64,000 bases of DNA from a virus, in the IMG/VR virus record IMGVR_UViG_3300037189_006220, positions 56,519 to 120,518 of that record, one strand, 5' to 3'. Shown one piece after another: positions 1 to 64,000 of the stretch (position 1 is its first letter; each line of letters starts with the position of its first letter). The notes below the pieces were generated by a model, which had not been told where the DNA came from, made no database searches, and saw only the letters and a program-made list of their open reading frames with translations. Made by a program: the position numbers and the translations under genes.

Positions 1-396
1 AAGAACGCAGAGTCTTTTCTTATCGGTAACTCCCTCCGCCTCCTCCCCGAACAGTACGACATCGTTGTGTCCTACGCAGAGATTCAGGCAGGGCACATCG
101 GAACGGTTTACCAAGCAACGAACTGGCTCTATACCGGAATGAGCGATAAGCACATTCAATGGACTCTTGACGGAGAGGCAACCTCTAAGCATCACCGACA
201 CCTTTTTGATGAGCATGGTGGTATCAACAAAGCCAAAGAGTTTTTTGGAGAACGCATGATTGCTCACGAGCGTCCACGCAAGCATCGCTATGTAATGTTC
301 CGTGGCTCACGAGCGCGTAAGAAGGAACTACGAGCAAAACTCCGCTACAAGGTTCAGGACTATCCCAAAGCCGAAGTTGACATTTCGCAACAGTAA
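1..396 (+). CDS. Mom-like DNA base modification protein, 5' end cut
   Basis: The frame is open from the first base, so the gene starts left of the window; about 131 residues are visible, and the in-frame GTG at 67 is probably internal. The stretch AGHIGTVYQATNWLYTG matches the hallmark of the phage Mom family, which are GNAT-fold enzymes that hypermodify adenine in phage DNA against restriction (family knowledge: Mu Mom makes a carbamoylmethyl-type adenine). The C-terminal third is rich in Arg, Lys and His, fitting DNA contact. It leads the run of small plus-strand genes. Assignment is by motif only; the catalytic N-terminal part lies outside the window. Confidence 0.65.
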   Translation, partial: KNAESFLIGNSLRLLPEQYDIVVSYAEIQAGHIGTVYQATNWLYTGMSDKHIQWTLDGEATSKHHRHLFDEHGGINKAKEFFGERMIAHERPRKHRYVMFRGSRARKKELRAKLRYKVQDYPKAEVDISQQ

Positions 397-424
397 CCCA
401 TACAATGTAATAGAAAGGACAAAA

Positions 425-613
425 ATGACAAATAACAACGAAAACAAAACAGACATCCAGTACCCGCTTGGCGTAGAGTTTGATTCAGAACTTGACACCC
501 CTCAGGGACCTCTTGGCATTACTCGTCGTCAGGCTTACGACTGGGAGGCACGTCACCGTAAGTTCTGTGCGCTCACCCATCGTCAGCCCTGTAACTGCTC
601 TGCTTGGGATTAG
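425..613 (+). CDS. Small hypothetical protein, 62 aa
   Basis: The ATG at 425 follows a clear ribosome binding site (GAAAGG at 413-418). The N-terminal third is polar and Asn/Lys-rich; the rest carries a conserved-looking segment with Trp, His and Arg (YDWEARHRKF) and ends in CNCSAWD, so a small metal site using three Cys is possible. It lies 28 bases after the Mom-like gene and 8 bases before the next, within one plus-strand operon. I do not recognise the family. A longer in-frame reading from a GTG at 302 overlaps the Mom-like gene and has no binding site, so the ATG is preferred. Confidence 0.6.
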   Translation: MTNNNENKTDIQYPLGVEFDSELDTPQGPLGITRRQAYDWEARHRKFCALTHRQPCNCSAWD

Positions 614-621
614 GGCTTACT

Positions 622-912
622 ATGCTCCTCAAACAGAACCCAGAAACTGGCTACTGGACAGATACAGAAATTCCTAATATCCGTATTGCAGGTATTCACG
701 CAATCTTTGATTGCCGTAAGCCATGCGCTATTCATAATTCACCATCAGACCACAAACTCTCCACTGCTCCACTTAATTGGAACGAGCACAGGGGAATCCT
801 TGAGCGCATCTGCTCTCACGGTTTGGGACACCCAGACCACGACTCCGCGTTATATTACAACTCAACTAACCAAGGAAACACAAATGTTCATGCTTGCGAT
901 GGGTGTTGCTAA
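622..912 (+). CDS. Cys/His-rich hypothetical protein, 96 aa
   Basis: Start is the ATG at 622, eight bases after the previous stop. The protein has scattered Cys and His in pairs (DCRKPC, ICSHG, HGLGHPDHDS and a terminal HACDGCC), so it is probably a compact zinc-binding protein. The HG-H-P-D-H-D-S string together with the C-terminal CDGCC resembles small conserved proteins of actinobacteriophages, but I cannot name a function. The stop (TAA, 910-912) shares its last A with the ATG of the next gene, implying translational coupling. Confidence 0.65.
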   Translation: MLLKQNPETGYWTDTEIPNIRIAGIHAIFDCRKPCAIHNSPSDHKLSTAPLNWNEHRGILERICSHGLGHPDHDSALYYNSTNQGNTNVHACDGCC

Positions 913-1151
913 TGGCTAATCGACCCAATAATAACAAACCAGTAGAGGATTACATCCTCGAAGAAATTGCCCCCCTTCGCGCTAAGGGACTATCCTTCCG
1001 AGCCATTGCCGAGAAACTCGGTATCGGAGAGTCTACGGTTCGTAAGCACCAGAACTACAAAGGCACTACCACCTCACCCGAATACACATTTACCAAGCGT
1101 CAACTTGAAATTGCAATTGCTGCACACATTGCTAGGGAGCGTAAAAAGTGA
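912..1151 (+). CDS. Small helix-turn-helix protein, 79 aa
   Basis: Starts on the ATG that overlaps the upstream TAA (TAATG). Residues 24-47 (GLSFRAIAEKLGIGESTVRKH) form a typical helix-turn-helix of the resolvase/LuxR recognition type, with the turn at LGIGES. The remaining C-terminal part is a basic helix (IAAHIARERKK). It is most likely a DNA-binding regulator acting early in infection, but the target is unknown. It ends inside the start of a 29-codon membrane ORF (GTGA overlap). Confidence 0.75.
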   Translation: MANRPNNNKPVEDYILEEIAPLRAKGLSFRAIAEKLGIGESTVRKHQNYKGTTTSPEYTFTKRQLEIAIAAHIARERKK

Positions 1152-1237
1152 AACCAGAAAACTGGTTCACCCTTGGTGTAATTGCCGGAGGGTTTATTTC
1201 TTTCTTACTACTCGTATTGTTTGGAGTAATTAAATGA
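1148..1237 (+). CDS. 29-aa single-pass membrane microprotein
   Basis: A GTG at 1148 overlaps the preceding TGA, and the TGA at 1235-1237 overlaps the next ATG (AAATGA), so the frame is nested between two coupled genes. The peptide begins with a short polar part (KPENWFTLG) followed by about 20 hydrophobic residues (VIAGGFISFLLLVLFGVI) and one Lys, a clear transmembrane helix. Short membrane peptides of this kind occur in many phages with roles ranging from holin accessory to inner-membrane effectors; nothing here selects one. The support is the perfect stop/start nesting on both sides plus the hydrophobic pattern. Confidence 0.55.
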   Translation: MKPENWFTLGVIAGGFISFLLLVLFGVIK

Positions 1238-1512
1238 GCGTCTTTGACCTCGCAAAGAATAACCGAGATAACAACGATGTCACGGTAACAATGTCCTACG
1301 CGCGATTTGATGAGTACCTACGTATGGCGCAGACAGAGGCTCTTGAGGCTCAGTACTCTGACGGAATTGCTACTGCTGTTCGCGTTGGTAGGGATGCAGA
1401 ACGCAACCGCATTATCGCGCTACTCGAAGATAACCTGTTTACTGACAAGGGACTAGGAAATGTTCGCGTTAGTGACCTTATTAACCTGATTAAAGGAGAA
1501 ACAAATGACTGA
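1234..1512 (+). CDS. Hypothetical protein, 92 aa
   Basis: ATG at 1234 overlaps the preceding stop. The predicted protein is mostly helical and acidic, with an Asn/Asp-rich N-terminus (NNRDNNDV) and a helical middle (ARFDEYLRMAQTEALEAQY) leading to RVGRDAERNRIIALLEDNL. The segment 'GRDAERNRIIALLE' resembles a pattern common in small phage proteins where a helix ends in an RIIALLE motif; the next gene has a similar ERERILTLI. Function unknown. It overlaps the following gene by eight bases. Confidence 0.65.
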   Translation: MSVFDLAKNNRDNNDVTVTMSYARFDEYLRMAQTEALEAQYSDGIATAVRVGRDAERNRIIALLEDNLFTDKGLGNVRVSDLINLIKGETND

Positions 1513-1687
1513 AAAAGAAACAAGAAACACCCGAGCATACCGCCAAGGAATCGCGCATGAGCGAGAGCGTATCTTGACTCTCATTCGTAGACCCGGATTT
1601 CATGTGTGGGATGCAGATGGCAGTCACAGTAAAGACCATTGCGTTACATGTAATGCAATAATTCAAATTCAAGGAGAAAAAGAATGA
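1505..1687 (+). CDS. Hypothetical protein with CxxC, 60 aa
   Basis: Starts at the ATG at 1505, with the AAAGGAGAAA binding site at 1493-1502 inside the end of the previous gene. The N-terminal helix (AYRQGIAHERERILTLIRR) mirrors a helix in the neighbour and the C-terminal part has a single HCVTC pair. The AAGGAGAAA at 1671-1679 serves the next gene. The similar RQGxxxERxRIxxLI helices in this gene and its neighbour suggest an old duplication, but this is weak. Function unknown. Confidence 0.6.
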   Translation: MTEKETRNTRAYRQGIAHERERILTLIRRPGFHVWDADGSHSKDHCVTCNAIIQIQGEKE

Positions 1688-2025
1688 GTCGTATGACCCG
1701 ATACGAACGAGCAGTTCGTCGCATGCTTGACGACCTTAACCTTGAGGGAATCCTACACCGCGCTCTTACTCACCTAGAGCGTAGTGAAGATGAGTTTGCT
1801 GATGTCCATATCAAACTTCTTAATGAGCCACTGGACTTTGCGCGACGCACCAAGGTTCGTCTCTACCCCGAAGACTTTCCGGCACACTATGAGCTTGCTT
1901 ACAAGATTCTTAGTCTTGACCTTCCCACAAAGAAACTAAAGAAAAAGAAACTTATCCGCAAGCGCAGGTCAACTTATATTGACATGTGGCATGATGAGTG
2001 GGGTACAGACGATTACTACTTCTAA
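1684..2025 (+). CDS. Basic hypothetical protein, 113 aa
   Basis: ATG at 1684 overlaps the preceding TGA and follows a good binding site (AAGGAG). The protein has a helical N-terminal half (RAVRRMLDDLNLEG) and a Lys/Arg run near residues 88-101 (KKLKKKKLIRKRR), ending in an aromatic acidic tail (MWHDEWGTDDYYF). The basic run suggests nucleic-acid contact. No family recognised. It closes the tightly overlapping part of the small-gene operon. Confidence 0.65.
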   Translation: MSRMTRYERAVRRMLDDLNLEGILHRALTHLERSEDEFADVHIKLLNEPLDFARRTKVRLYPEDFPAHYELAYKILSLDLPTKKLKKKKLIRKRRSTYIDMWHDEWGTDDYYF

Positions 2026-2040
2026 CAGAAATTATAGTTA

Positions 2041-2229
2041 ATGACTATTTTGCTTGTCTTTTTAGGAACAGCCCTACTTACCATCGCACTTTTCAAGGCG
2101 AAGGAAGATACGACTCTACCCAAAGAAAAGCGTTTGTTTGTAGATACGGTTGCCACCGTATTCTCACTTACAGCAATCATTATTGGTGTAACGGTCATTG
2201 TTACTCTCATTATTGAGTCTCTAAACTAA
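2041..2229 (+). CDS. Two-helix membrane protein, 62 aa
   Basis: Residues 2-18 (TILLVFLGTALLTIALF) and 37-58 (VATVFSLTAIIIGVTVIVTLII) are hydrophobic helices separated by a charged loop (KAKEDTTLPKEKR). A two-pass inner membrane protein with a positively charged, probably cytoplasmic loop is expected. No strong binding site precedes the ATG. Its TAA shares the A with the ATG of the FmdB-like gene (TAATG). It could be a holin-like or superinfection-type membrane protein, but the lysis genes lie elsewhere, so the role is open. Confidence 0.6.
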   Translation: MTILLVFLGTALLTIALFKAKEDTTLPKEKRLFVDTVATVFSLTAIIIGVTVIVTLIIESLN

Positions 2230-2399
2230 TGCCTACTTATCTTTATATTTGTGCTTGTGGATATCGAGAAGAAATTATTCACGGTATAAATGAAGATGTT
2301 GTGGTCGAATGTACTGCTTGTAAAGTTCCTATGACTCGTAAACCCCAATTCAACTCCTACTCGTTCAAGGGTAAGGGCTTCTATTCCACGGGAGGATAG
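2229..2399 (+). CDS. FmdB-type zinc ribbon protein, 56 aa
   Basis: The start MPTYLYICACGYREE and the second pair CTACK at residues 29-33 give the FmdB/CxxC zinc-ribbon pattern (family pattern MPxYxYxCxxCG, knuckle, CxxC), although the first knuckle here is CxC. The tail FKGKGFYSTGG also matches the family, whose members often end in FxGxGFYxTD. The ATG overlaps the preceding TAA. FmdB proteins are small putative regulators; their partner in phages is not known. Confidence 0.75.
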   Translation: MPTYLYICACGYREEIIHGINEDVVVECTACKVPMTRKPQFNSYSFKGKGFYSTGG

Positions 2400-2400
2400 T

Positions 2401-2697
2401 ATGAAAACTGCAATGATTGATATTCACAACTTTAAAGCTAAAGTAATCCCTCTTAGCGAAATGCCCGGAGTTCGACTCCTTGAGATTGCTTCTATGCCTC
2501 AGGACGAAAAGCAGTCACTCGCAATGATTCAACTCCTCAAAGATGCACTTATTGACCAGACTCAGACCGCAGAGATTGACACCCTTTCGATGACCGTCAT
2601 CACAGACATCATTGAGGCGTACTTCAATGCCACAGAGACTGAAGAGACTTTTGATATGTCGTTTATCGAAGACGCAGACCCTAATGCCAAAGAATGA
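2401..2697 (+). CDS. Acidic hypothetical protein, 98 aa
   Basis: ATG at 2401 lies one base after the previous stop, with GGGAGGA at 2390-2396 as a binding site. Sequence is acidic, with an ordered N-terminus (FKAKVIPLSEMPGVRLLEI) and a long helix that may be a coiled coil. The acidic, helical makeup faintly recalls tail-assembly chaperones, but the true chaperone pair is at 58 kb, so that idea is not supported. It overlaps the next small gene by 14 bases. Confidence 0.6.
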   Translation: MKTAMIDIHNFKAKVIPLSEMPGVRLLEIASMPQDEKQSLAMIQLLKDALIDQTQTAEIDTLSMTVITDIIEAYFNATETEETFDMSFIEDADPNAKE

Positions 2698-2824
2698 GAG
2701 ACACTCTGAAGAAGACCTTGAGCTTCTCCAAAAAGTTCTCGCTATGCCCAAAGAGGCAATAGAAGATTTACAAAAGCTATTCGCAATTTGTGAGGAACCA
2801 GATGACACGCACGACTTGGGATGA
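2684..2824 (+). CDS. Acidic mini-protein, 46 aa
   Basis: ATG at 2684, inside the end of the previous gene. The product is largely one helix (SEEDLELLQKVLAMPKEAIE) with a polar end (EEPDDTHDLG). It overlaps the dCMP deaminase start by 23 bases. A longer reading from a start at 2612 is nearly all overlap with the upstream gene and is rejected. Function unknown; its position between two overlapping genes supports it being translated. Confidence 0.5.
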   Translation: MPKNERHSEEDLELLQKVLAMPKEAIEDLQKLFAICEEPDDTHDLG

Positions 2825-3338
2825 GACGTGGATGGCTGTTGCCGAGACAATGGCTCAACGCTCGCTCTGCACTAATCGTCAGGTCGGCTGTGTCATTGTG
2901 ACTTCCAGCAACCGACCAATGGCTGTTGGATATAACGGTCCTCCGGCAAACTTTAATCGAACCACTCACGAAGGGCTACTCTCTTTTGCTAAATCAGAAG
3001 GATGTAACAACTGGTGTGACCGCGCTAAGTCGCAAGACCGAGGAACAACTTACTCCAACTGTGTCAGCGTCCACGCAGAGGCTAATGCTCTCCTATTTGC
3101 AGACCGCAGAGACTACGCAGGTGGCACAATGTATGTCACTAATCCTTGCTGTTGGGACTGCGCCAAGCTCGTAGCCAACTCAGGCATTAGTCGTCTTGTA
3201 GTGCGACTTTCAGAACGAGACGCTCACTACGATAATGAGTCGTCACTATCTTTCATCCGCTCGTGCGGAATACTTGTAGATATCTTTCCTCCTAAAGAAA
3301 GAGGAGAGATTGGATACTGGGAAGAAGAAGACGCTTAG
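2802..3338 (+). CDS. dCMP/cytidine deaminase-family protein
   Basis: A 178-residue zinc deaminase. The catalytic HAE (His91-Ala-Glu93) gives one zinc ligand and the proton shuttle, and Cys117/Cys120 in PCCWDC give the other two ligands, with one extra residue after Pro-Cys compared with the usual PCxxC. The N-terminal block (SLCTNRQVGCVIV, YNGPP) is typical of dCMP deaminase, which turns dCMP to dUMP, the substrate of the ThyX encoded at 10618. Start is taken at the ATG at 2802; a GTG at 2790 is also in frame. It ends convergently with the WhiB gene, overlapping by four bases. Confidence 0.85.
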   Translation: MTRTTWDETWMAVAETMAQRSLCTNRQVGCVIVTSSNRPMAVGYNGPPANFNRTTHEGLLSFAKSEGCNNWCDRAKSQDRGTTYSNCVSVHAEANALLFADRRDYAGGTMYVTNPCCWDCAKLVANSGISRLVVRLSERDAHYDNESSLSFIRSCGILVDIFPPKERGEIGYWEEEDA

Positions 3339-3628
3339 TCTTTCTTAACCCGAACATCGTATTGCTTACGAGGTGGCGGAGTATATCCACGCCTCAGACG
3401 ACTACGCTCACGAGCGGTTGTTCCTCCCCAGATACCAAGCTCTTCATTCTCCATAGCCCACGCTAGGCACTCAATTACATATGGGCATGAGGCACAAATT
3501 TTTTTGGCTAGTACAACCATTGTTGTAGAGTCACCAACACCAGTCTCTGGGAAGAACGCATCTGGGTCAGCACTAGCGCAATGAGGCTCACCCTTCTCAA
3601 AAAAGTCTGGATACTCGGCTTTGCTCAT
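3335..3628 (-). CDS. WhiB-family iron-sulfur regulator
   Basis: 97 residues with the four WhiB cysteines (Cys17, Cys45, Cys48, Cys54) and the GIWGG turn at 65-69, followed by a basic C-terminal tail (RERSRLRRGYTPPPRK) that binds DNA. WhiB proteins are limited to actinobacteria and their phages, bind a 4Fe-4S cluster and act with the principal sigma factor. Its start lies two bases after the stop of the beta-propeller gene, so the two are one minus-strand unit. Likely roles are takeover of host transcription or control of superinfection; inference only. Confidence 0.93.
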   Translation of the reverse strand: MSKAEYPDFFEKGEPHCASADPDAFFPETGVGDSTTMVVLAKKICASCPYVIECLAWAMENEELGIWGGTTARERSRLRRGYTPPPRKQYDVRVKKD

Positions 3629-3630
3629 AC

Positions 3631-4578
3631 CTATAGCTTAGATGTTGGCTCGACAAAACGCAAAGCTGAAATCACTCTTGTAACGTCAATAGTTGCAACC
3701 CAAGAAGACAAATCATTTCGTCCGTAGCTGATGACAAACTTGTCTCCGTCTTGTATAAGACCAGAAGCAAACTCAACCCAACCCTCGTGAAAAATAAACT
3801 TATTAGAAATAGCTTCGATGAGTCCATCTTTATTGTGCTTAACAAATACGTGAGAATAACTCCGTAGGTCTAGCGGTTCGTAACTAAATGTTCTTGTATT
3901 GAATAGAACTTTCGGTTTCATTACCATATAGTGACCTACTGACAGGTAGCCATCCTCGAAAGGAATAAGCTGTGTTCCGCCCCGAAGCTTTTCAATTTCT
4001 TCAGGGACATCTCCAAGCTTGATAATTTTTTCGTCTTTAAAAATCTTGTTGGCTCCGTAGATATAGTCAAACCCGGGGACCGACTCTCCGGCAACTACCC
4101 CCCAATTCTTTTCGACTACCTTAGGAGTTTCTGTATCATGCTTTGCAATATATGTAGCCGTACCAGCATCAGGGTCTAGCTCAAATATACCAACTCGCGC
4201 TATCCGAGTATGTTCTTTCTCAAGAATAATCGCAGTAAGTTGCCACTTCCCACCGCGCCAGAACAAACGAGCATCTTCGATGCCACGCTTAAACGCGAGT
4301 TCCCCAATAGTCATAATCTCAATAAGTTTGACTGGCTTATAATTTTCATCAAGCTCAGAGAAGAAGAGTCGGTTAGCTATGTCATTACCAACAGTAATTG
4401 CCTCGTACCTCTGATACTCACCTAGTACATAGTTACTTGAGCGAAAGGTGGCATATAGCTTCCCGTTCGGATGACGAGCAATTGAAGGATTAAAAAGTGA
4501 CCAATGCCTCTTGACCGGCTCTAAGGCCCGGGCAATCATGGACGTAGTGAAGTCACTTGCGTCTATTACATCACTCAT
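3631..4578 (-). CDS. Five-bladed beta-propeller, GH130/GH43-like
   Basis: 315 residues with the spaced motifs of glycosidase-related beta-propellers: FNPSIARHPNG near residue 29, GIEDARLFWRGG near 98, EKNWGVV near 154, RGGTQLIPF near 200, SVGHYMV near 214, and FVISYGRNDLSSW near 289. In GH130 proteins such as mannosylglucose and mannooligosaccharide phosphorylases these loops line the active site, with the Asp of ED as catalytic acid. A phage copy could trim or bind host surface sugars or nucleotide sugars, but no signal peptide or virion context is seen. Upstream, TAGAAT lies seven bases before the ATG with no strong binding site, so the mRNA may be leaderless. Family call good, substrate unknown. 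Confidence 0.65.
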   Translation of the reverse strand: MSDVIDASDFTTSMIARALEPVKRHWSLFNPSIARHPNGKLYATFRSSNYVLGEYQRYEAITVGNDIANRLFFSELDENYKPVKLIEIMTIGELAFKRGIEDARLFWRGGKWQLTAIILEKEHTRIARVGIFELDPDAGTATYIAKHDTETPKVVEKNWGVVAGESVPGFDYIYGANKIFKDEKIIKLGDVPEEIEKLRGGTQLIPFEDGYLSVGHYMVMKPKVLFNTRTFSYEPLDLRSYSHVFVKHNKDGLIEAISNKFIFHEGWVEFASGLIQDGDKFVISYGRNDLSSWVATIDVTRVISALRFVEPTSKL

Positions 4579-4585
4579 AGTACCT

Positions 4586-4601
4586 ATTCTACCGTTACAC
4601 T
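4586..4601. promoter_or_regulatory. Divergent -10 boxes for two leaderless-type genes
   Basis: Within 29 bases between two divergent ATGs lie TAGAAT on the minus strand (4586-4591, seven bases before the ATG at 4578) and TACACT on the plus strand (4596-4601, six bases before the ATG at 4608). Neither gene has a convincing Shine-Dalgarno site. In actinobacteria a TAnnnT box at this distance places transcription start on the start codon. No -35 match is seen. Confidence 0.5.
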
Positions 4602-4607
4602 AGAGTC

Positions 4608-4829
4608 ATGGAAGAAAAGCTCACGTCTCTTGACCGTTGCGATAGTTGTGGTGCTCAAGCCTATGTCCGTGTCAACCTCGAAAGTGGAGAACTACTCTTC
4701 TGCGGTCACCACTTTAAAAAGAATGAAGACACGCTTGTTCTTAAAGCCGTAAGTATTGACAGCGAACTAGACAAGCTTTACCCAGAACCTAAGGCTAAAA
4801 CTCAGCCAGAACCTCAGGTAGTAGAATAG
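4608..4829 (+). CDS. DUF7455-type small zinc protein, 73 aa
   Basis: The core RCDSCGAQAYVRV...LLFCGHHF matches the small DUF7455 family of actinobacteria and their phages, with ligands Cys11, Cys14, Cys32 and His34/His35. The C-terminal tail is Pro/Glu/Lys-rich and probably disordered. The gene is expressed from the divergent region it shares with the beta-propeller gene and is closed by a strong terminator about 60 bases downstream. Function of the family is not established. Confidence 0.8.
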   Translation: MEEKLTSLDRCDSCGAQAYVRVNLESGELLFCGHHFKKNEDTLVLKAVSIDSELDKLYPEPKAKTQPEPQVVE

Positions 4830-4889
4830 AAATGTGAAAACGCAAGTTTTCCGACATGAGTAATTTCGCTACCTACTCACATAAAATCG

Positions 4890-4942
4890 CCATCCCCCTC
4901 CATCTGGTTGAGTACCACTCCTAGAATATGTGAGGGGGATGG
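4890..4942 (+). terminator. Rho-independent terminator after the DUF7455 gene
   Basis: An 11-bp stem, CCATCCCCCTC at 4890-4900 and GAGGGGGATGG at 4932-4942, is followed by TGTTTTCTTG. The loop is about 31 bases long, unusual for an intrinsic terminator. Confidence 0.75.
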
Positions 4943-4949
4943 TGTTTTC

Positions 4950-5086
4950 TTGACAAAAAATATGTCATGTCTTTTTAAGTTATTTAACATATTTATTCTC
5001 ACTAAGCTTAATGAGAATAAGCTGACAATAAATAATTATTATATAAGTTTTAGTGATTGTCTCGGTCTGTTGAGCAGCTCAGAATT
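4950..5086. other. AT-rich control region with 26-bp palindrome
   Basis: This gene-free stretch is far richer in A and T than its surroundings. It starts with TTGACA (4950-4955), which lacks a good -10 at the usual spacing, and contains a near-perfect palindrome at 4994-5019: arms TATTCTCA and TGAGAATA around a TAAGCTTA core, with only one mismatched pair (C5002/A5011). The core ACTAAGCTTA occurs again at 41022-41031. An operator or a replication-associated site are both possible; the sequence does not decide. Confidence 0.5.
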
Positions 5087-5095
5087 TGCTAAAAT
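5087..5095 (+). promoter_or_regulatory. Extended -10 promoter TGCTAAAAT
   Basis: TGC-TAAAAT forms an extended -10 element about 70 bases before the 27-codon gene. A TTGAGC at 5070-5075 is only 14 bases away, too close for a standard -35. The same string TTGCTAAAAT occurs on the minus strand at 27484-27493 upstream of the tail-fibre genes. Confidence 0.5.
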
Positions 5096-5165
5096 AGAAG
5101 AACAAACAATCCCCCTCTTGACCAAGAAATTGGTCATTTTTCTTCTGCCCTGAAAGGTCACAAAC

Positions 5166-5249
5166 ATGAATGAATCACAAGACACCGTTGGCGGATACTG
5201 CATCCCCGTAGACCCGATGGACATGCTTCAGTGCGATTCCTGCCAGTAA
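5166..5249 (+). CDS. 27-aa CxxC peptide, RNR large-subunit tail-like
   Basis: A good binding site (GAAAGG, 5152-5157) sits eight bases before the ATG and the frame ends in GYCIPVDPMDMLQCDSCQ. This resembles the redox-active C-terminal tail of class I ribonucleotide reductase large subunits, which in many phages ends in a Cys-x-x-Cys followed by Gln or a few residues and delivers electrons to the active site. It has its own promoter (5087-5095) and terminator (5271-5306), so it is a separate transcription unit. nrdB lies 1 kb downstream but no large-subunit gene is present in the window. It may be a remnant or a functional detached tail; resemblance is by eye only. Confidence 0.55.
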   Translation: MNESQDTVGGYCIPVDPMDMLQCDSCQ

Positions 5250-5270
5250 GAATCTAACCCTCGGGTTAAC

Positions 5271-5306
5271 GCCCGGTGCTCCTCGTAGTAGAGTTGAGTA
5301 CCGGGC
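5271..5306 (+). terminator. Terminator after the 27-aa gene
   Basis: GCCCGGT (5271-5277) pairs with ACCGGGC (5300-5306), followed by TTCTTTC. A smaller hairpin (AACCC/GGGTT, 5256-5267) precedes it. The 22-base loop resembles the long loop of the terminator at 4890. Confidence 0.6.
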
Positions 5307-5338
5307 TTCTTTCACCCCTCTAAGACAGCTAGGACATA

Positions 5339-6271
5339 ATGTACGCCCCTGAAACTCTGGTCTTGACATCGTCAGGACACAAGCCTCTTAGTGAGCTTGA
5401 TGGACACATGGTGGACGTATGGAATGGCGAAGAGTTTTCGCTAGTCCTAGTTGGACAGGCTGGAAAAGATAAGCCTCTAGTTACCGTTGTCTTTGATACC
5501 GGAGCAGAGATTACCTGCACTCCAGACCAAACGATGTTTGTCCAGAATGGATACTTCGACCACACAATTTCTCGTAAGCGAGTTGCAGAAGCACTGCCCG
5601 GAGAAAAGATTGTTAAGTCCGAGTTCCCACTCTTAGAGCACGGCACTGAGCTAATTCCTAATGCTTACACCCACGGCTTCTACACAGGAGCAGAACGGTT
5701 TAAGCGTCGCCCCGGAGTTGTATCAAGACTCGCTATCTATGGTGGTCGCAGACCATGTCTAGATGAGCTTGACCTAGACCCTCGGACAGATAAGACTAAC
5801 CTCTACTTCACTACAGAAATGCTTGGAGACTTCGAGGTTCCACTCAGCACTAAGTACTCACTAGAGTCCAAGCTTGAGTGGCTAGCTGGACTTTTTGATA
5901 GTGGTCTTATTAAAAGAAAAATTGGTTCACAACCAATGTGGCATCTCTACTCAAACAACTTTCAGTTTCTTAAAGACATGAAACTTTTCATGCAGACTTT
6001 GGGAAGCGATGTTCGAGTAGTAAAAAACGAAGATATGAACCGTCTTGAATACACACTACGGTTCTCTGGAAGACCGATGCAGAACTTACGAAAGCTCGGA
6101 GTCCCAGCAAAGTATATCACCATCCCTGAAGTATCTTACAAACGACGTGGAGTTGGTTATCCACGAATTGTGAGCATCATCGACAACAACCGCCGTGACA
6201 CGGTTTACACGCTCATGGAAAAGAAAACTCACCGAGCAGTGTTCAACGGCATCTTAAACGCAACCCAATAA
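5339..6271 (+). CDS. Free-standing degenerate intein (Hint + LAGLIDADG)
   Basis: The 310 residues look like an entire intein without flanking host protein. The opening APETLVLTSSGHKPLSEL is the N-terminal splicing block but starts with Met-Tyr where an intein needs Cys or Ser. Block B is TPDQ (61-64) where Thr-x-x-His is expected. LAGLFDSG (182-189) is a LAGLIDADG helix whose second acidic residue, the metal ligand, is Gly. The end, THRAVFNGILNATQ (297-310), is the C-terminal block, keeping His298 but not the usual terminal Asn. So splicing and endonuclease activity are probably both lost, yet the frame is intact with its own binding site (AGGA, 5331-5334) and an upstream in-frame stop. It sits directly before nrdB, where the large RNR subunit, a common intein host, would be expected. 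Confidence 0.8.
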   Translation: MYAPETLVLTSSGHKPLSELDGHMVDVWNGEEFSLVLVGQAGKDKPLVTVVFDTGAEITCTPDQTMFVQNGYFDHTISRKRVAEALPGEKIVKSEFPLLEHGTELIPNAYTHGFYTGAERFKRRPGVVSRLAIYGGRRPCLDELDLDPRTDKTNLYFTTEMLGDFEVPLSTKYSLESKLEWLAGLFDSGLIKRKIGSQPMWHLYSNNFQFLKDMKLFMQTLGSDVRVVKNEDMNRLEYTLRFSGRPMQNLRKLGVPAKYITIPEVSYKRRGVGYPRIVSIIDNNRRDTVYTLMEKKTHRAVFNGILNATQ

Positions 6272-6290
6272 CTAACAAGGAGAAACAACA

Positions 6291-7280
6291 ATGGCAATTC
6301 TAGGAACCGGCATCCAAGAGGGACTCCTCCTGAAGCCAGTCAAATATCAGTGGGCAATGGACTTGTACGACCAAGCAGTTGCCAATACTTGGTTCCCCAA
6401 CGAAATCCAACTAGGCGAAGACATCGCTGACTTCAAAAAGATGTCTGAGGATGAGCAACACGCTATTACGTTCTTGATGTCATTCTTTAACCCATCAGAG
6501 CTTATTGTGAATAAGGCTCTTGCCTTCGGTGTCTACCCTTACCTAAATGCACCCGAGTGCCACCTCTACCTTGCTAAGCAGATGTGGGAAGAAGCAAACC
6601 ACTGCATGTCGTTCGAGTACGTCCTTGAGACGTTCCCTGTAGACCGTAAGAAAATTTATGAACAGCATGTTGCTGTAGACAGCATCAAAGCCAAGGAAGA
6701 CTTCGAGGTCAAGTTCATTAAGCGCATGACCGAAGATACCATTGACATCAACACCGTAGAGGGAAAGCAGGACTTCGTCCGCAACCTCGTGGCTTACTCG
6801 GTCATCATGGAGGGTATCTGGTTCTACTCGGGCTTCATGGTGGCTCTGAGCTTCCGTCAGCGCAACCTACTTCGTAACTTTGCCTCACTGGTGGACTGGA
6901 TTGTCCGTGACGAGAGCCTTCACCTCAAGTTTGGTATCAACCTCATTCTTGAGGTACTCAACGAGAATCCTGAAATTGTCACAGACGAGTTCGCAGCCGA
7001 GATTCAGCAGATGATTTTTGATGCTGTTGACATGGAGATTACCTACAACAAGGAGCAGTTCCCCAACGGTATCCTTGGACTCAACGCTGACTATGTTAGC
7101 CAATACACCAAGTACCTCGCTGACCGCCGTCTTGAGGAGCTTGGATTCCCCCCACACTACAACGTGGGTAACCCTGCTAAGTGGATGGCTGCGGCTAATG
7201 ATACTCTTCAGCTTGTGAACTTCTTTGAGTCCACCAACACAAGCTATGAATCAAACGCATCAGCTGCTACTGGTAAGTAG
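6291..7280 (+). CDS. nrdB: Ribonucleotide reductase small subunit, class Ic-like
   Basis: 329 residues of the R2 fold. The metal ligands read as Glu70, Glu101, His104, Glu174, Glu208 and His211 (motifs NPSELIV, EEANH, VIMEGIWF, RDESLH). The first ligand is Glu rather than Asp, and the residue four after the first His, the radical Tyr in class Ia/Ib, is Phe108. This combination is the one known from Chlamydia R2c with its Mn/Fe cofactor. The enzyme supplies the oxidant for dNTP synthesis together with a large subunit that is not in this window. Binding site AAGGAGA precedes the ATG by eight bases. A bidirectional terminator follows. Confidence 0.92.
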   Translation: MAILGTGIQEGLLLKPVKYQWAMDLYDQAVANTWFPNEIQLGEDIADFKKMSEDEQHAITFLMSFFNPSELIVNKALAFGVYPYLNAPECHLYLAKQMWEEANHCMSFEYVLETFPVDRKKIYEQHVAVDSIKAKEDFEVKFIKRMTEDTIDINTVEGKQDFVRNLVAYSVIMEGIWFYSGFMVALSFRQRNLLRNFASLVDWIVRDESLHLKFGINLILEVLNENPEIVTDEFAAEIQQMIFDAVDMEITYNKEQFPNGILGLNADYVSQYTKYLADRRLEELGFPPHYNVGNPAKWMAAANDTLQLVNFFESTNTSYESNASAATGK

Positions 7281-7325
7281 TAAGTGATAGGCTCTTTAAA
7301 GAGTCAGTTGCTTTACCAATAAGAA

Positions 7326-7349
7326 AGCCCCCACCAATCGGTAGGGGCT
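7326..7349. terminator. Bidirectional terminator between nrdB and the NlpC gene
   Basis: AGCCCCCACC (7326-7335), AATC loop, GGTAGGGGCT (7340-7349), then TTTTCTT on the plus strand and, read from the minus strand, TTTCTT. It separates two convergent genes. Confidence 0.85.
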
Positions 7350-7362
7350 TTTCTTATGCTTG

Positions 7363-8346
7363 CTACTTAGTCTGCGTAATCCGCACAACTTCGTAGTCTG
7401 GATACCAGATGGGGTGAAGACCAATAGTCTTACCGTCATTAGGAGAGTCGAGCATAAGCCCGTTTCCAGCCCAGAACCCAATGTGACCCGGCATATAGAC
7501 AAGGTCACCTAGACGAGCCTCTGAGCGAGGGATAACCCTATTTTGGTCACGCTGAACTCGCGCACCATGATAGAGGTCAATCCCAAACTTAGAGTACACA
7601 TACTTAGTGAATCCAGAGCAATCGAACCCATAAGCAACATACTTTGTTGAGCGGTAAGGCACTCCCTGATATTTCATTGCTTCATCAAACACTGGAGAGA
7701 CTCCAACCTTAGGCATAGCAAATACACCAGCATATGTATCTATAACCACATCAACTGTATCTCTATGCCAAGCACGAGGATTACCGCTAGTAACTACGAT
7801 TTGCCCCGGCTCATATGTATCTGCCCATGCGCTCTGATGACTTGATACAACAAGTCCCAAACCAATAAGCAACGCAGATACACCAGTTACAGCCCATGTA
7901 CGGCTACGAAAACGGCTTAGAAATGCTACCGGAACTGTTCCCGGAGAGTCACTGCTAATGCTCTCAGAAGCCGTCTCAGGGCTGATTAAGTCCTGTTCTA
8001 CAGCTTCTTTTACTCTCTCAATGACAGTCTGCCCAATTGCATGAGTAATGGTTCCAGAATCAAATTCACTGAAAACACTCTCAACTGCTTGAACAGCATC
8101 TGAGACAATACTATCGGCTACCTCTTTGGTAACCTCTTCCATTGTTCCAATTCCAACAACGGACTTTAGACAGTCGGACTGCCATCTTGCTAGTCCAACA
8201 CCAGAAGCATCAGCCCCGACTACTTTTTCGTAGTCCTTACGTGCCCTGTCTAGCACGTAACTGGTTCTGTCAGAAACAGCTTCGCTGGAGTTAAATCTCC
8301 ATTTAGTTCGTAGCTGTTCGAGTTCGGATTTTTGTTTCTTATTCAC
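7363..8346 (-). CDS. Membrane-anchored NlpC/P60 cell-wall peptidase
   Basis: 327 residues: a helical, charged N-terminal region (1-148), one transmembrane helix (about 151-169, ending in SAWA, which could also be cut as a signal), a linker, then an NlpC/P60 domain with Cys243 (FDCSGF), His288 (MPGHIGFWAG) and a third polar residue near Asp300 (LDSPND). The enzyme class cleaves peptidoglycan stem peptides. Start is GTG at 8346 with GGAAAGGA upstream. It is far from the holin/endolysin pair and is anchored with a long cytoplasmic part, so wall remodelling or exclusion of other phages is as likely as lysis. Confidence 0.85.
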   Translation of the reverse strand: MNKKQKSELEQLRTKWRFNSSEAVSDRTSYVLDRARKDYEKVVGADASGVGLARWQSDCLKSVVGIGTMEEVTKEVADSIVSDAVQAVESVFSEFDSGTITHAIGQTVIERVKEAVEQDLISPETASESISSDSPGTVPVAFLSRFRSRTWAVTGVSALLIGLGLVVSSHQSAWADTYEPGQIVVTSGNPRAWHRDTVDVVIDTYAGVFAMPKVGVSPVFDEAMKYQGVPYRSTKYVAYGFDCSGFTKYVYSKFGIDLYHGARVQRDQNRVIPRSEARLGDLVYMPGHIGFWAGNGLMLDSPNDGKTIGLHPIWYPDYEVVRITQTK

Positions 8347-8362
8347 TGTGTCATTCCTTTCC

Positions 8363-8379
8363 GCCTAGACGGTCTAGGC
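8363..8379. repeat. 8-bp inverted repeat in the NlpC leader
   Basis: GCCTAGAC, one G, GTCTAGGC lies between the -10 box and the ribosome binding site of the NlpC gene. A related string (ACGGTCTAG) occurs on the minus strand at 62113-62123 near a tail-gene promoter. It could be an operator or a leader hairpin. Confidence 0.5.
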
Positions 8380-8384
8380 TTGTC

Positions 8385-8413
8385 ATAGTACACAGTTATG
8401 CGCCGAAACGCAA
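8385..8413 (-). promoter_or_regulatory. Promoter for the NlpC gene
   Basis: On the minus strand TTGCGT (8408-8413) and TACTAT (8385-8390) are 17 bases apart, about 40 bases upstream of the GTG start. Confidence 0.55.
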
Positions 8414-8428
8414 CTTGTTATTATTCAG

Positions 8429-8623
8429 TTATAGGATGTCCTCGTACAAAACAGTTCTTGCTAAGTCAAGGACATGTGGAGAATCGTACTTCCCGCCTCT
8501 GTGTGCGGAATAGAGAAATAGGTAACTATCGACGATACCAAGAGGCAACGCGCCATCTTTGTCTCGAAGTAACTCTAATTTAGTTAGGGCAGAAAGTACA
8601 ATTTGTTCAGGACTGCCGTCCAT
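8429..8623 (-). CDS. Small helical hypothetical protein, 64 aa
   Basis: The ATG at 8623 follows a modest site (GAAGGCGGG). The protein is predicted helical with conserved-looking ends (EQIVLSALTKLELLRD and SPHVLDLARTVLYEDIL). It is downstream of the 43-aa gene in the same direction. No family recognised. Confidence 0.5.
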   Translation of the reverse strand: MDGSPEQIVLSALTKLELLRDKDGALPLGIVDSYLFLYSAHRGGKYDSPHVLDLARTVLYEDIL

Positions 8624-8667
8624 AATAGCCCGCCTTCAGGGAAACAAACGTCTTTCCAGTTTACCAG

Positions 8668-8799
8668 TCAGGCACTTTTACGATATGGATTTCTAGACTG
8701 GTGCTCCACATAAGAGTCCCCAGCCCCATCATCAAATCCAGCCCAGTAGCCTATTTCCCAAGCTTTAGCTAGTAAATCTTGAACTTCTTGCTCAGACAT
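8668..8799 (-). CDS. Small hypothetical protein, 43 aa
   Basis: ATG at 8799 with GGGGG four bases upstream. The sequence has a helix (EQEVQDLLAKAWEIGYWAG) followed by an acidic GFDDGAGDSY patch and a basic end (SRNPYRKSA). The Gly-Tyr/Trp-x-x-Gly spacing resembles the GYExG repeats of the 107-aa protein at 10039 and is seen in many very small actinobacteriophage proteins. Function unknown. Confidence 0.55.
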   Translation of the reverse strand: MSEQEVQDLLAKAWEIGYWAGFDDGAGDSYVEHQSRNPYRKSA

Positions 8800-8850
8800 A
8801 GCCCCCAGTTTACACCTAATAATTGTCCATAGTGAATCATCTAGAACAAT

Positions 8851-8879
8851 TTGTCAGCCTTTAAAATTATAGGTATAAC
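8851..8879 (+). promoter_or_regulatory. Sigma-70-like promoter, plus strand
   Basis: TTGTCA (8851-8856), a 17-base spacer, TATAAC (8874-8879). Transcription should start near 8886. This is the best -35/-10 pair in the window and it serves only a ~130-base unit, opposite in direction to all nearby genes. Confidence 0.65.
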
Positions 8880-8912
8880 ACCACACTATGTCTTCGGACA
8901 GTAAGGAGCTAC

Positions 8913-8963
8913 ATGATTAAAATGTTTAACTCAACTTACGAAAGGGTCTGTTCTTCTACCTAG
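8913..8963 (+). CDS. 16-codon ORF in the short transcript
   Basis: ATG at 8913 sits five bases after a perfect AAGGAG; the peptide is MIKMFNSTYERVCSST. The signals for expression are excellent but the peptide is too short to judge by sequence. It may be a true micropeptide or a decoy within a structured RNA. Confidence 0.35.
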   Translation: MIKMFNSTYERVCSST

Positions 8964-8988
8964 GCGGTGGTCCAATATCTACGACTAA

Positions 8989-9018
8989 CCCCCCGAGCAA
9001 TTTGCTCAGGGGGTTTTT
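8989..9018 (+). terminator. Strong terminator of the short transcript
   Basis: CCCCCGAGCA and TGCTCAGGGGG form a near-complete stem with a small AT loop, followed by TTTTT (9014-9018). Confidence 0.85.
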
Positions 9019-9029
9019 CGTTGTCTAGA

Positions 9030-9923
9030 CTAAAAATCTCCGGGCTGAACTTGGAAACACTTAAGACCAATCTCACGCCACATATCAACAACCTGCTGAC
9101 GGTCATCAAATACTCCACGGACATTGTATTTATCCGCAATGTGCTTGTAAAACAGCTCGTGCTTTACAATACTATCCTTACGAACATCCCCAGACGGACG
9201 CATAAATAGCTCGTACTCTCCAACATGCATCTTGAGCCAATGCTCTGTCTCGGAGCGGTGGTCTTCTGAGCGACCAGACATGATAATGATTTTGTTCCAG
9301 TGGCTTAGGTCACGAAGAACTTTTGCCACACTAATATCAAGAATATCCTCGTGCGCCCGAGACGCATCATAGATATCCCGAGGGTTATCAGGATTGAGGT
9401 GAGCTAGTGTGCCATCGATATCAAAAAGGTACGCGTCGTCAGCATCCTTACGCGGAGTATAGGTGACAAAGTCAGAGGAAGTCTTGGTGTACAGCGGAGG
9501 AGGAAGAAGTTCTCCGCTCTTGGTGTAACGCTTGTAGAAGTCAGCAATGACCCCCTCCCCAACCTTCCGAGAACGCTTACGGTCACGGTCAATAGCCTCG
9601 GCTAAGAGGATAGGGAAGTCTTGATACTTCACCGAGTAGTCGTAGTGAGAAGCCAAGTCCAGAACACTACGAACGTGCTTATCATTAAGGTTCGTATTAT
9701 CGAGGACAATATCTAACCCATCTGACATAGCCGAGCGCATGATTGATTCCTGCACACGAGTTACCGAAGTCTCATTGACTCGGATATACCTACCAAAGAG
9801 CATGAACCGGATATCGTCACGGTTGATACGAACGCGCTCACCCTTGGAGTTTTCAACCCACTGGATAGCCCACGAGGACTTACCACTAGCAGGGATACCT
9901 CGGCAAATAATCAAAGTCTTCAT
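9030..9923 (-). CDS. Polynucleotide kinase / 3'-phosphatase (PseT-like)
   Basis: 297 residues in the T4 Pnkp order. The N-terminal P-loop kinase has GIPASGKSS (9-17, Lys15) and NRDD (34-37) with the phosphate-acceptor Asp. The C-terminal HAD phosphatase has DIDGT (168-172), the SGRSE block (216-220), Lys254 and DDR (273-275). The enzyme heals broken RNA ends by adding a 5' phosphate and removing 2',3'-cyclic phosphate, the first step of tRNA repair after attack by host anticodon nucleases. It lies just downstream of a tRNA-Gln gene within the tRNA cluster. No RNA ligase partner is seen in the window. Binding site AAGG lies seven bases before the ATG. Confidence 0.92.
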   Translation of the reverse strand: MKTLIICRGIPASGKSSWAIQWVENSKGERVRINRDDIRFMLFGRYIRVNETSVTRVQESIMRSAMSDGLDIVLDNTNLNDKHVRSVLDLASHYDYSVKYQDFPILLAEAIDRDRKRSRKVGEGVIADFYKRYTKSGELLPPPLYTKTSSDFVTYTPRKDADDAYLFDIDGTLAHLNPDNPRDIYDASRAHEDILDISVAKVLRDLSHWNKIIIMSGRSEDHRSETEHWLKMHVGEYELFMRPSGDVRKDSIVKHELFYKHIADKYNVRGVFDDRQQVVDMWREIGLKCFQVQPGDF

Positions 9924-9962
9924 ATGAGAACCTTACTGGTTTAATATGAAAAAATCAAGTTG

Positions 9963-10033
9963 CTGCCCCGTCTGGACTCGAACCAAAAATGCCTGAGTCA
10001 AAGTCAGGAGTGTTGCCATTACACCACGGGGCA
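9963..10033 (-). tRNA. tRNA-Gln (UUG)
   Basis: A cloverleaf fits on the minus strand with 7-bp acceptor TGCCCCG/CGGGGCA, anticodon arm CCTGA-CTTTGAC-TCAGG (anticodon TTG) and T loop TTCGAGT. Discriminator is G; CCA is not encoded. Confidence 0.93.
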
Positions 10034-10038
10034 AAGTA

Positions 10039-10362
10039 CTAAAAGGATTCCATATCCCTATCGTAATTCTTCTTTGCCTCTTCCATGTCAATCTGAATGG
10101 AAAGAATATCCATTACATTTTTGAAAAAGACTGCTTTGCTTCCCTGATTAGCTTCCATGCAGTATTCAAAGTTCCACTGAAGAATTGCTTTCCATCGGTC
10201 TTTTTCCGCCTGAATACCCTCTAAGTATCCTTCGTCGTGACCTTCGCTCCAGCCATCTTCGTATCCGGTAGTCTCACCAGCTTCGTAACCCTCTTCAAAG
10301 CCAGTAAGCCGAGCCATCTCAAGTTCTTTATTGATTGCCTTAGTAATTTTTTTAACTGACAT
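10039..10362 (-). CDS. Gly-repeat helical protein, 107 aa
   Basis: The central part contains a regular G[YWF][ED]xG pattern (GFEEGYEAGETTGYEDGW, continuing GHDEGYLEG) that gives a four-residue period, as in small coiled phage proteins with GxxxG contacts. A basic N-terminus (SVKKITKAINKELEMA) and a longer helical C-terminus follow. Start is taken at the ATG at 10362 because TACAAT lies exactly six bases upstream and there is no binding site; a 12-codon extension is possible. It lies between tRNA-Gln and tRNA-Asn. Function unknown. Confidence 0.6.
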   Translation of the reverse strand: MSVKKITKAINKELEMARLTGFEEGYEAGETTGYEDGWSEGHDEGYLEGIQAEKDRWKAILQWNFEYCMEANQGSKAVFFKNVMDILSIQIDMEEAKKNYDRDMESF

Positions 10363-10368
10363 ATCTAG

Positions 10369-10374
10369 ATTGTA
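10369..10374 (-). promoter_or_regulatory. -10 box of a leaderless-type gene
   Basis: TACAAT on the minus strand, six bases before the ATG at 10362, with no Shine-Dalgarno sequence between. Confidence 0.45.
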
Positions 10375-10457
10375 TATCAGAATATAAAAAAGTGCCATTT
10401 GATTTACACGGGGATGGCAACCGTGCCTACAGAATGCTTACGCCGAGTTCTGTATCG

Positions 10458-10530
10458 CTCCCCGACTTGGACTCGAACCAAGAACTCCCGAGTTAACAGC
10501 TCGGCACTCTGCCAATTGAGTTATCGAGGA
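10458..10530 (-). tRNA. tRNA-Asn (GUU)
   Basis: Acceptor TCCTCGA/TCGGGGA, anticodon arm CCGAG-CTGTTAA-CTCGG (anticodon GTT), T loop TTCGAGT. CCA not encoded. One base separates it from tRNA-Thr. Confidence 0.93.
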
Positions 10531-10531
10531 A

Positions 10532-10607
10532 TGGGGCCCCCTACCGGAATCGAACCGATGACATCCATATTACAAGTATGGCACTCTACCAACTGAGTTA
10601 AGGGGGC
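10532..10607 (-). tRNA. tRNA-Thr (UGU)
   Basis: Acceptor GCCCCCT/AGGGGGC, anticodon arm CCATA-CTTGTAA-TATGG (anticodon TGT), T loop TTCGATT. The sequence after the acceptor reads C-CCA, so a 3' CCA appears to be encoded. Confidence 0.93.
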
Positions 10608-10617
10608 AAGTATTAAG

Positions 10618-11340
10618 TTATGGAGATACTCTACCATTTTTATTGAAGGCAGACCAAGTCGCAGGAAAAAGAATCTGAAACTCTTCTTCCATCTTCATTG
10701 CGACATTCTCAATCTCCCACTGAGGCTTGGTAGAAAACGTAGCGTTCCCATCATCAACACGCAGAGATAGAAATGCCATCAGCGAGCGAGCATTACAAGT
10801 TGCGTACATCTCAGAGAATAGACCAACAGGAAGCACGGAACGAGCAACCTCATTAGCCATACCGTCCTCTAGAAGTTCTTTGTACGCCTTCCATGCCTTA
10901 CGGTAGGACTTTTCCATTACGGCATTAGTGAGTGGCGTAAGAGCAGGATGACCAGATACCAAGTCGGGGTGTGCAGATGACCCCTGCTGAATAAGAGGAC
11001 GAGTCGGAGGGTATACCCAGAACTTTGGCTCCATCTCCTTATAGCGAGCAGATACCTCGTTGTACGACCAGCCAATGCGGTGACGCATGAACTCACGGAA
11101 TACAAAGATAGGAGCCGAAATACGGAACGTCATCGAGTTGTGCTCAAAGGGAGACCCATGTCGGTTCTTTACCAAGTAGTTAATAAGCTTGGCATCTGCT
11201 CCCGGGAGATATTCCTCAAGGTCAAGACCAGTGGAGACACGAGCTGCTGCCGCAATTGATGCATCTGACCCTACGCTCTGTACAAGCTCAACAGTCATTT
11301 CATTACTTAGCTGAATCACGTAGTCTTCCGATTTCATCAT
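10618..11340 (-). CDS. thyX: Flavin-dependent thymidylate synthase ThyX
   Basis: 240 residues. The ThyX signature is present as RHRIGWSYNEVSARY (86-100); eight residues separate RHR from the conserved Ser, one more than in the textbook RHRx7S. NRHGSPFEHNSMTF (59-72) and the C-terminal QWEIENVAMKM block also fit. The enzyme makes dTMP from dUMP using FAD, NADPH and methylene-tetrahydrofolate, and pairs with the dCMP deaminase at 2802. Start ATG at 11340, overlapping the DUF3310 gene by 38 bases. ThyX rather than ThyA is usual for actinobacteria and their phages. Confidence 0.95.
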   Translation of the reverse strand: MMKSEDYVIQLSNEMTVELVQSVGSDASIAAAARVSTGLDLEEYLPGADAKLINYLVKNRHGSPFEHNSMTFRISAPIFVFREFMRHRIGWSYNEVSARYKEMEPKFWVYPPTRPLIQQGSSAHPDLVSGHPALTPLTNAVMEKSYRKAWKAYKELLEDGMANEVARSVLPVGLFSEMYATCNARSLMAFLSLRVDDGNATFSTKPQWEIENVAMKMEEEFQILFPATWSAFNKNGRVSP

Positions 11341-11548
11341 TTATGTAGAAAATTGCCTTATTAAGGTCTTCGATTTGTTTCTCTAGTTGAGCCTTATCAG
11401 CCTCGTCTTTGAGACCGGCCCGCCACAGATACTTAATAGCATTACCAATATTGAAGTTCCGGTGTCGCGTTACCTGAATACACTCAAGACCGGATGGGTC
11501 AGAGGTGTAGTGCTTAGGATGATTTACCGGGTCATGCTCAGACTTCAT
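11303..11548 (-). CDS. DUF3310 protein
   Basis: 81 residues with the family hallmark DPVNHPKHYTSDPSGLECI followed by NIGNAIKYLWRAGLKD and a helical end (EKQIEDLNKAIFYINDEI). DUF3310 proteins are widespread in phages, are sometimes labelled nucleotide kinase-like, and often sit next to nucleotide-metabolism genes, as here with thyX. The start is the ATG at 11548, preceded by AAAGGAAA; a further 12 codons upstream are open but would skip this binding site. Confidence 0.88.
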   Translation of the reverse strand: MKSEHDPVNHPKHYTSDPSGLECIQVTRHRNFNIGNAIKYLWRAGLKDEADKAQLEKQIEDLNKAIFYINDEIGRLRDSAK

Positions 11549-11705
11549 CAGTTTCCTTTTGCCAACCCGTGATATCGACCACATTTACTAAAAGAAGGTA
11601 CTCGCGACCATTATCAAAGTAGCTTGCGGTCTTACCCTCACGGGTGACAATTCCTGCTTCTTCCATCTCATCAAGAAGCTTCATTCTGACGTTATTGTCG
11701 TTCAT
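11538..11705 (-). CDS. Small hypothetical protein, 55 aa
   Basis: ATG at 11705; AGGATA and a TAGGAT box six bases before the ATG are the same bases, so either SD-led or leaderless initiation is possible. The product has a helix (RMKLLDEMEEAGIVTREG) then a beta-rich end (EYLLLVNVVDITGW), a layout like a small winged-helix fragment. It overlaps the DUF3310 start by 11 bases. Function unknown. Confidence 0.6.
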   Translation of the reverse strand: MNDNNVRMKLLDEMEEAGIVTREGKTASYFDNGREYLLLVNVVDITGWQKETDEV

Positions 11706-11726
11706 ACGAATATCCTAACATATGAG

Positions 11727-11807
11727 TGGGCTTGAAGGGACTTGAACCCTCACGTCCGAAGACACTGGAACCTAAATCCAGCGTGTCTGCCATTTCACCA
11801 CAAGCCC
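11727..11807 (-). tRNA. tRNA-Leu (UAG)
   Basis: Acceptor GGGCTTG/CAAGCCC, anticodon arm CTGGA-TTTAGGT-TCCAG (anticodon TAG), long variable arm TGTCTTCGGACG, T loop TTCAAGT. Discriminator A, no CCA encoded. Confidence 0.93.
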
Positions 11808-11811
11808 AGAA

Positions 11812-12477
11812 TTACTTTACTGCAAGTTTCTTATTGACCCAAACTTGGTCTTGGATTCCAAAGCCCCACTCATAAGAGACATCTACTAGAGCAAATCCGC
11901 TATGTTGCATAAACGAAGCAACCTCTAGATTATTTCGATGACTAAAGTGCGTGGACTCAGTCTCTGTTTCTAGATGTAGAACCTTAATCTTATTTAGGTA
12001 GTCTCCTAACCCAAGAAGTGTTTGATAAGTAAATCCTTCGACATCAACTTTGACTACATCAATAAAACTGCTACGCAGACCGATAGAGGTAAAGAGACTA
12101 TCCAGCCGAGTCACTCGAACAGGAATTACTTCATATTTACCCACAAAGACTGCCTCAGAAGTAATCTTTTTAGCACTCATCGACGAGCACCCAGCCAAGT
12201 CTTTATCATCCGAGATGACCTGCTGAAAACTGGTTAGCCCATTATAGTCAGAGACTGCTGTCTCATAGACTTCAAACTCCGGGTATCGATGCCGAGTCTC
12301 AGCCACAGCAATAGGATTAGCGTCAATAGCAATGACTCGCTTACCACCTAGCTTTTCACGCAGATACTCTGCGTCATCACCATCACGAGTACCGACATCA
12401 ATAACTACCCCAGCCTCACCCCCACCAAAATAGGCGCGATAGTTTTCAACGACTGGTTCTAACCACTTATTTTCCAC
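11812..12477 (-). CDS. FkbM-family SAM methyltransferase
   Basis: 221 residues with a Rossmann SAM-binding start (VVIDVGTRDGDDAEYLRE, 24-41), the acidic strand end IDANP (51-55) and the FkbM block DVVKVDVEGFTYQTLLGLGD. FkbM enzymes methylate hydroxyls of sugars or small molecules, so a surface glycan, nucleotide sugar or modified base are candidate targets. The frame is open for another 39 codons upstream but those are the bodies of tRNA-Pro and tRNA-Ser, so the first possible start is the GTG at 12477, only one base after the tRNA-Pro 3' end. No binding site is available. Confidence 0.75.
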   Translation of the reverse strand: MENKWLEPVVENYRAYFGGGEAGVVIDVGTRDGDDAEYLREKLGGKRVIAIDANPIAVAETRHRYPEFEVYETAVSDYNGLTSFQQVISDDKDLAGCSSMSAKKITSEAVFVGKYEVIPVRVTRLDSLFTSIGLRSSFIDVVKVDVEGFTYQTLLGLGDYLNKIKVLHLETETESTHFSHRNNLEVASFMQHSGFALVDVSYEWGFGIQDQVWVNKKLAVK

Positions 12478-12478
12478 G

Positions 12479-12552
12479 TCGGGATGACAGGACTTGAACC
12501 TGCGACATCCTGTTCCCAAAACAGGCACTCTACCAAGCTGAGCTACATCCCG
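12479..12552 (-). tRNA. tRNA-Pro (UGG)
   Basis: Acceptor CGGGATG/CATCCCG, anticodon arm CCTGT-TTTGGGA-ACAGG (anticodon TGG), T loop TTCAAGT. CCA not encoded; the FkbM start codon follows after one base. Confidence 0.93.
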
Positions 12553-12553
12553 G

Positions 12554-12640
12554 CGGAAGTGACAGGATTCGAACCTGCGGTTGGCTTTCACCAACTCTTG
12601 TTTTCAAGACAAGCACCATAAGCCTCTCGGTCACACTTCC
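12554..12640 (-). tRNA. tRNA-Ser (UGA)
   Basis: Acceptor GGAAGTG/CACTTCC, anticodon arm CTTGT-CTTGAAA-ACAAG (anticodon TGA), long variable arm GTTGGTGAAAGCCAAC, T loop TTCGAAT. One base separates it from tRNA-Pro. Confidence 0.94.
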
Positions 12641-12666
12641 AAGAAAAGCCTAGCATAAGAATAAAA

Positions 12667-12714
12667 CAGAACCCCCTCACCGCCTATAAATAGATATCGG
12701 AATTGGGGGTTCTG
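12667..12714 (-). terminator. Terminator upstream of the tRNA-Ser unit
   Basis: CAGAACCCCC (12667-12676) pairs with GGGGGTTCTG (12705-12714); read from the minus strand it is followed by TTTTATTC. It isolates the tRNA-Ser/Pro/FkbM/Leu/thyX run from the tRNA-Gly unit. Confidence 0.75.
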
Positions 12715-12868
<154 letters not shown>

Positions 12869-12873
12869 GTACA

Positions 12874-12909
12874 AACCCCCGGCACTCTTTCGAGCTTGTT
12901 CCGGGGGTT
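12874..12909. terminator. Hairpin terminator between tRNA-Gly and the RNA candidate
   Basis: AACCCCCGG (12874-12882) pairs with CCGGGGGTT (12901-12909) around an 18-base loop. On the minus strand the stem is followed by TGTACGCGG, with no T run, so it may act as a processing hairpin instead of a terminator. Confidence 0.5.
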
Positions 12910-12916
12910 ATAAGTG

Positions 12917-13090
12917 TGAGTGGGTGGATTGCGTTTTACCACCACGGGTTTCCAGCAGAACATTAGTATGTACCGCACCCGACCACCTCTTTTACCCGCT
13001 AAGGCAGGGCGCTAACCCGAGGTGTGCTTTAGGCTCCTACTGGAAGAGCACATTCAGCCATCACTCCGCTCAACCCGTCGGTCTTGCGTT
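12917..13090 (-). ncRNA. Unassigned structured RNA candidate in the tRNA cluster
   Basis: About 170 bases between tRNA-Gly and tRNA-Tyr hold no ORF or tRNA but fold well on the minus strand. Stems visible are GAGTG/CACTC closing the whole (with TGG/CCA inside), TGTGCT/AGCACA, CACCTC/GAGGTG, and CGGGT/ACCCG enclosing ACAT/ATGT. CGGGT recurs four times, so alternative pairings exist. The T4 tRNA cluster also carries stable RNAs of unknown role, which makes a phage ncRNA here plausible. It could instead be a decayed pair of tRNAs. Confidence 0.4.
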
Positions 13091-13129
13091 ATATATATGG
13101 TAACACATAAAAATAAATAGTGCAACTGG

Positions 13130-13214
13130 TGGTGGCGGATGAGAGATTTGCACTCCCGAAGGGGAACCCAGCTGATTTACAGTCAGCCCTCGTTGGCTAC
13201 TTGAGTAATCCGCC
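13130..13214 (-). tRNA. tRNA-Tyr (GUA)
   Basis: Acceptor GGCGGAT/ATCCGCC, anticodon arm GCTGA-CTGTAAA-TCAGC (anticodon GTA), long variable arm CCCCTTCGGGA, discriminator A and an encoded CCA (13130-13132). A TACACT box at 13225-13230 upstream could be its promoter. Confidence 0.93.
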
Positions 13215-13239
13215 GTAAGAATTTAGTGTACCACAGCAC

Positions 13240-13269
13240 AAAAAGCCCCGGAACTTCCCGAAGCTTTTT
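13240..13269. terminator. Bidirectional hairpin upstream of tRNA-Tyr
   Basis: AAAAAGC (13240-13246) pairs with GCTTTTT (13263-13269), giving T runs on both strands. Confidence 0.6.
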
Positions 13270-13360
13270 GGCATACAACCCCACACGAAGCCGAAATGTA
13301 AGAGCGTACAAACAGCTCCACCTCGTGGTTGGTCGTATATTAATATTAGCGTAAAGAAAA

Positions 13361-13386
13361 CCCCGCAACAATTTCTTGTTACGGGG
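13361..13386 (-). terminator. Terminator of the lysis/tail-fibre operon
   Basis: CCCCG-c-AACAA, TTTC loop, TTGTT-a-CGGGG; on the minus strand it is followed by TTTTCTTT. It lies 18 bases after the holin stop and ends the 14-kb minus-strand run. Confidence 0.85.
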
Positions 13387-13403
13387 CAGTCTTATGATGC
13401 TAC

Positions 13404-13688
13404 TTAGTTATTGGGATTCCACGTAGCAGTGGGGGTTGCGGTGGTAGCTGGAGCCGAAGCTGAAGCAGTAGCACCGCTCAGGTCGGGCTGTGCAGGAAGA
13501 ACAGCCACGATACTTGTTAGAACTGAAATAACACCAGCGATAATCGCACTACCAGCAACTGGTACAAGCGACCCATCGAAGAGGTTAGATACAGATGCAG
13601 TTGTAAACACAGCAAGGAAAGTCTGAATGACAGTCTTGAGTGCACGTTCTCCAGCATACTGCCAGAATGTTTTTGTGAGGATAGTCAC
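13404..13688 (-). CDS. Phage holin, r1t-like
   Basis: 94 residues starting at a GTG. An N-terminal segment (TFWQYAGERALKTVIQTFLA) and two hydrophobic helices (about 22-34 and 44-65, the latter AGSAIIAGVISVLTSIVAVL) are followed by an Ala/Thr/Pro-rich tail. The WxYAGERAxKTxxQTxL opening is the hallmark of holins found next to endolysins in many actinobacteriophages. It permeabilises the membrane for the endolysin encoded just upstream. Confidence 0.88.
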   Translation of the reverse strand: MTILTKTFWQYAGERALKTVIQTFLAVFTTASVSNLFDGSLVPVAGSAIIAGVISVLTSIVAVLPAQPDLSGATASASAPATTATPTATWNPNN

Positions 13689-13704
13689 GGTAACTCCTTA
13701 TTTA

Positions 13705-14370
13705 TTAGCGAAGAGGCGAGCCAGCACGTTGCATGGCTGCATAGGTTTGCGGTCCGGGAACGCCATCAACGGCACCCTTGTAGAGCCAGTGAGCTGCTAG
13801 CCACTTCTGTGTTGCAGTCCACGTTTTTGGTCCAGCGATTCCGTCAACAGTCCCTGAGTATCCCCAATACTGTGCAAGATACCCCTGAAGAGCTTTCCAG
13901 TTACGCTTCTGGATTACACCCGGCTCGGGAATCGGAGCAGGAATACCCACGAAGTGTGCATGCCAAGACTCTGAACCAATGTCGAAAACAAAACCGTGCT
14001 TAGCAAAAATTGCCGTTACAGTTCCGTTATCGTGACCGGGAGATACGTCAGCAGCCTTACCCCAACCGTGGATTGACCCACCGGGATAAGCAGCAGATGG
14101 TGTCTCACCGCGGTGCATACGTCCATACTGAAACCACTGGTTCGACTGACGAGTCGAGGTGAGTCGCTCATCTTTGATGTGCTGGTCAGCAGGAATACCA
14201 AGAGGACGGTAACCCTCATTGATATTGATTTTGATTTTGCTAGCAGCGCACTCAGCAATAGCAGCCTGAAGTGCGTAGGCAACATCGGGCTTGAAATAAT
14301 CGTTCTGTACCCGAATCATTGCGCCGGTAGGGATTTGACCATTTTTGTAGCCACCCCAATTGTCAGCCAT
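13705..14370 (-). CDS. M15 peptidase endolysin with peptidoglycan-binding domain
   Basis: 221 residues. The N-terminal M15/VanY-type zinc peptidase has SIHGWGKAAD (99-108, ligands His101 and Asp108) and ESWHAHF (134-140, His137 with catalytic Glu134). The C-terminal region (about 153-218) is a PG-binding domain with two DGxxGPxT motifs (176 and 202). M15 endolysins cut L-Ala-D-Glu or D-Ala-D-Ala bonds in peptidoglycan. Strong binding site AAGGAG five bases before the ATG. The holin gene follows after 16 bases. Confidence 0.92.
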   Translation of the reverse strand: MADNWGGYKNGQIPTGAMIRVQNDYFKPDVAYALQAAIAECAASKIKININEGYRPLGIPADQHIKDERLTSTRQSNQWFQYGRMHRGETPSAAYPGGSIHGWGKAADVSPGHDNGTVTAIFAKHGFVFDIGSESWHAHFVGIPAPIPEPGVIQKRNWKALQGYLAQYWGYSGTVDGIAGPKTWTATQKWLAAHWLYKGAVDGVPGPQTYAAMQRAGSPLR

Positions 14371-14415
14371 GTTTCTCCTTAGTTGTTGTCTTTTAATTCT
14401 AACAGAGACAGATTA

Positions 14416-14676
14416 CTATTTCTTAGAATCGCTTGTTTCTGCGGTTTCTGTAGCTACAACAGGAACCTCGGCAAGAAGACCCTCGAAGTAGGCAATGATG
14501 CTCTTAATAGCATCAATAGACTGATTCGACTGAGTAAGAAGCTCCTCATTATTTGTGTCTTGAGCGAGCTTTAGATTGAGTTCGTGCTGATATCCCTCGG
14601 CAGCAAACTGAGCAATCTTGCGCTGGAGCAAGATGCTTTTATCTTCGTCTGTGAGGTATGCGTCAAAGTCTGACAT
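14416..14676 (-). CDS. Small helical protein near the lysis genes, 86 aa
   Basis: Mostly helical and acidic (DEDKSILLQRKIAQFAAEGY, then NQSIDAIKSIIAYFEGLL) with a polar Thr/Glu tail. ATG at 14676 follows GGAGAAA. Its place between the endolysin and the tail-fibre set suggests a fibre-associated helper or a lysis accessory; the sequence shows neither. Family not recognised. Confidence 0.6.
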   Translation of the reverse strand: MSDFDAYLTDEDKSILLQRKIAQFAAEGYQHELNLKLAQDTNNEELLTQSNQSIDAIKSIIAYFEGLLAEVPVVATETAETSDSKK

Positions 14677-14720
14677 TTTTTCTCCTAGTAGTAGAAAGTA
14701 TCTAGAAGAATATTATCACA

Positions 14721-15050
14721 CTATTTACCAGAAATGATGGCTTGAATCTCTTCTTGTGTCAGACCAAGAGCAAGAAGTTTTTCGGTAGCAGAAACAATAT
14801 GAGGGTCAACTAGTGGCACATTGCGGATATCTTCATAACTTTTAATCCACGCATTTCCCCACGCAATAGCCTCCTTTTCACTGGCCCAAGCTTCTCCCGT
14901 TTCGGGACTCCAAGGTTGCATTGCGATAATGCCATCTGCACCATCAGTTACAACCGGAAAAACTCCTTCAATACCACGAGAAAATTCAACAATCTGTTCT
15001 TCTGTGTACTGGTAAAAATCTCCAGTACCACTATAAATTTCTACATTCAT
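14721..15050 (-). CDS. Fibre-associated hypothetical protein, 109 aa
   Basis: The N-terminal part is a small alpha/beta domain (NVEIYSGTGDFYQYTEEQIV) with a Trp-rich middle (AMQPWSPETGEAW). The last 20 residues form a short helix pair (LLALGLTQEEIQAIISG) of a type that often ends phage fibre accessory proteins. It follows the beta-propeller fibre gene by 11 bases and is probably a chaperone or small virion part of the receptor-binding complex. Confidence 0.55.
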   Translation of the reverse strand: MNVEIYSGTGDFYQYTEEQIVEFSRGIEGVFPVVTDGADGIIAMQPWSPETGEAWASEKEAIAWGNAWIKSYEDIRNVPLVDPHIVSATEKLLALGLTQEEIQAIISGK

Positions 15051-15061
15051 TTTTACTCCAA

Positions 15062-17314
15062 TTAGATTCGGGGTGCATTGTATCTAGTATCCCAGATACG
15101 GAAATCATTACCATTTGCTCCAACAGTCATAAAACCATTAGTCACAGGATTAAAGTATGACCCAGCTGATGTAGATTTTACTATTCCAGTTGACGCAGAA
15201 AGTCTAGTTGATGCGGGATAATATTTAGAGGCTCCCGTAATAGAGTTCACAATAGCAACACCAGCGTAAGTTTTTCCGTCAGAGTTTAACCCAGTAAAGC
15301 CACCATATAGGTAGACATCAGTTCCATTGACTGCAATTGAGTACCAGTTTGTACTACCTGATGATACCACCACCGGGACGGAAGTAGCTCCTAGTCCTGT
15401 AGTTGCATTAATTACTGCCACACCATTGCATGTAACTCCATTGACTTGAGTGGAGTTTACAATAATATAGAGACTATTTCCTATAACATATGCATCTTGT
15501 ACACCGGCAGTATACCCATACCCATCATATCCGACATTAGTTAATGGGTTTGCCCACACACGAGTAGTTTTATCGTATATATACACACCATGTGGAAAAG
15601 TAGTATTTCCATTTACGGTATCAAAATATCCGCATACATATACGCTATTACCACTTATGAGTACTTTTGTCATAGTAGCATTTTGTGAACCATTACTATC
15701 ATAAAATTGAGTACTAGCAATATATGAACCAGTTGTCGCATTAACGATTACATGACCTGCAAGAGTATACGTTATTGCAAAAGTACTCATCACTCCAACA
15801 ATATGAAGAGCATTATTAGTTGAGTCGTAGGCAACTGAATAAGTAGTACCTCGCCAATAACCACCATTGCCGTCATCTTGATAAGTATTGGCATTAAATG
15901 ACGACAAAGAGCCAGTTACCCCATCTACTGACCCAAGACCGGGTCTAAGAGAACCATTAATATAGCCACCAGAGGAAGCATCTTGCCAACCCATATACAG
16001 AGTGCTATTAACTAAAAAGAAGTATGGAACAGCATCTACAGTCGGGTAAAAACTTGAGACGATTGAACCATCAGAGTATACCGCCCCAATGAGGTACCTC
16101 TCCGCGTAGTCAGTATTTGTGCTGGTACAGGATACTACAACATTTGTCCCATCGTACAAAGCATTGTATACAGCATAAACTTTTGGAGCATAGGTTACGG
16201 CACCAGTAGATGTATCAAACCCAAACAAAGATGATGCGCTATATCCCGAAGGCTTCATCATAGAATTAAGATTAATAGTTGCAACATATAGAGTACTGCC
16301 AACTACAAATAATGCACTGGGACTAAAACTAGCAGAGCTACCTCCTGTAAGAGACAGGGTTGGATTAAAAGAAGTCAAACCAGAACTAATATCAATAGCA
16401 GCCAATCCCGCCCTAGCTACACTACTTACTTGAGTAATTCCAGCACCAGCTACATACAGAACCGTACCACCGAGAGCCATATAGGTGACACCACCAGAAG
16501 CGGAAACAGTCGGATTAAAACTAGTTAAGGCACCAGTAGAAATAGTAAAGGCAGCGACATTTACCCTAGAAGATGCCAGACCAGAGGCAGTAGTAAAAGC
16601 TCCTCCGACATACACGGTATCCCCAGAAACCACCAAACTTCTGACAGTACCCAAACTAGATACGGTACTCGGGCTTGTTGTACCAAGCCAGCTTCCTGTT
16701 GTTGCATTAACAGTGGCTAAACCCGGGGATGAGTTTGCTGATGAACCTATCGTACTAAAAAATCCACCAATAATAAGACTACTACCAGACACCGCTAGTG
16801 CATATACAGCAGGAGCATAAGGACTCGCTCCAAACCCACCGACATCAAAACTTAATACGGAGCCAGTGGTTGAATCCACTGCTACTAGACGGTCTCGCGT
16901 GACACCATTTGCTAATGTAAAACTTCCACCAACATATAGCGTAGTTCCATTTAGATATAGCACTTGAACAGTACCATTCAACGTAAGATTGAATGTCGAG
17001 TCAACTACTCCAGAAGAATTAATTTTTTGTACTGAACCAGCACTACTAAATCCAAGATAGTAGTTACCACTGCCATCAGAAATCATTTTATAGGGAGGAG
17101 TTCCACTATAAAATTTAGAGTTTACAGTTGAGCCACTTACCTTACTTATTCCATTTGCAGTATTGGTATTCCAGATGGCTCTAAAGTTTCCACCTAAATA
17201 TGTAATTCCAGAGGTTTCATCAAAAGCATAGCTATATACACTTCCACTAGAAGCATATTTTGGAATATGTTTTTTAGAACTAGCTACTGGTTGAATTGCA
17301 GGATTTACAGCCAT
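15062..17314 (-). CDS. Tail fibre/adhesin with repeat beta-propeller
   Basis: 750 residues built from repeats of the type TLYVGGSFT...R...AAVDxTTGxLxSFNP (delta-60-like beta-propeller repeats), at least eight of them. Such repeats form a disk that often binds carbohydrate. The start is set at the ATG at 17314, where TAATG overlaps the stop of the upstream gene; a GTG 11 codons earlier is less likely. It is the largest adhesin at the end of the fibre run and a candidate for the receptor-binding tip. Confidence 0.75.
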   Translation of the reverse strand: MAVNPAIQPVASSKKHIPKYASSGSVYSYAFDETSGITYLGGNFRAIWNTNTANGISKVSGSTVNSKFYSGTPPYKMISDGSGNYYLGFSSAGSVQKINSSGVVDSTFNLTLNGTVQVLYLNGTTLYVGGSFTLANGVTRDRLVAVDSTTGSVLSFDVGGFGASPYAPAVYALAVSGSSLIIGGFFSTIGSSANSSPGLATVNATTGSWLGTTSPSTVSSLGTVRSLVVSGDTVYVGGAFTTASGLASSRVNVAAFTISTGALTSFNPTVSASGGVTYMALGGTVLYVAGAGITQVSSVARAGLAAIDISSGLTSFNPTLSLTGGSSASFSPSALFVVGSTLYVATINLNSMMKPSGYSASSLFGFDTSTGAVTYAPKVYAVYNALYDGTNVVVSCTSTNTDYAERYLIGAVYSDGSIVSSFYPTVDAVPYFFLVNSTLYMGWQDASSGGYINGSLRPGLGSVDGVTGSLSSFNANTYQDDGNGGYWRGTTYSVAYDSTNNALHIVGVMSTFAITYTLAGHVIVNATTGSYIASTQFYDSNGSQNATMTKVLISGNSVYVCGYFDTVNGNTTFPHGVYIYDKTTRVWANPLTNVGYDGYGYTAGVQDAYVIGNSLYIIVNSTQVNGVTCNGVAVINATTGLGATSVPVVVSSGSTNWYSIAVNGTDVYLYGGFTGLNSDGKTYAGVAIVNSITGASKYYPASTRLSASTGIVKSTSAGSYFNPVTNGFMTVGANGNDFRIWDTRYNAPRI

Positions 17315-17706
17315 TAGATGATAGCCGTATCTCCCGCGATAAGCCACTCATCTGTGTTGAGCTTAATCGCTGTAATCACAGAATATTGTGCACGGGACTT
17401 AAGGGTCGTATTATTGCGAAGCGTAACTCCAGATGCAGGAGCGACAACAATTTGACCAGCTCCGTATTGAACAAGAGTAATGGTATCTCCAGTGACACCT
17501 AAGCTTTGCGGAATAGTTATAGTGGTACTCGATGCTGAATTAACAAGAATCAATGCTCGTACATCTACGGAACCCAGCGTGGTGTTGGTCGTATATGTTG
17601 TAGTAGCCACATAGGAGTATCCAGAAGTACCAGTCGCACCACTTGCACCTACGGCAACTGCCTCCCAAAGACCAGTAGTAGAGTTGTATTTTTTAAGAAC
17701 TGACAT
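17314..17706 (-). CDS. Small fibre-tip protein, 130 aa
   Basis: Starts MSVLKKYNSTTGLWEAV and ends with a beta-rich C-terminal module (GDTITLVQYGAGQIVVAP to EWLIAGDTAII). The module is shared with the C-terminal half of the 198-aa protein at 20368, including the x-x-QYG and TxW-I-x-G landmarks. The ATG overlaps the previous stop (TAATG), so it is translated with its neighbours. Likely an alternative or accessory tip domain of the tail fibre. Confidence 0.65.
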   Translation of the reverse strand: MSVLKKYNSTTGLWEAVAVGASGATGTSGYSYVATTTYTTNTTLGSVDVRALILVNSASSTTITIPQSLGVTGDTITLVQYGAGQIVVAPASGVTLRNNTTLKSRAQYSVITAIKLNTDEWLIAGDTAII

Positions 17707-18875
17707 TATGCCCACGCTCCAGTAGATGTAGATGTTCCGCTTGAAGATAGTGGGGTAACAATCATATAGTTATCTGCATAAAGTGTCACAACACCGCTTG
17801 TCTGAGCAGCTGCCCAATAGTATGAAGGAATAATTGTTCCAGCAGTAGTAATTTTTAGGATTCCACTTCCGCGAACAAGATAAACCCTACCAGCTGCGCC
17901 AGATGCAGCAGAGAGTGCCATTGAACTTGTTGTAGTTATTGCAGTTGAGGCAATCTGAAACTCGTTAGCTGCACCACCATCAGTAATCGAAGCTGTTCCA
18001 TCCCATGCCAAGGTACCGACCGCAGTACCAGAACCCCTTATGTTAAATGGGAAAGCAGAGGAAACTACAGATGTTGCAACAAGCATCCTCACTGAAAGCT
18101 CGACTCTATATGTTCCCACAGGGAGAGTAATTGTGTCATTTGCAGCTGGAAACAAAGGGTAGTTTGTTGTTGCAGCGACACCAGATGTTCCAACACCAGA
18201 GGTAAAAACTGGAGTAGCAATAGGAGCGCGACCAACGCTTGTGTTGGAAGTTAGTGTAGTTATCGTACCGTCATATTCCACAGCCCCCGCAGCCGGGGTT
18301 GTAATAACTGTACCACTGCTTAGTTTCAATGGCGCGTTTCCACTAGCTCCACCCGTAGATGCGCCCAGTGTTAGCGTCGTATTTCCACCAGTAGTTGCGC
18401 CACCCGTGAGGGTACTAAGACCCGTAACACTTAGCGTAGAGCCAAGGGTGGTTGCACCCGTAGCCCCGAGGGTTGTAGATGCAGATACAGAAGTAGTTGA
18501 AATACCACCATTAGCTGTCAAAGCACCAGTAAGAGTAGTAGTGCTTGTTACCGATAGTGTTCCAGAAGCAGTAATTGATGCGCCACCTAGAGTTCCCGTG
18601 ACCGTCGGAGAAGCGAGAGTCAGTCCCGAAATGGTGGCACTATTAATCCAGTTAGTTCCGTTATACGTTAGTAATTGACCACCCAAGGGCGAGCTAATTA
18701 CTGCATCACTAAGGTCTTGAACCTTTAAAGTTGTGCTTGAAATAGACGTATCAAGCCACAAAAGAGAAGTATCAGCTGGAGCAGTAGCAGCTTGAACAAT
18801 TGCCTGTGCCGTAGCACCGACAATAATTGGCTTCCACGATGATGACGCGGTGTCATAGTATTTTGCGACTGTCAT
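17706..18875 (-). CDS. Tail fibre, repetitive Ser/Thr/Gly-rich, 389 aa
   Basis: The N-terminus carries the module APADTSLLWLDTS...LxVQDLSDAVIxSxxxGQLLTYNGTNWINS, which attaches fibre proteins in this set and recurs at 20368. The middle is a run of short TLTGA/TTTLGST repeats typical of beta-helical shafts, and the C-terminus (from about 235) is a compact beta domain that may bind ligand. Binding site GGAG lies before the ATG. It is followed with overlap by the 130-aa gene. Confidence 0.7.
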   Translation of the reverse strand: MTVAKYYDTASSSWKPIIVGATAQAIVQAATAPADTSLLWLDTSISSTTLKVQDLSDAVISSPLGGQLLTYNGTNWINSATISGLTLASPTVTGTLGGASITASGTLSVTSTTTLTGALTANGGISTTSVSASTTLGATGATTLGSTLSVTGLSTLTGGATTGGNTTLTLGASTGGASGNAPLKLSSGTVITTPAAGAVEYDGTITTLTSNTSVGRAPIATPVFTSGVGTSGVAATTNYPLFPAANDTITLPVGTYRVELSVRMLVATSVVSSAFPFNIRGSGTAVGTLAWDGTASITDGGAANEFQIASTAITTTSSMALSAASGAAGRVYLVRGSGILKITTAGTIIPSYYWAAAQTSGVVTLYADNYMIVTPLSSSGTSTSTGAWA

Positions 18876-18926
18876 TGCCTACTCCATAAATTCTATATAA
18901 CTAAGTATAGATTACTTAGCGGTACT

Positions 18927-19415
18927 TTAGACCGTAGGAAAGATTCTAGGAGTAAATTTTTCCCATTTACGAGCATCTTCATTCCACAAGTATTGTAACC
19001 CATCCGTGGGACGAGGCTCGGGAGCAGACCAGTGGTGGTTTACAGAGTCAAAAATCCACGAAGGGAAAGGTTGCCCCAGATTACTAATATCAAATGTCAA
19101 CAGTTTTTCAAAATAATCAGTACCGTGGATAGCCCAAACCAAGACATCATACGACTTGTTAGGTTCAATGACATCTACACGCTCTGACACAAGGTAGTCT
19201 TGGTCAGTGGAGATGAACTTATTGTCCCCCACAGGGTAGCTCCCTGTGGAAACCGTAGTCTTCCCATCAAGCAAGTTATAGCCAAAACGGAACGGGTCAA
19301 GGAAATCTATCTCCTTGGGAACCGAAAAGAATATATCAAGAAAGGGAGCAACAGCTTCGCTGGTGTCCGATATTACTTCAATATTTTTATTTTCCGTATC
19401 AATAAATATTTTCAT
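18927..19415 (-). CDS. Tail fibre assembly-like protein, 162 aa
   Basis: N-terminal half is a beta domain (FIDTENKNIEVISD ... VWAIHGTDYFEKLLTF). The end, PFPSWIFDSVNHHWSAPEPRPTD followed by LQYLWNEDARKWEKF, carries the WxxP and YxWxExxxxW pattern of phage tail fibre assembly chaperones and fibre C-termini. It overlaps the upstream Gly-rich gene by a shared TAATG. Probably helps fold or cap a neighbouring fibre. Confidence 0.6.
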   Translation of the reverse strand: MKIFIDTENKNIEVISDTSEAVAPFLDIFFSVPKEIDFLDPFRFGYNLLDGKTTVSTGSYPVGDNKFISTDQDYLVSERVDVIEPNKSYDVLVWAIHGTDYFEKLLTFDISNLGQPFPSWIFDSVNHHWSAPEPRPTDGLQYLWNEDARKWEKFTPRIFPTV

Positions 19416-20368
19416 TACAGACTCCTATCTGTGGGGTAGTAAATGATAACGATTCCCGAGCTACCCTGCATATAGTTTGTGTATGGGGTGACATCTCTCC
19501 AACCACCTGTGCCGTCATTAACAGGACCCAATCCTCCATTACCACTGTTTGCAGCTGGAAGTACAGCACTAATATATGTTGTAGTATTTGTATTTGTAGC
19601 ACCACCGTGGGAGTAGGTACCTCCAAGGTCAGGGTTTGTCCATGAGTTTCCGCCGTTGTTACCCCCAGCGGGGTAATTTTGCCCAGCAGAGGTTGCTCCA
19701 CCTCCAGAACCCGCAGAAATTCCAGTTTCAGTTCCGTATCCTCCAGCAAAACCCTGACCTGAAGGACTTGCCGCACCCCCCGGGTACGTGGTAAGCCCTC
19801 CGTTGTCCGGGGAACCACCACCACCACCGCTTCCTCCAGCACTTGCAGGATATGCGGTACCAGACCCGCCAGTTCCATTGTAGTTAAAGTATGTGTTGGG
19901 CGCAGTTCCTCCACGACCACCACCAGTAGCCGTAGCTAACGCACCGATACTACTGTTTCCACCGTTAGTGGGTGCTGGAGTACTGGTCACTGTCCCGCCA
20001 GGACCCACGGTTACTGCATAGCTAGTAGCAGATACCGTCAATAGTGGATTGTTGGGTCCTCCAGAATACAGGGCTGTTCCGCTATACCATAAAAGTCCAC
20101 CAGCTCCACCACCACCACCTACATAGAGCGTGTTTCCGGGGTTAGAATATCCCCAACCACCTGCACCGCCACCAGCAACAACACATGCCTTAACTTTTCC
20201 ACTAGTTGTTCCAATAGAGGATACGGCAAACGTACCACCAGCAGTAAAGGTATGCACTTTATAGGGAACGCCAGCAATAGTTGTAGTGGTTACCGTCCCA
20301 CCCGTGGCAGTAATTGGAGTAAAAGAACTATAACCAGCAGTAAACGTGGCTTGTTGTATGCCAGTCAT
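19415..20368 (-). CDS. Glycine-rich adhesin, 317 aa
   Basis: An N-terminal beta region (TFTAGGTFAVSS) leads into an extremely Gly-rich body with GGG, GGAGG and GGSGGGG runs, as in polyglycine-II sandwich adhesins at the tips of some phage fibres. It ends in a hydrophobic strand (GIVIIYYPTDR). The start at 20368 overlaps the previous stop (TAATG). A host-range determinant is likely. The Gly-rich part has low complexity and may vary between relatives. Confidence 0.75.
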   Translation of the reverse strand: MTGIQQATFTAGYSSFTPITATGGTVTTTTIAGVPYKVHTFTAGGTFAVSSIGTTSGKVKACVVAGGGAGGWGYSNPGNTLYVGGGGGAGGLLWYSGTALYSGGPNNPLLTVSATSYAVTVGPGGTVTSTPAPTNGGNSSIGALATATGGGRGGTAPNTYFNYNGTGGSGTAYPASAGGSGGGGGSPDNGGLTTYPGGAASPSGQGFAGGYGTETGISAGSGGGATSAGQNYPAGGNNGGNSWTNPDLGGTYSHGGATNTNTTTYISAVLPAANSGNGGLGPVNDGTGGWRDVTPYTNYMQGSSGIVIIYYPTDRSL

Positions 20369-20964
20369 TACGAAAGTCCGTTTCCACCAATAATCCATGT
20401 GGTGGCAGCAATCTTAACAAGAGTAGCCATTCCGTACTGTGCCAAGGTTCGAGTACCAGTTGTTCCAGCAGTATTCGCAAAAATCAAAGTATCAGTGGTA
20501 ATAGCAATGTTAGTAGTGACACCCGAGCCATTAATGATAGAAATGGTAGCACCGATAGGAAATGCTACTGACGAGTTCGCAGGAATAGTAATTGTCTGAC
20601 CAGTAACAGTCATATAGACATGCTTACCCGAATCAGAGATGGCAAGAGTATATGAAGCACTCTTTGAGAGCTGTGGCATACCCATAAATCCCACACCGGA
20701 AGCAGCTGTCGCTGCTACACCATCTCGGACAGTAGAAGAGTTTACCCATGCGGTTCCGTTGTACTGTACAAGTTGTCCTGAAGTGGCGGAAGCAATAGTA
20801 ACATCACTAAGGTCATCAAGAGCGAGCTGTCCACCAGTAGATGTTGTATCCATCCAAACAACATTTGGGTCGGTAGGCGCAGTGGAGCCAACAACTACGC
20901 CAGACGATGAGCCACCGATAAGCTCCCAGCCATTAGCTGTTTTTACATATGCATTTCTAGCCAT
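20368..20964 (-). CDS. Tail fibre protein, 198 aa
   Basis: Opens MARNAYVKTANGWELIGG and has the same attachment module as the 389-aa protein (TAPTDPNVVWMDT, LDDLSDVTIASATSGQ, LVQYNGTAWVNSS). The C-terminal half repeats the beta module of the 130-aa protein at 17314 (ATISIINGSG to ATTWIIGGNGLS). So it combines two modules used elsewhere in the set. Binding site AGGA precedes the ATG. Confidence 0.7.
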   Translation of the reverse strand: MARNAYVKTANGWELIGGSSSGVVVGSTAPTDPNVVWMDTTSTGGQLALDDLSDVTIASATSGQLVQYNGTAWVNSSTVRDGVAATAASGVGFMGMPQLSKSASYTLAISDSGKHVYMTVTGQTITIPANSSVAFPIGATISIINGSGVTTNIAITTDTLIFANTAGTTGTRTLAQYGMATLVKIAATTWIIGGNGLS

Positions 20965-20972
20965 TTTATGTC

Positions 20973-22121
20973 CTATAGCTCCGCTTCAGCTGTATATTGA
21001 AAACCAATACCAGCAGCACTTGCAGTGCCACTAGAATATACAAGTGTAACATTTGTATTACCAGAACCAGTATCTGCGTAAACAGTCTGTCCTTGTGTGG
21101 TAGTTGACCCCAAGATAAAGCGTTGACATTTTCCGGAGGCTCCAAGAGCATCGTAACAGGTCACTGTTGTTGGGGGCACACGTTTAGTGACCTTGTATAT
21201 TATTTGTCCACCAATATATCCCGTTGTTACAGCACCTACGTTTTGACTACCGTAAACCATTCCCACGTTTGAGGCAGTGCCGGGAGCTACTCCAACATCA
21301 TATGACTTTTCATAGTATCGCTGACATGCAGCAAGCTCCGCCTGAAGGCTAGGTGCTGAACGACGGAATGGGGAAGCCGCGGGACCTTCTTCTACCTGTA
21401 CTCCCGTGAAATAGACAGTATTTGAGGCTGAAGAAACAGATGTAAACCTAATAAATCTAAGTTCAGTATTATCATTTGTGGCGGCACCAGTTGGGCGTGA
21501 AGATTGGTAAGTTGACGGTAGTGTCACCGTATAGCTAAATCGTTGCCACGATGTAGTGAGGTTAAAGTATGTCTCACTATAGTCTTGGTCGAAGTCAAAT
21601 TTAGCAGTAATCGCCGTAGCTGCCTTTGCGTAAAACGATACCGTAATTGTTTTACCAGCAAAAAGATATTTTCCATTTTCAATACTCTGCATGACCATGT
21701 GGTCTCCACCAGAAATATTGGATGACCATGATAGCGCCGCTGAGTATTGGACACCAACACCGGATGGAACATCAGTACTTTGAGCAAGAGTCAAAGCAAC
21801 TGCTGAAGCCCCAGAGGAAATTATCTTATATCGGTCAGCACTCGGATACCCCGATGTATTTAACGCTTGAGGCGCTGAGGTAGAGCGTTGCCAGTAATCC
21901 AGCGCACCGTTAATGATGTAGTTAGGGGAGGTAGGAACGCTATTCCACGTAGTGTCATAGCTATTAGCAGAAGCCTTAGCTAAGACTTGCCCCGCGGAAC
22001 CACCCGAAGGAACTCCAACCGTAGTCACCGACGCAGAACGCCATGCACCTATAGTTGAGTCATAGGTGTAGTTATTAAAAGTCTGCCCGTTAGTTGGGGA
22101 TGAAGGGAAGTCAAGTGCCAT
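20973..22121 (-). CDS. Tail fibre with carbohydrate-binding module, 382 aa
   Basis: N-terminus MALDFPSSPTNGQTFNNYTY is a fibre attachment motif. Residues about 65-235 form a CBM-like jelly roll (NYIINGALDYWQRST, SWQRFSYTVTLP, VYFTGVQVEEG), followed by a C-terminal domain beginning LQAELAACQRYYEKSY. The whole architecture is repeated in the next gene upstream (22131), so the two are diverged tandem duplicates. The CBM probably contacts host wall glycans. Confidence 0.78.
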   Translation of the reverse strand: MALDFPSSPTNGQTFNNYTYDSTIGAWRSASVTTVGVPSGGSAGQVLAKASANSYDTTWNSVPTSPNYIINGALDYWQRSTSAPQALNTSGYPSADRYKIISSGASAVALTLAQSTDVPSGVGVQYSAALSWSSNISGGDHMVMQSIENGKYLFAGKTITVSFYAKAATAITAKFDFDQDYSETYFNLTTSWQRFSYTVTLPSTYQSSRPTGAATNDNTELRFIRFTSVSSASNTVYFTGVQVEEGPAASPFRRSAPSLQAELAACQRYYEKSYDVGVAPGTASNVGMVYGSQNVGAVTTGYIGGQIIYKVTKRVPPTTVTCYDALGASGKCQRFILGSTTTQGQTVYADTGSGNTNVTLVYSSGTASAAGIGFQYTAEAEL

Positions 22122-22130
22122 GTTCTTATC

Positions 22131-23399
22131 CTACAGCTCCGCGTCACAGGTCCATTGGTACGCAATTGCTGCGTTAGTAACTGTTGACGCATTAAAGTAT
22201 GCTCCAAAACTACTTGTACCGCCAGCCCAAATAACACTTGCTACATCCGCTGAGTTATTCCACATTTTATCAATCGTTCCAGTATATGGACTATAAGTAT
22301 GAACCACTCCGTTATAGATTCGTTTTGGAACTTGATATTTTGTCGTTTGTGCATTTGTTTGAGTAGCTGTAGCCGTATTGGTTGCTCGCCAAGAAACCAT
22401 ACCTGACTCAGTTATGGAGCCGGGACCATCTACCGTGTTATACGATTTCTCGTAGTATCTTTGACATGCAGCAAGCTCAGCCTGTAACGAGTTGGCGTTA
22501 CGACGGAATGGAGTAGCTACGGTACCTGACTCCAGTTGTACGCCCCAAATATCAATATTATTTGCCGAAATACCCGTTGAGCCACTATAAAGAGGGCGAA
22601 CATCTAGGTAGGAACTTGTACCAATTGTTTTACCAGAAATGCTGGGAATGTTAAGTGTCACGGAATAGCGTTGCCATGATGTTGTCAAAGAAATTGCGGA
22701 ACCAACTGCTTGAGCAACACCACCCCCGCCCGAACCAAAGTTTTGTTCAATAACTGGCGTAAATGCAGTAGTTGCCGTACCAGCCTTTGCCCAGAACGAC
22801 AGGGTCGCAGTCTGTCCTGCCAAGGTGCGAACATCTTCAACACGTTGTGTAAACCAGAAGTATCCCGAAGGCGTACCCGTCCATGCCATACGGCAAAAGT
22901 AAGCACCTTCATATCCAGCAACAGGAGCAGTACCGGGGGTAAAAGCTTGTTGAGAAACTGAAACTGTTTGACCACTAGCAGCGACAATAGCCCATCGGTC
23001 AGCAGTATATCCAGCAGAGGAAAAAGCAGTACCCGTCCAACGCTGCCAATAATCAAAAGCACCGTTAATGAGGTAGTTCGGGCTTTGATATGTCGCAGCT
23101 GAGTAAACAGAGCGAGACTGCTCCACCCACTGACCACCCGTGGCATCAACATAATAAATAAAACATGTACCATCGACGGTATACATCCACATATCACCGT
23201 TTGAAGGGTTAAGTGGTGCAGTATCTGATGTAGTGATTGTACGAGGAGATATAGAAGAAGCAGTTTGTGTATCTACCCAGATATCACCAATAACTCCACC
23301 AGTTGGCTGAGTAGACTGCTCAAATACTGCCGGTACAGGTACAGTATTTTTCTGTACCGCCGCGGTGAAGTTTACGTCGCCTAGGGATTTCCTTGCCAT
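22131..23399 (-). CDS. Tail fibre with carbohydrate-binding module, 422 aa
   Basis: Same plan as the 382-aa neighbour: an attachment segment (GDIWVDTQTASS, NGDMWMYTVDG), a CBM-like jelly roll opening PNYLINGAFDYWQR and closing IDIWGVQLESG, then NSLQAELAACQRYYEKSYN and a variable end. Both copies end in a short motif (QWTCDAEL here, QYTAEAEL there), suggesting a conserved C-terminal clamp. The two genes differ mostly in the loop regions, as expected for adhesins under selection. Confidence 0.78.
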   Translation of the reverse strand: MARKSLGDVNFTAAVQKNTVPVPAVFEQSTQPTGGVIGDIWVDTQTASSISPRTITTSDTAPLNPSNGDMWMYTVDGTCFIYYVDATGGQWVEQSRSVYSAATYQSPNYLINGAFDYWQRWTGTAFSSAGYTADRWAIVAASGQTVSVSQQAFTPGTAPVAGYEGAYFCRMAWTGTPSGYFWFTQRVEDVRTLAGQTATLSFWAKAGTATTAFTPVIEQNFGSGGGGVAQAVGSAISLTTSWQRYSVTLNIPSISGKTIGTSSYLDVRPLYSGSTGISANNIDIWGVQLESGTVATPFRRNANSLQAELAACQRYYEKSYNTVDGPGSITESGMVSWRATNTATATQTNAQTTKYQVPKRIYNGVVHTYSPYTGTIDKMWNNSADVASVIWAGGTSSFGAYFNASTVTNAAIAYQWTCDAEL

Positions 23400-23408
23400 A
23401 AGTTAATC

Positions 23409-26400
23409 CTAACCGATAATGACGTAAGTGTATGCTCCAGCAGTGAGAGAACTTGCAGATGTAAATGTCGTTGTTCCACCGCCGGTAGATGCATTAACTA
23501 CGTCAAGCTCGACCTGATATCCAGTAGCTGTCTCAAATACCTGAGCTGTAACCCACTGACCAAACCCGTGGTTGACTGACCATGAAGTTCCAGCTGTGTT
23601 TGTTCCAGTAGTCTTCTTAGCCACACCAGTAATAGCACCTGAAGTACCATTAATGCTTGTTACACCAGTTGAAGATGTGAGGTATGTCGAGCCATCAAGA
23701 ACAAGGGTTCCGTCAGTTTGTGTTTTTACAAATCCCCCCGTGCTGTTAGCAACAGTCGGGAGTTTTACTGCACCTGTAATAAATGTTGTAGAAGAAGCAT
23801 TACCAACATAAATACCAGTTGCATTTGTATAACCAACACGAACAGTTCCTACAGTTGCTCCCGATGTTCCCGCATCAATAGTTACGGTACCTGAGTTGCC
23901 TGTAGCATTTCCAGATTTGAGGGATACGCTTCCAGAAGTGAGGTTTGATGTACCCGATGCAAGAGTTAGGTCACCACTACCAGAGACTGCGGCATTAGTG
24001 ATGTTACCTGTTCTAATCGTTAGAGGCTCGCCCGAGACACCACTACTCAAGTCTTCTGTACGAAGGAGACCACCAGCAGTACTTCCCGCTGCTGCACCAA
24101 ATACAACCGCTCCAGAAACTGAGTGGACAATGCGAACGGTTGCGGTGTTGGTGTAGTTACCGATGTTGACAATACCTGCTGCAGTTGTACCGACGTTAAT
24201 GATTCTATTCGACCCAGAAGTGCCGTTGTCAATAGTTACTGAGCCTGTTGTACCTGACTTCAACGAGAGGGCACTTGCAGCTGCCGAGGCGACTGTGAGG
24301 GCACCAGAACCAGTGATGTTGCTTGTACCAACAGTGAGACCAGCAAAGGTCGGGGTCGATGTTGTAGCAATATCTTGGGGAAGAGAGAGGGTTACTGCAC
24401 CCGTAGACGCTGAAGCAGTTACTTGGTTAGCAGTTCCAGTAATTGATGTTACCGCTGAGCTAGAAGTAAGATATGTGCTACCGTCCGAGGTAAGGTTACC
24501 TGACGCGTCCACCTTTACGAAACCAGCTGTACCAGAAGACAGGGCACCAATCTTGGTTAGTGAAGAGTTAACTACACCAGAAGCTAGTGTCGTTCCAGTA
24601 AGTGAACCAGCAGGAGCCGAAGCAACGAGCGTACCGTTGATGGTCGTGGTGGTTGCCGAGCGACCAATGGTTACAGCACTAGCATTAGTAACACCAATGT
24701 TTACTGCACCTGTAGTTCCGCTTACTACTGTTCCTGAATCGACATTTACGTTACCAGCGTTGCCTGTACCAGTATTGTCACCAGATTTCAGGATAAGGTC
24801 ACCAGTGGACGCGCTACCAGTTTGTGAACCAGTCTTTAGCGTGACCGAGGCACTTGCACTAGTAAGCGATGTTGGCATTCCAGTAAGAGTTACCGCTGTA
24901 GAAGCAGTCGTATTACGGAACGTAAATGTTGAAGCTCCAGAACTTTGAAGAGTAATACCACCGTTGGCGTTAATTGTAGCGGTAGAGCCAGACACGTTAC
25001 CAATGTTGACTGCACCAGTAGATGTTGTACCAATGTTGATTGAAGCAGAACCTGATGATTGAAGATTCAGCGATTGGTTTGTGCCACCAGCCGCAATAGT
25101 CAGTGCACCAGCACCAGTAATATTTGTTCCAACATCAGTGATGCTAGTAGCTGAAGTACTAGCTGAGCCATCAAAGCTGAATCCCCACAGAGTACGCGCT
25201 GTAGATAGTGTAGCTGCTGAGCCAGTAATGTTGCTATCTGTAAAAGCAACCGTCTTACGAGAAGTAGCAGGTGTAAAGTAGAGGTTTGTACCATCGAACT
25301 CCATCGCACCAGCGGTTGCTGTTGTGAGGTTAGTTCCTGATGTGAAGTAGAGAGGAGCTGTTCCTGTAGTAGCAGTTCCAGCAGCAAGTGTAATCTTCTT
25401 ACCACTGAATGTTTCAGTTCCCGTAAGGGTAGCAAGAGTTCCTGTTGTAGGAAGTGTTACTGAAGTATTAGCTGTAGATGTGAGAGTAGTTGTGTAAGCA
25501 CCAGATGTGGTGAGGCTTCCACCAAGAGTAATAGTCTTAGAACCGTTATTAACACCAGTACCACCATAGGTTGGGTCAATAATCGTAGCTTTCCAAGCAC
25601 CAGTAGTAATACCAGTCGTACTTGATACTGTTGTAATAGATGATTGACCAACGTAGTTTGAGTCAATGTCAATTGAGTTTGTATTGACAAGAATACGGTT
25701 AGAAGTTCCAACAATATCAAAAGCATTACCGTTGGCAACCATACCGGCACCAGCGGTAACACTTGATGCGCCCGAGAACTGAACCCACGTTTGACCTGTA
25801 AAGTCTGTTAGATATGTGTTGCTCTGGGTCCACGATGTGTTTTGGTAAGAAGTACCCTCCATGACAAAGAAGGTTGCACCCTTAAGCTCGGTGTAGGTAT
25901 TAGCATCTGATGAGCGAGTCAGAGTATAGGTTGTACCGTTATCGGTGTAGTCATAGACACCATTCTCAGCACCAGCAGTCTGACCTGTAAGAAGAAGTCG
26001 GTACCCTGAGTGAGTAGAGGTAAGGGTGGGGTGACCGTCAATTGTAACGGTACTAGTGTTTCCCGTAAGTGGCACATTCGCAGTAGCAAGAAGGTTTACA
26101 GCTTGCTTCCATGTAACACCAGCAACTTTGTTATCTACATAAAGCTTATTAGCAGCATCGCCATTGTTAACTGGGTCAGCTACGTTGATGATTCGTGCAC
26201 TAGATACGTTTACAGAACCTGTACCGCTCGGGACAAGAATAACATTCTGATTTGTTCCACCAGCAGTAAATGTAAGTGCACCAGTTCCAGTAATAGAACC
26301 ATTTGTAGTACCAGTACCACCCTTGGCAACAGTAATTGTATTACCGCTCCACGTAGAAGTACCAGTAAGAGTCAGGTCGGCAATAGAAGTTACTGTACTT

Positions 26401-26618
26401 CCAACGGTGATGGTTGTTCCACCAAGAGTAATAGAGCTACCACCAGTAGCAATCTTCTGCCAAGAAGTTCCATTGTGGTAATAGAACGAAGCATCACCAG
26501 TATTGAAGTAGATTTGACCGGCTACAGGAGAGCTGGGAGGCGTAGACAGATTTTGAACACGCGCATTCTGCAACTCATTCTGAAGAAGGTTGAGATTAGT
26601 TAGAAAATTACGAGCCAT
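23409..26618 (-). CDS. Long tail fibre, 1069 aa
   Basis: N-terminal attachment segment (FLTNLNLLQNELQNARVQNL, then AGQIYFNTGDASFYYHNGTS) is followed by long beta-helical stretches made of short SxTxT/GTTxxTxxIG repeats, typical of elongated fibre shafts. The last 60 residues (KKTTGTNTAGTSWSVNHGF to AGAYTYVIIG) form the C-terminal domain shared with the 146-aa collagen-like protein and many other phage fibres. It is the largest of the set and probably the main shaft. Confidence 0.82.
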   Translation of the reverse strand: MARNFLTNLNLLQNELQNARVQNLSTPPSSPVAGQIYFNTGDASFYYHNGTSWQKIATGGSSITLGGTTITVGSTVTSIADLTLTGTSTWSGNTITVAKGGTGTTNGSITGTGALTFTAGGTNQNVILVPSGTGSVNVSSARIINVADPVNNGDAANKLYVDNKVAGVTWKQAVNLLATANVPLTGNTSTVTIDGHPTLTSTHSGYRLLLTGQTAGAENGVYDYTDNGTTYTLTRSSDANTYTELKGATFFVMEGTSYQNTSWTQSNTYLTDFTGQTWVQFSGASSVTAGAGMVANGNAFDIVGTSNRILVNTNSIDIDSNYVGQSSITTVSSTTGITTGAWKATIIDPTYGGTGVNNGSKTITLGGSLTTSGAYTTTLTSTANTSVTLPTTGTLATLTGTETFSGKKITLAAGTATTGTAPLYFTSGTNLTTATAGAMEFDGTNLYFTPATSRKTVAFTDSNITGSAATLSTARTLWGFSFDGSASTSATSITDVGTNITGAGALTIAAGGTNQSLNLQSSGSASINIGTTSTGAVNIGNVSGSTATINANGGITLQSSGASTFTFRNTTASTAVTLTGMPTSLTSASASVTLKTGSQTGSASTGDLILKSGDNTGTGNAGNVNVDSGTVVSGTTGAVNIGVTNASAVTIGRSATTTTINGTLVASAPAGSLTGTTLASGVVNSSLTKIGALSSGTAGFVKVDASGNLTSDGSTYLTSSSAVTSITGTANQVTASASTGAVTLSLPQDIATTSTPTFAGLTVGTSNITGSGALTVASAAASALSLKSGTTGSVTIDNGTSGSNRIINVGTTAAGIVNIGNYTNTATVRIVHSVSGAVVFGAAAGSTAGGLLRTEDLSSGVSGEPLTIRTGNITNAAVSGSGDLTLASGTSNLTSGSVSLKSGNATGNSGTVTIDAGTSGATVGTVRVGYTNATGIYVGNASSTTFITGAVKLPTVANSTGGFVKTQTDGTLVLDGSTYLTSSTGVTSINGTSGAITGVAKKTTGTNTAGTSWSVNHGFGQWVTAQVFETATGYQVELDVVNASTGGGTTTFTSASSLTAGAYTYVIIG

Positions 26619-26633
26619 TATGCAGTCCTATAG

Positions 26634-27074
26634 CTATGAAAGGTAGGCGATTCCCGATGTCGCGGAAGAGAAAAAGATTTGAAGGATACCAAGACTATTA
26701 TATCTTACGTCACCTTCAATGACGGACCCTGCGGAGTCGAGAGTCTTCACATTTGGATAGAAAGAGAGATTATGATTGATAGTCCACACATCGGCAACAG
26801 CATTCTGCACATGAGTGTAGGCAATTGTTTGGGTTACTCCAGCTGGACCCTGAATACCCTGAATACCCTGAATACCCTGAATACCCTGAATACCCTGAAT
26901 ACCACGCTCACCTTGAGGTCCTTGAGCACCCGGAGCACCATCAGTTCCGCGAGGACCGGGAATACCCTGAGCAACTTCAACGACAAGTTGAGACTCAACC
27001 TCAACAACTACTTCGGTGACATCCGTCTCTGAAACAACTATAACCTGAGGATTGTCATTAATACTAGGAGACAC
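26634..27074 (-). CDS. Collagen-like tail fibre protein, 146 aa
   Basis: A Val/Glu-rich N-terminus is followed by a Gly-x-y collagen segment ([19 protein letters not shown], then six GIQ units and GPAG) and a C-terminal beta domain ([16 protein letters not shown] to [11 protein letters not shown]) that ends many phage fibres. The collagen part should trimerise. Start is GTG at 27074, overlapping the previous gene by 11 bases. The six GIQ units come from a perfect 9-bp tandem repeat. Confidence 0.8.
26847..26900. repeat. 9-bp tandem repeat, six copies
   Basis: ACCCTGAAT is repeated six times without error, encoding Gly-Ile-Gln on the minus strand. Unit length is a multiple of three, so slippage changes shaft length without breaking the frame. 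Confidence 0.95.
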
Positions 27075-27420
27075 GAGTCACATCTTTCATATGCGTAACT
27101 TCGCCACGAATCCAAGTTTTTACTTCTTCTCCACGAGTAGCCTGTAAATCCCAGACTCCATTTTTTACAAGGAGCGAGTTTGCAGCAGAAAGAAAAATAC
27201 CAATACGACCCTGACTTGCCTGAGAGTCATCCACCTCAAAGTCGATATGGTCAGAAGAGGAATCGTTAGGTCGCCACTGAGCAGTCCAGTTACCCCAGCC
27301 CTCAGCAACAAGATTAATAGGTGTAGTAATCCCATTAATCTTTGAGTTCATACGGTAGGAAGCAGTAAGAGAGTCACCACGATATACCTGTAGTGACTTA
27401 ACAATTGCTGGGAACGACAC
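27064..27420 (-). CDS. Fibre-base protein, 118 aa
   Basis: A beta-rich protein ([38 protein letters not shown]) resembling the N-terminal BppU-like domain that joins receptor-binding proteins to a baseplate. GTG start with a very good binding site (GGAGG, six bases upstream). It is the first gene of the fibre operon and probably forms the joint between tail tip and fibres. Resemblance is moderate. Confidence 0.6.
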
Positions 27421-27472
27421 GGACTACCTCCGAAAAATGGGTGGCGCACAAAAGCCATCAATAAAACTATTG

Positions 27473-27493
27473 ATTATAGTCCCATTTTAGCAA
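27473..27493 (-). promoter_or_regulatory. Promoter region of the tail-fibre/lysis operon
   Basis: On the minus strand TTGCTAAAAT (27484-27493) and TATAAT (27473-27478) lie 50-70 bases before the GTG of the first fibre gene. Neither has a good -35. The first string equals the extended -10 at 5086-5095. The arms AAAATGGG/CCCATTTT around 27434-27489 also allow a hairpin here, so a terminator/promoter overlap is possible. Confidence 0.45.
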
Positions 27494-27495
27494 GG

Positions 27496-27696
27496 TTATT
27501 CAGTAGTGATGCCTCTAAGAGAGTCAAGATACCGAGCATAGGCAAGAAATGCCTTAGCATCTCCCCACCACCTATTCTCTTCTAAGTCCTCTTCTACACA
27601 GAACTCCCAACTACCAACCTTGACATAGGTGTAGTTATCACCGCCTCGGTCAACAACGACCTCGGGAAGCTCATCTTCATTAATTTCAATAGCCAC
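27496..27696 (-). CDS. Small hypothetical protein, 66 aa
   Basis: Acidic protein (EINEDELPEVVVDRGGD) with an aromatic middle (VGSWEFCVEEDLEENRWWGD). Its GTG start overlaps the stop of the primase gene (TAGTG), so the two are coupled. It may be a small partner of the replication protein; the family is not known to me. Confidence 0.6.
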   Translation of the reverse strand: MAIEINEDELPEVVVDRGGDNYTYVKVGSWEFCVEEDLEENRWWGDAKAFLAYARYLDSLRGITTE

Positions 27697-30299
27697 TATC
27701 GTGCCAATCGTGAGATTTCAGACCAACTACTTTCGTTGGAGTCCGTACTTGTTGGTTTCAGTATACGACCAACTAACTCTGCACGAGTTCCTTCTCCAGT
27801 AATTTCTTCTCCACGGTCACGCAGACGACGAGTAAGGGCAATCTGAGTCATTGGCTTTTCACCGCGACCTTCGCTCCACCAGCGGTACGCTCCGAAGAGT
27901 GACTTGATGGAGACAGAGGTTCCCATTGTTGTTTCCTCATTGAGGAACATGCCCAGACGGTCTTCATCCTTACGGTACATCTCAGAAGCCTCAAGAACCA
28001 CCTTGCACCAACCCACAGGGTCTACCGCAGTAGAGTTCAATACTTTCATGGCACCCTCGACAGCCCATGCAAGAATTGCTGGCTGTCCACCATTCGGGTC
28101 AAACAAGAACTCTTTGAGAGTGGGGTCAGAAATCTTGGGGACATTCTTCCACGGAACTGGACGAATACGTCGCCACATAGCATCGTCAGTAATCATCGGA
28201 CGGTGGTTAGTTGTAATCCACAACTTAGCCTGTGCTTGGAATGTGAATGGACGCTCACCCGGAGAACGAGCCGAGATTTCAGATGAACCAGTCAACTTCT
28301 TAACCGCGTTCTCTTTAATACGCTCAGACTCAGGCAACTCGTCAACCCAGACCATACGCTTACCACGGAGTTCAGCCCAGTGATAGAGGTCAGTAGATGA
28401 GGACATACCGTCCTTATCAGCAAGGATATTCGAGTCCATGGGCCATGCATACTGCTGGGTACCAAGAACCTTAACGATTGACTCAACAAACGTGTTCTTA
28501 CCAGAGCCGGGAGGACCGTATACGAGGCACATGATGTCGAGAGTATTAAGACCAGTCATAGTGTAGCCAACTACTCGCTGAAGCCAGTCTTGATATTCCT
28601 TGTCTCCACCAGTAGCAAAGTCTAGGTACCCAACCCAGCGAGCATTGATTGCCCCCGGACTATAAGCAATAGGAGAGCGACGAGTAATGTAAAGTTCCGG
28701 GTCACCCTTGATAAGTTCACCAGTGCGAAGATTCACAACACCGTTAGCAACACCAAGTAACTCTGCATCACTATCCCATGAGTCAACAGGAACAGTAATA
28801 CGAGGGTCAGATGTTGCGCTCTCAATAGAGGCATTGATACGAGCGTTTGATTTAGAGTTCAAAGCCCACTTCAAGACTGCTGGCTTTTCCTCATCTTTAT
28901 ACCCAACAATCTCGCTGGGGATAGTAGAAGAAATCTTCTTGGCAATCTCACGAACCTGAAGGTTCTCTGCATCACTCTGCCAACTTGTACCAGACCAGTG
29001 GAACCAACCAAGACCCGGCGTATAACGCAGACCAGGACCAAAGTCGTCTACGAGACGGCGACCATTACCGAGGTCAGTAAGCGAACGCTTACCGGGCATA
29101 CCACCGTCTTCAGCACGAATAGCATCCACGTCTTTGGGGACATCGATACGAGTGAGGCTAGAAGCATCAGCAACAGAGTAGCCGTCACTGAGACCAGCAC
29201 GGATTACTCCACCAATAGTTCCCGGGTAATACGAAGCATCATCATCATCAGGGTCACTCGTGCTAACAGTATCCTGAATGACACCACGGAATGCTCCCTC
29301 CTTCATCTTGAGAGCAGCATTTTCTTCCCACTCTTTAAGTTCGCCACGACCCATAAGGTGCTTGGGGTTCTGCTTAACAAACTCAATGGCACGACGAACG
29401 TGACTAAGAAGACCGCCCTGACCATTTACTTCAAGAGGAGGACGTACCTTCTCTGAGTTAAAGAGCATCATCATAGACTCGACTGCCAACTCGCCAGCAG
29501 GAGTGTCTACAGGAAAACGGTTAGCAAGAGCGCAAGCCATAGCGTAGAGAGTTACAGCGCGAGCACCCTCATCGATTCCCTCATCAAGAAGCTTGTCAAT
29601 ATCAATTGGCTCACCATTATGCTCAAGACCCTCAAACGCACTCCAGTCTGCTCCACCAGAAGATGAAGCACCTACCCGGCGAGTACGCCTACGAAAAATC
29701 CCAAGCATATCTTCTGTAGCATCAGCCATCTCCATTTCCCACGGAGCATGACCCTCAATCCACTCATACTCCAACCCAGAGGAGTGGCGCGATGGGTTAA
29801 CAAGAACATAGCCATTGTGCTTGATATCAATACCCGGCAAGTTCGCAGCTTTAAGATTACCAATCAAGTCTTCCGACGGGTCACATTTAAAGTACATGTG
29901 ACGACCACGAACTACTTTGCCTTGGTAGTTGTACTCGCCAGTCTGTGCAGTAACTGTCTCAGGAACAACAAAGTCAATCTCATCGAGGAACTTATCCCAC
30001 GACTCATTTCCACCAGAGCGAGGGTCAATATCAATGACAAAGAATCCAGACGGTTTACAGAAAACACCAATGTTCCGCTCAGGGTTTGCTTCCCACCACG
30101 CATTAAGTTGACCCACATTATCAGTAGCGCGTTTCTGCCACTCCGAGATAGCGGGGTGCTTACCAGCGTCCTTGGGGTCAGAGTGCGGTCCGTTACAGGT
30201 GCACTTGCCAGAATCAGTGATTCCATAGCAAGGCAAGATGTGCCAACCCCGTGAGCCGTACCAGCCAGCCGCCTTAGTTAGTCTTGATTCGTCGCTCAA
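27696..30299 (-). CDS. Prim-Pol / SF3 helicase replication protein
   Basis: 867 residues. The N-terminal bifunctional primase-polymerase domain has FVIDIDPR (87-94, Asp90 and Asp92 as metal ligands), GRHMYF (132-137) and PGIDIKHNGYVLVNPSRH. The C-terminal D5/SF3 helicase has GPPGSGKNTF near residue 590 (Walker A), MVWVDELPE (Walker B) and LWITTNHRPMI (sensor 1), followed by the WRRIRPVPW arginine motif. The protein primes and unwinds DNA for phage replication. The start is a TTG with weak upstream signal, so a shorter version is possible. Confidence 0.92.
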   Translation of the reverse strand: MSDESRLTKAAGWYGSRGWHILPCYGITDSGKCTCNGPHSDPKDAGKHPAISEWQKRATDNVGQLNAWWEANPERNIGVFCKPSGFFVIDIDPRSGGNESWDKFLDEIDFVVPETVTAQTGEYNYQGKVVRGRHMYFKCDPSEDLIGNLKAANLPGIDIKHNGYVLVNPSRHSSGLEYEWIEGHAPWEMEMADATEDMLGIFRRRTRRVGASSSGGADWSAFEGLEHNGEPIDIDKLLDEGIDEGARAVTLYAMACALANRFPVDTPAGELAVESMMMLFNSEKVRPPLEVNGQGGLLSHVRRAIEFVKQNPKHLMGRGELKEWEENAALKMKEGAFRGVIQDTVSTSDPDDDDASYYPGTIGGVIRAGLSDGYSVADASSLTRIDVPKDVDAIRAEDGGMPGKRSLTDLGNGRRLVDDFGPGLRYTPGLGWFHWSGTSWQSDAENLQVREIAKKISSTIPSEIVGYKDEEKPAVLKWALNSKSNARINASIESATSDPRITVPVDSWDSDAELLGVANGVVNLRTGELIKGDPELYITRRSPIAYSPGAINARWVGYLDFATGGDKEYQDWLQRVVGYTMTGLNTLDIMCLVYGPPGSGKNTFVESIVKVLGTQQYAWPMDSNILADKDGMSSSTDLYHWAELRGKRMVWVDELPESERIKENAVKKLTGSSEISARSPGERPFTFQAQAKLWITTNHRPMITDDAMWRRIRPVPWKNVPKISDPTLKEFLFDPNGGQPAILAWAVEGAMKVLNSTAVDPVGWCKVVLEASEMYRKDEDRLGMFLNEETTMGTSVSIKSLFGAYRWWSEGRGEKPMTQIALTRRLRDRGEEITGEGTRAELVGRILKPTSTDSNESSWSEISRLAR

Positions 30300-30433
30300 T
30301 GTGTGTCCGTTTTTCGGTGTGTGCTTGATAGTGGTTCATCTATGTTACCACGCTCAATGGTTTAGTTGGAGACATGTAAATAAGTTATTATTGAAGGAGT
30401 AGCTTTTATCATTTGTCGTTCAGGATTCCTCTT

Positions 30434-30862
30434 ATGCCATTGCCAGACCGCGACCCTACAGCCGGTGAACTCCGCATTATGTTTGAAAACATTATGGCTG
30501 CTCTCCGTGATGTTAAAGAAACAATGGCGACAAAAGAATTTGTCAACACGAAATTCGACAACTATAACGAGCGTATGGTTCGTCTAGAAGAAGACGTTCG
30601 TGTATGGATTAGCAACGCTACCACAGCTAACGCAGAAATCAAAGAAGATACTCACCGTCGTATTGATGAGGTCAAAGCCGACCTCGTTTCCGAGACTGAT
30701 GAACTGCACAAACGTATCGATGAGATTGTTAGCGAGAAGACAGACAGCGAGAAAAGTAAGAAGGCTCGTACCGTAGCAATCACACTTGCTATTGTTGGTG
30801 CTGGTCTTTCACTCGCTGTGAGTATTGTCTCCGCAATTATCATCAACACTCTCATTCCATAG
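30434..30862 (+). CDS. Coiled-coil protein with C-terminal membrane helix
   Basis: 142 residues from the ATG at 30434, which has CAGGA nearby. Residues about 15-110 are a charged coiled coil (VRLEEDVRVWISNATTAN, RRIDEVKADLVSETDE, HKRIDEIVSEKT) and 115-140 a transmembrane helix (ITLAIVGAGLSLAVSIVSAI). The layout resembles XhlA-type hemolysin/holin partners. It is far from the holin. An in-frame TTG at 30413 lies 13 bases after the strong AAGGAG at 30394-30399, so the true start is not fully certain. Confidence 0.65.
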   Translation: MPLPDRDPTAGELRIMFENIMAALRDVKETMATKEFVNTKFDNYNERMVRLEEDVRVWISNATTANAEIKEDTHRRIDEVKADLVSETDELHKRIDEIVSEKTDSEKSKKARTVAITLAIVGAGLSLAVSIVSAIIINTLIP

Positions 30863-30863
30863 T

Positions 30864-30894
30864 TGAGACTTTTCTCCAAACATGCTGTAGTATG
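30864..30894 (+). promoter_or_regulatory. Possible promoter before the 91-aa gene
   Basis: TTGAGA and TAGTAT are 19 bases apart in the 67-base gap before the 91-aa gene. Spacing is poor; given as a candidate only. Confidence 0.25.
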
Positions 30895-30929
30895 TTCCAA
30901 GGGTATATCCTTGCCCGGATGGAGAAGAA

Positions 30930-31205
30930 ATGACAAACTCAGTTCTACAGAAGCTTCAGGAAGCGTCTGACAAGCCCAAGACTAAAAAGTGCAAGTATGC
31001 ACTTATCTTCGAAAAGCTCGAACCAGAGACGCAGGACTTTATCACCGAGCGTATCTCACTCCCTACTCGGCACCCCAACAAAATTAGCTACGCTACTCTT
31101 ACTCGCGTACTTCGCTCAGAGAAGCACACCATTGGTCACTCCACTATTGGAGACCACTACAACAAAGTGTGTGCTTGCTACAGCCAGACAGAGGATAGCA
31201 TCTAA
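30930..31205 (+). CDS. Hypothetical protein, 91 aa
   Basis: Basic protein with a region that could form a helix-turn-helix (ISYATLTRVLRSEKHTIGHSTIGDHY, where STIG leads the second helix). Preceded by GGAGAAG. The stop shares TAATG with the metallophosphoesterase gene. It may be a small DNA-binding partner of that enzyme; this is inference. Confidence 0.6.
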   Translation: MTNSVLQKLQEASDKPKTKKCKYALIFEKLEPETQDFITERISLPTRHPNKISYATLTRVLRSEKHTIGHSTIGDHYNKVCACYSQTEDSI

Positions 31206-32407
31206 TGAGTGATGAAATTAAACGTAAGCTAGAGGAACTCGCGAGTCCCGGTATATCAGGTTCTGATACACGAATTACCAATACACCAGAAAATTGGCGA
31301 CCACGCTCCGAGGTCGGTGCTGACGGTGGTTTTGCTATTTCTAGCCCACACCCGATGGGGAATACTCCCGGTGCCGAGGAAATCCTACTTGAGCATAATC
31401 TTGACCCGGCTGAGTGGGTAGTGACATCTGCCCGTCATGGTAAATGGCAGACATTCTCCGGTGAGTGGCTCGAATCCTCACGAATCAATATTGCCCCTCG
31501 CACTGGCACTGTCAGAGATAGTGACCTCGACCTTGAGAAGCTTGTTGATGAAATCAAGAAGTGGCGACCTGAGCGCGGTACAAAAGCATTTGGTGGTAGC
31601 GGTGCCTATGTACACAATGGAGCCGACAAGCAAATTGGTAAAAAAGCTGGCTCAGGAGGGACTGAGCAGACCGTAGCTCGTCTACTTGAAGGAACTGACC
31701 GAAGTGTTGCTCGTCTAAACGGATTCCGCAAGATGGGTCTTGAACTTGGCACAGTAGTTTTGACAGAAGTGGGTGACCATGTTGAGGGAAATGTATCTCA
31801 GAATGGTCGTCTTCAGGGACAAAGTGCATCCGACCTCGGGCAGACTGAACAAGTTCGCGTTGCCCGTCGTCTTCTGCTGTCTCAAGTAAAGACTTTTGCT
31901 TCATTGGCAGAAAGTGTTCTAGTTCCTGTCGTCAATGGTAACCACGACGAGGTCACACGACAGGTTGTCGCTGACCCAGCAGACGGATGGAATGTTGAGA
32001 TTGCATCCAGCGTAGAGATGGCTGTACGAGAGAATGATGCTCTCAGCCACGTCGAGTTCCGTTACCCAGCGTCTGGACACCAGACACTTACAGTAAATGT
32101 AAACGGAACTATGCTTGGTCTCTTCCATGGTCACCAGTTCTCTCGTGACGTTGAGAAGTACCTTTCACAGCAGATGCTCGGTCAGACTGCTCTTGGAGGA
32201 GCAGATGTCTGGGTATCAGGTCACTACCACCACTTCCGTTCGCTCGACATCGGCTCACGGTTCTGGGTACAATGCCCCACTACCGACCCCGGCTCAGACT
32301 GGTACCGTGACCGCGCCGGAGCAAATGCCCGTCCCGGAATCCTAACAATGGTAATCGGTGGTAGCTATGACCCCCGCGAGTTCCTCGGAGTTATTCCGGT
32401 TTCGTAG
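31205..32407 (+). CDS. Calcineurin-like metallophosphoesterase
   Basis: 400 residues. The metal-binding series is VGDHVEG (about 193), VNGNHDE (about 242), LFHGHQ (about 303) and SGHYHH (about 336), in order for a two-metal phosphoesterase. The first 120 residues are polar and include a helix ([18 protein letters not shown]) that could bind DNA. The C-terminal part ([17 protein letters not shown]) is typical of phage DNA-processing phosphoesterases. Substrate, DNA or nucleotide, is not shown. It ends convergently with a WhiB gene, overlapping by 17 bases. Confidence 0.82.
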
Positions 32408-32870
32408 AGTTTCGTTTCTTAATAGCCAGATAAGCGTCAACTGAGTTGGCGCTTGTTCTGCTTATCCAGCGAAAATCGCAGATAGTACAGGTAACTGTTT
32501 TACGGGTAGTCCATCGACCTCCACCCGGAATGTCAATCTCTCCAGTTTTTAGCTTGTCTGTATTAGCTCCACAGTGAAGACAGATAGGCGATTCGCCTTC
32601 TTTAGTGCGACGAATCTCTTGGTCATCTTCAGTAATAGATAGAGTATTACGAATTTCTACCTCGTCGCGTCCACCCCATACGCCCCAGATTTCTTTATTG
32701 TCTAGTGCCCAGCTCAAACACTCTTTACGAACAGGACATACTTCACAGAGAGTCTTGGCTTGTGCAATCTCGTTAGGGTCTTCAGAGAAAAAGAAGTCAA
32801 TATAATCAGACTCAATGGGGTCAGCGCAGACACCATCCTTCTGCCAATCAAGAGGATTTGCATTAGTCAT
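32391..32870 (-). CDS. WhiB-family protein with C-terminal zinc ribbon
   Basis: 159 residues. The WhiB domain (Cys15, then [10 protein letters not shown] and WGVWGGR) takes the first 75 residues. Unlike ordinary WhiB proteins it goes on with a second Cys-pair module ([11 protein letters not shown] and TCTICDFRW) that looks like a zinc ribbon, then a basic tail. It may combine redox-sensing with a second DNA or RNA contact. The start overlaps the upstream gene by eight bases. Confidence 0.88.
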
Positions 32871-33210
32871 TAGGAAGTACCTCTACCCACGTAACTGGAA
32901 GCATCCCAATAACGTATTCTCCATTAAATGTTTCACCGCTCGGGTCACAGGCGTAGACATCAATCTCACCATCAACCTCACCGGCATAGCCAAACTCGAC
33001 AGTCTCCCCTTGGATAGCACGAAAACCCTGAGCAAGAGAATCTACAACACCATCTCGCTGTACAGCAGAAGCTAGTGCCCGAGCAACTACTTCATGGTTA
33101 AGGTCAACATGCTCCTCTGTGTAGTAAATAATTCCTGTAGGAGTCACAGCATCGTGACCACAGCCAATCCATTCCTGCCAAAGTCGCTCTCCGCGTCTAT
33201 CAAAATTCAT
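32863..33210 (-). CDS. Hypothetical protein, 115 aa
   Basis: Mixed alpha/beta protein ([19 protein letters not shown], then [19 protein letters not shown]) with an acidic end. A TATACT box six bases before the ATG and no binding site suggest a leaderless mRNA. It precedes the second WhiB gene and overlaps it. Function unknown. Confidence 0.6.
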
Positions 33211-33216
33211 ATACTA

Positions 33217-33222
33217 AGTATA
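33217..33222 (-). promoter_or_regulatory. -10 box of a leaderless-type gene
   Basis: TATACT on the minus strand, with the six bases TAGTAT between it and the ATG at 33210. Confidence 0.5.
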
Positions 33223-33240
33223 TATGCACTTAAACAAAAA

Positions 33241-33281
33241 AAGTAGGTCAATCCTTAATAATTACAAGAATTGACCTACTT
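33241..33281 (-). terminator. Strong terminator after the 140-aa gene
   Basis: AAGTAGGTCAAT (33241-33252) pairs with ATTGACCTACTT (33270-33281), with CTT/AAG continuing the stem; on the minus strand it is followed by TTTTTTG. Confidence 0.85.
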
Positions 33282-33291
33282 ATTTATTTTG

Positions 33292-33714
33292 CTACTTAAC
33301 GCGTTTTTCCAATACATATGGAGAGTAGTGCACGCCATCGAGTAACGGCTCTACGTTATCATTAGAGCGGAAAATAACATCTCCCGAACGAAGAGCAACA
33401 ATAACACCACGACGACCATTATGTAGCTGACCAGCCTCGCCAGTAAATGCATTATGTTTGACTCGAACTAAGTCAGCGACTTTAATTTGACCCGGGATAA
33501 CAGCAACCCAAATCTCATCCTTGAACGGCTCCATCAGAGCATGACCCTGAGCAAGCTTTGTAAAGATGTCTAGAGCCTCAGCAATAGTTTCAGGCTTAGC
33601 TTCGGGAATACCATCCCACGCCTTAAGAAGTTCAAGAACAATAGTTCCAGCACCAATCTTGACCTTAGCCAAGTCCATCTGCTTACGAACCCAGTCGTAG
33701 TTTACTTCACTCAT
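33292..33714 (-). CDS. Hypothetical protein, 140 aa
   Basis: A helical first half (YDWVRKQMDLAKVKIGAGTI) and a beta-rich second half (AGQLHNGRRGVIVALRSGDV, RSNDNVEPLLDGVHYSPY) that looks like a small SH3-like fold. AAGGA precedes the ATG. It lies between two terminators, so it is a single-gene unit next to the SSB-like gene. Function unknown. Confidence 0.6.
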   Translation of the reverse strand: MSEVNYDWVRKQMDLAKVKIGAGTIVLELLKAWDGIPEAKPETIAEALDIFTKLAQGHALMEPFKDEIWVAVIPGQIKVADLVRVKHNAFTGEAGQLHNGRRGVIVALRSGDVIFRSNDNVEPLLDGVHYSPYVLEKRVK

Positions 33715-33739
33715 TTGTATCCTTGTCTTGATAAAAATA

Positions 33740-33765
33740 GGGGGCTGAGCCGAAGCCCAGCCCCC
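33740..33765 (-). terminator. UUCG-loop terminator after the SSB-like gene
   Basis: GGGGGCTGaGC/GCcCAGCCCCC with a CGAA loop (UUCG on the minus-strand RNA), followed by TATTTTTAT. Confidence 0.85.
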
Positions 33766-33776
33766 AACTCAATGGC

Positions 33777-34343
33777 TTAGAACGGAGGCGCAGGGGGAGC
33801 GGTCTCGGACGAAGCCACAGCCGGTACTGTCTGTGCTACAGGAGTAGGTGCAGGAGCCGGGGCAGGTGCAGGAGCTGGTGCCGGAGCAGGAGCTGCCTGT
33901 GGAGCAGGTGCAGACGCAGTTGTCGGGGTCTGGGCAGTTACTGAGAAGTAACGCTTTACCTCGTTGCGCTTTGAGCCGTTCCAAACACGCGAGCCAATGC
34001 TAGCGCGGAATGGGCGGTTAACCATTGCCTGAGCAATCTGCTCATTGGTGGGGTTCTGGTCGAAGTACTGCTGGTTAAGACCAAGAGCGTTGAACTTCGA
34101 GAAGAGGATTCCGAGGGCAGATGGGTTACCATCTGACACCACGAGGTTGTCCCAGATAAGACGCTTTGCAAAGGCACCAGTCTGAACTTCAGCCTTTACC
34201 TTAAACATTGTCTTCTGGCTTTGGGTAGTGGCTACGGTTGCCTCAATTACCTTGAGGTCGTAGTCACCGTCGGGAAGTGGCTCGAAAGACCCTCCCGAAT
34301 CAGCAGCGTCCTTCATCAGTTCGCCCCAGTTAAGCTGGCTCAT
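33777..34343 (-). CDS. SSB-like protein (DUF669-like) with Pro-Ala linker
   Basis: 188 residues. An OB-fold-like core of about 135 residues (DYDLKVIEATVATTQSQKT, MFKVKAEVQTGAFAKRLIWD, FRASIGSRVWNG) resembles DUF669 single-stranded DNA-binding proteins. It is followed by a Pro-Ala linker (APAPAPAPAPAP) and a short hydrophobic tip ending in PPF, comparable with the IPF tip by which bacterial SSBs recruit partners. Acidic residues before the tip are few, unlike host SSB. The Sak4-like gene next to it supports a replication/recombination role. Confidence 0.7.
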   Translation of the reverse strand: MSQLNWGELMKDAADSGGSFEPLPDGDYDLKVIEATVATTQSQKTMFKVKAEVQTGAFAKRLIWDNLVVSDGNPSALGILFSKFNALGLNQQYFDQNPTNEQIAQAMVNRPFRASIGSRVWNGSKRNEVKRYFSVTAQTPTTASAPAPQAAPAPAPAPAPAPAPAPTPVAQTVPAVASSETAPPAPPF

Positions 34344-34375
34344 TGTATATATCTCTTTTCTTCTCTGCGGTTTGA

Positions 34376-35128
34376 CTACTGCACTTCAGCAGTCTTTTGC
34401 CCGAACACCAAGTCTAGCATACGTTCGACTCCAAGGTCACCCTGTTCAACAATTGAACCGAGACGACCCTGAACACGTTCGCCAGCTTCGTACTTGTCCG
34501 TGCGCTCTACATACATACGACGAATCTTATATGCAGGTTGCATCGGGTCAGGATTAGGGACAGACTCGACTGAAATGGCACCAAGGATGTCATAGAAGTA
34601 CGGAGCCTGAATAGCAAGCTGACCTTGCAGGTAAGGGTGAGAACGTCCATCCTTATCTGTCTTAGCCATTGCCGTGAGCACGACTGCCTCAAGAGGAGCC
34701 GTAGGGTGCATCGTAAGGTCGCGGAGGTCACGAAGAAGCGCACCCATGTGACGAAGGAGTTCGCCCCACTGTTGCATCTTCATTGCCTCTGTGCCAGCAA
34801 TGCTGTCCATGCACTTCACCTGCAACTCCGAGATGGAGTCAATGATGAGTGACTTGAACTGGTGCTTACCAAGCTGTAGCCACTGGTAAGCCTTGATAAC
34901 AGTCTCGTAGTCGTGAACAACTACAACACAAGTGTCCCAAGTACCATCAGCCACAGGTGGCTCTTCACGCATCGGGTCCCAGTACTTCACATTGATAGGG
35001 AGGAATCGGTGTCCACCCTCAACGTCAAGCATCAGGCGTGGATACGGTGCGGTTACAGCGAAGGTGGATTTACCAACCTTAGACTCGCCGTAGACCATCA
35101 TCGTCAGCGAACGCTGAACTTCTGACAT
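34376..35128 (-). CDS. Sak4-like RecA-fold ATPase
   Basis: 250 residues with GESKVGKST (14-22, Walker A) and LIIDSISEL (Walker B) of the phage AAA/RecA-like Sak4 group. Members help single-strand annealing or strand exchange together with a phage SSB, which is the adjacent gene here. The region ISVESVPNPDPMQPAYKIRR gives the C-terminal beta part. Start overlaps the stop of the upstream Cas4-like gene (TAATG). Confidence 0.82.
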   Translation of the reverse strand: MSEVQRSLTMMVYGESKVGKSTFAVTAPYPRLMLDVEGGHRFLPINVKYWDPMREEPPVADGTWDTCVVVVHDYETVIKAYQWLQLGKHQFKSLIIDSISELQVKCMDSIAGTEAMKMQQWGELLRHMGALLRDLRDLTMHPTAPLEAVVLTAMAKTDKDGRSHPYLQGQLAIQAPYFYDILGAISVESVPNPDPMQPAYKIRRMYVERTDKYEAGERVQGRLGSIVEQGDLGVERMLDLVFGQKTAEVQ

Positions 35129-36066
35129 TAGTCGTTACCTTTCTTTTCGTTATTACCATAGTACGCGTATGGGTCGGAAACTTCAAATAGTTCCTCAATC
35201 GCATTCTCAGCTGCACTACCGTCGTCAACCAACGGACATACAGAATAGAACGGACACTTCCATGTGCAGTCACGGCTAGGCGTGGGATAAGCCACACTTT
35301 GGTGAGCCTCTCCGTTATCTAGCGCAGTCTTAACACGCATCAGGTCACTAACAGTACCATGAAGTCGTTGCCAAAATGAGCGCAACGAGAAGATGTTGTG
35401 ACGAACCTCGAACTGGTCATAGAACGGGGGCTTAGCATTCGCTGTACGCTTTACCTTCTTAAGAAGAGTAAAGATACCACCCTCAGAACGCTCATCAGTC
35501 CCACCATTCTTGTGCTGTTCGAGAAGCATGTAGGTAAGAATCTGCTCATTCATGTGAGCCGTCTGGTAGAACTGGTCGAATGACCCACCGACAGTCTTGA
35601 AGTCACGGAACATACGCACACCATCGCCTTTGCGACGAACACGCATATCAATCTTGCCCTGAAGTTCCACCGAGCCATCGAACATTGGCATGTTCAAAAC
35701 TTCCTCAGTAGAAATCATCTCAAGCTCCGAGTCGATTCCCTCTTCTTCAACCCACTGAAGATAGCCCTCAAGCATGATACGCCCGAGGTCAGCCTCTGAG
35801 TCGAGTTCTGTAGCATCGCGCCCAGCATCAAGAATGAGGAGTCGGTCAGACTCAACAAGGTTTGAGTGAGCATCGAGCAAAGGAATCCCAGTCGAGTAGT
35901 ACTGGTCAAGTGCCTCGTGAACACGGGAACCAAGAGCAAGAGGTCCAGTGAACTTCTGCTGTTTTGGCTTCAGGCGACGGTAGTATGTCAACCACCATTT
36001 CCGTCGGCAGTCCTTGAACGTCTGAATTTCAGAGTTGGACAGTGTATAAATTTCTCCGGTACTCAT
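35128..36066 (-). CDS. Cas4/RecB-like exonuclease with Fe-S cluster
   Basis: 312 residues of the PD-(D/E)xK family: conserved His50 (GSRVHEAL), Asp140 (GKIDMRV) and Asp155-x-Lys157 (FRDFKT). Cys20 and Cys267/Cys271/Cys277 (CTWKCPFYSVC) form the four-Cys set that holds a 4Fe-4S cluster in Cas4 and AddB. The protein resects DNA ends for recombination. Without cas1 or arrays nearby, a role in phage recombination is more likely than CRISPR adaptation. Coupled to both neighbours by TAATG overlaps. Confidence 0.87.
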   Translation of the reverse strand: MSTGEIYTLSNSEIQTFKDCRRKWWLTYYRRLKPKQQKFTGPLALGSRVHEALDQYYSTGIPLLDAHSNLVESDRLLILDAGRDATELDSEADLGRIMLEGYLQWVEEEGIDSELEMISTEEVLNMPMFDGSVELQGKIDMRVRRKGDGVRMFRDFKTVGGSFDQFYQTAHMNEQILTYMLLEQHKNGGTDERSEGGIFTLLKKVKRTANAKPPFYDQFEVRHNIFSLRSFWQRLHGTVSDLMRVKTALDNGEAHQSVAYPTPSRDCTWKCPFYSVCPLVDDGSAAENAIEELFEVSDPYAYYGNNEKKGND

Positions 36067-37895
36067 TAGAGTTTGCCTCCCTTATCGTCTTTAAGTAGTG
36101 CGAGTAGCTGGTTCTGGTCTTTGACAATCTGTTCAAAGTTATCAGCCTTAGTGTCGAGTACTTGGCGCACTCGCTCTTCGACAGTACCCTCGGTCACATA
36201 GTCTGTGATGATGATGTTGTCGTGAATCTCCGAACCGATACGGTGTACACGGTCATTGACCTGCTTGTCGTCCACGAGCGACCAAGGGCGCTGTAGGCGG
36301 ATAAGACGACGAGCTGCGGTAAGCGTAATACCAACTCCACCAGCCTGAGCCGTAAAGAGAATCCACTTAGTCTTACCGGACTGGAAATCGTCAACAGCTT
36401 GCTGACGCTGGTCTGCATCTTGTGCTCCAGTAATAAGACCGTGGTCAATACCAGCCTTAGTTAGACGGGCACTCAGCAGTTCAATTAGCTGGCGAGAGAC
36501 AGCAGATACAGCGACAGAGTCAGTACCGAAGTCTCCATTTGAAATATCATCCATGAGAGCATCGATTTTACAAGAAGGCTCTGACAGTAAAGCCTTAGGC
36601 TCTCCTGTAACCTCATTGACTTCGATAGTCGAATAGGCACTAGCAAACTGAAGCAGACGCAGGGTCTGAGTAAGAACACTAGGAGCAGACAGAACTGCAC
36701 CACCCTCAAGTTCAGCAATCATCAGGTCACGCATATCGTTGTATGCCTTCTTCTGCTTTGTTGACATCTCAACATCGCGACGCTCTACAGTTACCTCGGG
36801 CAACCAAGGAAGAACAACCTGCTTGAGCATACGACGCATACGAGGATTCACGGAGGCGTAAAACTCATCGCTCATGTGGTTCTTAATACCAATGACCATC
36901 ATGCCACCGAAGGCATTAATCATGGTGTCCACCATACGGTCAATCCAGCGAGTCTTGCTGGGGAACTCCTCGGGGGAGAGCCAGTGGAGGATAGTCCACA
37001 TATCAAGTACATTGTTAGCAACAGGAGTACCAGTCAAAGCAAAGCGAATGTCTGCGTCTCCAGTAGCCGACCACAGTGCACGAGTCTGCTTGGACTTGGG
37101 GTCTTTAGAACGGTGAATCTCGTCAGCAATGACTGACTTGAACTCAATCTGGTTCAGCTCCCGAGGGTGTACCTCACACTTGGTGATAGTGACTTTCTCA
37201 TTGTGACCACCGCACTCCATACAACGAGCAAGTGCAACAGAGCCATACGGAGCAAGGCGCGAGTGAGTACGGAGCGACTCCCAGTTAATAACAATGACGT
37301 GAGGCTTAGGCTCTTCATCAGCCGGGTCAATAAGCGGAGCAAACTGCTTACGACGTGATACCGCAGTACCACCAATAACCTGTACCCGAACACCGGGCCA
37401 CCACTGCTGGAACTCTCGTTCCCAGTTCTTCTTCAGAGTATTGGGACAAACAACAAGAGCAGGGAAGACATCCTCGCCCTTCTCGTGGAGACGAGCAAGA
37501 CCACGAATAGCTTGAGCAGTCTTACCAAGTCCCGGCTCATCTGCGAGAAGTGCTCGCTTAGCCGTAGCAAGGAACTCAACACCAGCACGCTGATGAGGGA
37601 ACAAGTCCTGATAGCCCTCTTCCATGTTCGTAATTTCACGAAGAGCGTTAGAGGGGTCGATACGCGTAGCCTTCTCATTAGCAGCCCACGCTCCAAGAGC
37701 AGGACCAATCTCAAGGTCACTACGGAATGTAGAACGCAGAGCAAGACATCCTGACCACGAAACAGGCATACGCCACAGGCTCTCTTTGGCTACCCAAGTA
37801 GCACCCGGAATACTCTTGCAGAGTTCCTTGTAACGCCATTCAGCGTTAATAATAATGTTCTGACCCGATTCATCAAGGTCAACAGATACAGCCAT
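36066..37895 (-). CDS. SNF2-family DNA helicase/translocase
   Basis: 609 residues with the SF2 motifs in order: DEPGLGKTAQAI (119-130), INWESL (Ia region), ADEIHRSKD (Walker B DEIH near 256), ALTGTPVANN (motif III), and at the C-terminal half GGVGITLTAARRLIRLQ and NDRVHRIGS (motifs V and VI). SNF2-type phage helicases remodel DNA-protein complexes or branch points. AAGGA lies before the ATG. It belongs to the recombination operon. Confidence 0.93.
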   Translation of the reverse strand: MAVSVDLDESGQNIIINAEWRYKELCKSIPGATWVAKESLWRMPVSWSGCLALRSTFRSDLEIGPALGAWAANEKATRIDPSNALREITNMEEGYQDLFPHQRAGVEFLATAKRALLADEPGLGKTAQAIRGLARLHEKGEDVFPALVVCPNTLKKNWEREFQQWWPGVRVQVIGGTAVSRRKQFAPLIDPADEEPKPHVIVINWESLRTHSRLAPYGSVALARCMECGGHNEKVTITKCEVHPRELNQIEFKSVIADEIHRSKDPKSKQTRALWSATGDADIRFALTGTPVANNVLDMWTILHWLSPEEFPSKTRWIDRMVDTMINAFGGMMVIGIKNHMSDEFYASVNPRMRRMLKQVVLPWLPEVTVERRDVEMSTKQKKAYNDMRDLMIAELEGGAVLSAPSVLTQTLRLLQFASAYSTIEVNEVTGEPKALLSEPSCKIDALMDDISNGDFGTDSVAVSAVSRQLIELLSARLTKAGIDHGLITGAQDADQRQQAVDDFQSGKTKWILFTAQAGGVGITLTAARRLIRLQRPWSLVDDKQVNDRVHRIGSEIHDNIIITDYVTEGTVEERVRQVLDTKADNFEQIVKDQNQLLALLKDDKGGKL

Positions 37896-37934
37896 AATTC
37901 CTTCTTTGTGTCGTTAAAGTCTACCGGATAGTTG

Positions 37935-38414
37935 CTAGGAACGCAGTCTATTCAATGGCGACCAACCTAACTTTACCATATAAAGCAGTCCATGCCTAAT
38001 CGAGTCCAAGGCATGTCCCTCCCCGCCTCGGTGCCAATACTCAAGTTTCTTGAGTTTGGCATTGTCAAACATAGCTTTAGCGTCTGCTGGAGACTGAAAA
38101 ACAATGTCATCAGGTGAGCCACCAAAGTCCATCATAATTTGCTTAAGGATTCCAATATGCTCCAAAGAATACGGAGCTTGTGAGTTCTTCACAGTCTGAG
38201 AGTTAATCGTAAATCGCTCACATACAATGTGAACTTCACACTCTTCATTAGTGTCTCGGATTCCCTCTAGGCTTCCACGAATCCAATTTGCGTATGTTTC
38301 TAGGGTTGCCTCAAAAGACTCCAACATAACTGGTTCTTCCCCACTCACATATGTGAATAGGGAAAGACCAGTAGCCTTGCCGGGGTCAACTGCGAGGACG
38401 TACTGCTTGGTCAA
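37935..38414 (-). CDS. RuvC-like Holliday junction resolvase
   Basis: 159 residues from a TTG at 38414 with GAGGTGG six bases upstream. The RNase H/RuvC fold is indicated by LAVDPGKATG (Asp10), HIVCERF (Glu66) and HALDSIRHG (Asp137), giving the acidic triad in the correct order. The enzyme should cut branched DNA before packaging. An extension upstream overlaps the polymerase gene by more than 100 bases and lacks a site, so the TTG is preferred. It overlaps the polymerase end by 29 bases. Confidence 0.82.
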   Translation of the reverse strand: MTKQYVLAVDPGKATGLSLFTYVSGEEPVMLESFEATLETYANWIRGSLEGIRDTNEECEVHIVCERFTINSQTVKNSQAPYSLEHIGILKQIMMDFGGSPDDIVFQSPADAKAMFDNAKLKKLEYWHRGGEGHALDSIRHGLLYMVKLGWSPLNRLRS

Positions 38415-40251
38415 CTTTAGCCACCTCTTCCTCGTACTTAGCTCCCCAGTTTTCAAATGGACCATCTGCACCTGCTGTAAGTGGTACAGACCACCCGTCA
38501 CGAGTAGTCATACACTCAGCAACTATGTGCTTCATCTCTTCTGCATCTTCACGAGGAACTTGAATCACGATTTCATCGTGTACAGGAACAATCATGTATT
38601 CGGTAAGGTCAGCTTGGTCAAGCTTTACAAGGTTTTGCTTAAAGACTTCAGCAGCCGTTGCCTGAATCATGTAGTTAGTTAGCGAATAGACACGGTCATC
38701 ATCACAGGGAAGACGGCGACCAGTTCGTGTCTGAACATAGCCCTGACCCTCTTCACGCAGACGACGCATACCCGCGTCCTCTACCTTGCGCTGGAACATC
38801 TTAACTCCCGGGTAGCTGGAATCAAAAGCATCAACAACAGACTTCATCTGCTCAGTCTGAACTCCAGCAGTAAGAGCCATCTTATCTACGCCAGCACCAT
38901 AAAGCTTTCCGTAGATGACACCCTTGATTAGTTTACGACGAGGGTCAGATTTTTGGAGGGTACTATCACGATACACCTGACGCATAATCTCAGTAAATAC
39001 ATCCCCACCAGTGCGGTCAGCCTCATTGAAAAGGTCAATGAGAGACTGGTCTTCGCTAAAGTTAGCCGTCAGACGGAACTCAACTTGGTCGAGGTCAGAG
39101 GAGATGATGACGTGGTCTTCATCCTTCGGGATAAACGCACGACGAACAGTAGCGTCCCCCGAGGGAAGAGTCTGCAAAGCAGGATTAGTAATCGACATAC
39201 GACCAGTACGAGCCTGAAGCGTATTGATGTTCGGGTGCAAGAACCCGCCTACGTTGTCTCCAAGGAAGTTACTGAAGTAGGAGCTGGCAAGCTTATCAGC
39301 CTTACGCTGTTTCAGCACAGAGTCAGCAAGTACCTTGACCTCATTACTGCCATCACGGACAAGCATCTTCAACTGGTCTTTAGTCATCGACTTATTGCCA
39401 GAGGCAGTTGTTTCAGTAATCTCAGCACCAAGACCCTCAAATGCACGAACAAGCTGGACGTTACTCGTAATAGATAGACCATTATAAGTATTCTTAGCCC
39501 ACTGCTTAACGCTGTCTGTATAAGCAGTCAACTCATCTAGCTTGCGCTGAGAATATTCAAGGTCAACTCGGGCACCATTGATTTCCATACGAGTTGTGAT
39601 ACGACGAGTAGCCATCTCCAACTCATAAGGAATGCTGTACATCTTGCCGGGACCACACTTCTCATAGAACTGCTCCCACAGCTTCATTGTCAGCACGGTG
39701 TCAAGCGCACCATAAGCCCAGTATGGCTCGAAGTGGACAGGAACAGTTCCCCATGTCCAACCATTCTCAGCAAACTGCTTGTTGAGCGTATCCTGTAGAG
39801 CAACAGAACGATAGTCAACGTATGTACCAGACAGGCTCTTGAGAGCAGCTGACTCCAAGGGGTTGATGACCTGAGACATAATCATGGTGTCGTGTGCTTT
39901 GTGCCACGGCAAATCCCACTCAGACTTGACGGCAAACCACTTAGCCTCAAACGCAATGTTGTGGCAGACAATCTGTCCGTCATATCCCTTCATGCCCTGA
40001 TAGAACACGCCCTTCCATGAGTCCCACGGAATTGCCCAGCCCTGCTCGCCGTCACCTACCTGAGCAAGACGAATATCACCATGCCACGGAGAAAGTGCGC
40101 CCTTCTTATCAGTACCGGGGTACTCCCCGGTCTCAATATCAATCGCTACTGCATCATGTGGACGACGCTCTCCAAGCCAAGTGAGAAACTCTCCGGCTTT
40201 GGCAACGCTATCTACAAGGTGGAGCTTGGTGTCTGCGAGTCCATTACTCAT
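38386..40251 (-). CDS. Family A DNA polymerase with 3'-5' exonuclease
   Basis: 621 residues. The exonuclease has AIDIETGEYPG (Asp38, Glu40) and VCHNIAFEAKW (96-106). The polymerase has motif A SSDLDQVEFRLTA near 390, motif B RRKLIKGVIYGKLYGAG near 450 and motif C VPVHDEIVIQ near 575. There is no 5' nuclease domain. It is the replicative polymerase partner of the Prim-Pol/helicase protein. The start overlaps the 87-aa acidic gene by eight bases. Confidence 0.96.
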   Translation of the reverse strand: MSNGLADTKLHLVDSVAKAGEFLTWLGERRPHDAVAIDIETGEYPGTDKKGALSPWHGDIRLAQVGDGEQGWAIPWDSWKGVFYQGMKGYDGQIVCHNIAFEAKWFAVKSEWDLPWHKAHDTMIMSQVINPLESAALKSLSGTYVDYRSVALQDTLNKQFAENGWTWGTVPVHFEPYWAYGALDTVLTMKLWEQFYEKCGPGKMYSIPYELEMATRRITTRMEINGARVDLEYSQRKLDELTAYTDSVKQWAKNTYNGLSITSNVQLVRAFEGLGAEITETTASGNKSMTKDQLKMLVRDGSNEVKVLADSVLKQRKADKLASSYFSNFLGDNVGGFLHPNINTLQARTGRMSITNPALQTLPSGDATVRRAFIPKDEDHVIISSDLDQVEFRLTANFSEDQSLIDLFNEADRTGGDVFTEIMRQVYRDSTLQKSDPRRKLIKGVIYGKLYGAGVDKMALTAGVQTEQMKSVVDAFDSSYPGVKMFQRKVEDAGMRRLREEGQGYVQTRTGRRLPCDDDRVYSLTNYMIQATAAEVFKQNLVKLDQADLTEYMIVPVHDEIVIQVPREDAEEMKHIVAECMTTRDGWSVPLTAGADGPFENWGAKYEEEVAKVDQAVRPRS

Positions 40252-40507
40252 CTAAACCTTCCTCATAATCGTCATCTTCGTATTCGTCATATTCGTCTTC
40301 ATCATCCTCTAGGGGACGCATCATCATCGCATCTAGAATCATGTGTGCGAGTATACCATTGGCAGTACGCACAGGAAAACCCACCTTGATAAGTTCTCGG
40401 TGAACTTCATGCATCTCCACCAACATTGTGTGAAGAGGGCTTGTATATTCGTCAGAGTTATTACGCTCTGTTGGTTTTTCTTTTGGTTCTTCTGGGTTTT
40501 CACTCAC
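40244..40507 (-). CDS. Acidic protein before the DNA polymerase, 87 aa
   Basis: A polar N-terminus, a helical middle (LHTMLVEMHEVHRELIKVG) and a very acidic C-terminus (EDDEDEYDEYEDDDYEEG). The GTG start overlaps the TGA of the upstream gene (GTGA). The acidic tail could mimic DNA or bind the polymerase; this is a guess from composition and position. Confidence 0.65.
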   Translation of the reverse strand: MSENPEEPKEKPTERNNSDEYTSPLHTMLVEMHEVHRELIKVGFPVRTANGILAHMILDAMMMRPLEDDEDEYDEYEDDDYEEGLDE

Positions 40508-40974
40508 GGAATGTGCTCAACTCTGTAGACGGAATCAATTCCTGCATCCTGTTTAGACGCATCTTCAAGGACGCGTTGGGCGACCTTTGTCAGGTATCGA
40601 GCACCTCCCTCATCATATTTGTAGAGAGCATCAAGAACCGATTCCGGCTCCTCACTTACTTGTGCCCAATACCTAAACTTCTCGGGAAATACAAGAGGAG
40701 CCTCAAAAGTAGGAGAGCAGTCAGGGCATGGCAGAGCATCTTTATCTAGCTCAGACACAGGCTTTTCACTTAGACCATATCGGTCAACAAGCGAGCAAGC
40801 TCCAGAGTGGTAAACAAGAGATACGCCAACCCGAGAGAGAATGTATGAACCATTCTCTGTACGGTATAGCTCAAACTCAATCCAACGTGAAGAGCCTCGT
40901 CGCCAAGACGAGGATTCACCTAGTAGCTTCCCTTCGAACTGTAAGGTTCGGGAGCCATCCTTTACTTCATACAT
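40504..40974 (-). CDS. Hypothetical protein, 156 aa
   Basis: A beta-rich N-terminal half (SRTLQFEGKLLGESSSW, RWIEFELYRTENGSYILSR) with a Cys/His patch (YHSGACSLVDRYG, ALPCPDC) and a helical C-terminus (RYLTKVAQRVLEDASK). Such proteins are common near actinobacteriophage polymerases but have no assigned role. AAGGA precedes the ATG. It opens the polymerase operon. Confidence 0.65.
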   Translation of the reverse strand: MYEVKDGSRTLQFEGKLLGESSSWRRGSSRWIEFELYRTENGSYILSRVGVSLVYHSGACSLVDRYGLSEKPVSELDKDALPCPDCSPTFEAPLVFPEKFRYWAQVSEEPESVLDALYKYDEGGARYLTKVAQRVLEDASKQDAGIDSVYRVEHIP

Positions 40975-41021
40975 TTTAGTCCTTGTGTCCGTTTTCTAAA
41001 TCATATCAGATACAGAAGACG

Positions 41022-41033
41022 ACTAAGCTTAGT
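41022..41033. repeat. 12-bp perfect palindrome ACTAAGCTTAGT
   Basis: Located in the gap between the replication operon and the 54-aa gene. Its ACTAAGCTTA also forms the core of the 26-bp palindrome at 4994-5019. A shared protein-binding site is possible. Confidence 0.45.
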
Positions 41034-41042
41034 ATTTCTAAC

Positions 41043-41207
41043 TTACTTAGCCACAGCCGAGACAATATCCGAGATATATTGACCACAAGGACCGCAAACA
41101 ATAAGAGGAGAGTTTGCGTCAGAAGCTATGGTAATTGGGATATCTTCATTAATACATTTTTTAGTGTGACATGTAGCAACATAGTCAGCAAAATTAAGTT
41201 CTTCCAT
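41043..41207 (-). CDS. Small Cys4 protein, 54 aa
   Basis: Four cysteines in two groups (ATCHTKKC and VCGPCG) suggest a zinc ribbon, with a helical end. TACAAT lies seven bases before the ATG and there is no binding site, so initiation is probably leaderless, using a promoter within the end of the structural operon. The gene stands alone between the structural and replication regions. Function unknown. Confidence 0.6.
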   Translation of the reverse strand: MEELNFADYVATCHTKKCINEDIPITIASDANSPLIVCGPCGQYISDIVSAVAK

Positions 41208-41214
41208 AATTTTT

Positions 41215-41220
41215 ATTGTA
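41215..41220 (-). promoter_or_regulatory. -10 box of a leaderless-type gene
   Basis: TACAAT on the minus strand, seven bases (AAAAATT) before the ATG at 41207. Confidence 0.45.
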
Positions 41221-41225
41221 TCAGG

Positions 41226-42905
41226 TTACTGTGCAGTTCCAGCTGAGTAGGCACTTGTTGTCATTTGAACAGCATGCCACCCAAAAATGTAAGGTCCTAC
41301 CCACGTAGAAGTATCAAGAACGTGGCGACCATATAGTACAAAGCCGGAGCTGGAAATTGAACCAGCATTTCCGACAAGTGTATATGCTGACGCGGATTGA
41401 CAGTTAACATTTACAACTGGAACTTGACTAAAACGTCCTGCTGGAAAAGTGACTGACACGCTAGCTGCAACCTGACTTCCACCATTAAGGCTTACAAGAC
41501 CAGCAGATTCAGCATATGCAGAATATGGAGAGTAGTTGTGACCAGTCGAGTAGAGCGTACCACCAGTATCAAAAGATACATAGTTAGTATTACTCCATCC
41601 ACCAATACGGAATACATTATCTGTATCTAGTCCCATATTTATGGCATAAATTCCGGGTCTATGGAAACTTATTGAAGCAGCGTTGCTACCATCTCCTCGC
41701 ACAGATAGTGCACCACTATCATTACTTCCAGAGATAGCACCTCCGGTGTTTGTTTTTCCAACAATAAGACCAGTCATTGAGCCACCAGCCAGAGGAAGTT
41801 TAGAACTTAGAGCATCATCAAGACCACTAACTTTAGCAGTAGCAATCGTCGAGACATTTTTCCATACACCATCAGCACCGACATACTGTATAAGGTCGCC
41901 ATCTGTTTTTGTGGCAGTATGCCCAATGCTCACATCGTGAAGCTCGTCTAGCTCGAAACCGTTTTGTGGGCGAACAAAAATCTCACCATTATTGCTATTT
42001 GCACGAGTAACAACGCCTATAAAAACTAGGTGAGCAGGAGCATACGGCTTATTAGTCAAACCATAGATAAGGTTTCCAGAAGTACCTAGCCACACCGGGT
42101 CACCCGCGCTAGCCGTGTGTGTATCAAGACCGGACAGTAGACCTTCAGTAATAACATTTACAAACGCATTAGTAGAACCGCCTGTTTCTAGCAATCCCAT
42201 AGTTTTACTAGAAGTAGCTTCTGTCGCATTTGATGCTTTAGAAACAATCATGTTAGTTCCGTTAGCAGAACTTACATATACAGCTTGCCCCTTGGTAATC
42301 GCTTCACCAAGTTTTACTTGATGCTTAATAGTTTGGGTATATGAAGCAGCGGGGGCTTCGTCAATCCATTGAGTGTTGTAGTCTGTCCCATCTACCTTAG
42401 AAAGAATTTGCCCAGCTGTACCCCCCGGGGGAAGCGATGAATTTGCATTAATTGTTGTAACAACAACTTGACTCAGGGAGTTAAGACCGAGGACATCAAT
42501 CGTGGGTGAAGTCGGAGGAACATACATATCTCCGTCAAGCACAAGATAGCCCGTGCTTCCCGGTTGGAGGACAATATCACCCGGGACAACTGTAGTATCA
42601 CCCACAGTAGACGGTCCAGGTCCACTAGTAAGCGTCAACGTAGAGTCAGAAACTATATTATTGACAATTCCAAGATGCTCGGTATTGATGGCACCACGAC
42701 TAATTTTTTGCCCCGAGACAGTTCGGTCAGCTACTTTATCGCCTGTAACGGAACCATCAGCAAAGTGGTCAGTGACAAGGTAACCAGCTTCAATATTAGG
42801 ATTACTAATATCTTTTTCAGAGTTGCCTTGACGAGAGTCAAGCTCGTTAATTTTATTTGCAATAGAGCGTCCAGCTCTATACCTATTACTCGCCAACTTT
42901 ATCAA
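41226..42905 (-). CDS. Tail fibre / minor tail protein, 559 aa
   Basis: The N-terminus (ANKINELDSRQGNSEKDI, then ADGSVTGDKVADRTVSG) resembles attachment segments of baseplate fibres. The middle repeats the fibre module (ATKTDGDLIQYVGADGVWKN) and the C-terminus has SVTFPAGRFSQVPVVNV and VLYGRHVLDTSTWVGPYIFG, typical of terminal fibre domains of the H-type. It starts at a TTG at 42905 and overlaps the end of the baseplate gene by 20 bases. It is the last gene of the structural operon. Confidence 0.72.
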   Translation of the reverse strand: MIKLASNRYRAGRSIANKINELDSRQGNSEKDISNPNIEAGYLVTDHFADGSVTGDKVADRTVSGQKISRGAINTEHLGIVNNIVSDSTLTLTSGPGPSTVGDTTVVPGDIVLQPGSTGYLVLDGDMYVPPTSPTIDVLGLNSLSQVVVTTINANSSLPPGGTAGQILSKVDGTDYNTQWIDEAPAASYTQTIKHQVKLGEAITKGQAVYVSSANGTNMIVSKASNATEATSSKTMGLLETGGSTNAFVNVITEGLLSGLDTHTASAGDPVWLGTSGNLIYGLTNKPYAPAHLVFIGVVTRANSNNGEIFVRPQNGFELDELHDVSIGHTATKTDGDLIQYVGADGVWKNVSTIATAKVSGLDDALSSKLPLAGGSMTGLIVGKTNTGGAISGSNDSGALSVRGDGSNAASISFHRPGIYAINMGLDTDNVFRIGGWSNTNYVSFDTGGTLYSTGHNYSPYSAYAESAGLVSLNGGSQVAASVSVTFPAGRFSQVPVVNVNCQSASAYTLVGNAGSISSSGFVLYGRHVLDTSTWVGPYIFGWHAVQMTTSAYSAGTAQ

Positions 42906-45900
42906 TCGCCCATTCTGGAAGTAGCGTCAGCTGAACTGACTCAGGGAAAGTAGTACCATCTGGAACTGTAACTGAGTACGAATCAATTTTACGCACAATA
43001 ACATCTGGTCGAGTTTCATACCCGGCGGAAAGACGCTCAGATACAAAGTAATCTTGGACGATAATACTGCACCAATCACCCGGGGCATATGTTCCAACAA
43101 AAGGATTAAGAGAGCCATTTACTGTCATGCTCATCTTGATATCTGGGGGAGATGCCTCAACCATATACTTTTTTGCATATGCATAGAGAGTGGTCTTGTC
43201 ATTAATCTTACTTACCTTTTGGTCAGCATCAAGAATGGGCCATCGTCTCCCATCTCCGCCAGACCCCTTGAGCAAGTCATTAGCTGAGTAGACTGAGATG
43301 TTAGGTCCAATATTTGCCCCACCAGAAATCTCTCCCGTAGTAAAGAATCGAGTAGCGGATGTCTCAGCAGTTTCATTCATACTCATAGTGATGATATTTC
43401 CGGGATACTCAAATACAGTCTTATCAGCACCGAATCTACTCAGTGGTGACACCTCTCCTGTAGGAGGGGTCCCGGGAACATCATTAGCAATTAGAACAAA
43501 AGTCTTTATGAACTTGTTTGTATCAGCATCATAAGAACAGTCGATTCGGTAAGTAAATCCAGTAATACCATCCGAGTATGAGTCTAGAACTTCACCAACT
43601 GTTTTAAGTTCAGACCCGCGAACTGTAGTTGGAATAACATTTACACCAGAATACTCAGCGGTAGAAAATTTAATTCCAATATCTGAGTTACTAGGGAATG
43701 GACCAAATGAACTAACAATAGCTCGTGGAGTTGTCTTAGCATGACCATATCCCGGGGTGCCGACCACATCAATTGTACGTTGCCTTGTCAGAGTCAGTGA
43801 AGATGTGCCAGATGTAACTGCAATACCCGGGCTATTGTATGTGATAGTTACAGTAGTCGAGGTATAGGTTACGGAGGCGATTGTAAATGTGCCCAAGAAG
43901 CGGTCTGTATTGTCTCCAGAAATAGAGAATGTGCCACCAATTGTAATACCAGTTCCTACAGTGTAGTTATCTGTATTTATAGGAAGAACCACGGTACATG
44001 TAGAAGTAGTTGCTGTGGCTAATGTAATACTACGAGTTGCATATTTACTAAAGCGAACTGAATTAGCAGATACATCGTGGCTAGTAATCGTATATGTACC
44101 AGAAAAAGTAGACCGCTCGACAGCAAACCCAGATTGACCAGCAGTATCCTCATTTAAGTTTGTAGATAGTCCAGAAATGACTAGAGGATATTGGAATGAG
44201 TTAGTCGATACTCCAGTAATGATGGCATTAGAAGTATTAAATACACTCGGTTTTTTAACGTGACCATCTACCGTAACTTGGGACACAGCACTTGGTACAG
44301 TTTGAGAAAAAGTGAATGTATCTGCCGACACCTTGGTAATAGTCCATGTCGGATTAGCGTCAGTATTGTTGTGGATACTGTCGGTCTTAACAGTTGGCTC
44401 AACATCAGTAGTAGTAGCTGAAGTATTAAGAATAGAAGTACCAAACGGTAGACCAGCCACCAAACGCGTAACTACTCCACCAGTAATTGTGGTCAAAGAT
44501 GTTACTGCTCCTGTGTACGCATATGTGTAGGTTCTAGTACCATTAGAGTTTGCTGTAGCTGATGCCACTACAAAAGTGCCATCAAATCTAGAGTTACCCG
44601 TGGCAACAAGAATTGTATCACCAGCAGATAAGACAATGCCAGTAGTAATAATGGTGCATATTTTTGCTGTGGCAGAAACTTGAGCTACTGCACCACGAGT
44701 AAGTACATCATTTCGAACTGCTGTAACTGTTCCAGTTGTTGTAGTTGATGCCTCGGCAGTTCCACTAAGAAGATATGTAATCTTGACAACATTAGTATCT
44801 GTGCCAGAAATAGACACAACTGTATTCTCTACGCTCTCAATTTTTACAGAAGAAGTATTGTAGCGAGAGCCAACGCCAGCAACAACAATATAGTCGCCAA
44901 CAGCGTAGTTATGAAAATCTTCTAGAGTAAGTTCACATAGAGTAGCACTCGAGTATCGAATAAGAACATTACTTGTTTTTGTATAGCTAAAAGATTTTCG
45001 ATATGGAGTCCCGCCTACGGCGGGAATTGCGCTTACTCGGTATCGTCCAGAAAATATACTATCTGCCTTGGCTCGTGTAGTTGAATATACTCCATTAAGG
45101 ATGACAGACGATGGAGTCACCTCTGCAACATCAGAACCTTTAGACTCATAGGTAATAGTATTTGCCGAATAATCTACCCCGCTAAGGGTAAACCAATCAT
45201 CCGTACCCGAGGGGCTATCAATTCGAGTATTGCCGGTATAGCGGACTCGAATAGTATCTCCAACGGCATAGGGCGGAGTGGCGTTTAGAGTGATGGTAAC
45301 CGAGTTACCAGAGGCAGAATACTTTTTAATATCTGCATAGATAATGTCAACATTTCTAGGCAATTCATCATTTACTGATGGCTTATTGTATGAAACTGTA
45401 GTTGCTGTTACAGACGAAATTGTATAAATACCATTAAAAATACTTGTCTTCGATTTAGCAACGCCACTCGAAGGAATTGTTCCTGTATTTGCAGTAGAAA
45501 GAGCGTCTTTAAGTTTATTGAGCGCTGCAAGTTTTGCTTTTACAGTTGGGTCATTTGAGACAACTTTTACTTTACGATTTTTTGCTGAAGTAACAGCGTT
45601 GTTATATGCAGTATTAGCATTTACAATTGCTTGACTTGTCGTGGCTTTAAAGCCAATTGTTTGATTAGTAGTCTCGGTAATTTGATGGGTTCCATCATAC
45701 ATAACATCACCCGTGCCGGAGATAGTTATTTCATCATTAACTGAAAAGTTATGTGGAAAATCGAATGTAACTGTGGCAACTCCATCAACTAGAGTATGGG
45801 AAATAACTTTACGACTATCTTTCAAGTTTGAGACAGTGATTTGGTCATTTACCCGACAATTATTTGCCCCAATAGTTAAAGTAGCAACACCATCAGTAAG

Positions 45901-47826
45901 TTTGGCACTAGTAACATAAAAAATATCTGAGCCAGCATCTACATTGACCACACTTCCGGCTACAAGATTATGCTCCACCTTTGTGGTTACGGTAGCTACA
46001 TTTCCAATCATTGTTTTTGAGTCAATGCTATAAACATCTTGTAAATCAGAAATAGAGACAGTATCGCCTTTATTTAAATTGTGAGTAACCTTAGTTGTCA
46101 GCGTGACATCTTTTGTTGACCCCGTGCCCGTAATAGTTTTACTAATCAAGCTGAAGTTATCTTGTAGACCATACACAGAAATGACATCACCAACAGCCAT
46201 TTGGTGCTCGTCTTCTGTTGTAACCGTAGCAGTTTGCTTACCAGCATCCCAGTACTTATTAGTGATGGGGTGCTCTAAGTCAACATTAGTAAGAGTGACT
46301 GTCGAAGTCCCATCTACAACAGTTCCATAAGGTACCGCAGTAGTGATTTCTCCTACGCTTCCATTGAGAGAAGCACTTACCGTTTCGTATGCCGTACCAC
46401 CGATAGTCGCAATTGGTTGTGTAAATGGGATGTATGGAAGTGCCCCCTTATTGTCAATCTTGTATTGGATAGTCTTCTCAGAATCATTTACAGCGGTAAT
46501 TACGTATGTCCCATTAAAGGAAGACGCAAAACCGCCGAGGTAAAACTCGCATGACACATCAATATGTTGACCGATAGTAAACTTAGATAAAGTATTTACT
46601 CGATAAATAGTGGCAATCCCGCGGGAAGCTGAGACACCATTAATATCTGCTGTCTTGATAGCTACAGCCGTGGACGGAATAACTCCTCCACCATAAGGTC
46701 CTGCATAGACAAAAGTGTAATCATCAACAACATCAGTGACCTGATGTTCTCCATTAAAAATAGTAGTAGAAGTCTCATCAACATCAGCAATCTCAACAGA
46801 CTGACCCACCGCCAGCCCGTGGGCCTCAACGGTATTAATAATTACATTTCCGTACTGATTAGCCTCTTTATTTGCTACCTCAAACTGGTACCGTAGACCC
46901 GGTTCAATTTCTGAGTTAGGGAATTTAACGCCGTTAAAGTCTGTAGACATCGCTTCAATGATGTTACGAACATAGTCATATGTATCAGTGCGAATAACAA
47001 TACTAGCCAGCTGATAAATTCCTTGCGGAAGTTGTCGTACAACGGTGCCATCGTAGATGTCTACAAACCCCTCCGTATCTGCTCCCGGCAGGGTGTATGT
47101 GAACTGGTCAGATAGTGCACCAATGACAGCCGTAATTTTATACGTTCCGTTATACGAAGTATCGTCAGTAATATCTACGGTTACCGAGTCACCAACATGG
47201 AATCCGTGAGGAGTGCTAGTGGTAATTGTTACTGTGTTATCTGCCCGTTTAATGGCACTAACCGAGGCACGGCTTTTTGCTTCTTCAAGATAAAACTCAT
47301 TTACTGTAGAAAGCTGACCAGTAGATACTTTGTAGTATCCGTTATAGCTGAAGTTTGAAATTTCATTAAACTCAATTTTTACAGTAGAACCACCCTTAAG
47401 GGGGGTAGGTATTCCTGTAGAAAAAACAACATGAGCAAGGTCACCGATAACCTCAACTGTAGCCGTGTAGCCCTGAGCAAGAGTTTTCCAAATCTTACGG
47501 TGATGCAAATAGCTAGTAAACTCCGAAGCAGAAACCTTAAGTACACGCTCAACAACACTGTACTCGCGCGACCAAATAAGTCCACCCCACACACAGACAC
47601 CGTCACGAAGAACGTACAAAGCTGTATTGCCCGGGACGGTGTTTTTATATGCACTGAGGTACTGAGTGTCAATGATTACAGGAATCTCACCGGAGAATGA
47701 GCCAGCAGCTTTGAGGGCACGACCATATGAAACTCCTCGGAATGGAATTTCAGCAAGAATTTCATTAGAAAGTAAGTCAACGGTATAGTACCTGTATACA
47801 GGTGAGTGATTTAGTGGGTCGCTCAT
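42886..47826 (-). CDS. Giant baseplate/minor tail protein, 1646 aa
   Basis: The first 130 residues (YYTVDLLSNEILAEIPFRG, RALKAAGSFSGEIPVII, VWGGLIWSREYS) and the last 250 (RFFTTGEISGGANIG, GDWCSIIVQDYFVS, ESVQLTLLPEWAIDK) form the known actinobacteriophage baseplate protein. Between them lie more than a dozen copies of a beta module of the form HGFxVGDxVxV...YNGTYxITxV, which makes it about 2-3 times the usual length. The same module occurs in five other virion genes. No peptidase motif seen. Confidence 0.82.
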   Translation of the reverse strand: MSDPLNHSPVYRYYTVDLLSNEILAEIPFRGVSYGRALKAAGSFSGEIPVIIDTQYLSAYKNTVPGNTALYVLRDGVCVWGGLIWSREYSVVERVLKVSASEFTSYLHHRKIWKTLAQGYTATVEVIGDLAHVVFSTGIPTPLKGGSTVKIEFNEISNFSYNGYYKVSTGQLSTVNEFYLEEAKSRASVSAIKRADNTVTITTSTPHGFHVGDSVTVDITDDTSYNGTYKITAVIGALSDQFTYTLPGADTEGFVDIYDGTVVRQLPQGIYQLASIVIRTDTYDYVRNIIEAMSTDFNGVKFPNSEIEPGLRYQFEVANKEANQYGNVIINTVEAHGLAVGQSVEIADVDETSTTIFNGEHQVTDVVDDYTFVYAGPYGGGVIPSTAVAIKTADINGVSASRGIATIYRVNTLSKFTIGQHIDVSCEFYLGGFASSFNGTYVITAVNDSEKTIQYKIDNKGALPYIPFTQPIATIGGTAYETVSASLNGSVGEITTAVPYGTVVDGTSTVTLTNVDLEHPITNKYWDAGKQTATVTTEDEHQMAVGDVISVYGLQDNFSLISKTITGTGSTKDVTLTTKVTHNLNKGDTVSISDLQDVYSIDSKTMIGNVATVTTKVEHNLVAGSVVNVDAGSDIFYVTSAKLTDGVATLTIGANNCRVNDQITVSNLKDSRKVISHTLVDGVATVTFDFPHNFSVNDEITISGTGDVMYDGTHQITETTNQTIGFKATTSQAIVNANTAYNNAVTSAKNRKVKVVSNDPTVKAKLAALNKLKDALSTANTGTIPSSGVAKSKTSIFNGIYTISSVTATTVSYNKPSVNDELPRNVDIIYADIKKYSASGNSVTITLNATPPYAVGDTIRVRYTGNTRIDSPSGTDDWFTLSGVDYSANTITYESKGSDVAEVTPSSVILNGVYSTTRAKADSIFSGRYRVSAIPAVGGTPYRKSFSYTKTSNVLIRYSSATLCELTLEDFHNYAVGDYIVVAGVGSRYNTSSVKIESVENTVVSISGTDTNVVKITYLLSGTAEASTTTTGTVTAVRNDVLTRGAVAQVSATAKICTIITTGIVLSAGDTILVATGNSRFDGTFVVASATANSNGTRTYTYAYTGAVTSLTTITGGVVTRLVAGLPFGTSILNTSATTTDVEPTVKTDSIHNNTDANPTWTITKVSADTFTFSQTVPSAVSQVTVDGHVKKPSVFNTSNAIITGVSTNSFQYPLVISGLSTNLNEDTAGQSGFAVERSTFSGTYTITSHDVSANSVRFSKYATRSITLATATTSTCTVVLPINTDNYTVGTGITIGGTFSISGDNTDRFLGTFTIASVTYTSTTVTITYNSPGIAVTSGTSSLTLTRQRTIDVVGTPGYGHAKTTPRAIVSSFGPFPSNSDIGIKFSTAEYSGVNVIPTTVRGSELKTVGEVLDSYSDGITGFTYRIDCSYDADTNKFIKTFVLIANDVPGTPPTGEVSPLSRFGADKTVFEYPGNIITMSMNETAETSATRFFTTGEISGGANIGPNISVYSANDLLKGSGGDGRRWPILDADQKVSKINDKTTLYAYAKKYMVEASPPDIKMSMTVNGSLNPFVGTYAPGDWCSIIVQDYFVSERLSAGYETRPDVIVRKIDSYSVTVPDGTTFPESVQLTLLPEWAIDKVGE

Positions 47827-47870
47827 AATTCCGTCTAACTGTCTAGGATGTCTTTACATCCATTCTAGCA

Positions 47871-50800
47871 CTATCCAATCCAGCCAGAGCGATAATTAAC
47901 ACTTAGAGTAGAAGTTGTTGTGGTCTTTGTGGCTGCTCCATATGGAGTGCCAATTGATATTCCACCACTAGAAGTAATGGTTCCACCAATCAAGGATGCT
48001 ACCGAACCTACATTAGTTGGAGTTCCTGAATTGGTATAGGTGATGAGAGTTCCAGAGTAGGTAGTTCCAGACACAATAATTGACGTATTAGATGTCACCG
48101 CAACAATAGTTGCTCCCGAGGCATTGAACCTTGAGCTACCAGTATTAGCTACCGTAACACTTTGACCAACCAAGAAGTCAGAGTTTGTAGCAACAAGAAC
48201 AGAGCATGTAGTTGATGTAGCAGTTCCGCCATAGGTAGCTGCAATAGGTCCTACAGAAGCAGTAGTTACAGCTGGAGTCACCGTAGCATTAGTTGCACTC
48301 GCTGTCCGAGTCTGCGTAGATGCGGGGGTACTATTTACATAGGTTAGATAGGTTGTCCCACTAGAAGTACTGACCCCTGTCAAAACTTTTACGGAACCAT
48401 TATATTGAGCACCCACAAGATTAGCTACAGTAATAGCGTCTCCAACATTGTAGTTTGTTGTTGCAGCCACTTCTAGCGTACAAATAGACGATGTAGATGT
48501 TTGGTACAAAACACTATTAGACTTTGCAACAGTATAAGTTAGAGTATTGTAGCTATTTACAGGGACGGTAACATTATATGTTCCTGTGAATAGAGTGCTA
48601 TTAGTCTTATTAACAACAACTCCAGACGCATATGTACTGCCTAAGTCAGCAGAGGCAAGAGTTCCCGTACTAGAATATGTAAATGTTCTTGTTGTTGGAG
48701 TAGAAATAATTGGCACATTTACAGCATTAAACGCGGTGTTACTAGTGTTTGTGGCTATCCCTGACGCTGTAGCACTTGCAAATGTAGTACTCGGAATGGT
48801 GTAAGTAAGTGCATACATGCCAGTACCACTAGTAAGAGTTTTTGTGCCATTAAAAATATTCTTATTTGTGAGGTTTACAAGACTACCACTGCCAGTGGGA
48901 ATAGACGCGGATGCTACCGTACCAGATGAAGTAGTTGTATATGTAAATACATTACTCGATAGAACGGTAATCACATTTCCACTTGGAGCATTAGAGTCAG
49001 TAAGAGCGGTATTTGTCAGGTTGGAAATAGTTCCAGAGGGAACAGCGGTATCTGCCACAGTAGCAATTCCAGATGGAGATGTAAATGAGAATCTATCTGA
49101 CGCAGTTGCGGTAATTGAGTATGTACCAGATAGCGCAGTATTCGTCACATTAGTGACTGTAGTATTAGCAATACTCTGTGTTGAGTATGAAAGTGGCGAG
49201 CTTGCTCCTGTACTAGGAAGTGATAGGTCAGCAGTATCATTACCGGAAGTGTCTGTAGCAAGGTTTCTAGACTTTACATAAAACAGGTACGATAACCCTG
49301 AATCAAGATTATCCATCACATATGATGTTCCAACTAATGTGCTTATGACCAGAGTTTTTGTGGCTCCACCATCAGTTGACATATACAACTTATAACCAGT
49401 CACCGTAGAAGTAGAAGCTGTCCAACTAATACTAAGTCTTCCAATAGTTGCGCTACTAGCAACCACTACAACATTTGTTGGCGGAATTGGTAGCCCAGTT
49501 GTATTTGCACTAGCAATATTTGACGGCGCACCCGGAACACCTACAACATCAGAAACAGCGTTTCTAGCACGAACAACAAATGAATATGTTGTATTAGCAG
49601 AAAGCCCTGTAACCGTATATGTTGTTCCTGTACCAGTAGTAGAAGCTACCGGAGCACCAGACGTAGTGTAGATAGAGTATCCAGTAATAGTTCCGTTTGT
49701 TACTACAGGAGCGGTCCAGCTTAAATCAATAGCACCAAATGTAGTCACATTAGTATCCGCAGTTAGACCAGTAGGTGCCTCTGGAGGACCAGCTGTAGTT
49801 GCAGTAACTGCGGTACTTTGAGGAGAATACTGCACTGGAGATTGGCTATCTCCAAATGCATTTCGAGCAACCACAACAATGTTGTACGCCACTGGATATG
49901 CAAGACTAGAAAGCGTTACTACAGTACCTGACGCAGTACCAAGTTGAGTAAGCGCACCAGTTACTGTATTTTTACTATAGATAATATATCCAGTAATACC
50001 ACCGGCTGTGACAGATGGCGCACTCCATGAGGCAATAAGAGAACCAAACTGAGTGGTACTTACTGAAACAGACAAAGAACCGGGAGCACTCGGAATACCC
50101 GGTGCCATAACGGAGGTAGTGGAAGAAGATGCACTACTTGTAAGACCGTATGAGTTTGTAGCTTTTACATAGAACTGGTATGAAGTTCCAGCAGTAAGAG
50201 AGTTGACAGCATAGTTAGTACCAGTTGTAGTTCCTACAACCGAGTTATCACTAGCTTTATATATCGTATATGAAGTCAGAATACCATTAAGTGACGCTGG
50301 AGCAGTCCATGAAAGGTTGATTACACCTTGCGTATTAGTACTAGCAGATGCTGTAACAGATTGCGGGCTAGTGGGAGCAAGACCACCAGCAATAGCATTT
50401 GTGGGCCAAGAAGAAGGTTGCGGGCTAGTACCGTAGTCATTGCTAGCAGTAACAAAAAAGTTATACTGCACACCCGGAGTAAGCCCAGTAATAGCAACTC
50501 CGGTAATGGATGAAGAGTATGTATCATACGGTAAAGCTCCCCCATCACCGCTAGTATCTTCCATATATAGGGTGTAGCTAGTTACACCGTTAGGATATGT
50601 TGGAGGATTCCATGAGACATCAATCTCCCCCGCCGCGGTCATATTTGGAGTAGCACTGACGGATGTAGGAAGAGATGGGTATGGGTATGAGTAAACAGCG
50701 GAACTTGTTGCAGAACCAGCAGAGCTAGTAGCTGTTACTGTAAACCAATACCCTTGAGTGGGTGTCGCAGAAAAAGATGCTGACCTAGTGCTAAAGTCCA

Positions 50801-51380
50801 TTGCCTGAGCAGAACCAAATCCAGAGGTAGAGCTGGTGGTACTCACTTGATAGGTGTATGAAGTAATAGCAGGACCGCTATTGTAAACACCGGGGTCATT
50901 TGAAGAGACACTGATTGACGAGCCACTAAGACTTCGAGTAGTGCTGGCAGTCGGGGTACCAGGACCTCGAGAAATTGGAGTAAGTAACAAACTCTTCGTC
51001 GTCGTAGTCGCTGACCCAAGATTATCATTTGTCACAGCCGAGGCTACATACGAAATTGCTGCGTGAGTACCATCAGTATTGTGGACAATATCCATGTCTG
51101 TTGAAGAAGTACTTGAAGCAATAGTTACAACACTGCCCGTCTGAGCACGGAAGTCATATGCGAATGTTCCAGTACGGGTAGTACCGCCAATGGTCAATGA
51201 CCACGTACAGTTATTGTCTAGGTGGTATGCAGATACAGCTGTAGTCGGGTCAAGTTGAAGAGACCACGAGATTGTAGATGTATTCGTAGACGCAGTATAG
51301 TTTTCAGCTACGTTAAGAATTAGGGTTACGGCGCGACCAGAAAAGGCACCGGATGTAGAGCCAGTATATCCAGCAGTCAT
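47871..51380 (-). CDS. Tail protein with fibronectin type III repeats, 1169 aa
   Basis: After an N-terminal beta domain (SGRAVTLILNVAENYTAST), residues about 140-740 are FN3 repeats, roughly six, each with a SWTAP...ITGYxIY...YxFxVxAxNxxG pattern. The rest is made of NLTNTxxxG and YNVGDAITVANL modules close to those of the baseplate protein. FN3 domains in phage tails are thought to contact the cell surface. The start overlaps the upstream stop (TAATG). Confidence 0.82.
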   Translation of the reverse strand: MTAGYTGSTSGAFSGRAVTLILNVAENYTASTNTSTISWSLQLDPTTAVSAYHLDNNCTWSLTIGGTTRTGTFAYDFRAQTGSVVTIASSTSSTDMDIVHNTDGTHAAISYVASAVTNDNLGSATTTTKSLLLTPISRGPGTPTASTTRSLSGSSISVSSNDPGVYNSGPAITSYTYQVSTTSSTSGFGSAQAMDFSTRSASFSATPTQGYWFTVTATSSAGSATSSAVYSYPYPSLPTSVSATPNMTAAGEIDVSWNPPTYPNGVTSYTLYMEDTSGDGGALPYDTYSSSITGVAITGLTPGVQYNFFVTASNDYGTSPQPSSWPTNAIAGGLAPTSPQSVTASASTNTQGVINLSWTAPASLNGILTSYTIYKASDNSVVGTTTGTNYAVNSLTAGTSYQFYVKATNSYGLTSSASSSTTSVMAPGIPSAPGSLSVSVSTTQFGSLIASWSAPSVTAGGITGYIIYSKNTVTGALTQLGTASGTVVTLSSLAYPVAYNIVVVARNAFGDSQSPVQYSPQSTAVTATTAGPPEAPTGLTADTNVTTFGAIDLSWTAPVVTNGTITGYSIYTTSGAPVASTTGTGTTYTVTGLSANTTYSFVVRARNAVSDVVGVPGAPSNIASANTTGLPIPPTNVVVVASSATIGRLSISWTASTSTVTGYKLYMSTDGGATKTLVISTLVGTSYVMDNLDSGLSYLFYVKSRNLATDTSGNDTADLSLPSTGASSPLSYSTQSIANTTVTNVTNTALSGTYSITATASDRFSFTSPSGIATVADTAVPSGTISNLTNTALTDSNAPSGNVITVLSSNVFTYTTTSSGTVASASIPTGSGSLVNLTNKNIFNGTKTLTSGTGMYALTYTIPSTTFASATASGIATNTSNTAFNAVNVPIISTPTTRTFTYSSTGTLASADLGSTYASGVVVNKTNSTLFTGTYNVTVPVNSYNTLTYTVAKSNSVLYQTSTSSICTLEVAATTNYNVGDAITVANLVGAQYNGSVKVLTGVSTSSGTTYLTYVNSTPASTQTRTASATNATVTPAVTTASVGPIAATYGGTATSTTCSVLVATNSDFLVGQSVTVANTGSSRFNASGATIVAVTSNTSIIVSGTTYSGTLITYTNSGTPTNVGSVASLIGGTITSSGGISIGTPYGAATKTTTTSTLSVNYRSGWIG

Positions 51381-54034
51381 TATGCGCCCTTAGTGTATGT
51401 AAGTTGAGTGGCACTTGGGATAAAGGTCACGGTAACTGTTCCATTCAGAGATGTATTTGTCAGATTTGTAACTGTCTTACCAGACCCAAAAGTAGTTCCA
51501 GTTGTAGCAGTGTTACTTCCATAATATAAGTACGTGAATGACGTAGTTGTTGGGATGGATTGAATTACTACAGTTCCAGTATACTTGGCATCCGAGCTTC
51601 CTAGACCAGTAAGACTAATACTATCCCCAACAGTAAAGCTATGGGCTGATGTAGTATTAAGCGTTACCGTATACGCAGGTGAACCCCCAGAACCAGTAAA
51701 GACACCCGTGGTTGTCGAAACAACTGTTGCCGAAGCAGGAAGTGCAACGGTTATCTTATCTCCAACAGAAAAGTTGTGGTCAGAGGTTGTGGTTAGTGTA
51801 GCCGACGCTCCATAGATATATTTATTATTTACTGTAGTAGTTGTAGGTAGAGCTAACGTAACCGAGTCGTTTGTCGAAAAATAGTGCGGAGATGACGTAG
51901 TGATAGTTGACGTAGCACTTGTAATCTCTTTTCTAGCAGGAACAGCACTTGTAGCTAGGTCAACGGTAACAGCATCTCCAGTGGAGAATTTGTGGTCAAC
52001 TCCTGTAGTAATTGTTACAGTACTACCGCTGCGTGCCTTAGTTGAAGCAATAGCTGTCTCAGCAAGATTGATAGTAGCAACATCGCCAGACTGGAATGAG
52101 CCACTTACATCGACAGCAATTGTTGCAGTTGTACCGCTAGCAGACTTAGATACGATGGATGCTGTCTCATTAGTTGTAACAGAGACGATGTCACCAGCAG
52201 AAAATCCATGTTCATTTGTAGTAGTAAGAGTAGCTACATGGTTTGTTATAGATTTATTAAGCAGTGTCTGGCTATTGGGAACAGAAATAGCAATAGAGTC
52301 TCCAGTCTTATAAAAGTGTGGAGTGGCTGTTTCAATAGTTGCAACTTTTGTCGTGTAGTTATAGTTCTTTTTGACAACATCCATCGTATCGATAATGTCA
52401 ACAAATTTAATAACATTATCACCCGGGGCAAGATGAATCCAATCGATAACTGCATCTACACGATATCTACTATCAAAAGAATCTCCATTAAAAGAGATAT
52501 TTTTGTTATATGTATCAATTGATAGGGTGTCACTGCTGAATAGCGCGAGAGTACCGTTGTTTACAGTAGTAGCAGTAGTAGAAGTAAAATCAATAAGACC
52601 AGTAGTGTGAAAGCTAAACGAGTATGGCTCAATATTGCTTACCTTAGTGACTACATGTGATTGACCAGCAACGGTGTCTAGACCGCTACCCACACCACTT
52701 AGCGTAATATTGTCTCCAACAACCAACTGGTGTGGAGTAGAGGTTGTGAGAGTAGCAGTCTGTGTAACTACTCCAGTCTTATCTGTTGAAGACGATATTG
52801 TTTTTGATACTATATAGGCAAGAGGTGTAGTACCGCGGAGTGGTTGGGCTAGAGTTATTTTTTGGTCAGTTGTTTGATTGTAGATATAACTATTTGTTCC
52901 AGCTGGACCAGTAATGTCGAAGCGTACACGAACATCGGCATCGCCTTTATTGTTTACAGTAATAGTCCCTGTTGAAGCCGAAATAGAAAAAATAGTATGA
53001 CCATCTACATCTGAGTCATTCCACTCATACTTAATGGGGTCAGCAGCTCGTAGACCAATTGAAAACTCTGTACGACCACGAGTACCAGTTGTTTGGAACT
53101 GAGGGCGACCACTGAGACGAACATATGAGGCTTTAGTAGGCTCTTCACTTGTTCTTAGCCATGCACCCTTGCGAACAAGGTTTGTTACTGCAACAATTTT
53201 GTCTCGGGCAACAGCAAGTGACTCTGGGTTAGGTGGAAAAATTACACCGTGAAGGGTCAGTTGACGAGCACCATATCGACCAGTAACTTCATACGAACCA
53301 TCCTCAACGCCACGAGGAATATCTGGAACCTCAGAGTCTGGGTGACCCCACCAACCTTCGATGTCTGTACAAACCCAAACAACATTATTTTCATCAACTG
53401 TATTTAGAATTAAGTCACCTAGAGCAACATCAGCATTAAGTTGCATACCCGTAATGGGTGGAGGTTGAACAGGTGTAAGAGCCTTATTGACAACAGCATT
53501 TTCTTCAGCTTGAGTGAGGTTGTCAACATATTGACCAACATATGAAGACTGCTCAAAGAGAATAGCATCAAGGTAGAAATACTGCCCAGAAGCACTATCT
53601 GCTTGATATTGAGTTACTGAAATTCGAGCAGAAACTGCACTTGTAGGTGCCACACCAACAACAGCAATAGTATCCCACGGGTCACCAGAAAGTGTCGGAT
53701 TTGTGGGAGATACTGAGGATGAAATAAGAGTGTCATAGGTATCAAGCCACTCAATTGCTACATATAGGTTGATAGTAACTGACGAATCCACAATAAGTGG
53801 CAACAAAATATGAGCAGAGGCAGTATATTTGAGACCAGCAGTTACGGGAATAAGGTAGCTATCTGAGGTACGGACACCACAGTTAGGTGTACCGTTTTTA
53901 GTTACCTTTAGGCTTCCAACACCATACCATGCATAGTCTTTGCTAAAGCTGATTGACGACGTTCCGCCAGTAGCAACCCAACCCTCAGTACCCGCTCGGA
54001 AGGAGGGGTTATGGACAAGATTTTTACGTATCAT
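51380..54034 (-). CDS. Distal-tail (Dit)-like protein with CBM and beta repeats
   Basis: 884 residues. Residues 1-175 form a CBM-like jelly roll (LVHNPSFRAGTEGWVATG, YFYLDAILFE). About 200-370 is a distal tail domain (EDGSYEVTGRYGARQLTL, PNPESLAVARDKI, GRTEFSIGLRAADPIKYEW). From about 420 onward come at least seven HxFxxGDxVxV modules. Dit rings join the tail tube to the baseplate. Coupled by TAATG to both neighbours. Confidence 0.8.
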   Translation of the reverse strand: MIRKNLVHNPSFRAGTEGWVATGGTSSISFSKDYAWYGVGSLKVTKNGTPNCGVRTSDSYLIPVTAGLKYTASAHILLPLIVDSSVTINLYVAIEWLDTYDTLISSSVSPTNPTLSGDPWDTIAVVGVAPTSAVSARISVTQYQADSASGQYFYLDAILFEQSSYVGQYVDNLTQAEENAVVNKALTPVQPPPITGMQLNADVALGDLILNTVDENNVVWVCTDIEGWWGHPDSEVPDIPRGVEDGSYEVTGRYGARQLTLHGVIFPPNPESLAVARDKIVAVTNLVRKGAWLRTSEEPTKASYVRLSGRPQFQTTGTRGRTEFSIGLRAADPIKYEWNDSDVDGHTIFSISASTGTITVNNKGDADVRVRFDITGPAGTNSYIYNQTTDQKITLAQPLRGTTPLAYIVSKTISSSTDKTGVVTQTATLTTSTPHQLVVGDNITLSGVGSGLDTVAGQSHVVTKVSNIEPYSFSFHTTGLIDFTSTTATTVNNGTLALFSSDTLSIDTYNKNISFNGDSFDSRYRVDAVIDWIHLAPGDNVIKFVDIIDTMDVVKKNYNYTTKVATIETATPHFYKTGDSIAISVPNSQTLLNKSITNHVATLTTTNEHGFSAGDIVSVTTNETASIVSKSASGTTATIAVDVSGSFQSGDVATINLAETAIASTKARSGSTVTITTGVDHKFSTGDAVTVDLATSAVPARKEITSATSTITTSSPHYFSTNDSVTLALPTTTTVNNKYIYGASATLTTTSDHNFSVGDKITVALPASATVVSTTTGVFTGSGGSPAYTVTLNTTSAHSFTVGDSISLTGLGSSDAKYTGTVVIQSIPTTTSFTYLYYGSNTATTGTTFGSGKTVTNLTNTSLNGTVTVTFIPSATQLTYTKGA

Positions 54035-57000
54035 TAGACGGAACCTTTACGCATCTGGAATGCAAGTTCGCGGGAGACGGCAGAGGCAAGTTCTGTCTCG
54101 CTCATTCCCGGGGATGGGTGTACGGAGATATTAATAGTTGGAGCTTGTGCTGGAGTATTACTAGTAAATGTAGCAGACCCATTGTTGAGCTGATTAAGAA
54201 GTGGCAGATAACGCTGGGTAGCTGCTGAGTTCATAACATACTCACCGGCAGAAAGCATCGCTGGGACACGGTCATCACGAGGTCCACCAGCACCGGAGAT
54301 AAATCCTCCATTAGCTAGAGCCTTGATAAATCCACCGTTCTTAAATCCGCTGAACTCGAAGGGAACGTCAAACACACCAATCTTAATATGTCCCTTCTTT
54401 TCGGCAGACTGCACACCAACCTTAACTGTAGTGTTCGCACTCTTGATGGCATCTTGAACTGTCTTAGGGAGCTTGTCAAACTCTTTTGTTCCCGGCTTAA
54501 TATCGATTACAGGAGGGGTATACCCAGCAATCTTATTTCCAGTTGTATTTAGGAACTGGTCAATTGTAATTTGACCCTTATCAAGTGCAGCTTGCGCGGC
54601 TGCCTCAAGTGGGGTAGTCACACCATCTGCAGCGATTGAGGCAAGAGCCGGTCCGTAGTTTGCAGACATTTGAGTAGCACTCTTCTGCGCTTCCTCAAGA
54701 AGAGAAGAGTTTCCAGCTTTAACCTGCTTGATAATCTCGGCTGATGTGAGTCCACCCTGCTCAAGAACTTTAATGGTTTCCGTACTAACACCCATTGCAG
54801 CTAGTGTTGCATCGTTAGCCATCTCTTCCATAAATGCCTTGTTTTTAGCTTTAAGGCTGGCTTGGAAATCTGCAACTGTAGTAGTGTGACCATCCACTAC
54901 TTCTCCGACTTTACTGAGTTGTGCGGTAGCAGCTCCAGACCCTTGAGCTAAGGCAACAAGCGAGTCAACTTGACGCATAACAGCTACAGCACCATCTCCA
55001 CGAGCAAAGGCTAGTTCTTTTTCCTTATTAATGGAGCCATCTTGATTAGTAATAACTACACCAAGCGCCGTAGCTTGCTCTTCCAAGGCGGTTTTATACT
55101 TAGGCATATTATCAAGAGCATCAATCTGCTGTGCAGTACTAAGTTCCTGACTTATCATCAACTTCTTGAAGCCATTTTCAGCAGTTGGGAGGTCAGTAGC
55201 TGCTACGTTAGCAAGCGAGTCCCCATAGGCACCCCAAGCCTTATGTAGTTCTGATAGAGCAGTATGGTAGTGAGCTAGACCGGCACGACCAGCAGCGTAA
55301 ACATTACCTGTTTTCTTGCCCGCATTGGTAGTTTCTTGTGCCCACTCCCCAGTTCTAGTCTTAACTTCACCAAGAGCTTTATGGACTCCCTCGACATCTT
55401 TCAGAGAGTCCTTAATAGGACTATCAGGAATTGATAGTAGAGCATCTCCCCAAGCTTTAGTAGCACTAGTACCGTTTTTAAGGTCTTCAGTTGTAGCTGT
55501 TACAGCCTTATCAAGGTTTTGCTGGTTAATTGAGATAACTGCAAAAATTCCACCAATAATAGCAGCAAGTGGCAGAATGATTGGTAGGAGTGGAGCAAGT
55601 GCTCCCCAGATAGCAGCTCCCATCCCAATAGCACCGACCTCTGCCGCAGCCTCGGAGACAGTAAGGGCATCATTTGCAACGGCAAGTCCACCTACAGCAA
55701 CAGCATTCTCTCCCTGAGCTACAGCAAGAGCCTCTGTAGCAGCTACGAGTTCTGCTTTTGTGCCTGTCATAAATGCTTCTGCAGCGTACTGCTCGGCATC
55801 TGCAAGGGCTACCTCAGTAGATGCAACTGCTTCTTGTGCCTTAGCAACATTCAGTCGCAGGGTAGCCATTGCAAGAGCTTGTTTAGATGCTGCTAGAGAT
55901 GCAGTAGCTGCGGTCTCTTTTGCTGATGCAGCAGTATTTTTAATTGCCCAAGCCTCAAGAGCAACTAGTGGCTTGAGTACCTGTCCAATAATTCCCTTGA
56001 AGATAAGGACAGCAGACGAGGCAAGTTTAAATACAAGACCGAAAGCAGATATTGTAGCAAAAACAGGACCTAATACATTAAGCAAAGGACCTATTGCTTT
56101 AACTACAGACTCAACTCCAGCTGCTACAAATCCAAGAGCATTAAAGAACGCAATAATAGAGCCGGAGTCTGCAAATACAGCAAGCATCTCCATAAGACGG
56201 TTAACAAGAATAGCCAATACTGGAGCAGTCTTTACAGACTCCATTACGACATTTCGGAAGGTAGCAGCTCCTGACTCAAGAATTTGCCAGAACTGACCAA
56301 TAGCAGGACTTGCTCCCGCAGCCATAATTGCGTGAATGACAATATTAAGAGTATCTAAAATTTCGGTAAGATTCTTAGAAGCTGCTTGGAAGTAGTTAGC
56401 CATAAATCCTACTGGAATATTCTTAAACCCAGCAGTAGCTTTTTCAATCCACTGAAGCATAATATCTCCGCCCGAACCCGGACCGATATTTGCTTGAATC
56501 ATATGACCTAGACCACCAAAGATGTTTCCAAAGGCATGACCAAGACGAGCCATTAAGTCGCCAGCAGTAGTGAAGAATTTTTGTAATTCTCCTGAAGCAG
56601 ACTTAGTATCTAGAAAACTCTTAAATGCGTTTGACTGCTTCTCTAGGAAGGTAGCAAATCGTTGAGCAAGAGGGGCAACTGCTTGAAGAAGGGTAAGTGA
56701 GTTGCCCAGCATGACAGCAGCTGTACGACCAAAAGTAGATAGTAGCCCAGCTGAGCTAGTAAAGATTGACCCAAGCTTGCCTAGGTTTTCAGAGCTAGTG
56801 AGTGCTTGAGCAATTGCTTTAGCAGCTCCACCCATTGCCCCACCCACCTCGGTGAGACCAGTCTTCAGTACCGGGAATGCTTTTGTTGCCAAAAGGTCAA
56901 TAGCATCAGTAAGGGGTGTTAGGAACGCATGTGCCACAGACTCTTGAAGGTCTTTAAAGAGTGGCTTCATTGCATAGAGATGCTTAACAAACTCAATCTG

Positions 57001-58047
57001 AGATTTAGTCAGATTCTTGAATGGGTCTTGACCACTTGCTGTAGCAGCTTGGCGACGCGCCTCAGCTAGAGCCTCTTGCGCTTTAATCTCTGCTTCGATA
57101 CCATCACGAACAGTACGTGACTTTTCTTGCTCTGCTTCGGATAGTGCCTTAGTAGCAGAGATAACAGTATCAGTACCAGCAACACCAACCTTAGCTAGGC
57201 GGTCTTGCTCTTTGCTGAGGTCAGCAGATTTGTCTTTAGCTCGTCTGTAGTTTAGGTCGGCTTCTCGGTAAGCCAATTCCGCTTCCTTGCGGGCACGAGA
57301 GTTAGGTGGAAGGTCTTGAACTTGAGCAAGAGCAGTACGGGCATCTTGCAAGGCAAGTGCTGCCTTCTGCTCAGATAGCGCTGCATCTTCAGCATCAAAT
57401 CCAAGTTGCTGAATTTCTTCTCGTCCAGCTTTGTAGGCTTTATTTAGGTTAATTTGTGCGTCTCGAACAGCATTATTAGCTTTGACAATGCTTTCGGCAT
57501 TACGTTGCATTGTTAGAGCAAGCTCACGCTCTGCATCACGAATACGCTTCTGCTCGGAAATTCGTTGCTGTGCTGTCTTACCGCCACTATTAAGTTTTCC
57601 TAGAGCAGCGCCCACACCACTTAAAGCCAGCTTAGCCGCAGCCATACCAGAACCAAAGGCAACAAAAATATTACCCAAGACTGCAATAGATGCGCCAGCT
57701 CCTCCAGCTACACCAATAAGTGCACCTAGACCGCCACCTACGGCACCTAGGCTACCTACCAGTGCTCCCAATGCAGACTGAACAGTGTATCCAGTGCGTA
57801 CTAGAGTGTGGAAGCCCTGAGCTGCTTTAAGTGCCTTAGGCTCAAGGACACCAATCTTATCCCCGAAATCCTTAAATACCGTGCTACCAGAGCTAGACTT
57901 ACTGAGTTCTTTATTTAGGCTCGTTCCAATACTACGACCAGCTTCGGCTCCAGCTTTTTCTGCGCCGTTGAACCCGCTACGAATATCGCTCTCAACCTTA
58001 GTTGTAATAGCGCGAACAATAATCTCAGCTTGACCGACGATTGCCAA
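54034..58047 (-). CDS. Tape measure protein
   Basis: 1337 residues, helical and Ala-rich, with an amphipathic coiled coil (about 160-345) and two hydrophobic regions (about 95-140, ALVGSLGAVGGGLGALIGVA, and 790-830, APLLPIILPLAAIIGGIF). It starts at a TTG with a full-strength AGGAGGTGA site. By the usual 0.15 nm per residue the tail would be about 200 nm long. It follows the frameshifted chaperone genes, the normal position. The C-terminal part ends in VISRELAFQMR-like tail contacts (SAVSRELAFQMRKG). Confidence 0.95.
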   Translation of the reverse strand: MAIVGQAEIIVRAITTKVESDIRSGFNGAEKAGAEAGRSIGTSLNKELSKSSSGSTVFKDFGDKIGVLEPKALKAAQGFHTLVRTGYTVQSALGALVGSLGAVGGGLGALIGVAGGAGASIAVLGNIFVAFGSGMAAAKLALSGVGAALGKLNSGGKTAQQRISEQKRIRDAERELALTMQRNAESIVKANNAVRDAQINLNKAYKAGREEIQQLGFDAEDAALSEQKAALALQDARTALAQVQDLPPNSRARKEAELAYREADLNYRRAKDKSADLSKEQDRLAKVGVAGTDTVISATKALSEAEQEKSRTVRDGIEAEIKAQEALAEARRQAATASGQDPFKNLTKSQIEFVKHLYAMKPLFKDLQESVAHAFLTPLTDAIDLLATKAFPVLKTGLTEVGGAMGGAAKAIAQALTSSENLGKLGSIFTSSAGLLSTFGRTAAVMLGNSLTLLQAVAPLAQRFATFLEKQSNAFKSFLDTKSASGELQKFFTTAGDLMARLGHAFGNIFGGLGHMIQANIGPGSGGDIMLQWIEKATAGFKNIPVGFMANYFQAASKNLTEILDTLNIVIHAIMAAGASPAIGQFWQILESGAATFRNVVMESVKTAPVLAILVNRLMEMLAVFADSGSIIAFFNALGFVAAGVESVVKAIGPLLNVLGPVFATISAFGLVFKLASSAVLIFKGIIGQVLKPLVALEAWAIKNTAASAKETAATASLAASKQALAMATLRLNVAKAQEAVASTEVALADAEQYAAEAFMTGTKAELVAATEALAVAQGENAVAVGGLAVANDALTVSEAAAEVGAIGMGAAIWGALAPLLPIILPLAAIIGGIFAVISINQQNLDKAVTATTEDLKNGTSATKAWGDALLSIPDSPIKDSLKDVEGVHKALGEVKTRTGEWAQETTNAGKKTGNVYAAGRAGLAHYHTALSELHKAWGAYGDSLANVAATDLPTAENGFKKLMISQELSTAQQIDALDNMPKYKTALEEQATALGVVITNQDGSINKEKELAFARGDGAVAVMRQVDSLVALAQGSGAATAQLSKVGEVVDGHTTTVADFQASLKAKNKAFMEEMANDATLAAMGVSTETIKVLEQGGLTSAEIIKQVKAGNSSLLEEAQKSATQMSANYGPALASIAADGVTTPLEAAAQAALDKGQITIDQFLNTTGNKIAGYTPPVIDIKPGTKEFDKLPKTVQDAIKSANTTVKVGVQSAEKKGHIKIGVFDVPFEFSGFKNGGFIKALANGGFISGAGGPRDDRVPAMLSAGEYVMNSAATQRYLPLLNQLNNGSATFTSNTPAQAPTINISVHPSPGMSETELASAVSRELAFQMRKGSV

Positions 58048-58082
58048 AAGAACTCACCTCCTAAAAACTCTATATACTAATT

Positions 58083-58526
58083 CTACCCGAGTGGCGAGTC
58101 AAGGATATTACCGAATGGTTGGGAACTACTGGGGTCAAACTTTGTCGGTGGTACATATGGAGCAGCTGGAGCACTCTTTGGATTAAATACCTTGACTTCT
58201 GACAATCCGTCATCGTCATCTTCTAATCCGTACTGTTCAGCTACACTCTCATATGTATTTTGAGCGGTAGGTGATTTATGGGAAGAATATAAATAGTCTT
58301 GCCCATAAAGATTTTGATACAGACTTTCCCGCATCATACTCTTTCTATCCGACTCCTCGCCAGTAGTAAACTTGAAGTCTTCTTCGAAGTAGTAGTGCAA
58401 CACATCAAGCATGTCACTACACTCCATCGAGGCTAAATCAATGTGATTGGCTAGAGCCTTACCATTGACATAGTGCCAGAGGTCGATAGCCCACCTAATT
58501 AAGCCTCTGGCTGCTCTTCCGGGCGG
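58083..58526 (-). CDS. Tail assembly chaperone, -1 frame extension (T part)
   Basis: In the -1 frame relative to the upstream chaperone the sequence is open from about 58526 and reads IRWAIDLWHYVNGKALANH before the first ATG at 58427, continuing HYYFEEDF and a Pro-rich end. There is no ATG, GTG or TTG before that conserved stretch, so it must be made as a fusion by programmed -1 frameshift from the 112-aa chaperone, as in most siphoviruses. The fusion would be about 250 residues. It coats the tape measure protein during tail assembly. Confidence 0.75.
   Translation of the reverse strand, partial: PPGRAARGLIRWAIDLWHYVNGKALANHIDLASMECSDMLDVLHYYFEEDFKFTTGEESDRKSMMRESLYQNLYGQDYLYSSHKSPTAQNTYESVAEQYGLEDDDDGLSEVKVFNPKSAPAAPYVPPTKFDPSSSQPFGNILDSPLG
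58499..58526 (-). promoter_or_regulatory. Programmed -1 frameshift zone of the tail chaperones
   Basis: The overlap of the two frames runs from the -1-frame stop (TGA, 58527-58529) to the zero-frame TAA (58499-58501). Zero-frame codons are CCG GAA GAG CAG CCA GAG GCT TAA. No classic XXXYYYZ heptamer such as GGGAAAN is present; CCCGGAA is the nearest candidate. Confidence 0.6.
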
Positions 58527-58837
58527 TCACCGTACTCAGTGATGAGCCAGCCAACAATCTCACTAAGGGTCTCAACTGTGACAATTTTATCTTTGTCATT
58601 AACAAGAGCCTCAAAGCGTGTATAGCTTTCATCCTTAAGAACCTGCTTAAAGAAGTTGACGATAACCTTTGCCGCAGCACCCGGCTCGTCTGAGGAACTT
58701 TCCAAAACAAGGTTCAGCATTGTAGTTCCTTGAATCTGAGGAACGCACTCAAACTCTTCATCATAGAGCTTGAAACTCAGTGGCTCGGGAGTAGAGGCAG
58801 TACCCTTACCGAAGTCCTTAAATCGATTTTTAGTCAT
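58499..58837 (-). CDS. Tail assembly chaperone (G part)
   Basis: 112 residues (MTKNRFKDFGKGTASTPEPL, KLYDEEFECVPQIQGTTML, helical end) with the size, acidity and position of siphovirus chaperone G, directly before the tape measure gene. The ATG is preceded by AAAGAAA and lies 52 bases after the connector gene. A minority of ribosomes should shift -1 near the end to make the G-T fusion. Confidence 0.85.
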   Translation of the reverse strand: MTKNRFKDFGKGTASTPEPLSFKLYDEEFECVPQIQGTTMLNLVLESSSDEPGAAAKVIVNFFKQVLKDESYTRFEALVNDKDKIVTVETLSEIVGWLITEYGDRPEEQPEA

Positions 58838-58889
58838 TGTTTTCTTTCTGTGTCGGTTGTCGTGAGAATTTATCTCTAGCTATATTCTA

Positions 58890-59297
58890 CTATACTAAAG
58901 CTAGATAGAGGTTGTCTGAGAGATATCTATTTGGGCGTGTTCCGGGGTGCATAACTTCACGCGTATAGATGATGCGAGAGCCTGAAGTAAACCTCAACAT
59001 ATGAGGACCTTTAGGAGTAATCTTGTGAGGCTTACTACCCTCATGGTGTACTAGCGCATAGTTAACATCAGAGCCAACGCTAAAGTATGACCTACCAGTT
59101 ACACGGTAGTGTTTAGCTCGGAGAGACATTCTTAGTTTGTAAGTCTTGTGTCCAACTTGAGCGCGAGCAGCTATAAGAATCCTGTCTACACGCTTTTTAA
59201 TACTCTGCTGTACCTGACCCTGCTCACCATCAAGGAACTCAGCCAACTCTGGCTTATAGATAGTTAGCTTTCCAAAACTATATGTATAGCTAGTCAT
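58890..59297 (-). CDS. Head-tail connector / neck protein, gp10-like
   Basis: 135 residues with YALVHHEGSKPHKITPKGPH and REVMHPGTRPNRYLSDNL, the pattern of HK97 gp10-type and related neck/minor capsid proteins. The ATG overlaps the preceding stop (59297). Positioned between the terminator-type protein and the chaperones, as usual. It probably forms a ring at the head-tail joint. Confidence 0.78.
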   Translation of the reverse strand: MTSYTYSFGKLTIYKPELAEFLDGEQGQVQQSIKKRVDRILIAARAQVGHKTYKLRMSLRAKHYRVTGRSYFSVGSDVNYALVHHEGSKPHKITPKGPHMLRFTSGSRIIYTREVMHPGTRPNRYLSDNLYLALV

Positions 59298-59806
59298 TAT
59301 GGAATCACCATCGTTACCTGCATATTTACAGTCTGAAATCCACCCTGAGGGTCTGGAACATTTACTGTAGCGATTACGCCAGGACCAGAGATGTAGTCAT
59401 CGTCCCACTGGTCGAGTAGTCGTAGTGAGTCAAGAAGTACCCATGAGTCTACAGCTGAAACTCCAGCAGCCTTCTGGATTGAGTCTCCAGAAGGTGCTTT
59501 ACCATTTGGTCCAACAACAGGAATAGAGCGAGTAAGTGAGATTGTCATAACAGCACTCTTAGGCATATTGCACTTCTGTGGGCGAGAAGCTTCATCACCC
59601 GGCAAACCCATGTATGCCTGAACAAAAGAAACTACAAGCTGTTCACAGTCCTCGGCAGGAGTCCCCATTGTCCAATAGCGACGCATGGGAAGCGGAACAC
59701 CATAAGACTCATAAATAGAAACGACACGGGCAAGCACACCATCAAGAAGGTTCTTGAGGTGAAATGCTCCTTCGTCTACTGCAAAGTTGTCTAGATTTGA
59801 TGCCAT
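59297..59806 (-). CDS. Head-tail connector / tail terminator, 169 aa
   Basis: Alpha/beta protein (LLDGVLARVVSIYESYGVPL, CEQLVVSFVQAYMGLPGDE, AVMTISLTRSIPVVGP, SWVLLDSLRLL) matching the mixed fold of tail terminators of actinobacteriophages. Shares its last base with the start of the next gene. Assigned from position and composition more than from a motif. Confidence 0.65.
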   Translation of the reverse strand: MASNLDNFAVDEGAFHLKNLLDGVLARVVSIYESYGVPLPMRRYWTMGTPAEDCEQLVVSFVQAYMGLPGDEASRPQKCNMPKSAVMTISLTRSIPVVGPNGKAPSGDSIQKAAGVSAVDSWVLLDSLRLLDQWDDDYISGPGVIATVNVPDPQGGFQTVNMQVTMVIP

Positions 59807-59826
59807 GTCACTACCTTATCAGATTA

Positions 59827-60894
59827 TTATTGAACAATATTGATAGCCAAGTTGCCTGAAACAACCTGAGCTGTAGTACCGTTCTTTGTTGCGTACAAGT
59901 CCCATGTCCCCGGGTCAACCATTCCAAGTACACCAAATGCGTCAGAGTATGGTACCGAGAGTGTAATATCTGTAGAAGTTAGGTGTACTGAGGTGGCATC
60001 CATCGTTTTAGTATGTGATGAAGCCCAGCTACGAATAATAAACTGGAGTGTCCAGCCTGACTCGCTTGCAAGATATTCCGCATTAACACTTGCAAGAGAA
60101 ATAGTTACTGTCCCGGTAGTAGCTTTGTGCACCACGATGTCTCGGGGGCTGGAGACATAAACCGAACTCTTACGAGTATAGCGACGAGCCTTGGGCATGT
60201 CAGGTGAGAATACCTTAGAGCGCTTACGAGCTTTATCTGGGTTAATAGCCTTGAGGAACAGGTCAACCTCATAGATACCAGTACGCATTTCATCGATAAA
60301 CTCTTGGCTATCAATGATTGTGTAGGATACACCCTGACGGTTTACTGATGTAACACGCTCGGGGAGGGCGCAGTCATCTGAGCCAGACCAAAGCTTGATG
60401 TACTCAAGAGCAAGACGGCGAGCAGCCATACGACCAGCAATCGGAGGAAGAACTCCGTAGCTATAAGAGATTTCAATATCAGCAGGTACGATAAGCGCAC
60501 CCTCAGAAAACTGAAGAGTTGAGTGGTCAACAATGTAGTACGAGTCCGGGGAGACGATTACGCCTGAACCTACGTTACGCACCGTGTGAATCTGAGTAAC
60601 AGGCTGACCACGCAAACGAATACGGGTCTCAGCCGAAACCCACGGCTCAACAATCTGAAGTGCCTTATTAACTCGTGAGTTAAGAACTGCAGCCTCTTGT
60701 AGGAGACGAGTATTAATAAGAGGAGAGAATCGCACATAACGCTCTGTTACCGTGGCGGTACCCGAATACTTACGACCAGACATTGCCCACAGCATTTGTG
60801 AAGCAAGTTGGATAGCATCTTCGGCGTACTCTGAATCCTCCCACTGTGACCCAAGGTCAGATGGTTGAATCCACATATGTTGTGAAACGGTCAT
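59827..60894 (-). CDS. Head-tail adaptor with C-terminal beta domain
   Basis: 355 residues. The first ~230 form an adaptor (AEDAIQLASQMLWAMSGRKY, RGQPVTQIHTVRNVG, RMAARRLALEYIKLW), the gp6-like helical-bundle type that binds under the portal. The last ~110 (DIVVHKATTGTVTISLASV to TTAQVVSGNLAINIVQ) form an Ig-like beta domain, which could decorate the neck. Such an extension is uncommon. Preceded by the hairpin at 60911. Confidence 0.75.
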   Translation of the reverse strand: MTVSQHMWIQPSDLGSQWEDSEYAEDAIQLASQMLWAMSGRKYSGTATVTERYVRFSPLINTRLLQEAAVLNSRVNKALQIVEPWVSAETRIRLRGQPVTQIHTVRNVGSGVIVSPDSYYIVDHSTLQFSEGALIVPADIEISYSYGVLPPIAGRMAARRLALEYIKLWSGSDDCALPERVTSVNRQGVSYTIIDSQEFIDEMRTGIYEVDLFLKAINPDKARKRSKVFSPDMPKARRYTRKSSVYVSSPRDIVVHKATTGTVTISLASVNAEYLASESGWTLQFIIRSWASSHTKTMDATSVHLTSTDITLSVPYSDAFGVLGMVDPGTWDLYATKNGTTAQVVSGNLAINIVQ

Positions 60895-60910
60895 TATGCT
60901 CTCCTAAAGA

Positions 60911-60945
60911 AGACGGGTGACATACACTCGGTATGCCACCCGTCT
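60911..60945 (-). terminator. Hairpin between major tail protein and adaptor genes
   Basis: AGACGGGTG and CACCCGTCT (60911-60919, 60937-60945) with an inner CATAC/GTATG; on the minus strand TTCTTTAG follows. Probably a partial terminator that lowers transcription past the abundant major tail protein. Confidence 0.7.
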
Positions 60946-60964
60946 ACCGACTCAGTGAATCAGA

Positions 60965-62071
60965 TTATGCAGTTGGGTCTACAGCCGAACCAACAATGTA
61001 GTCTGATGGGAGGTCAGGGTTGTAGTTCTTAGCACCCGGTACGTTGAACGATGTAGTCGTTGTAACGGTTGTACCATCAGTTGTAACTGATACTGTCGTG
61101 TTAGCGTCAGGAAGAGTTCCAACCTCACGGCTACCAGCAGGGATAGATGCTGTAGGCGCGGTACCAGTTGCTGTAGCTTCTGTTACTGAAGCAGTTCCAG
61201 CAGTGTTAGCCACTGTAAATGCTGTAGAAGTAAGACCTGAAGCAAGAACAGTAAAGGTTCCGTTGAACGAGTTGGTGTCGTTTGTTACACCAGCAATTGT
61301 CACAGTGTCACCAATCTGGAATCCGTGTGCATCAGCAGTTGTGATAGTAGCAATACCAGCTGCACGAGCAACCTTTGCAACAGTCTTTGTAACTGTTGGG
61401 TGCCATGTGTAGAAGCCCTTGCGACCATTAGGTGCCCAGCTGTCACGAGCGTATGAGTAGGGACGCTCTGAGGCAACAGGGAACTCCCAGCGACCATCAG
61501 GACCTGTCGAGTACAGGATGTTACCAAGACCGTAGCCTTGGAATGTGTTAGCGAGAACGCCGTTCTCAATAACGCGGTCACCTGACTGACGAAGCTTGAC
61601 GTAGGGGAATACCCACTTGAAGTAAGGAAGCGTTCCAGCCTTCTTACCGTCCTTGATAGCGAGTGACCAAACCTCAAGAGCAACACCGTTACCCTGTGGG
61701 TAGTCACCAACATTGGGAGCTGCCCAACCGATGGACTGCTTGTTTGGTGAGCTGAATGTTCCAAGGTTCTTACGGAGAAGCAGACCACCAGCGATGAGGT
61801 TTGTAAGCTCAGGGTCTGGCTCACAAATAGCAAGTTCCATTGTGATGCGCTTCAGTGTGTCGGGAGCCTTGTAAGAAACGCAAATTGCGCCACTAGCCGA
61901 CTTTTCTGTGATTTCGTCGCCCTCTTCGTATTCCGGTGTGAATGAAACACGCATGAAAGCTGATGTTGTGTAGCTGTCACCAGCACCGTTGAGGAGGTTT
62001 CCGTTTGCGTCGAGTCGGGTAACGCGAATGGAAACACCCTGAATGCTGGCTGCATAGTCTTGAGTAGCCAT
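60965..62071 (-). CDS. Major tail protein with Ig-like C-terminal module
   Basis: 368 residues. The N-terminal ~230 are the tube protein (QGVSIRVTRLDANGNLLNG, AICVSYKAPDTLKRITMELA, DPELTNLIAGGLLL). The C-terminal part contains one copy of the HGFxIGDTVTIAGV...SFNGTFTVLA module, here decorating the tail surface, then SIPAGSREVGTLPD and a short tail. AAGGAGA lies before the ATG, and a promoter-like TATAAT at 62103 is upstream. Confidence 0.88.
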   Translation of the reverse strand: MATQDYAASIQGVSIRVTRLDANGNLLNGAGDSYTTSAFMRVSFTPEYEEGDEITEKSASGAICVSYKAPDTLKRITMELAICEPDPELTNLIAGGLLLRKNLGTFSSPNKQSIGWAAPNVGDYPQGNGVALEVWSLAIKDGKKAGTLPYFKWVFPYVKLRQSGDRVIENGVLANTFQGYGLGNILYSTGPDGRWEFPVASERPYSYARDSWAPNGRKGFYTWHPTVTKTVAKVARAAGIATITTADAHGFQIGDTVTIAGVTNDTNSFNGTFTVLASGLTSTAFTVANTAGTASVTEATATGTAPTASIPAGSREVGTLPDANTTVSVTTDGTTVTTTTSFNVPGAKNYNPDLPSDYIVGSAVDPTA

Positions 62072-62102
62072 TGAGCTATTCTCCTTAGGTTGTTATGGTT
62101 TA

Positions 62103-62108
62103 ATTATA
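62103..62108 (-). promoter_or_regulatory. Possible promoter (TATAAT) before the major tail gene
   Basis: TATAAT about 30 bases upstream of the ATG at 62071, directly after a TAGACC/GGTCTA hairpin at the end of the capsid-like gene. No -35 match. Could give extra transcription of the tail tube gene. Confidence 0.35.
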
Positions 62109-62112
62109 CAGT

Positions 62113-63219
62113 CTAGACCGTAAGGTCTACTTTAATTGCGAGGTGGATTGAAGGGTCAAAGTACGCAACAGCAGCTCGCGTAGCCTTAATCTTCATGTCA
62201 TTCTTGTTTCCCGACACGTCGTAACCTTGTGCCAAGTTTTCGTTTACAACTGTTGCCTCGCCAAGAAGCACGTCGCATCGACCAGTTGCGTAAATCCACT
62301 TTGTGTTGTCGTCACCTTGCATCTGAACATTTCCAGCAAGAGCGGATGATGAGCGGTTAGCAACACCAGTCATTGTGAGAGTGAAAGTAGTTGTGTTAGT
62401 TACAGATGCAACAACCCATGTACCATCATAAGCAGTTCCACCCGCATCAGTGACTAGAGATACTGTTTCGCCAACCTTAAGGTAGTGGGGGTCTGTTGTG
62501 ACAACAGTGCCTACACCTGATGCTACTGCCAAAGTAGAGATAAGACGGTGAGGACCATCTCCAGAGTAGCCTGAACCAATGATGACCTGTGTACCTGTGG
62601 CAGTCTGCATGTGCTGCTTGTCCTTGTTGTCCATGAACAAGTTGTTATTGCTTGTCATAAGAACAAAGATATCGCGAGTGAGGTGAACAACACCGTGCTC
62701 GCCAGCAGCTGACATTTCACCCGTATAGTGCTCAAGAAGAGAAAGGGCGCGACGGGCATTGTAGGGGGTTCCGTGCGCAGCTTCATTATGAATAACAGTC
62801 ACGCCGGGGCTTGACAGGAACGGATTAGTGAGACCCTTAGCAAGAGCAATCTCACCATTCCATAGCTCATACTCAAGAGCCTTCTGAGAAGTGCCCTCAA
62901 GCTGACGAAGGACACGAGCAAATCGGTCTTCACCGTTAAGACCAAGTGTCGAACGCTGGTCTTCTACCTCAAGAAAGATAGGGGTAAGTTTTGTGTAGAG
63001 AGGAGAAGCCGGGTCTGACTTAACAGTATAAGAAGTCGAAGATGTCTCATCCCAAGCACGAACATAGTTGGGTCGAGTTTCGTATAGCTGAGAGAATCCA
63101 CGAATCCATTTCTCATCAGCTCCTGCTCCCTTGAGGGAAGAGTTAGGCTTGGCAACAGCAAACAGACCGAACTCTGTTGGTTCGAGGTCTGGTGCGGGGA
63201 AGACTCCATCAAAAGCCAT
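62113..63219 (-). CDS. Second HK97-fold capsid-like protein, vertex candidate
   Basis: 368 residues directly after the major capsid gene. The N-terminal half (VEDQRSTLGLNGEDRFARVL, KALEYELWNGEIALAKGL) and the end (TRAAVAYFDPSIHLAIKVDL) have the pattern of HK97-type/encapsulin-like capsid proteins, including the ExELWNG spine segment and the closing beta strands. Some actinobacteriophages have separate hexamer and pentamer capsid proteins, so a pentamer role fits. Between about residues 228 and 300 it carries one HYLKVGETVSLVT...YDGTWVVASV module, probably exposed on the capsid surface. A scaffold or minor head protein is the alternative. Confidence 0.6.
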   Translation of the reverse strand: MAFDGVFPAPDLEPTEFGLFAVAKPNSSLKGAGADEKWIRGFSQLYETRPNYVRAWDETSSTSYTVKSDPASPLYTKLTPIFLEVEDQRSTLGLNGEDRFARVLRQLEGTSQKALEYELWNGEIALAKGLTNPFLSSPGVTVIHNEAAHGTPYNARRALSLLEHYTGEMSAAGEHGVVHLTRDIFVLMTSNNNLFMDNKDKQHMQTATGTQVIIGSGYSGDGPHRLISTLAVASGVGTVVTTDPHYLKVGETVSLVTDAGGTAYDGTWVVASVTNTTTFTLTMTGVANRSSSALAGNVQMQGDDNTKWIYATGRCDVLLGEATVVNENLAQGYDVSGNKNDMKIKATRAAVAYFDPSIHLAIKVDLTV

Positions 63220-63268
63220 TAGTAAAAGTCCTAACTAGAAGTTTATGTATATGTGTTTGGTGGGTGCA

Positions 63269-63288
63269 GGTGGGGCCGAAGCCCCACC
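63269..63288 (-). terminator. UUCG-loop hairpin after the major capsid gene
   Basis: GGTGGGGC, CGAA, GCCCCACC (UUCG loop on the minus-strand RNA). No T run follows, so it may stabilise the capsid mRNA end instead of terminating. Confidence 0.65.
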
Positions 63289-63318
63289 CACACTCATCAA
63301 TGTGTTTCAGTTGAGTTT

Positions 63319-64000
63319 TTAGTACTCAATTGCGGCAGCTGTAGCGCCACCAGTTGTGTCGCGGAGAGCCGCAGCTACACCGTTGACGTTAATCGTCGAT
63401 GTAATCTTGAGCGACTCTGTACCAACGAATGCAACACCCTCGAATGTTTCAACGAACATCTTGTAGTCGTTCGTTCCAACGAGACCCGAGTCACGGATGA
63501 TACCGAGGTCAAGAGTACCGCCATCAAGGAAGATGAACGAACCCTCAGCGAAGAGGTACCATGTGAATGTGTCGGGGAACTCAACGAGAGCTGCGCCTGA
63601 ACCTGACTGCGATGCAAACAGGTCTGAGTCAAGTGACTCTACGAGCGATACGTTTGCCGAAGCAAGGTAACCGTTGATTTCGTTGATGCCAAGACCGATG
63701 GTGTTGTCACCGGGCATTGACAGGGTGAGGTCAGCACCCATAGCCTGAACGACCCATGAAGGGACGATGGCACGGAGCTGTGTGGTTGGGTCAACACGGT
63801 GACGCGAGCGGTAAGCAGCTGACGCACGACGAATCTGAACGAGGAAGTCACGACCAACACCGATGAGCGATGAGGTTGTAACAGCTGTCGAAGCGTTACC
63901 GATACGAGTCAGAATGTTCTGCTCTGCCTCACGAGCGTGCTGGATAAGACCAAGCTCGTTGTGGCGAGCGAGAAGCTCTGGGTACGCACGCGAGAACAGG
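63319..64000 (-). CDS. Major capsid protein, N-terminus beyond the window
   Basis: The frame is open to the right edge, giving the last 226 residues. It begins LFSRAYPELLARHNELGL and contains IGVGRDFLVQIRRASAAYRS, RVDPTTQLRAIVPSWVVQAM, the E-loop/spine region, and ends ESLKITSTINVNGVAAALRD and a short polar tail. The pattern fits actinobacteriophage HK97-fold major capsid proteins; an ATG at 63741 is internal. It is followed by a strong hairpin, expected for the most abundant virion protein. Confidence 0.8.
   Translation of the reverse strand, partial: LFSRAYPELLARHNELGLIQHAREAEQNILTRIGNASTAVTTSSLIGVGRDFLVQIRRASAAYRSRHRVDPTTQLRAIVPSWVVQAMGADLTLSMPGDNTIGLGINEINGYLASANVSLVESLDSDLFASQSGSGAALVEFPDTFTWYLFAEGSFIFLDGGTLDLGIIRDSGLVGTNDYKMFVETFEGVAFVGTESLKITSTINVNGVAAALRDTTGGATAAAIEY

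Follow-up and report, generated by a model that had tools for sequence, protein, structure and literature searches.

Why does a gene that encodes an intein and no host protein stand before nrdB in a phage genome, and what has its product become? The window (the whole 64,000-nt stretch that was analysed) has the gene order 27-aa tail ORF (5166-5249), intein-derived ORF (5339-6271), and nrdB (6291-7280), all on the plus strand. The nrdB gene encodes the class I RNR small subunit (PF00268, E=5e-76), which is 80-84% identical to Microbacteriaceae NrdB. The phage probably infects freshwater bacteria of Microbacteriaceae type. No NrdA was found in the whole 120.5-kb record, which is linear and possibly incomplete. 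Eight tRNA genes (Gln, Asn, Thr, Leu, Pro, Ser, Gly, and Tyr) are located on the minus strand at 9962-13214 of the window.

Homology, fold, and residues of the stand-alone protein

The product of ORF 5339-6271 is very probably a domesticated (exapted) intein. The ORF is an open frame of 310 aa with an ATG start, preceded by AGGA at 5331-5334 and followed by nrdB after a gap of 19 nt. In a tblastn search against public phages, 98% of the ORF could be aligned with NrdA inteins, among them those of Corynebacterium phage Darwin (32%, E=6e-43), PG07, PhAER-4, phiTE, and others. The ORF begins at intein residue 1 and stops at the intein end, and extein is absent from both sides. The Pfam match to Intein_splicing (E=0.0012) is under the curated cut-off. 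Since the Pfam and NCBIfam matches are merely weak, ordinary annotation would miss this ORF.

The AF2 model of the 310-aa protein has a pLDDT of 86 and a pTM of 0.86. Foldseek matched the model to the intein endonucleases TliVMA, PI-PfuI, and PI-SceI in the PDB and to phage NrdA inteins with a TMq of 0.87. The predicted order of domains is Hint-LAGLIDADG-Hint. The predicted Hint fold spans the N- and C-terminal blocks, and two predicted LAGLIDADG helices (residues 109-117 and 175-189) form a saddle as in PI-PfuI and PI-SceI. Both Hint and LAGLIDADG were found by searches with the sequence and with the fold. The full-length alignment, the fold, and the absence of extein uphold the claim of the preliminary description, made from the sequence alone, that a stand-alone intein gene sits before nrdB; its reading had depended on the presence of a Hint fold.

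The states of the splicing and nuclease residues were read from the alignment to spliced inteins, and by these residues the protein is splice-dead and nuclease-dead. The Met start codon (5339-5341) occupies the position of the intein nucleophile, which is Cys1 in spliced relatives. Gln64 (5528-5530) occupies the position of the block B catalytic His. Ala118 (5690-5692) and Gly189 (5903-5905) occupy the positions of the first and second LAGLIDADG catalytic acids. The block F Cys is replaced by Thr, which rules out class 3 splicing, where the block F Cys serves in the absence of Cys1. The protein ends in NATQ directly before the stop codon and has no +1 residue; the alignment of this end is ambiguous by one residue, which is immaterial without a C-extein. 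The protein therefore has neither the combination of Cys or Ser at position 1, TxxH in block B, Asn or Gln at the C-terminus, and Cys, Ser, or Thr at +1, nor the class 3 set.

The preliminary description had named Met at the nucleophile, Gln at the block B His, and Gly at the second LAGLIDADG acid, and the alignment bears out all three. It had overlooked the loss of the first acid. It had also listed the missing terminal Asn as a mark of lost function. The Asn is indeed absent, but in most spliced NrdA inteins of the group the last residue, ahead of Cys+1, is Gln (TGQ|C), so its absence is not in itself a loss.

Relatives of the locus, the detached NrdA tail, and the hairpin

A scan with NrdB yielded 32 loci. 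One of them (L034) has the intein in frame in nrdA; this intein retains C1, the block B His, and TGQ|C, so its splicing residues are intact, and its nuclease acids are already lost. Two loci (L028 and L036) have the tail ORF, the free intein ORF, an intein-free nrdA about 20 nt further on, and nrdB. Three loci (L008, L035, and L037) share the arrangement of the window, with the tail ORF, the free intein ORF, and nrdB, and no nrdA was found in their records. Beside the window, the free ORF is thus present in five related records, three times before nrdB and twice before an intein-free nrdA. The six free copies represent three deep lineages that are 38-42% identical to one another. In all free copies, C1 and the His of block B are missing, as are the block F Cys and a C-extein, and both LAGLIDADG acids are replaced in every free copy and in L034.

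The other records from the NrdB scan are intein-free, although some of them end too near nrdB for the flank to be judged. Several relatives whose NrdB is near-identical do not have the free ORF. Since many close relatives are without it, the ORF is dispensable. Further scans for free-standing copies gave no additional records. The intein was not found in 300 sampled host-family genomes, in a search without a positive control.

The intein of L034 is inserted directly before the Cys of SNLC in nrdA, which we take to be the equivalent of the catalytic Cys of E. coli NrdA. The SNL|CTEI site is intact in the intein-free nrdA genes of L028 and L036, and the nrdA genes of Microbacteriaceae hosts have the empty site too.

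The NrdB proteins of the phages are 66-93% identical among themselves. No NrdA above the family cut-off was found in the record that holds the window (G000) and in 27 of the 31 nrdB-related records, which may be incomplete. This distribution suggests that nrdB-only phages, which often carry the tail peptide, pair these components with host NrdA. In L020 (contig 3300004369_000003), an ORF with NPCAEQSLESGEMC at the start of the locus, about 5 kb upstream of nrdB, resembles class II RNR, so that parts of two RNR classes may be present in this phage.

The 27-aa ORF at 5166-5249 (MNESQDTVGGYCIPVDPMDMLQCDSCQ) is a separately encoded NrdA C-terminal redox tail. Its homologues are separate ORFs in Microbacteriaceae and phages as well as the C-terminal ends of NrdA in Aeromicrobium and Cellulomonas, where the tail is fused. 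It ends in QCDSCQ, which matches the NrdA redox tail. The tail motif DPMDLLQCDSCQ is that of the redox-active C-terminal tail of class I NrdA, which is a gene of its own in Microbacteriaceae and their phages. Of 76 actinobacterial nrdAB loci that could be scored, 65 encode the tail in an ORF of its own, 20-47 codons long, which directly follows nrdA and often overlaps its stop codon; judging by their titles, all 65 come from Microbacteriaceae or close kin. The other 11 have the tail fused to NrdA (Aeromicrobium, Nocardioides, Cellulomonas, Actinotalea, Ornithinimicrobium, and others). Where the tail is separate, the Cys pair is missing from the end of NrdA.

In the phage loci L034, L028, and L036, nrdA is likewise tailless and the tail has its own ORF, which also occurs in many nrdB-only phages. 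The loci behind this observation are the window, the host loci L083-L161, and L008, L009, L014-L020, L023-L028, and L034-L037. A DNA-pattern scan for further tail ORFs gave no new loci, the pattern being too degenerate. From sequence, the system resembles a class I RNR whose swinging arm is detached. It is apparently undescribed; a literature search gave no paper on the Microbacteriaceae case.

A predicted stable hairpin with an invariant TAGAGTNGAG is located between the tail ORF and the intein ORF (5271-5306, plus strand) and is a candidate terminator, attenuator, or operator. Its folding z is -3.0 in the window and -4.9 in L008. It is present in five of the seven intein-carrying loci, namely the window, L008 (about 4980-5022), L035, L037, and L034 (about 2550-2588), where it lies before the intein-bearing nrdA; it is absent from L028 and L036 and from all six intein-less loci inspected. 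No Rfam family reached the gathering score near the hairpin. TAGAGTNGAG was rejected as a genome-wide phage motif, with two matches in the window, which is near chance.

Descent, selection, and possible function

In the likelihood tree, the six free copies form one clade (100/97) with L034 as its sister (100/100), and all other phage NrdA inteins fall outside this group. The tree is unrooted, and the direction from cis to free is taken from the spliced inteins beyond this group, which are intact. The free ORF has a patchy distribution over the NrdB tree, so losses or recombination also occurred. The single clade suggests that the intein was liberated once and has been retained for a long time since. 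The simplest history starts from an intein such as those inserted in phage nrdA immediately ahead of the catalytic Cys (SNL|C). Its nuclease acids would have been lost first, while it still spliced, as in L034. A single event would then have released it as a separate gene of the RNR operon, upstream of nrdA, after which its splicing residues would have disappeared; the residues, the tree, and the arrangement of the genomes support these steps. The nrdA gene would later have been lost in two lineages. The freed intein would have been retained as an ordinary protein, as the low dN/dS and the preserved frame and fold suggest.

The dN/dS ratio was obtainable in one trio only (L008, L035, and L037). 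The free ORFs of L008 and L035 differ by 86 synonymous and 37 nonsynonymous changes (dN/dS 0.093), and those of L035 and L037 differ by 11 synonymous and one nonsynonymous change (dN/dS 0.025). The corresponding values for NrdB in the same two pairs are 0.016 and 0.011. Since dS is saturated between the deep lineages, selection on the window copy is inferred from its open frame, its fold, and its pattern of constraint. Simulated neutral drift of similar size left 0 of 1000 frames open, with 9 to 14 stops on average, in a simple model without indels.

The constraint on the protein has shifted. Column conservation is 0.48 for Hint vs 0.37 for LAGLIDADG among seven spliced inteins, and 0.32 vs 0.54 among four free lineages. 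The difference of differences is 0.33 (permutation p about 5e-5), and only one of 305 circular shifts is as high. Within the free-standing clade, the LAGLIDADG, endonuclease-derived domain (residues 95-232; 5621-6034, plus strand) is conserved best. Residues R130, K192, R193, W201, R226, and R241, which are newly invariant, are located on predicted strands in or flanking this domain; for K192, R193, W201, R226, and R241 these strands follow the LAGLIDADG helices. E119, also newly invariant, is located just after the first LAGLIDADG motif. Some of these states predate liberation because they are common to L034.

By the trio dN/dS, the single clade, the open frames, and the lost acids, the free intein is both immobile and under purifying selection, which are among the marks of a domesticated mobile element, as would be vertical inheritance and a demonstrated new function. 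The preliminary description had left a choice between selection for another function and a very recent loss. The former is favoured by the six records in three deep lineages, their union in one clade, and the purifying selection among close copies.

The best explanation overall, which we hold with moderate confidence, is a domesticated intein whose working part is the LAGLIDADG domain and which serves the RNR operon as a non-cleaving nucleic-acid binder. The conservation pattern leads us to infer that the LAGLIDADG domain is the conserved working part and that Hint is now mainly a scaffold; whatever the protein does must depend on LAGLIDADG and on neither cutting nor splicing. A binding or regulatory role through this domain, as read from sequence, is a tentative assignment. 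The protein would tune the RNR operon of the phage, and the conserved hairpin region ahead of its start codon is one place where it could do so. The hairpin is a candidate target of the intein-derived protein, or it may simply be a terminator; L028 and L036, however, have the protein without the hairpin. Alternatively, the protein would occupy the nrdA homing site. Sequences resembling that site gave only background-level matches in the window and near the ORF. The net charge of the LAGLIDADG domain shows no clear rise compared with spliced inteins, and hence no charge sign of DNA binding. It is a possibility of similar, limited weight that a phage intein became a non-splicing, non-cleaving RNR regulator or assembly factor through its former homing-endonuclease domain and was kept after nrdA was lost.

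A partnership with RNR itself is rather unlikely but comes next. The free intein protein would bind NrdB (or phage or host NrdA) and aid assembly, metal loading, or control, with no binding of nucleic acid. The gene is always in the RNR operon and stays beside nrdB even in records without nrdA. A precedent is the intein inside R2 of Aquifex aeolicus, which raises both the iron loading and the activity of that subunit (PMC8772380). The surface of the protein may have been reused. However, the most constrained domain is the former DNA binder and not the Hint domain that sat by the RNR active site, and the relatives with near-identical NrdB that are without the ORF also argue against a partner of NrdB.

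It is improbable that the protein, though nuclease-dead, has kept its recognition of the empty nrdA site and guards phage or host nrdA from the active homing endonucleases of rival phages. The empty sites in host nrdA and in the intein-free nrdA beside the free copies of L028 and L036 would suit such a shield, but the records of the window, L008, and L037 have no nrdA to protect, and the 300 host-family genomes yielded no active relative of the intein, again without a positive control.

A decaying relic, stranded at the loss of nrdA and now drifting, is very improbable. All catalytic residues are lost, Hint is diverging fast, and phage nrdA remnants with inteins are known from Campylobacter phage Cpt10 (PMC3653736). 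This reading is largely refuted by six open frames across deep branches, the dN/dS of 0.025-0.093 among close relatives, the high-confidence fold, and the domain-specific constraint. The reading of the ORF as an ordinary nrdA intein severed from its host gene by an artefact of assembly or recombination, for which the linear and possibly incomplete record could be cited, is refuted by the same free arrangement, with its own start and stop codons, in independent contigs from other metagenomes; the assembly break that would have undone the preliminary description is thereby ruled out.

Comparison with known systems

Inteins are seen mostly as selfish elements or as conditional splicing switches. 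A conserved clade that neither splices nor cuts, as its residues indicate, would represent a route from an intein to an ordinary gene. The path would be visible in living relatives, from the spliced and nuclease-dead intein to the free intein beside an intact nrdA and then to the free intein without nrdA, which makes the question of what an intein can become directly testable. We know of no precedent, after a literature search, for a splice-dead and nuclease-dead yet conserved intein in phages. If the reading is true, this protein would be, to our knowledge, the first domesticated intein in a virus and the first to give up both activities.

The preliminary description had stated that no free-standing, splice-dead intein was known, which is corrected by HO and WHO of yeast. 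These are stand-alone, non-splicing intein derivatives that still keep nuclease activity; HO is domesticated, both have a C-terminal zinc finger, and their closest intein is VDE, the yeast VMA1 intein (PMC7282813). The window protein is likewise stand-alone, extein-free, and non-splicing by its residues. Unlike HO and WHO, it has lost both nuclease acids and has no zinc finger, as it contains no CxxC repeats and ends at the intein end.

The bacterial WhiA (DUF199) is a transcription factor with a nuclease-dead LAGLIDADG domain (PMC3781837). Both proteins have a LAGLIDADG domain that is without catalytic residues and kept for another function. However, WhiA binds DNA by a C-terminal HTH, has no Hint, and is not an intein derivative beside its former host gene.

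Campylobacter phage Cpt10 has an nrdA remnant with an intein beside nrdB, and nrdB-only phages have also been recorded (PMC3653736). Cpt10 and the window both have intein sequence near nrdB after the breakdown of nrdA. The Cpt10 sequence is a pseudogene with nrdA fragments, whereas the window ORF is a clean, conserved gene with no extein remnants.

The spliced RIR1/NrdA inteins (Darwin, PG07, PhAER-4, phiTE, and L034) are full-length homologues of the window protein with the same fold and origin. These inteins interrupt NrdA and keep their splicing residues, whereas the window protein is extein-free and both its splicing and its nuclease residues are gone.
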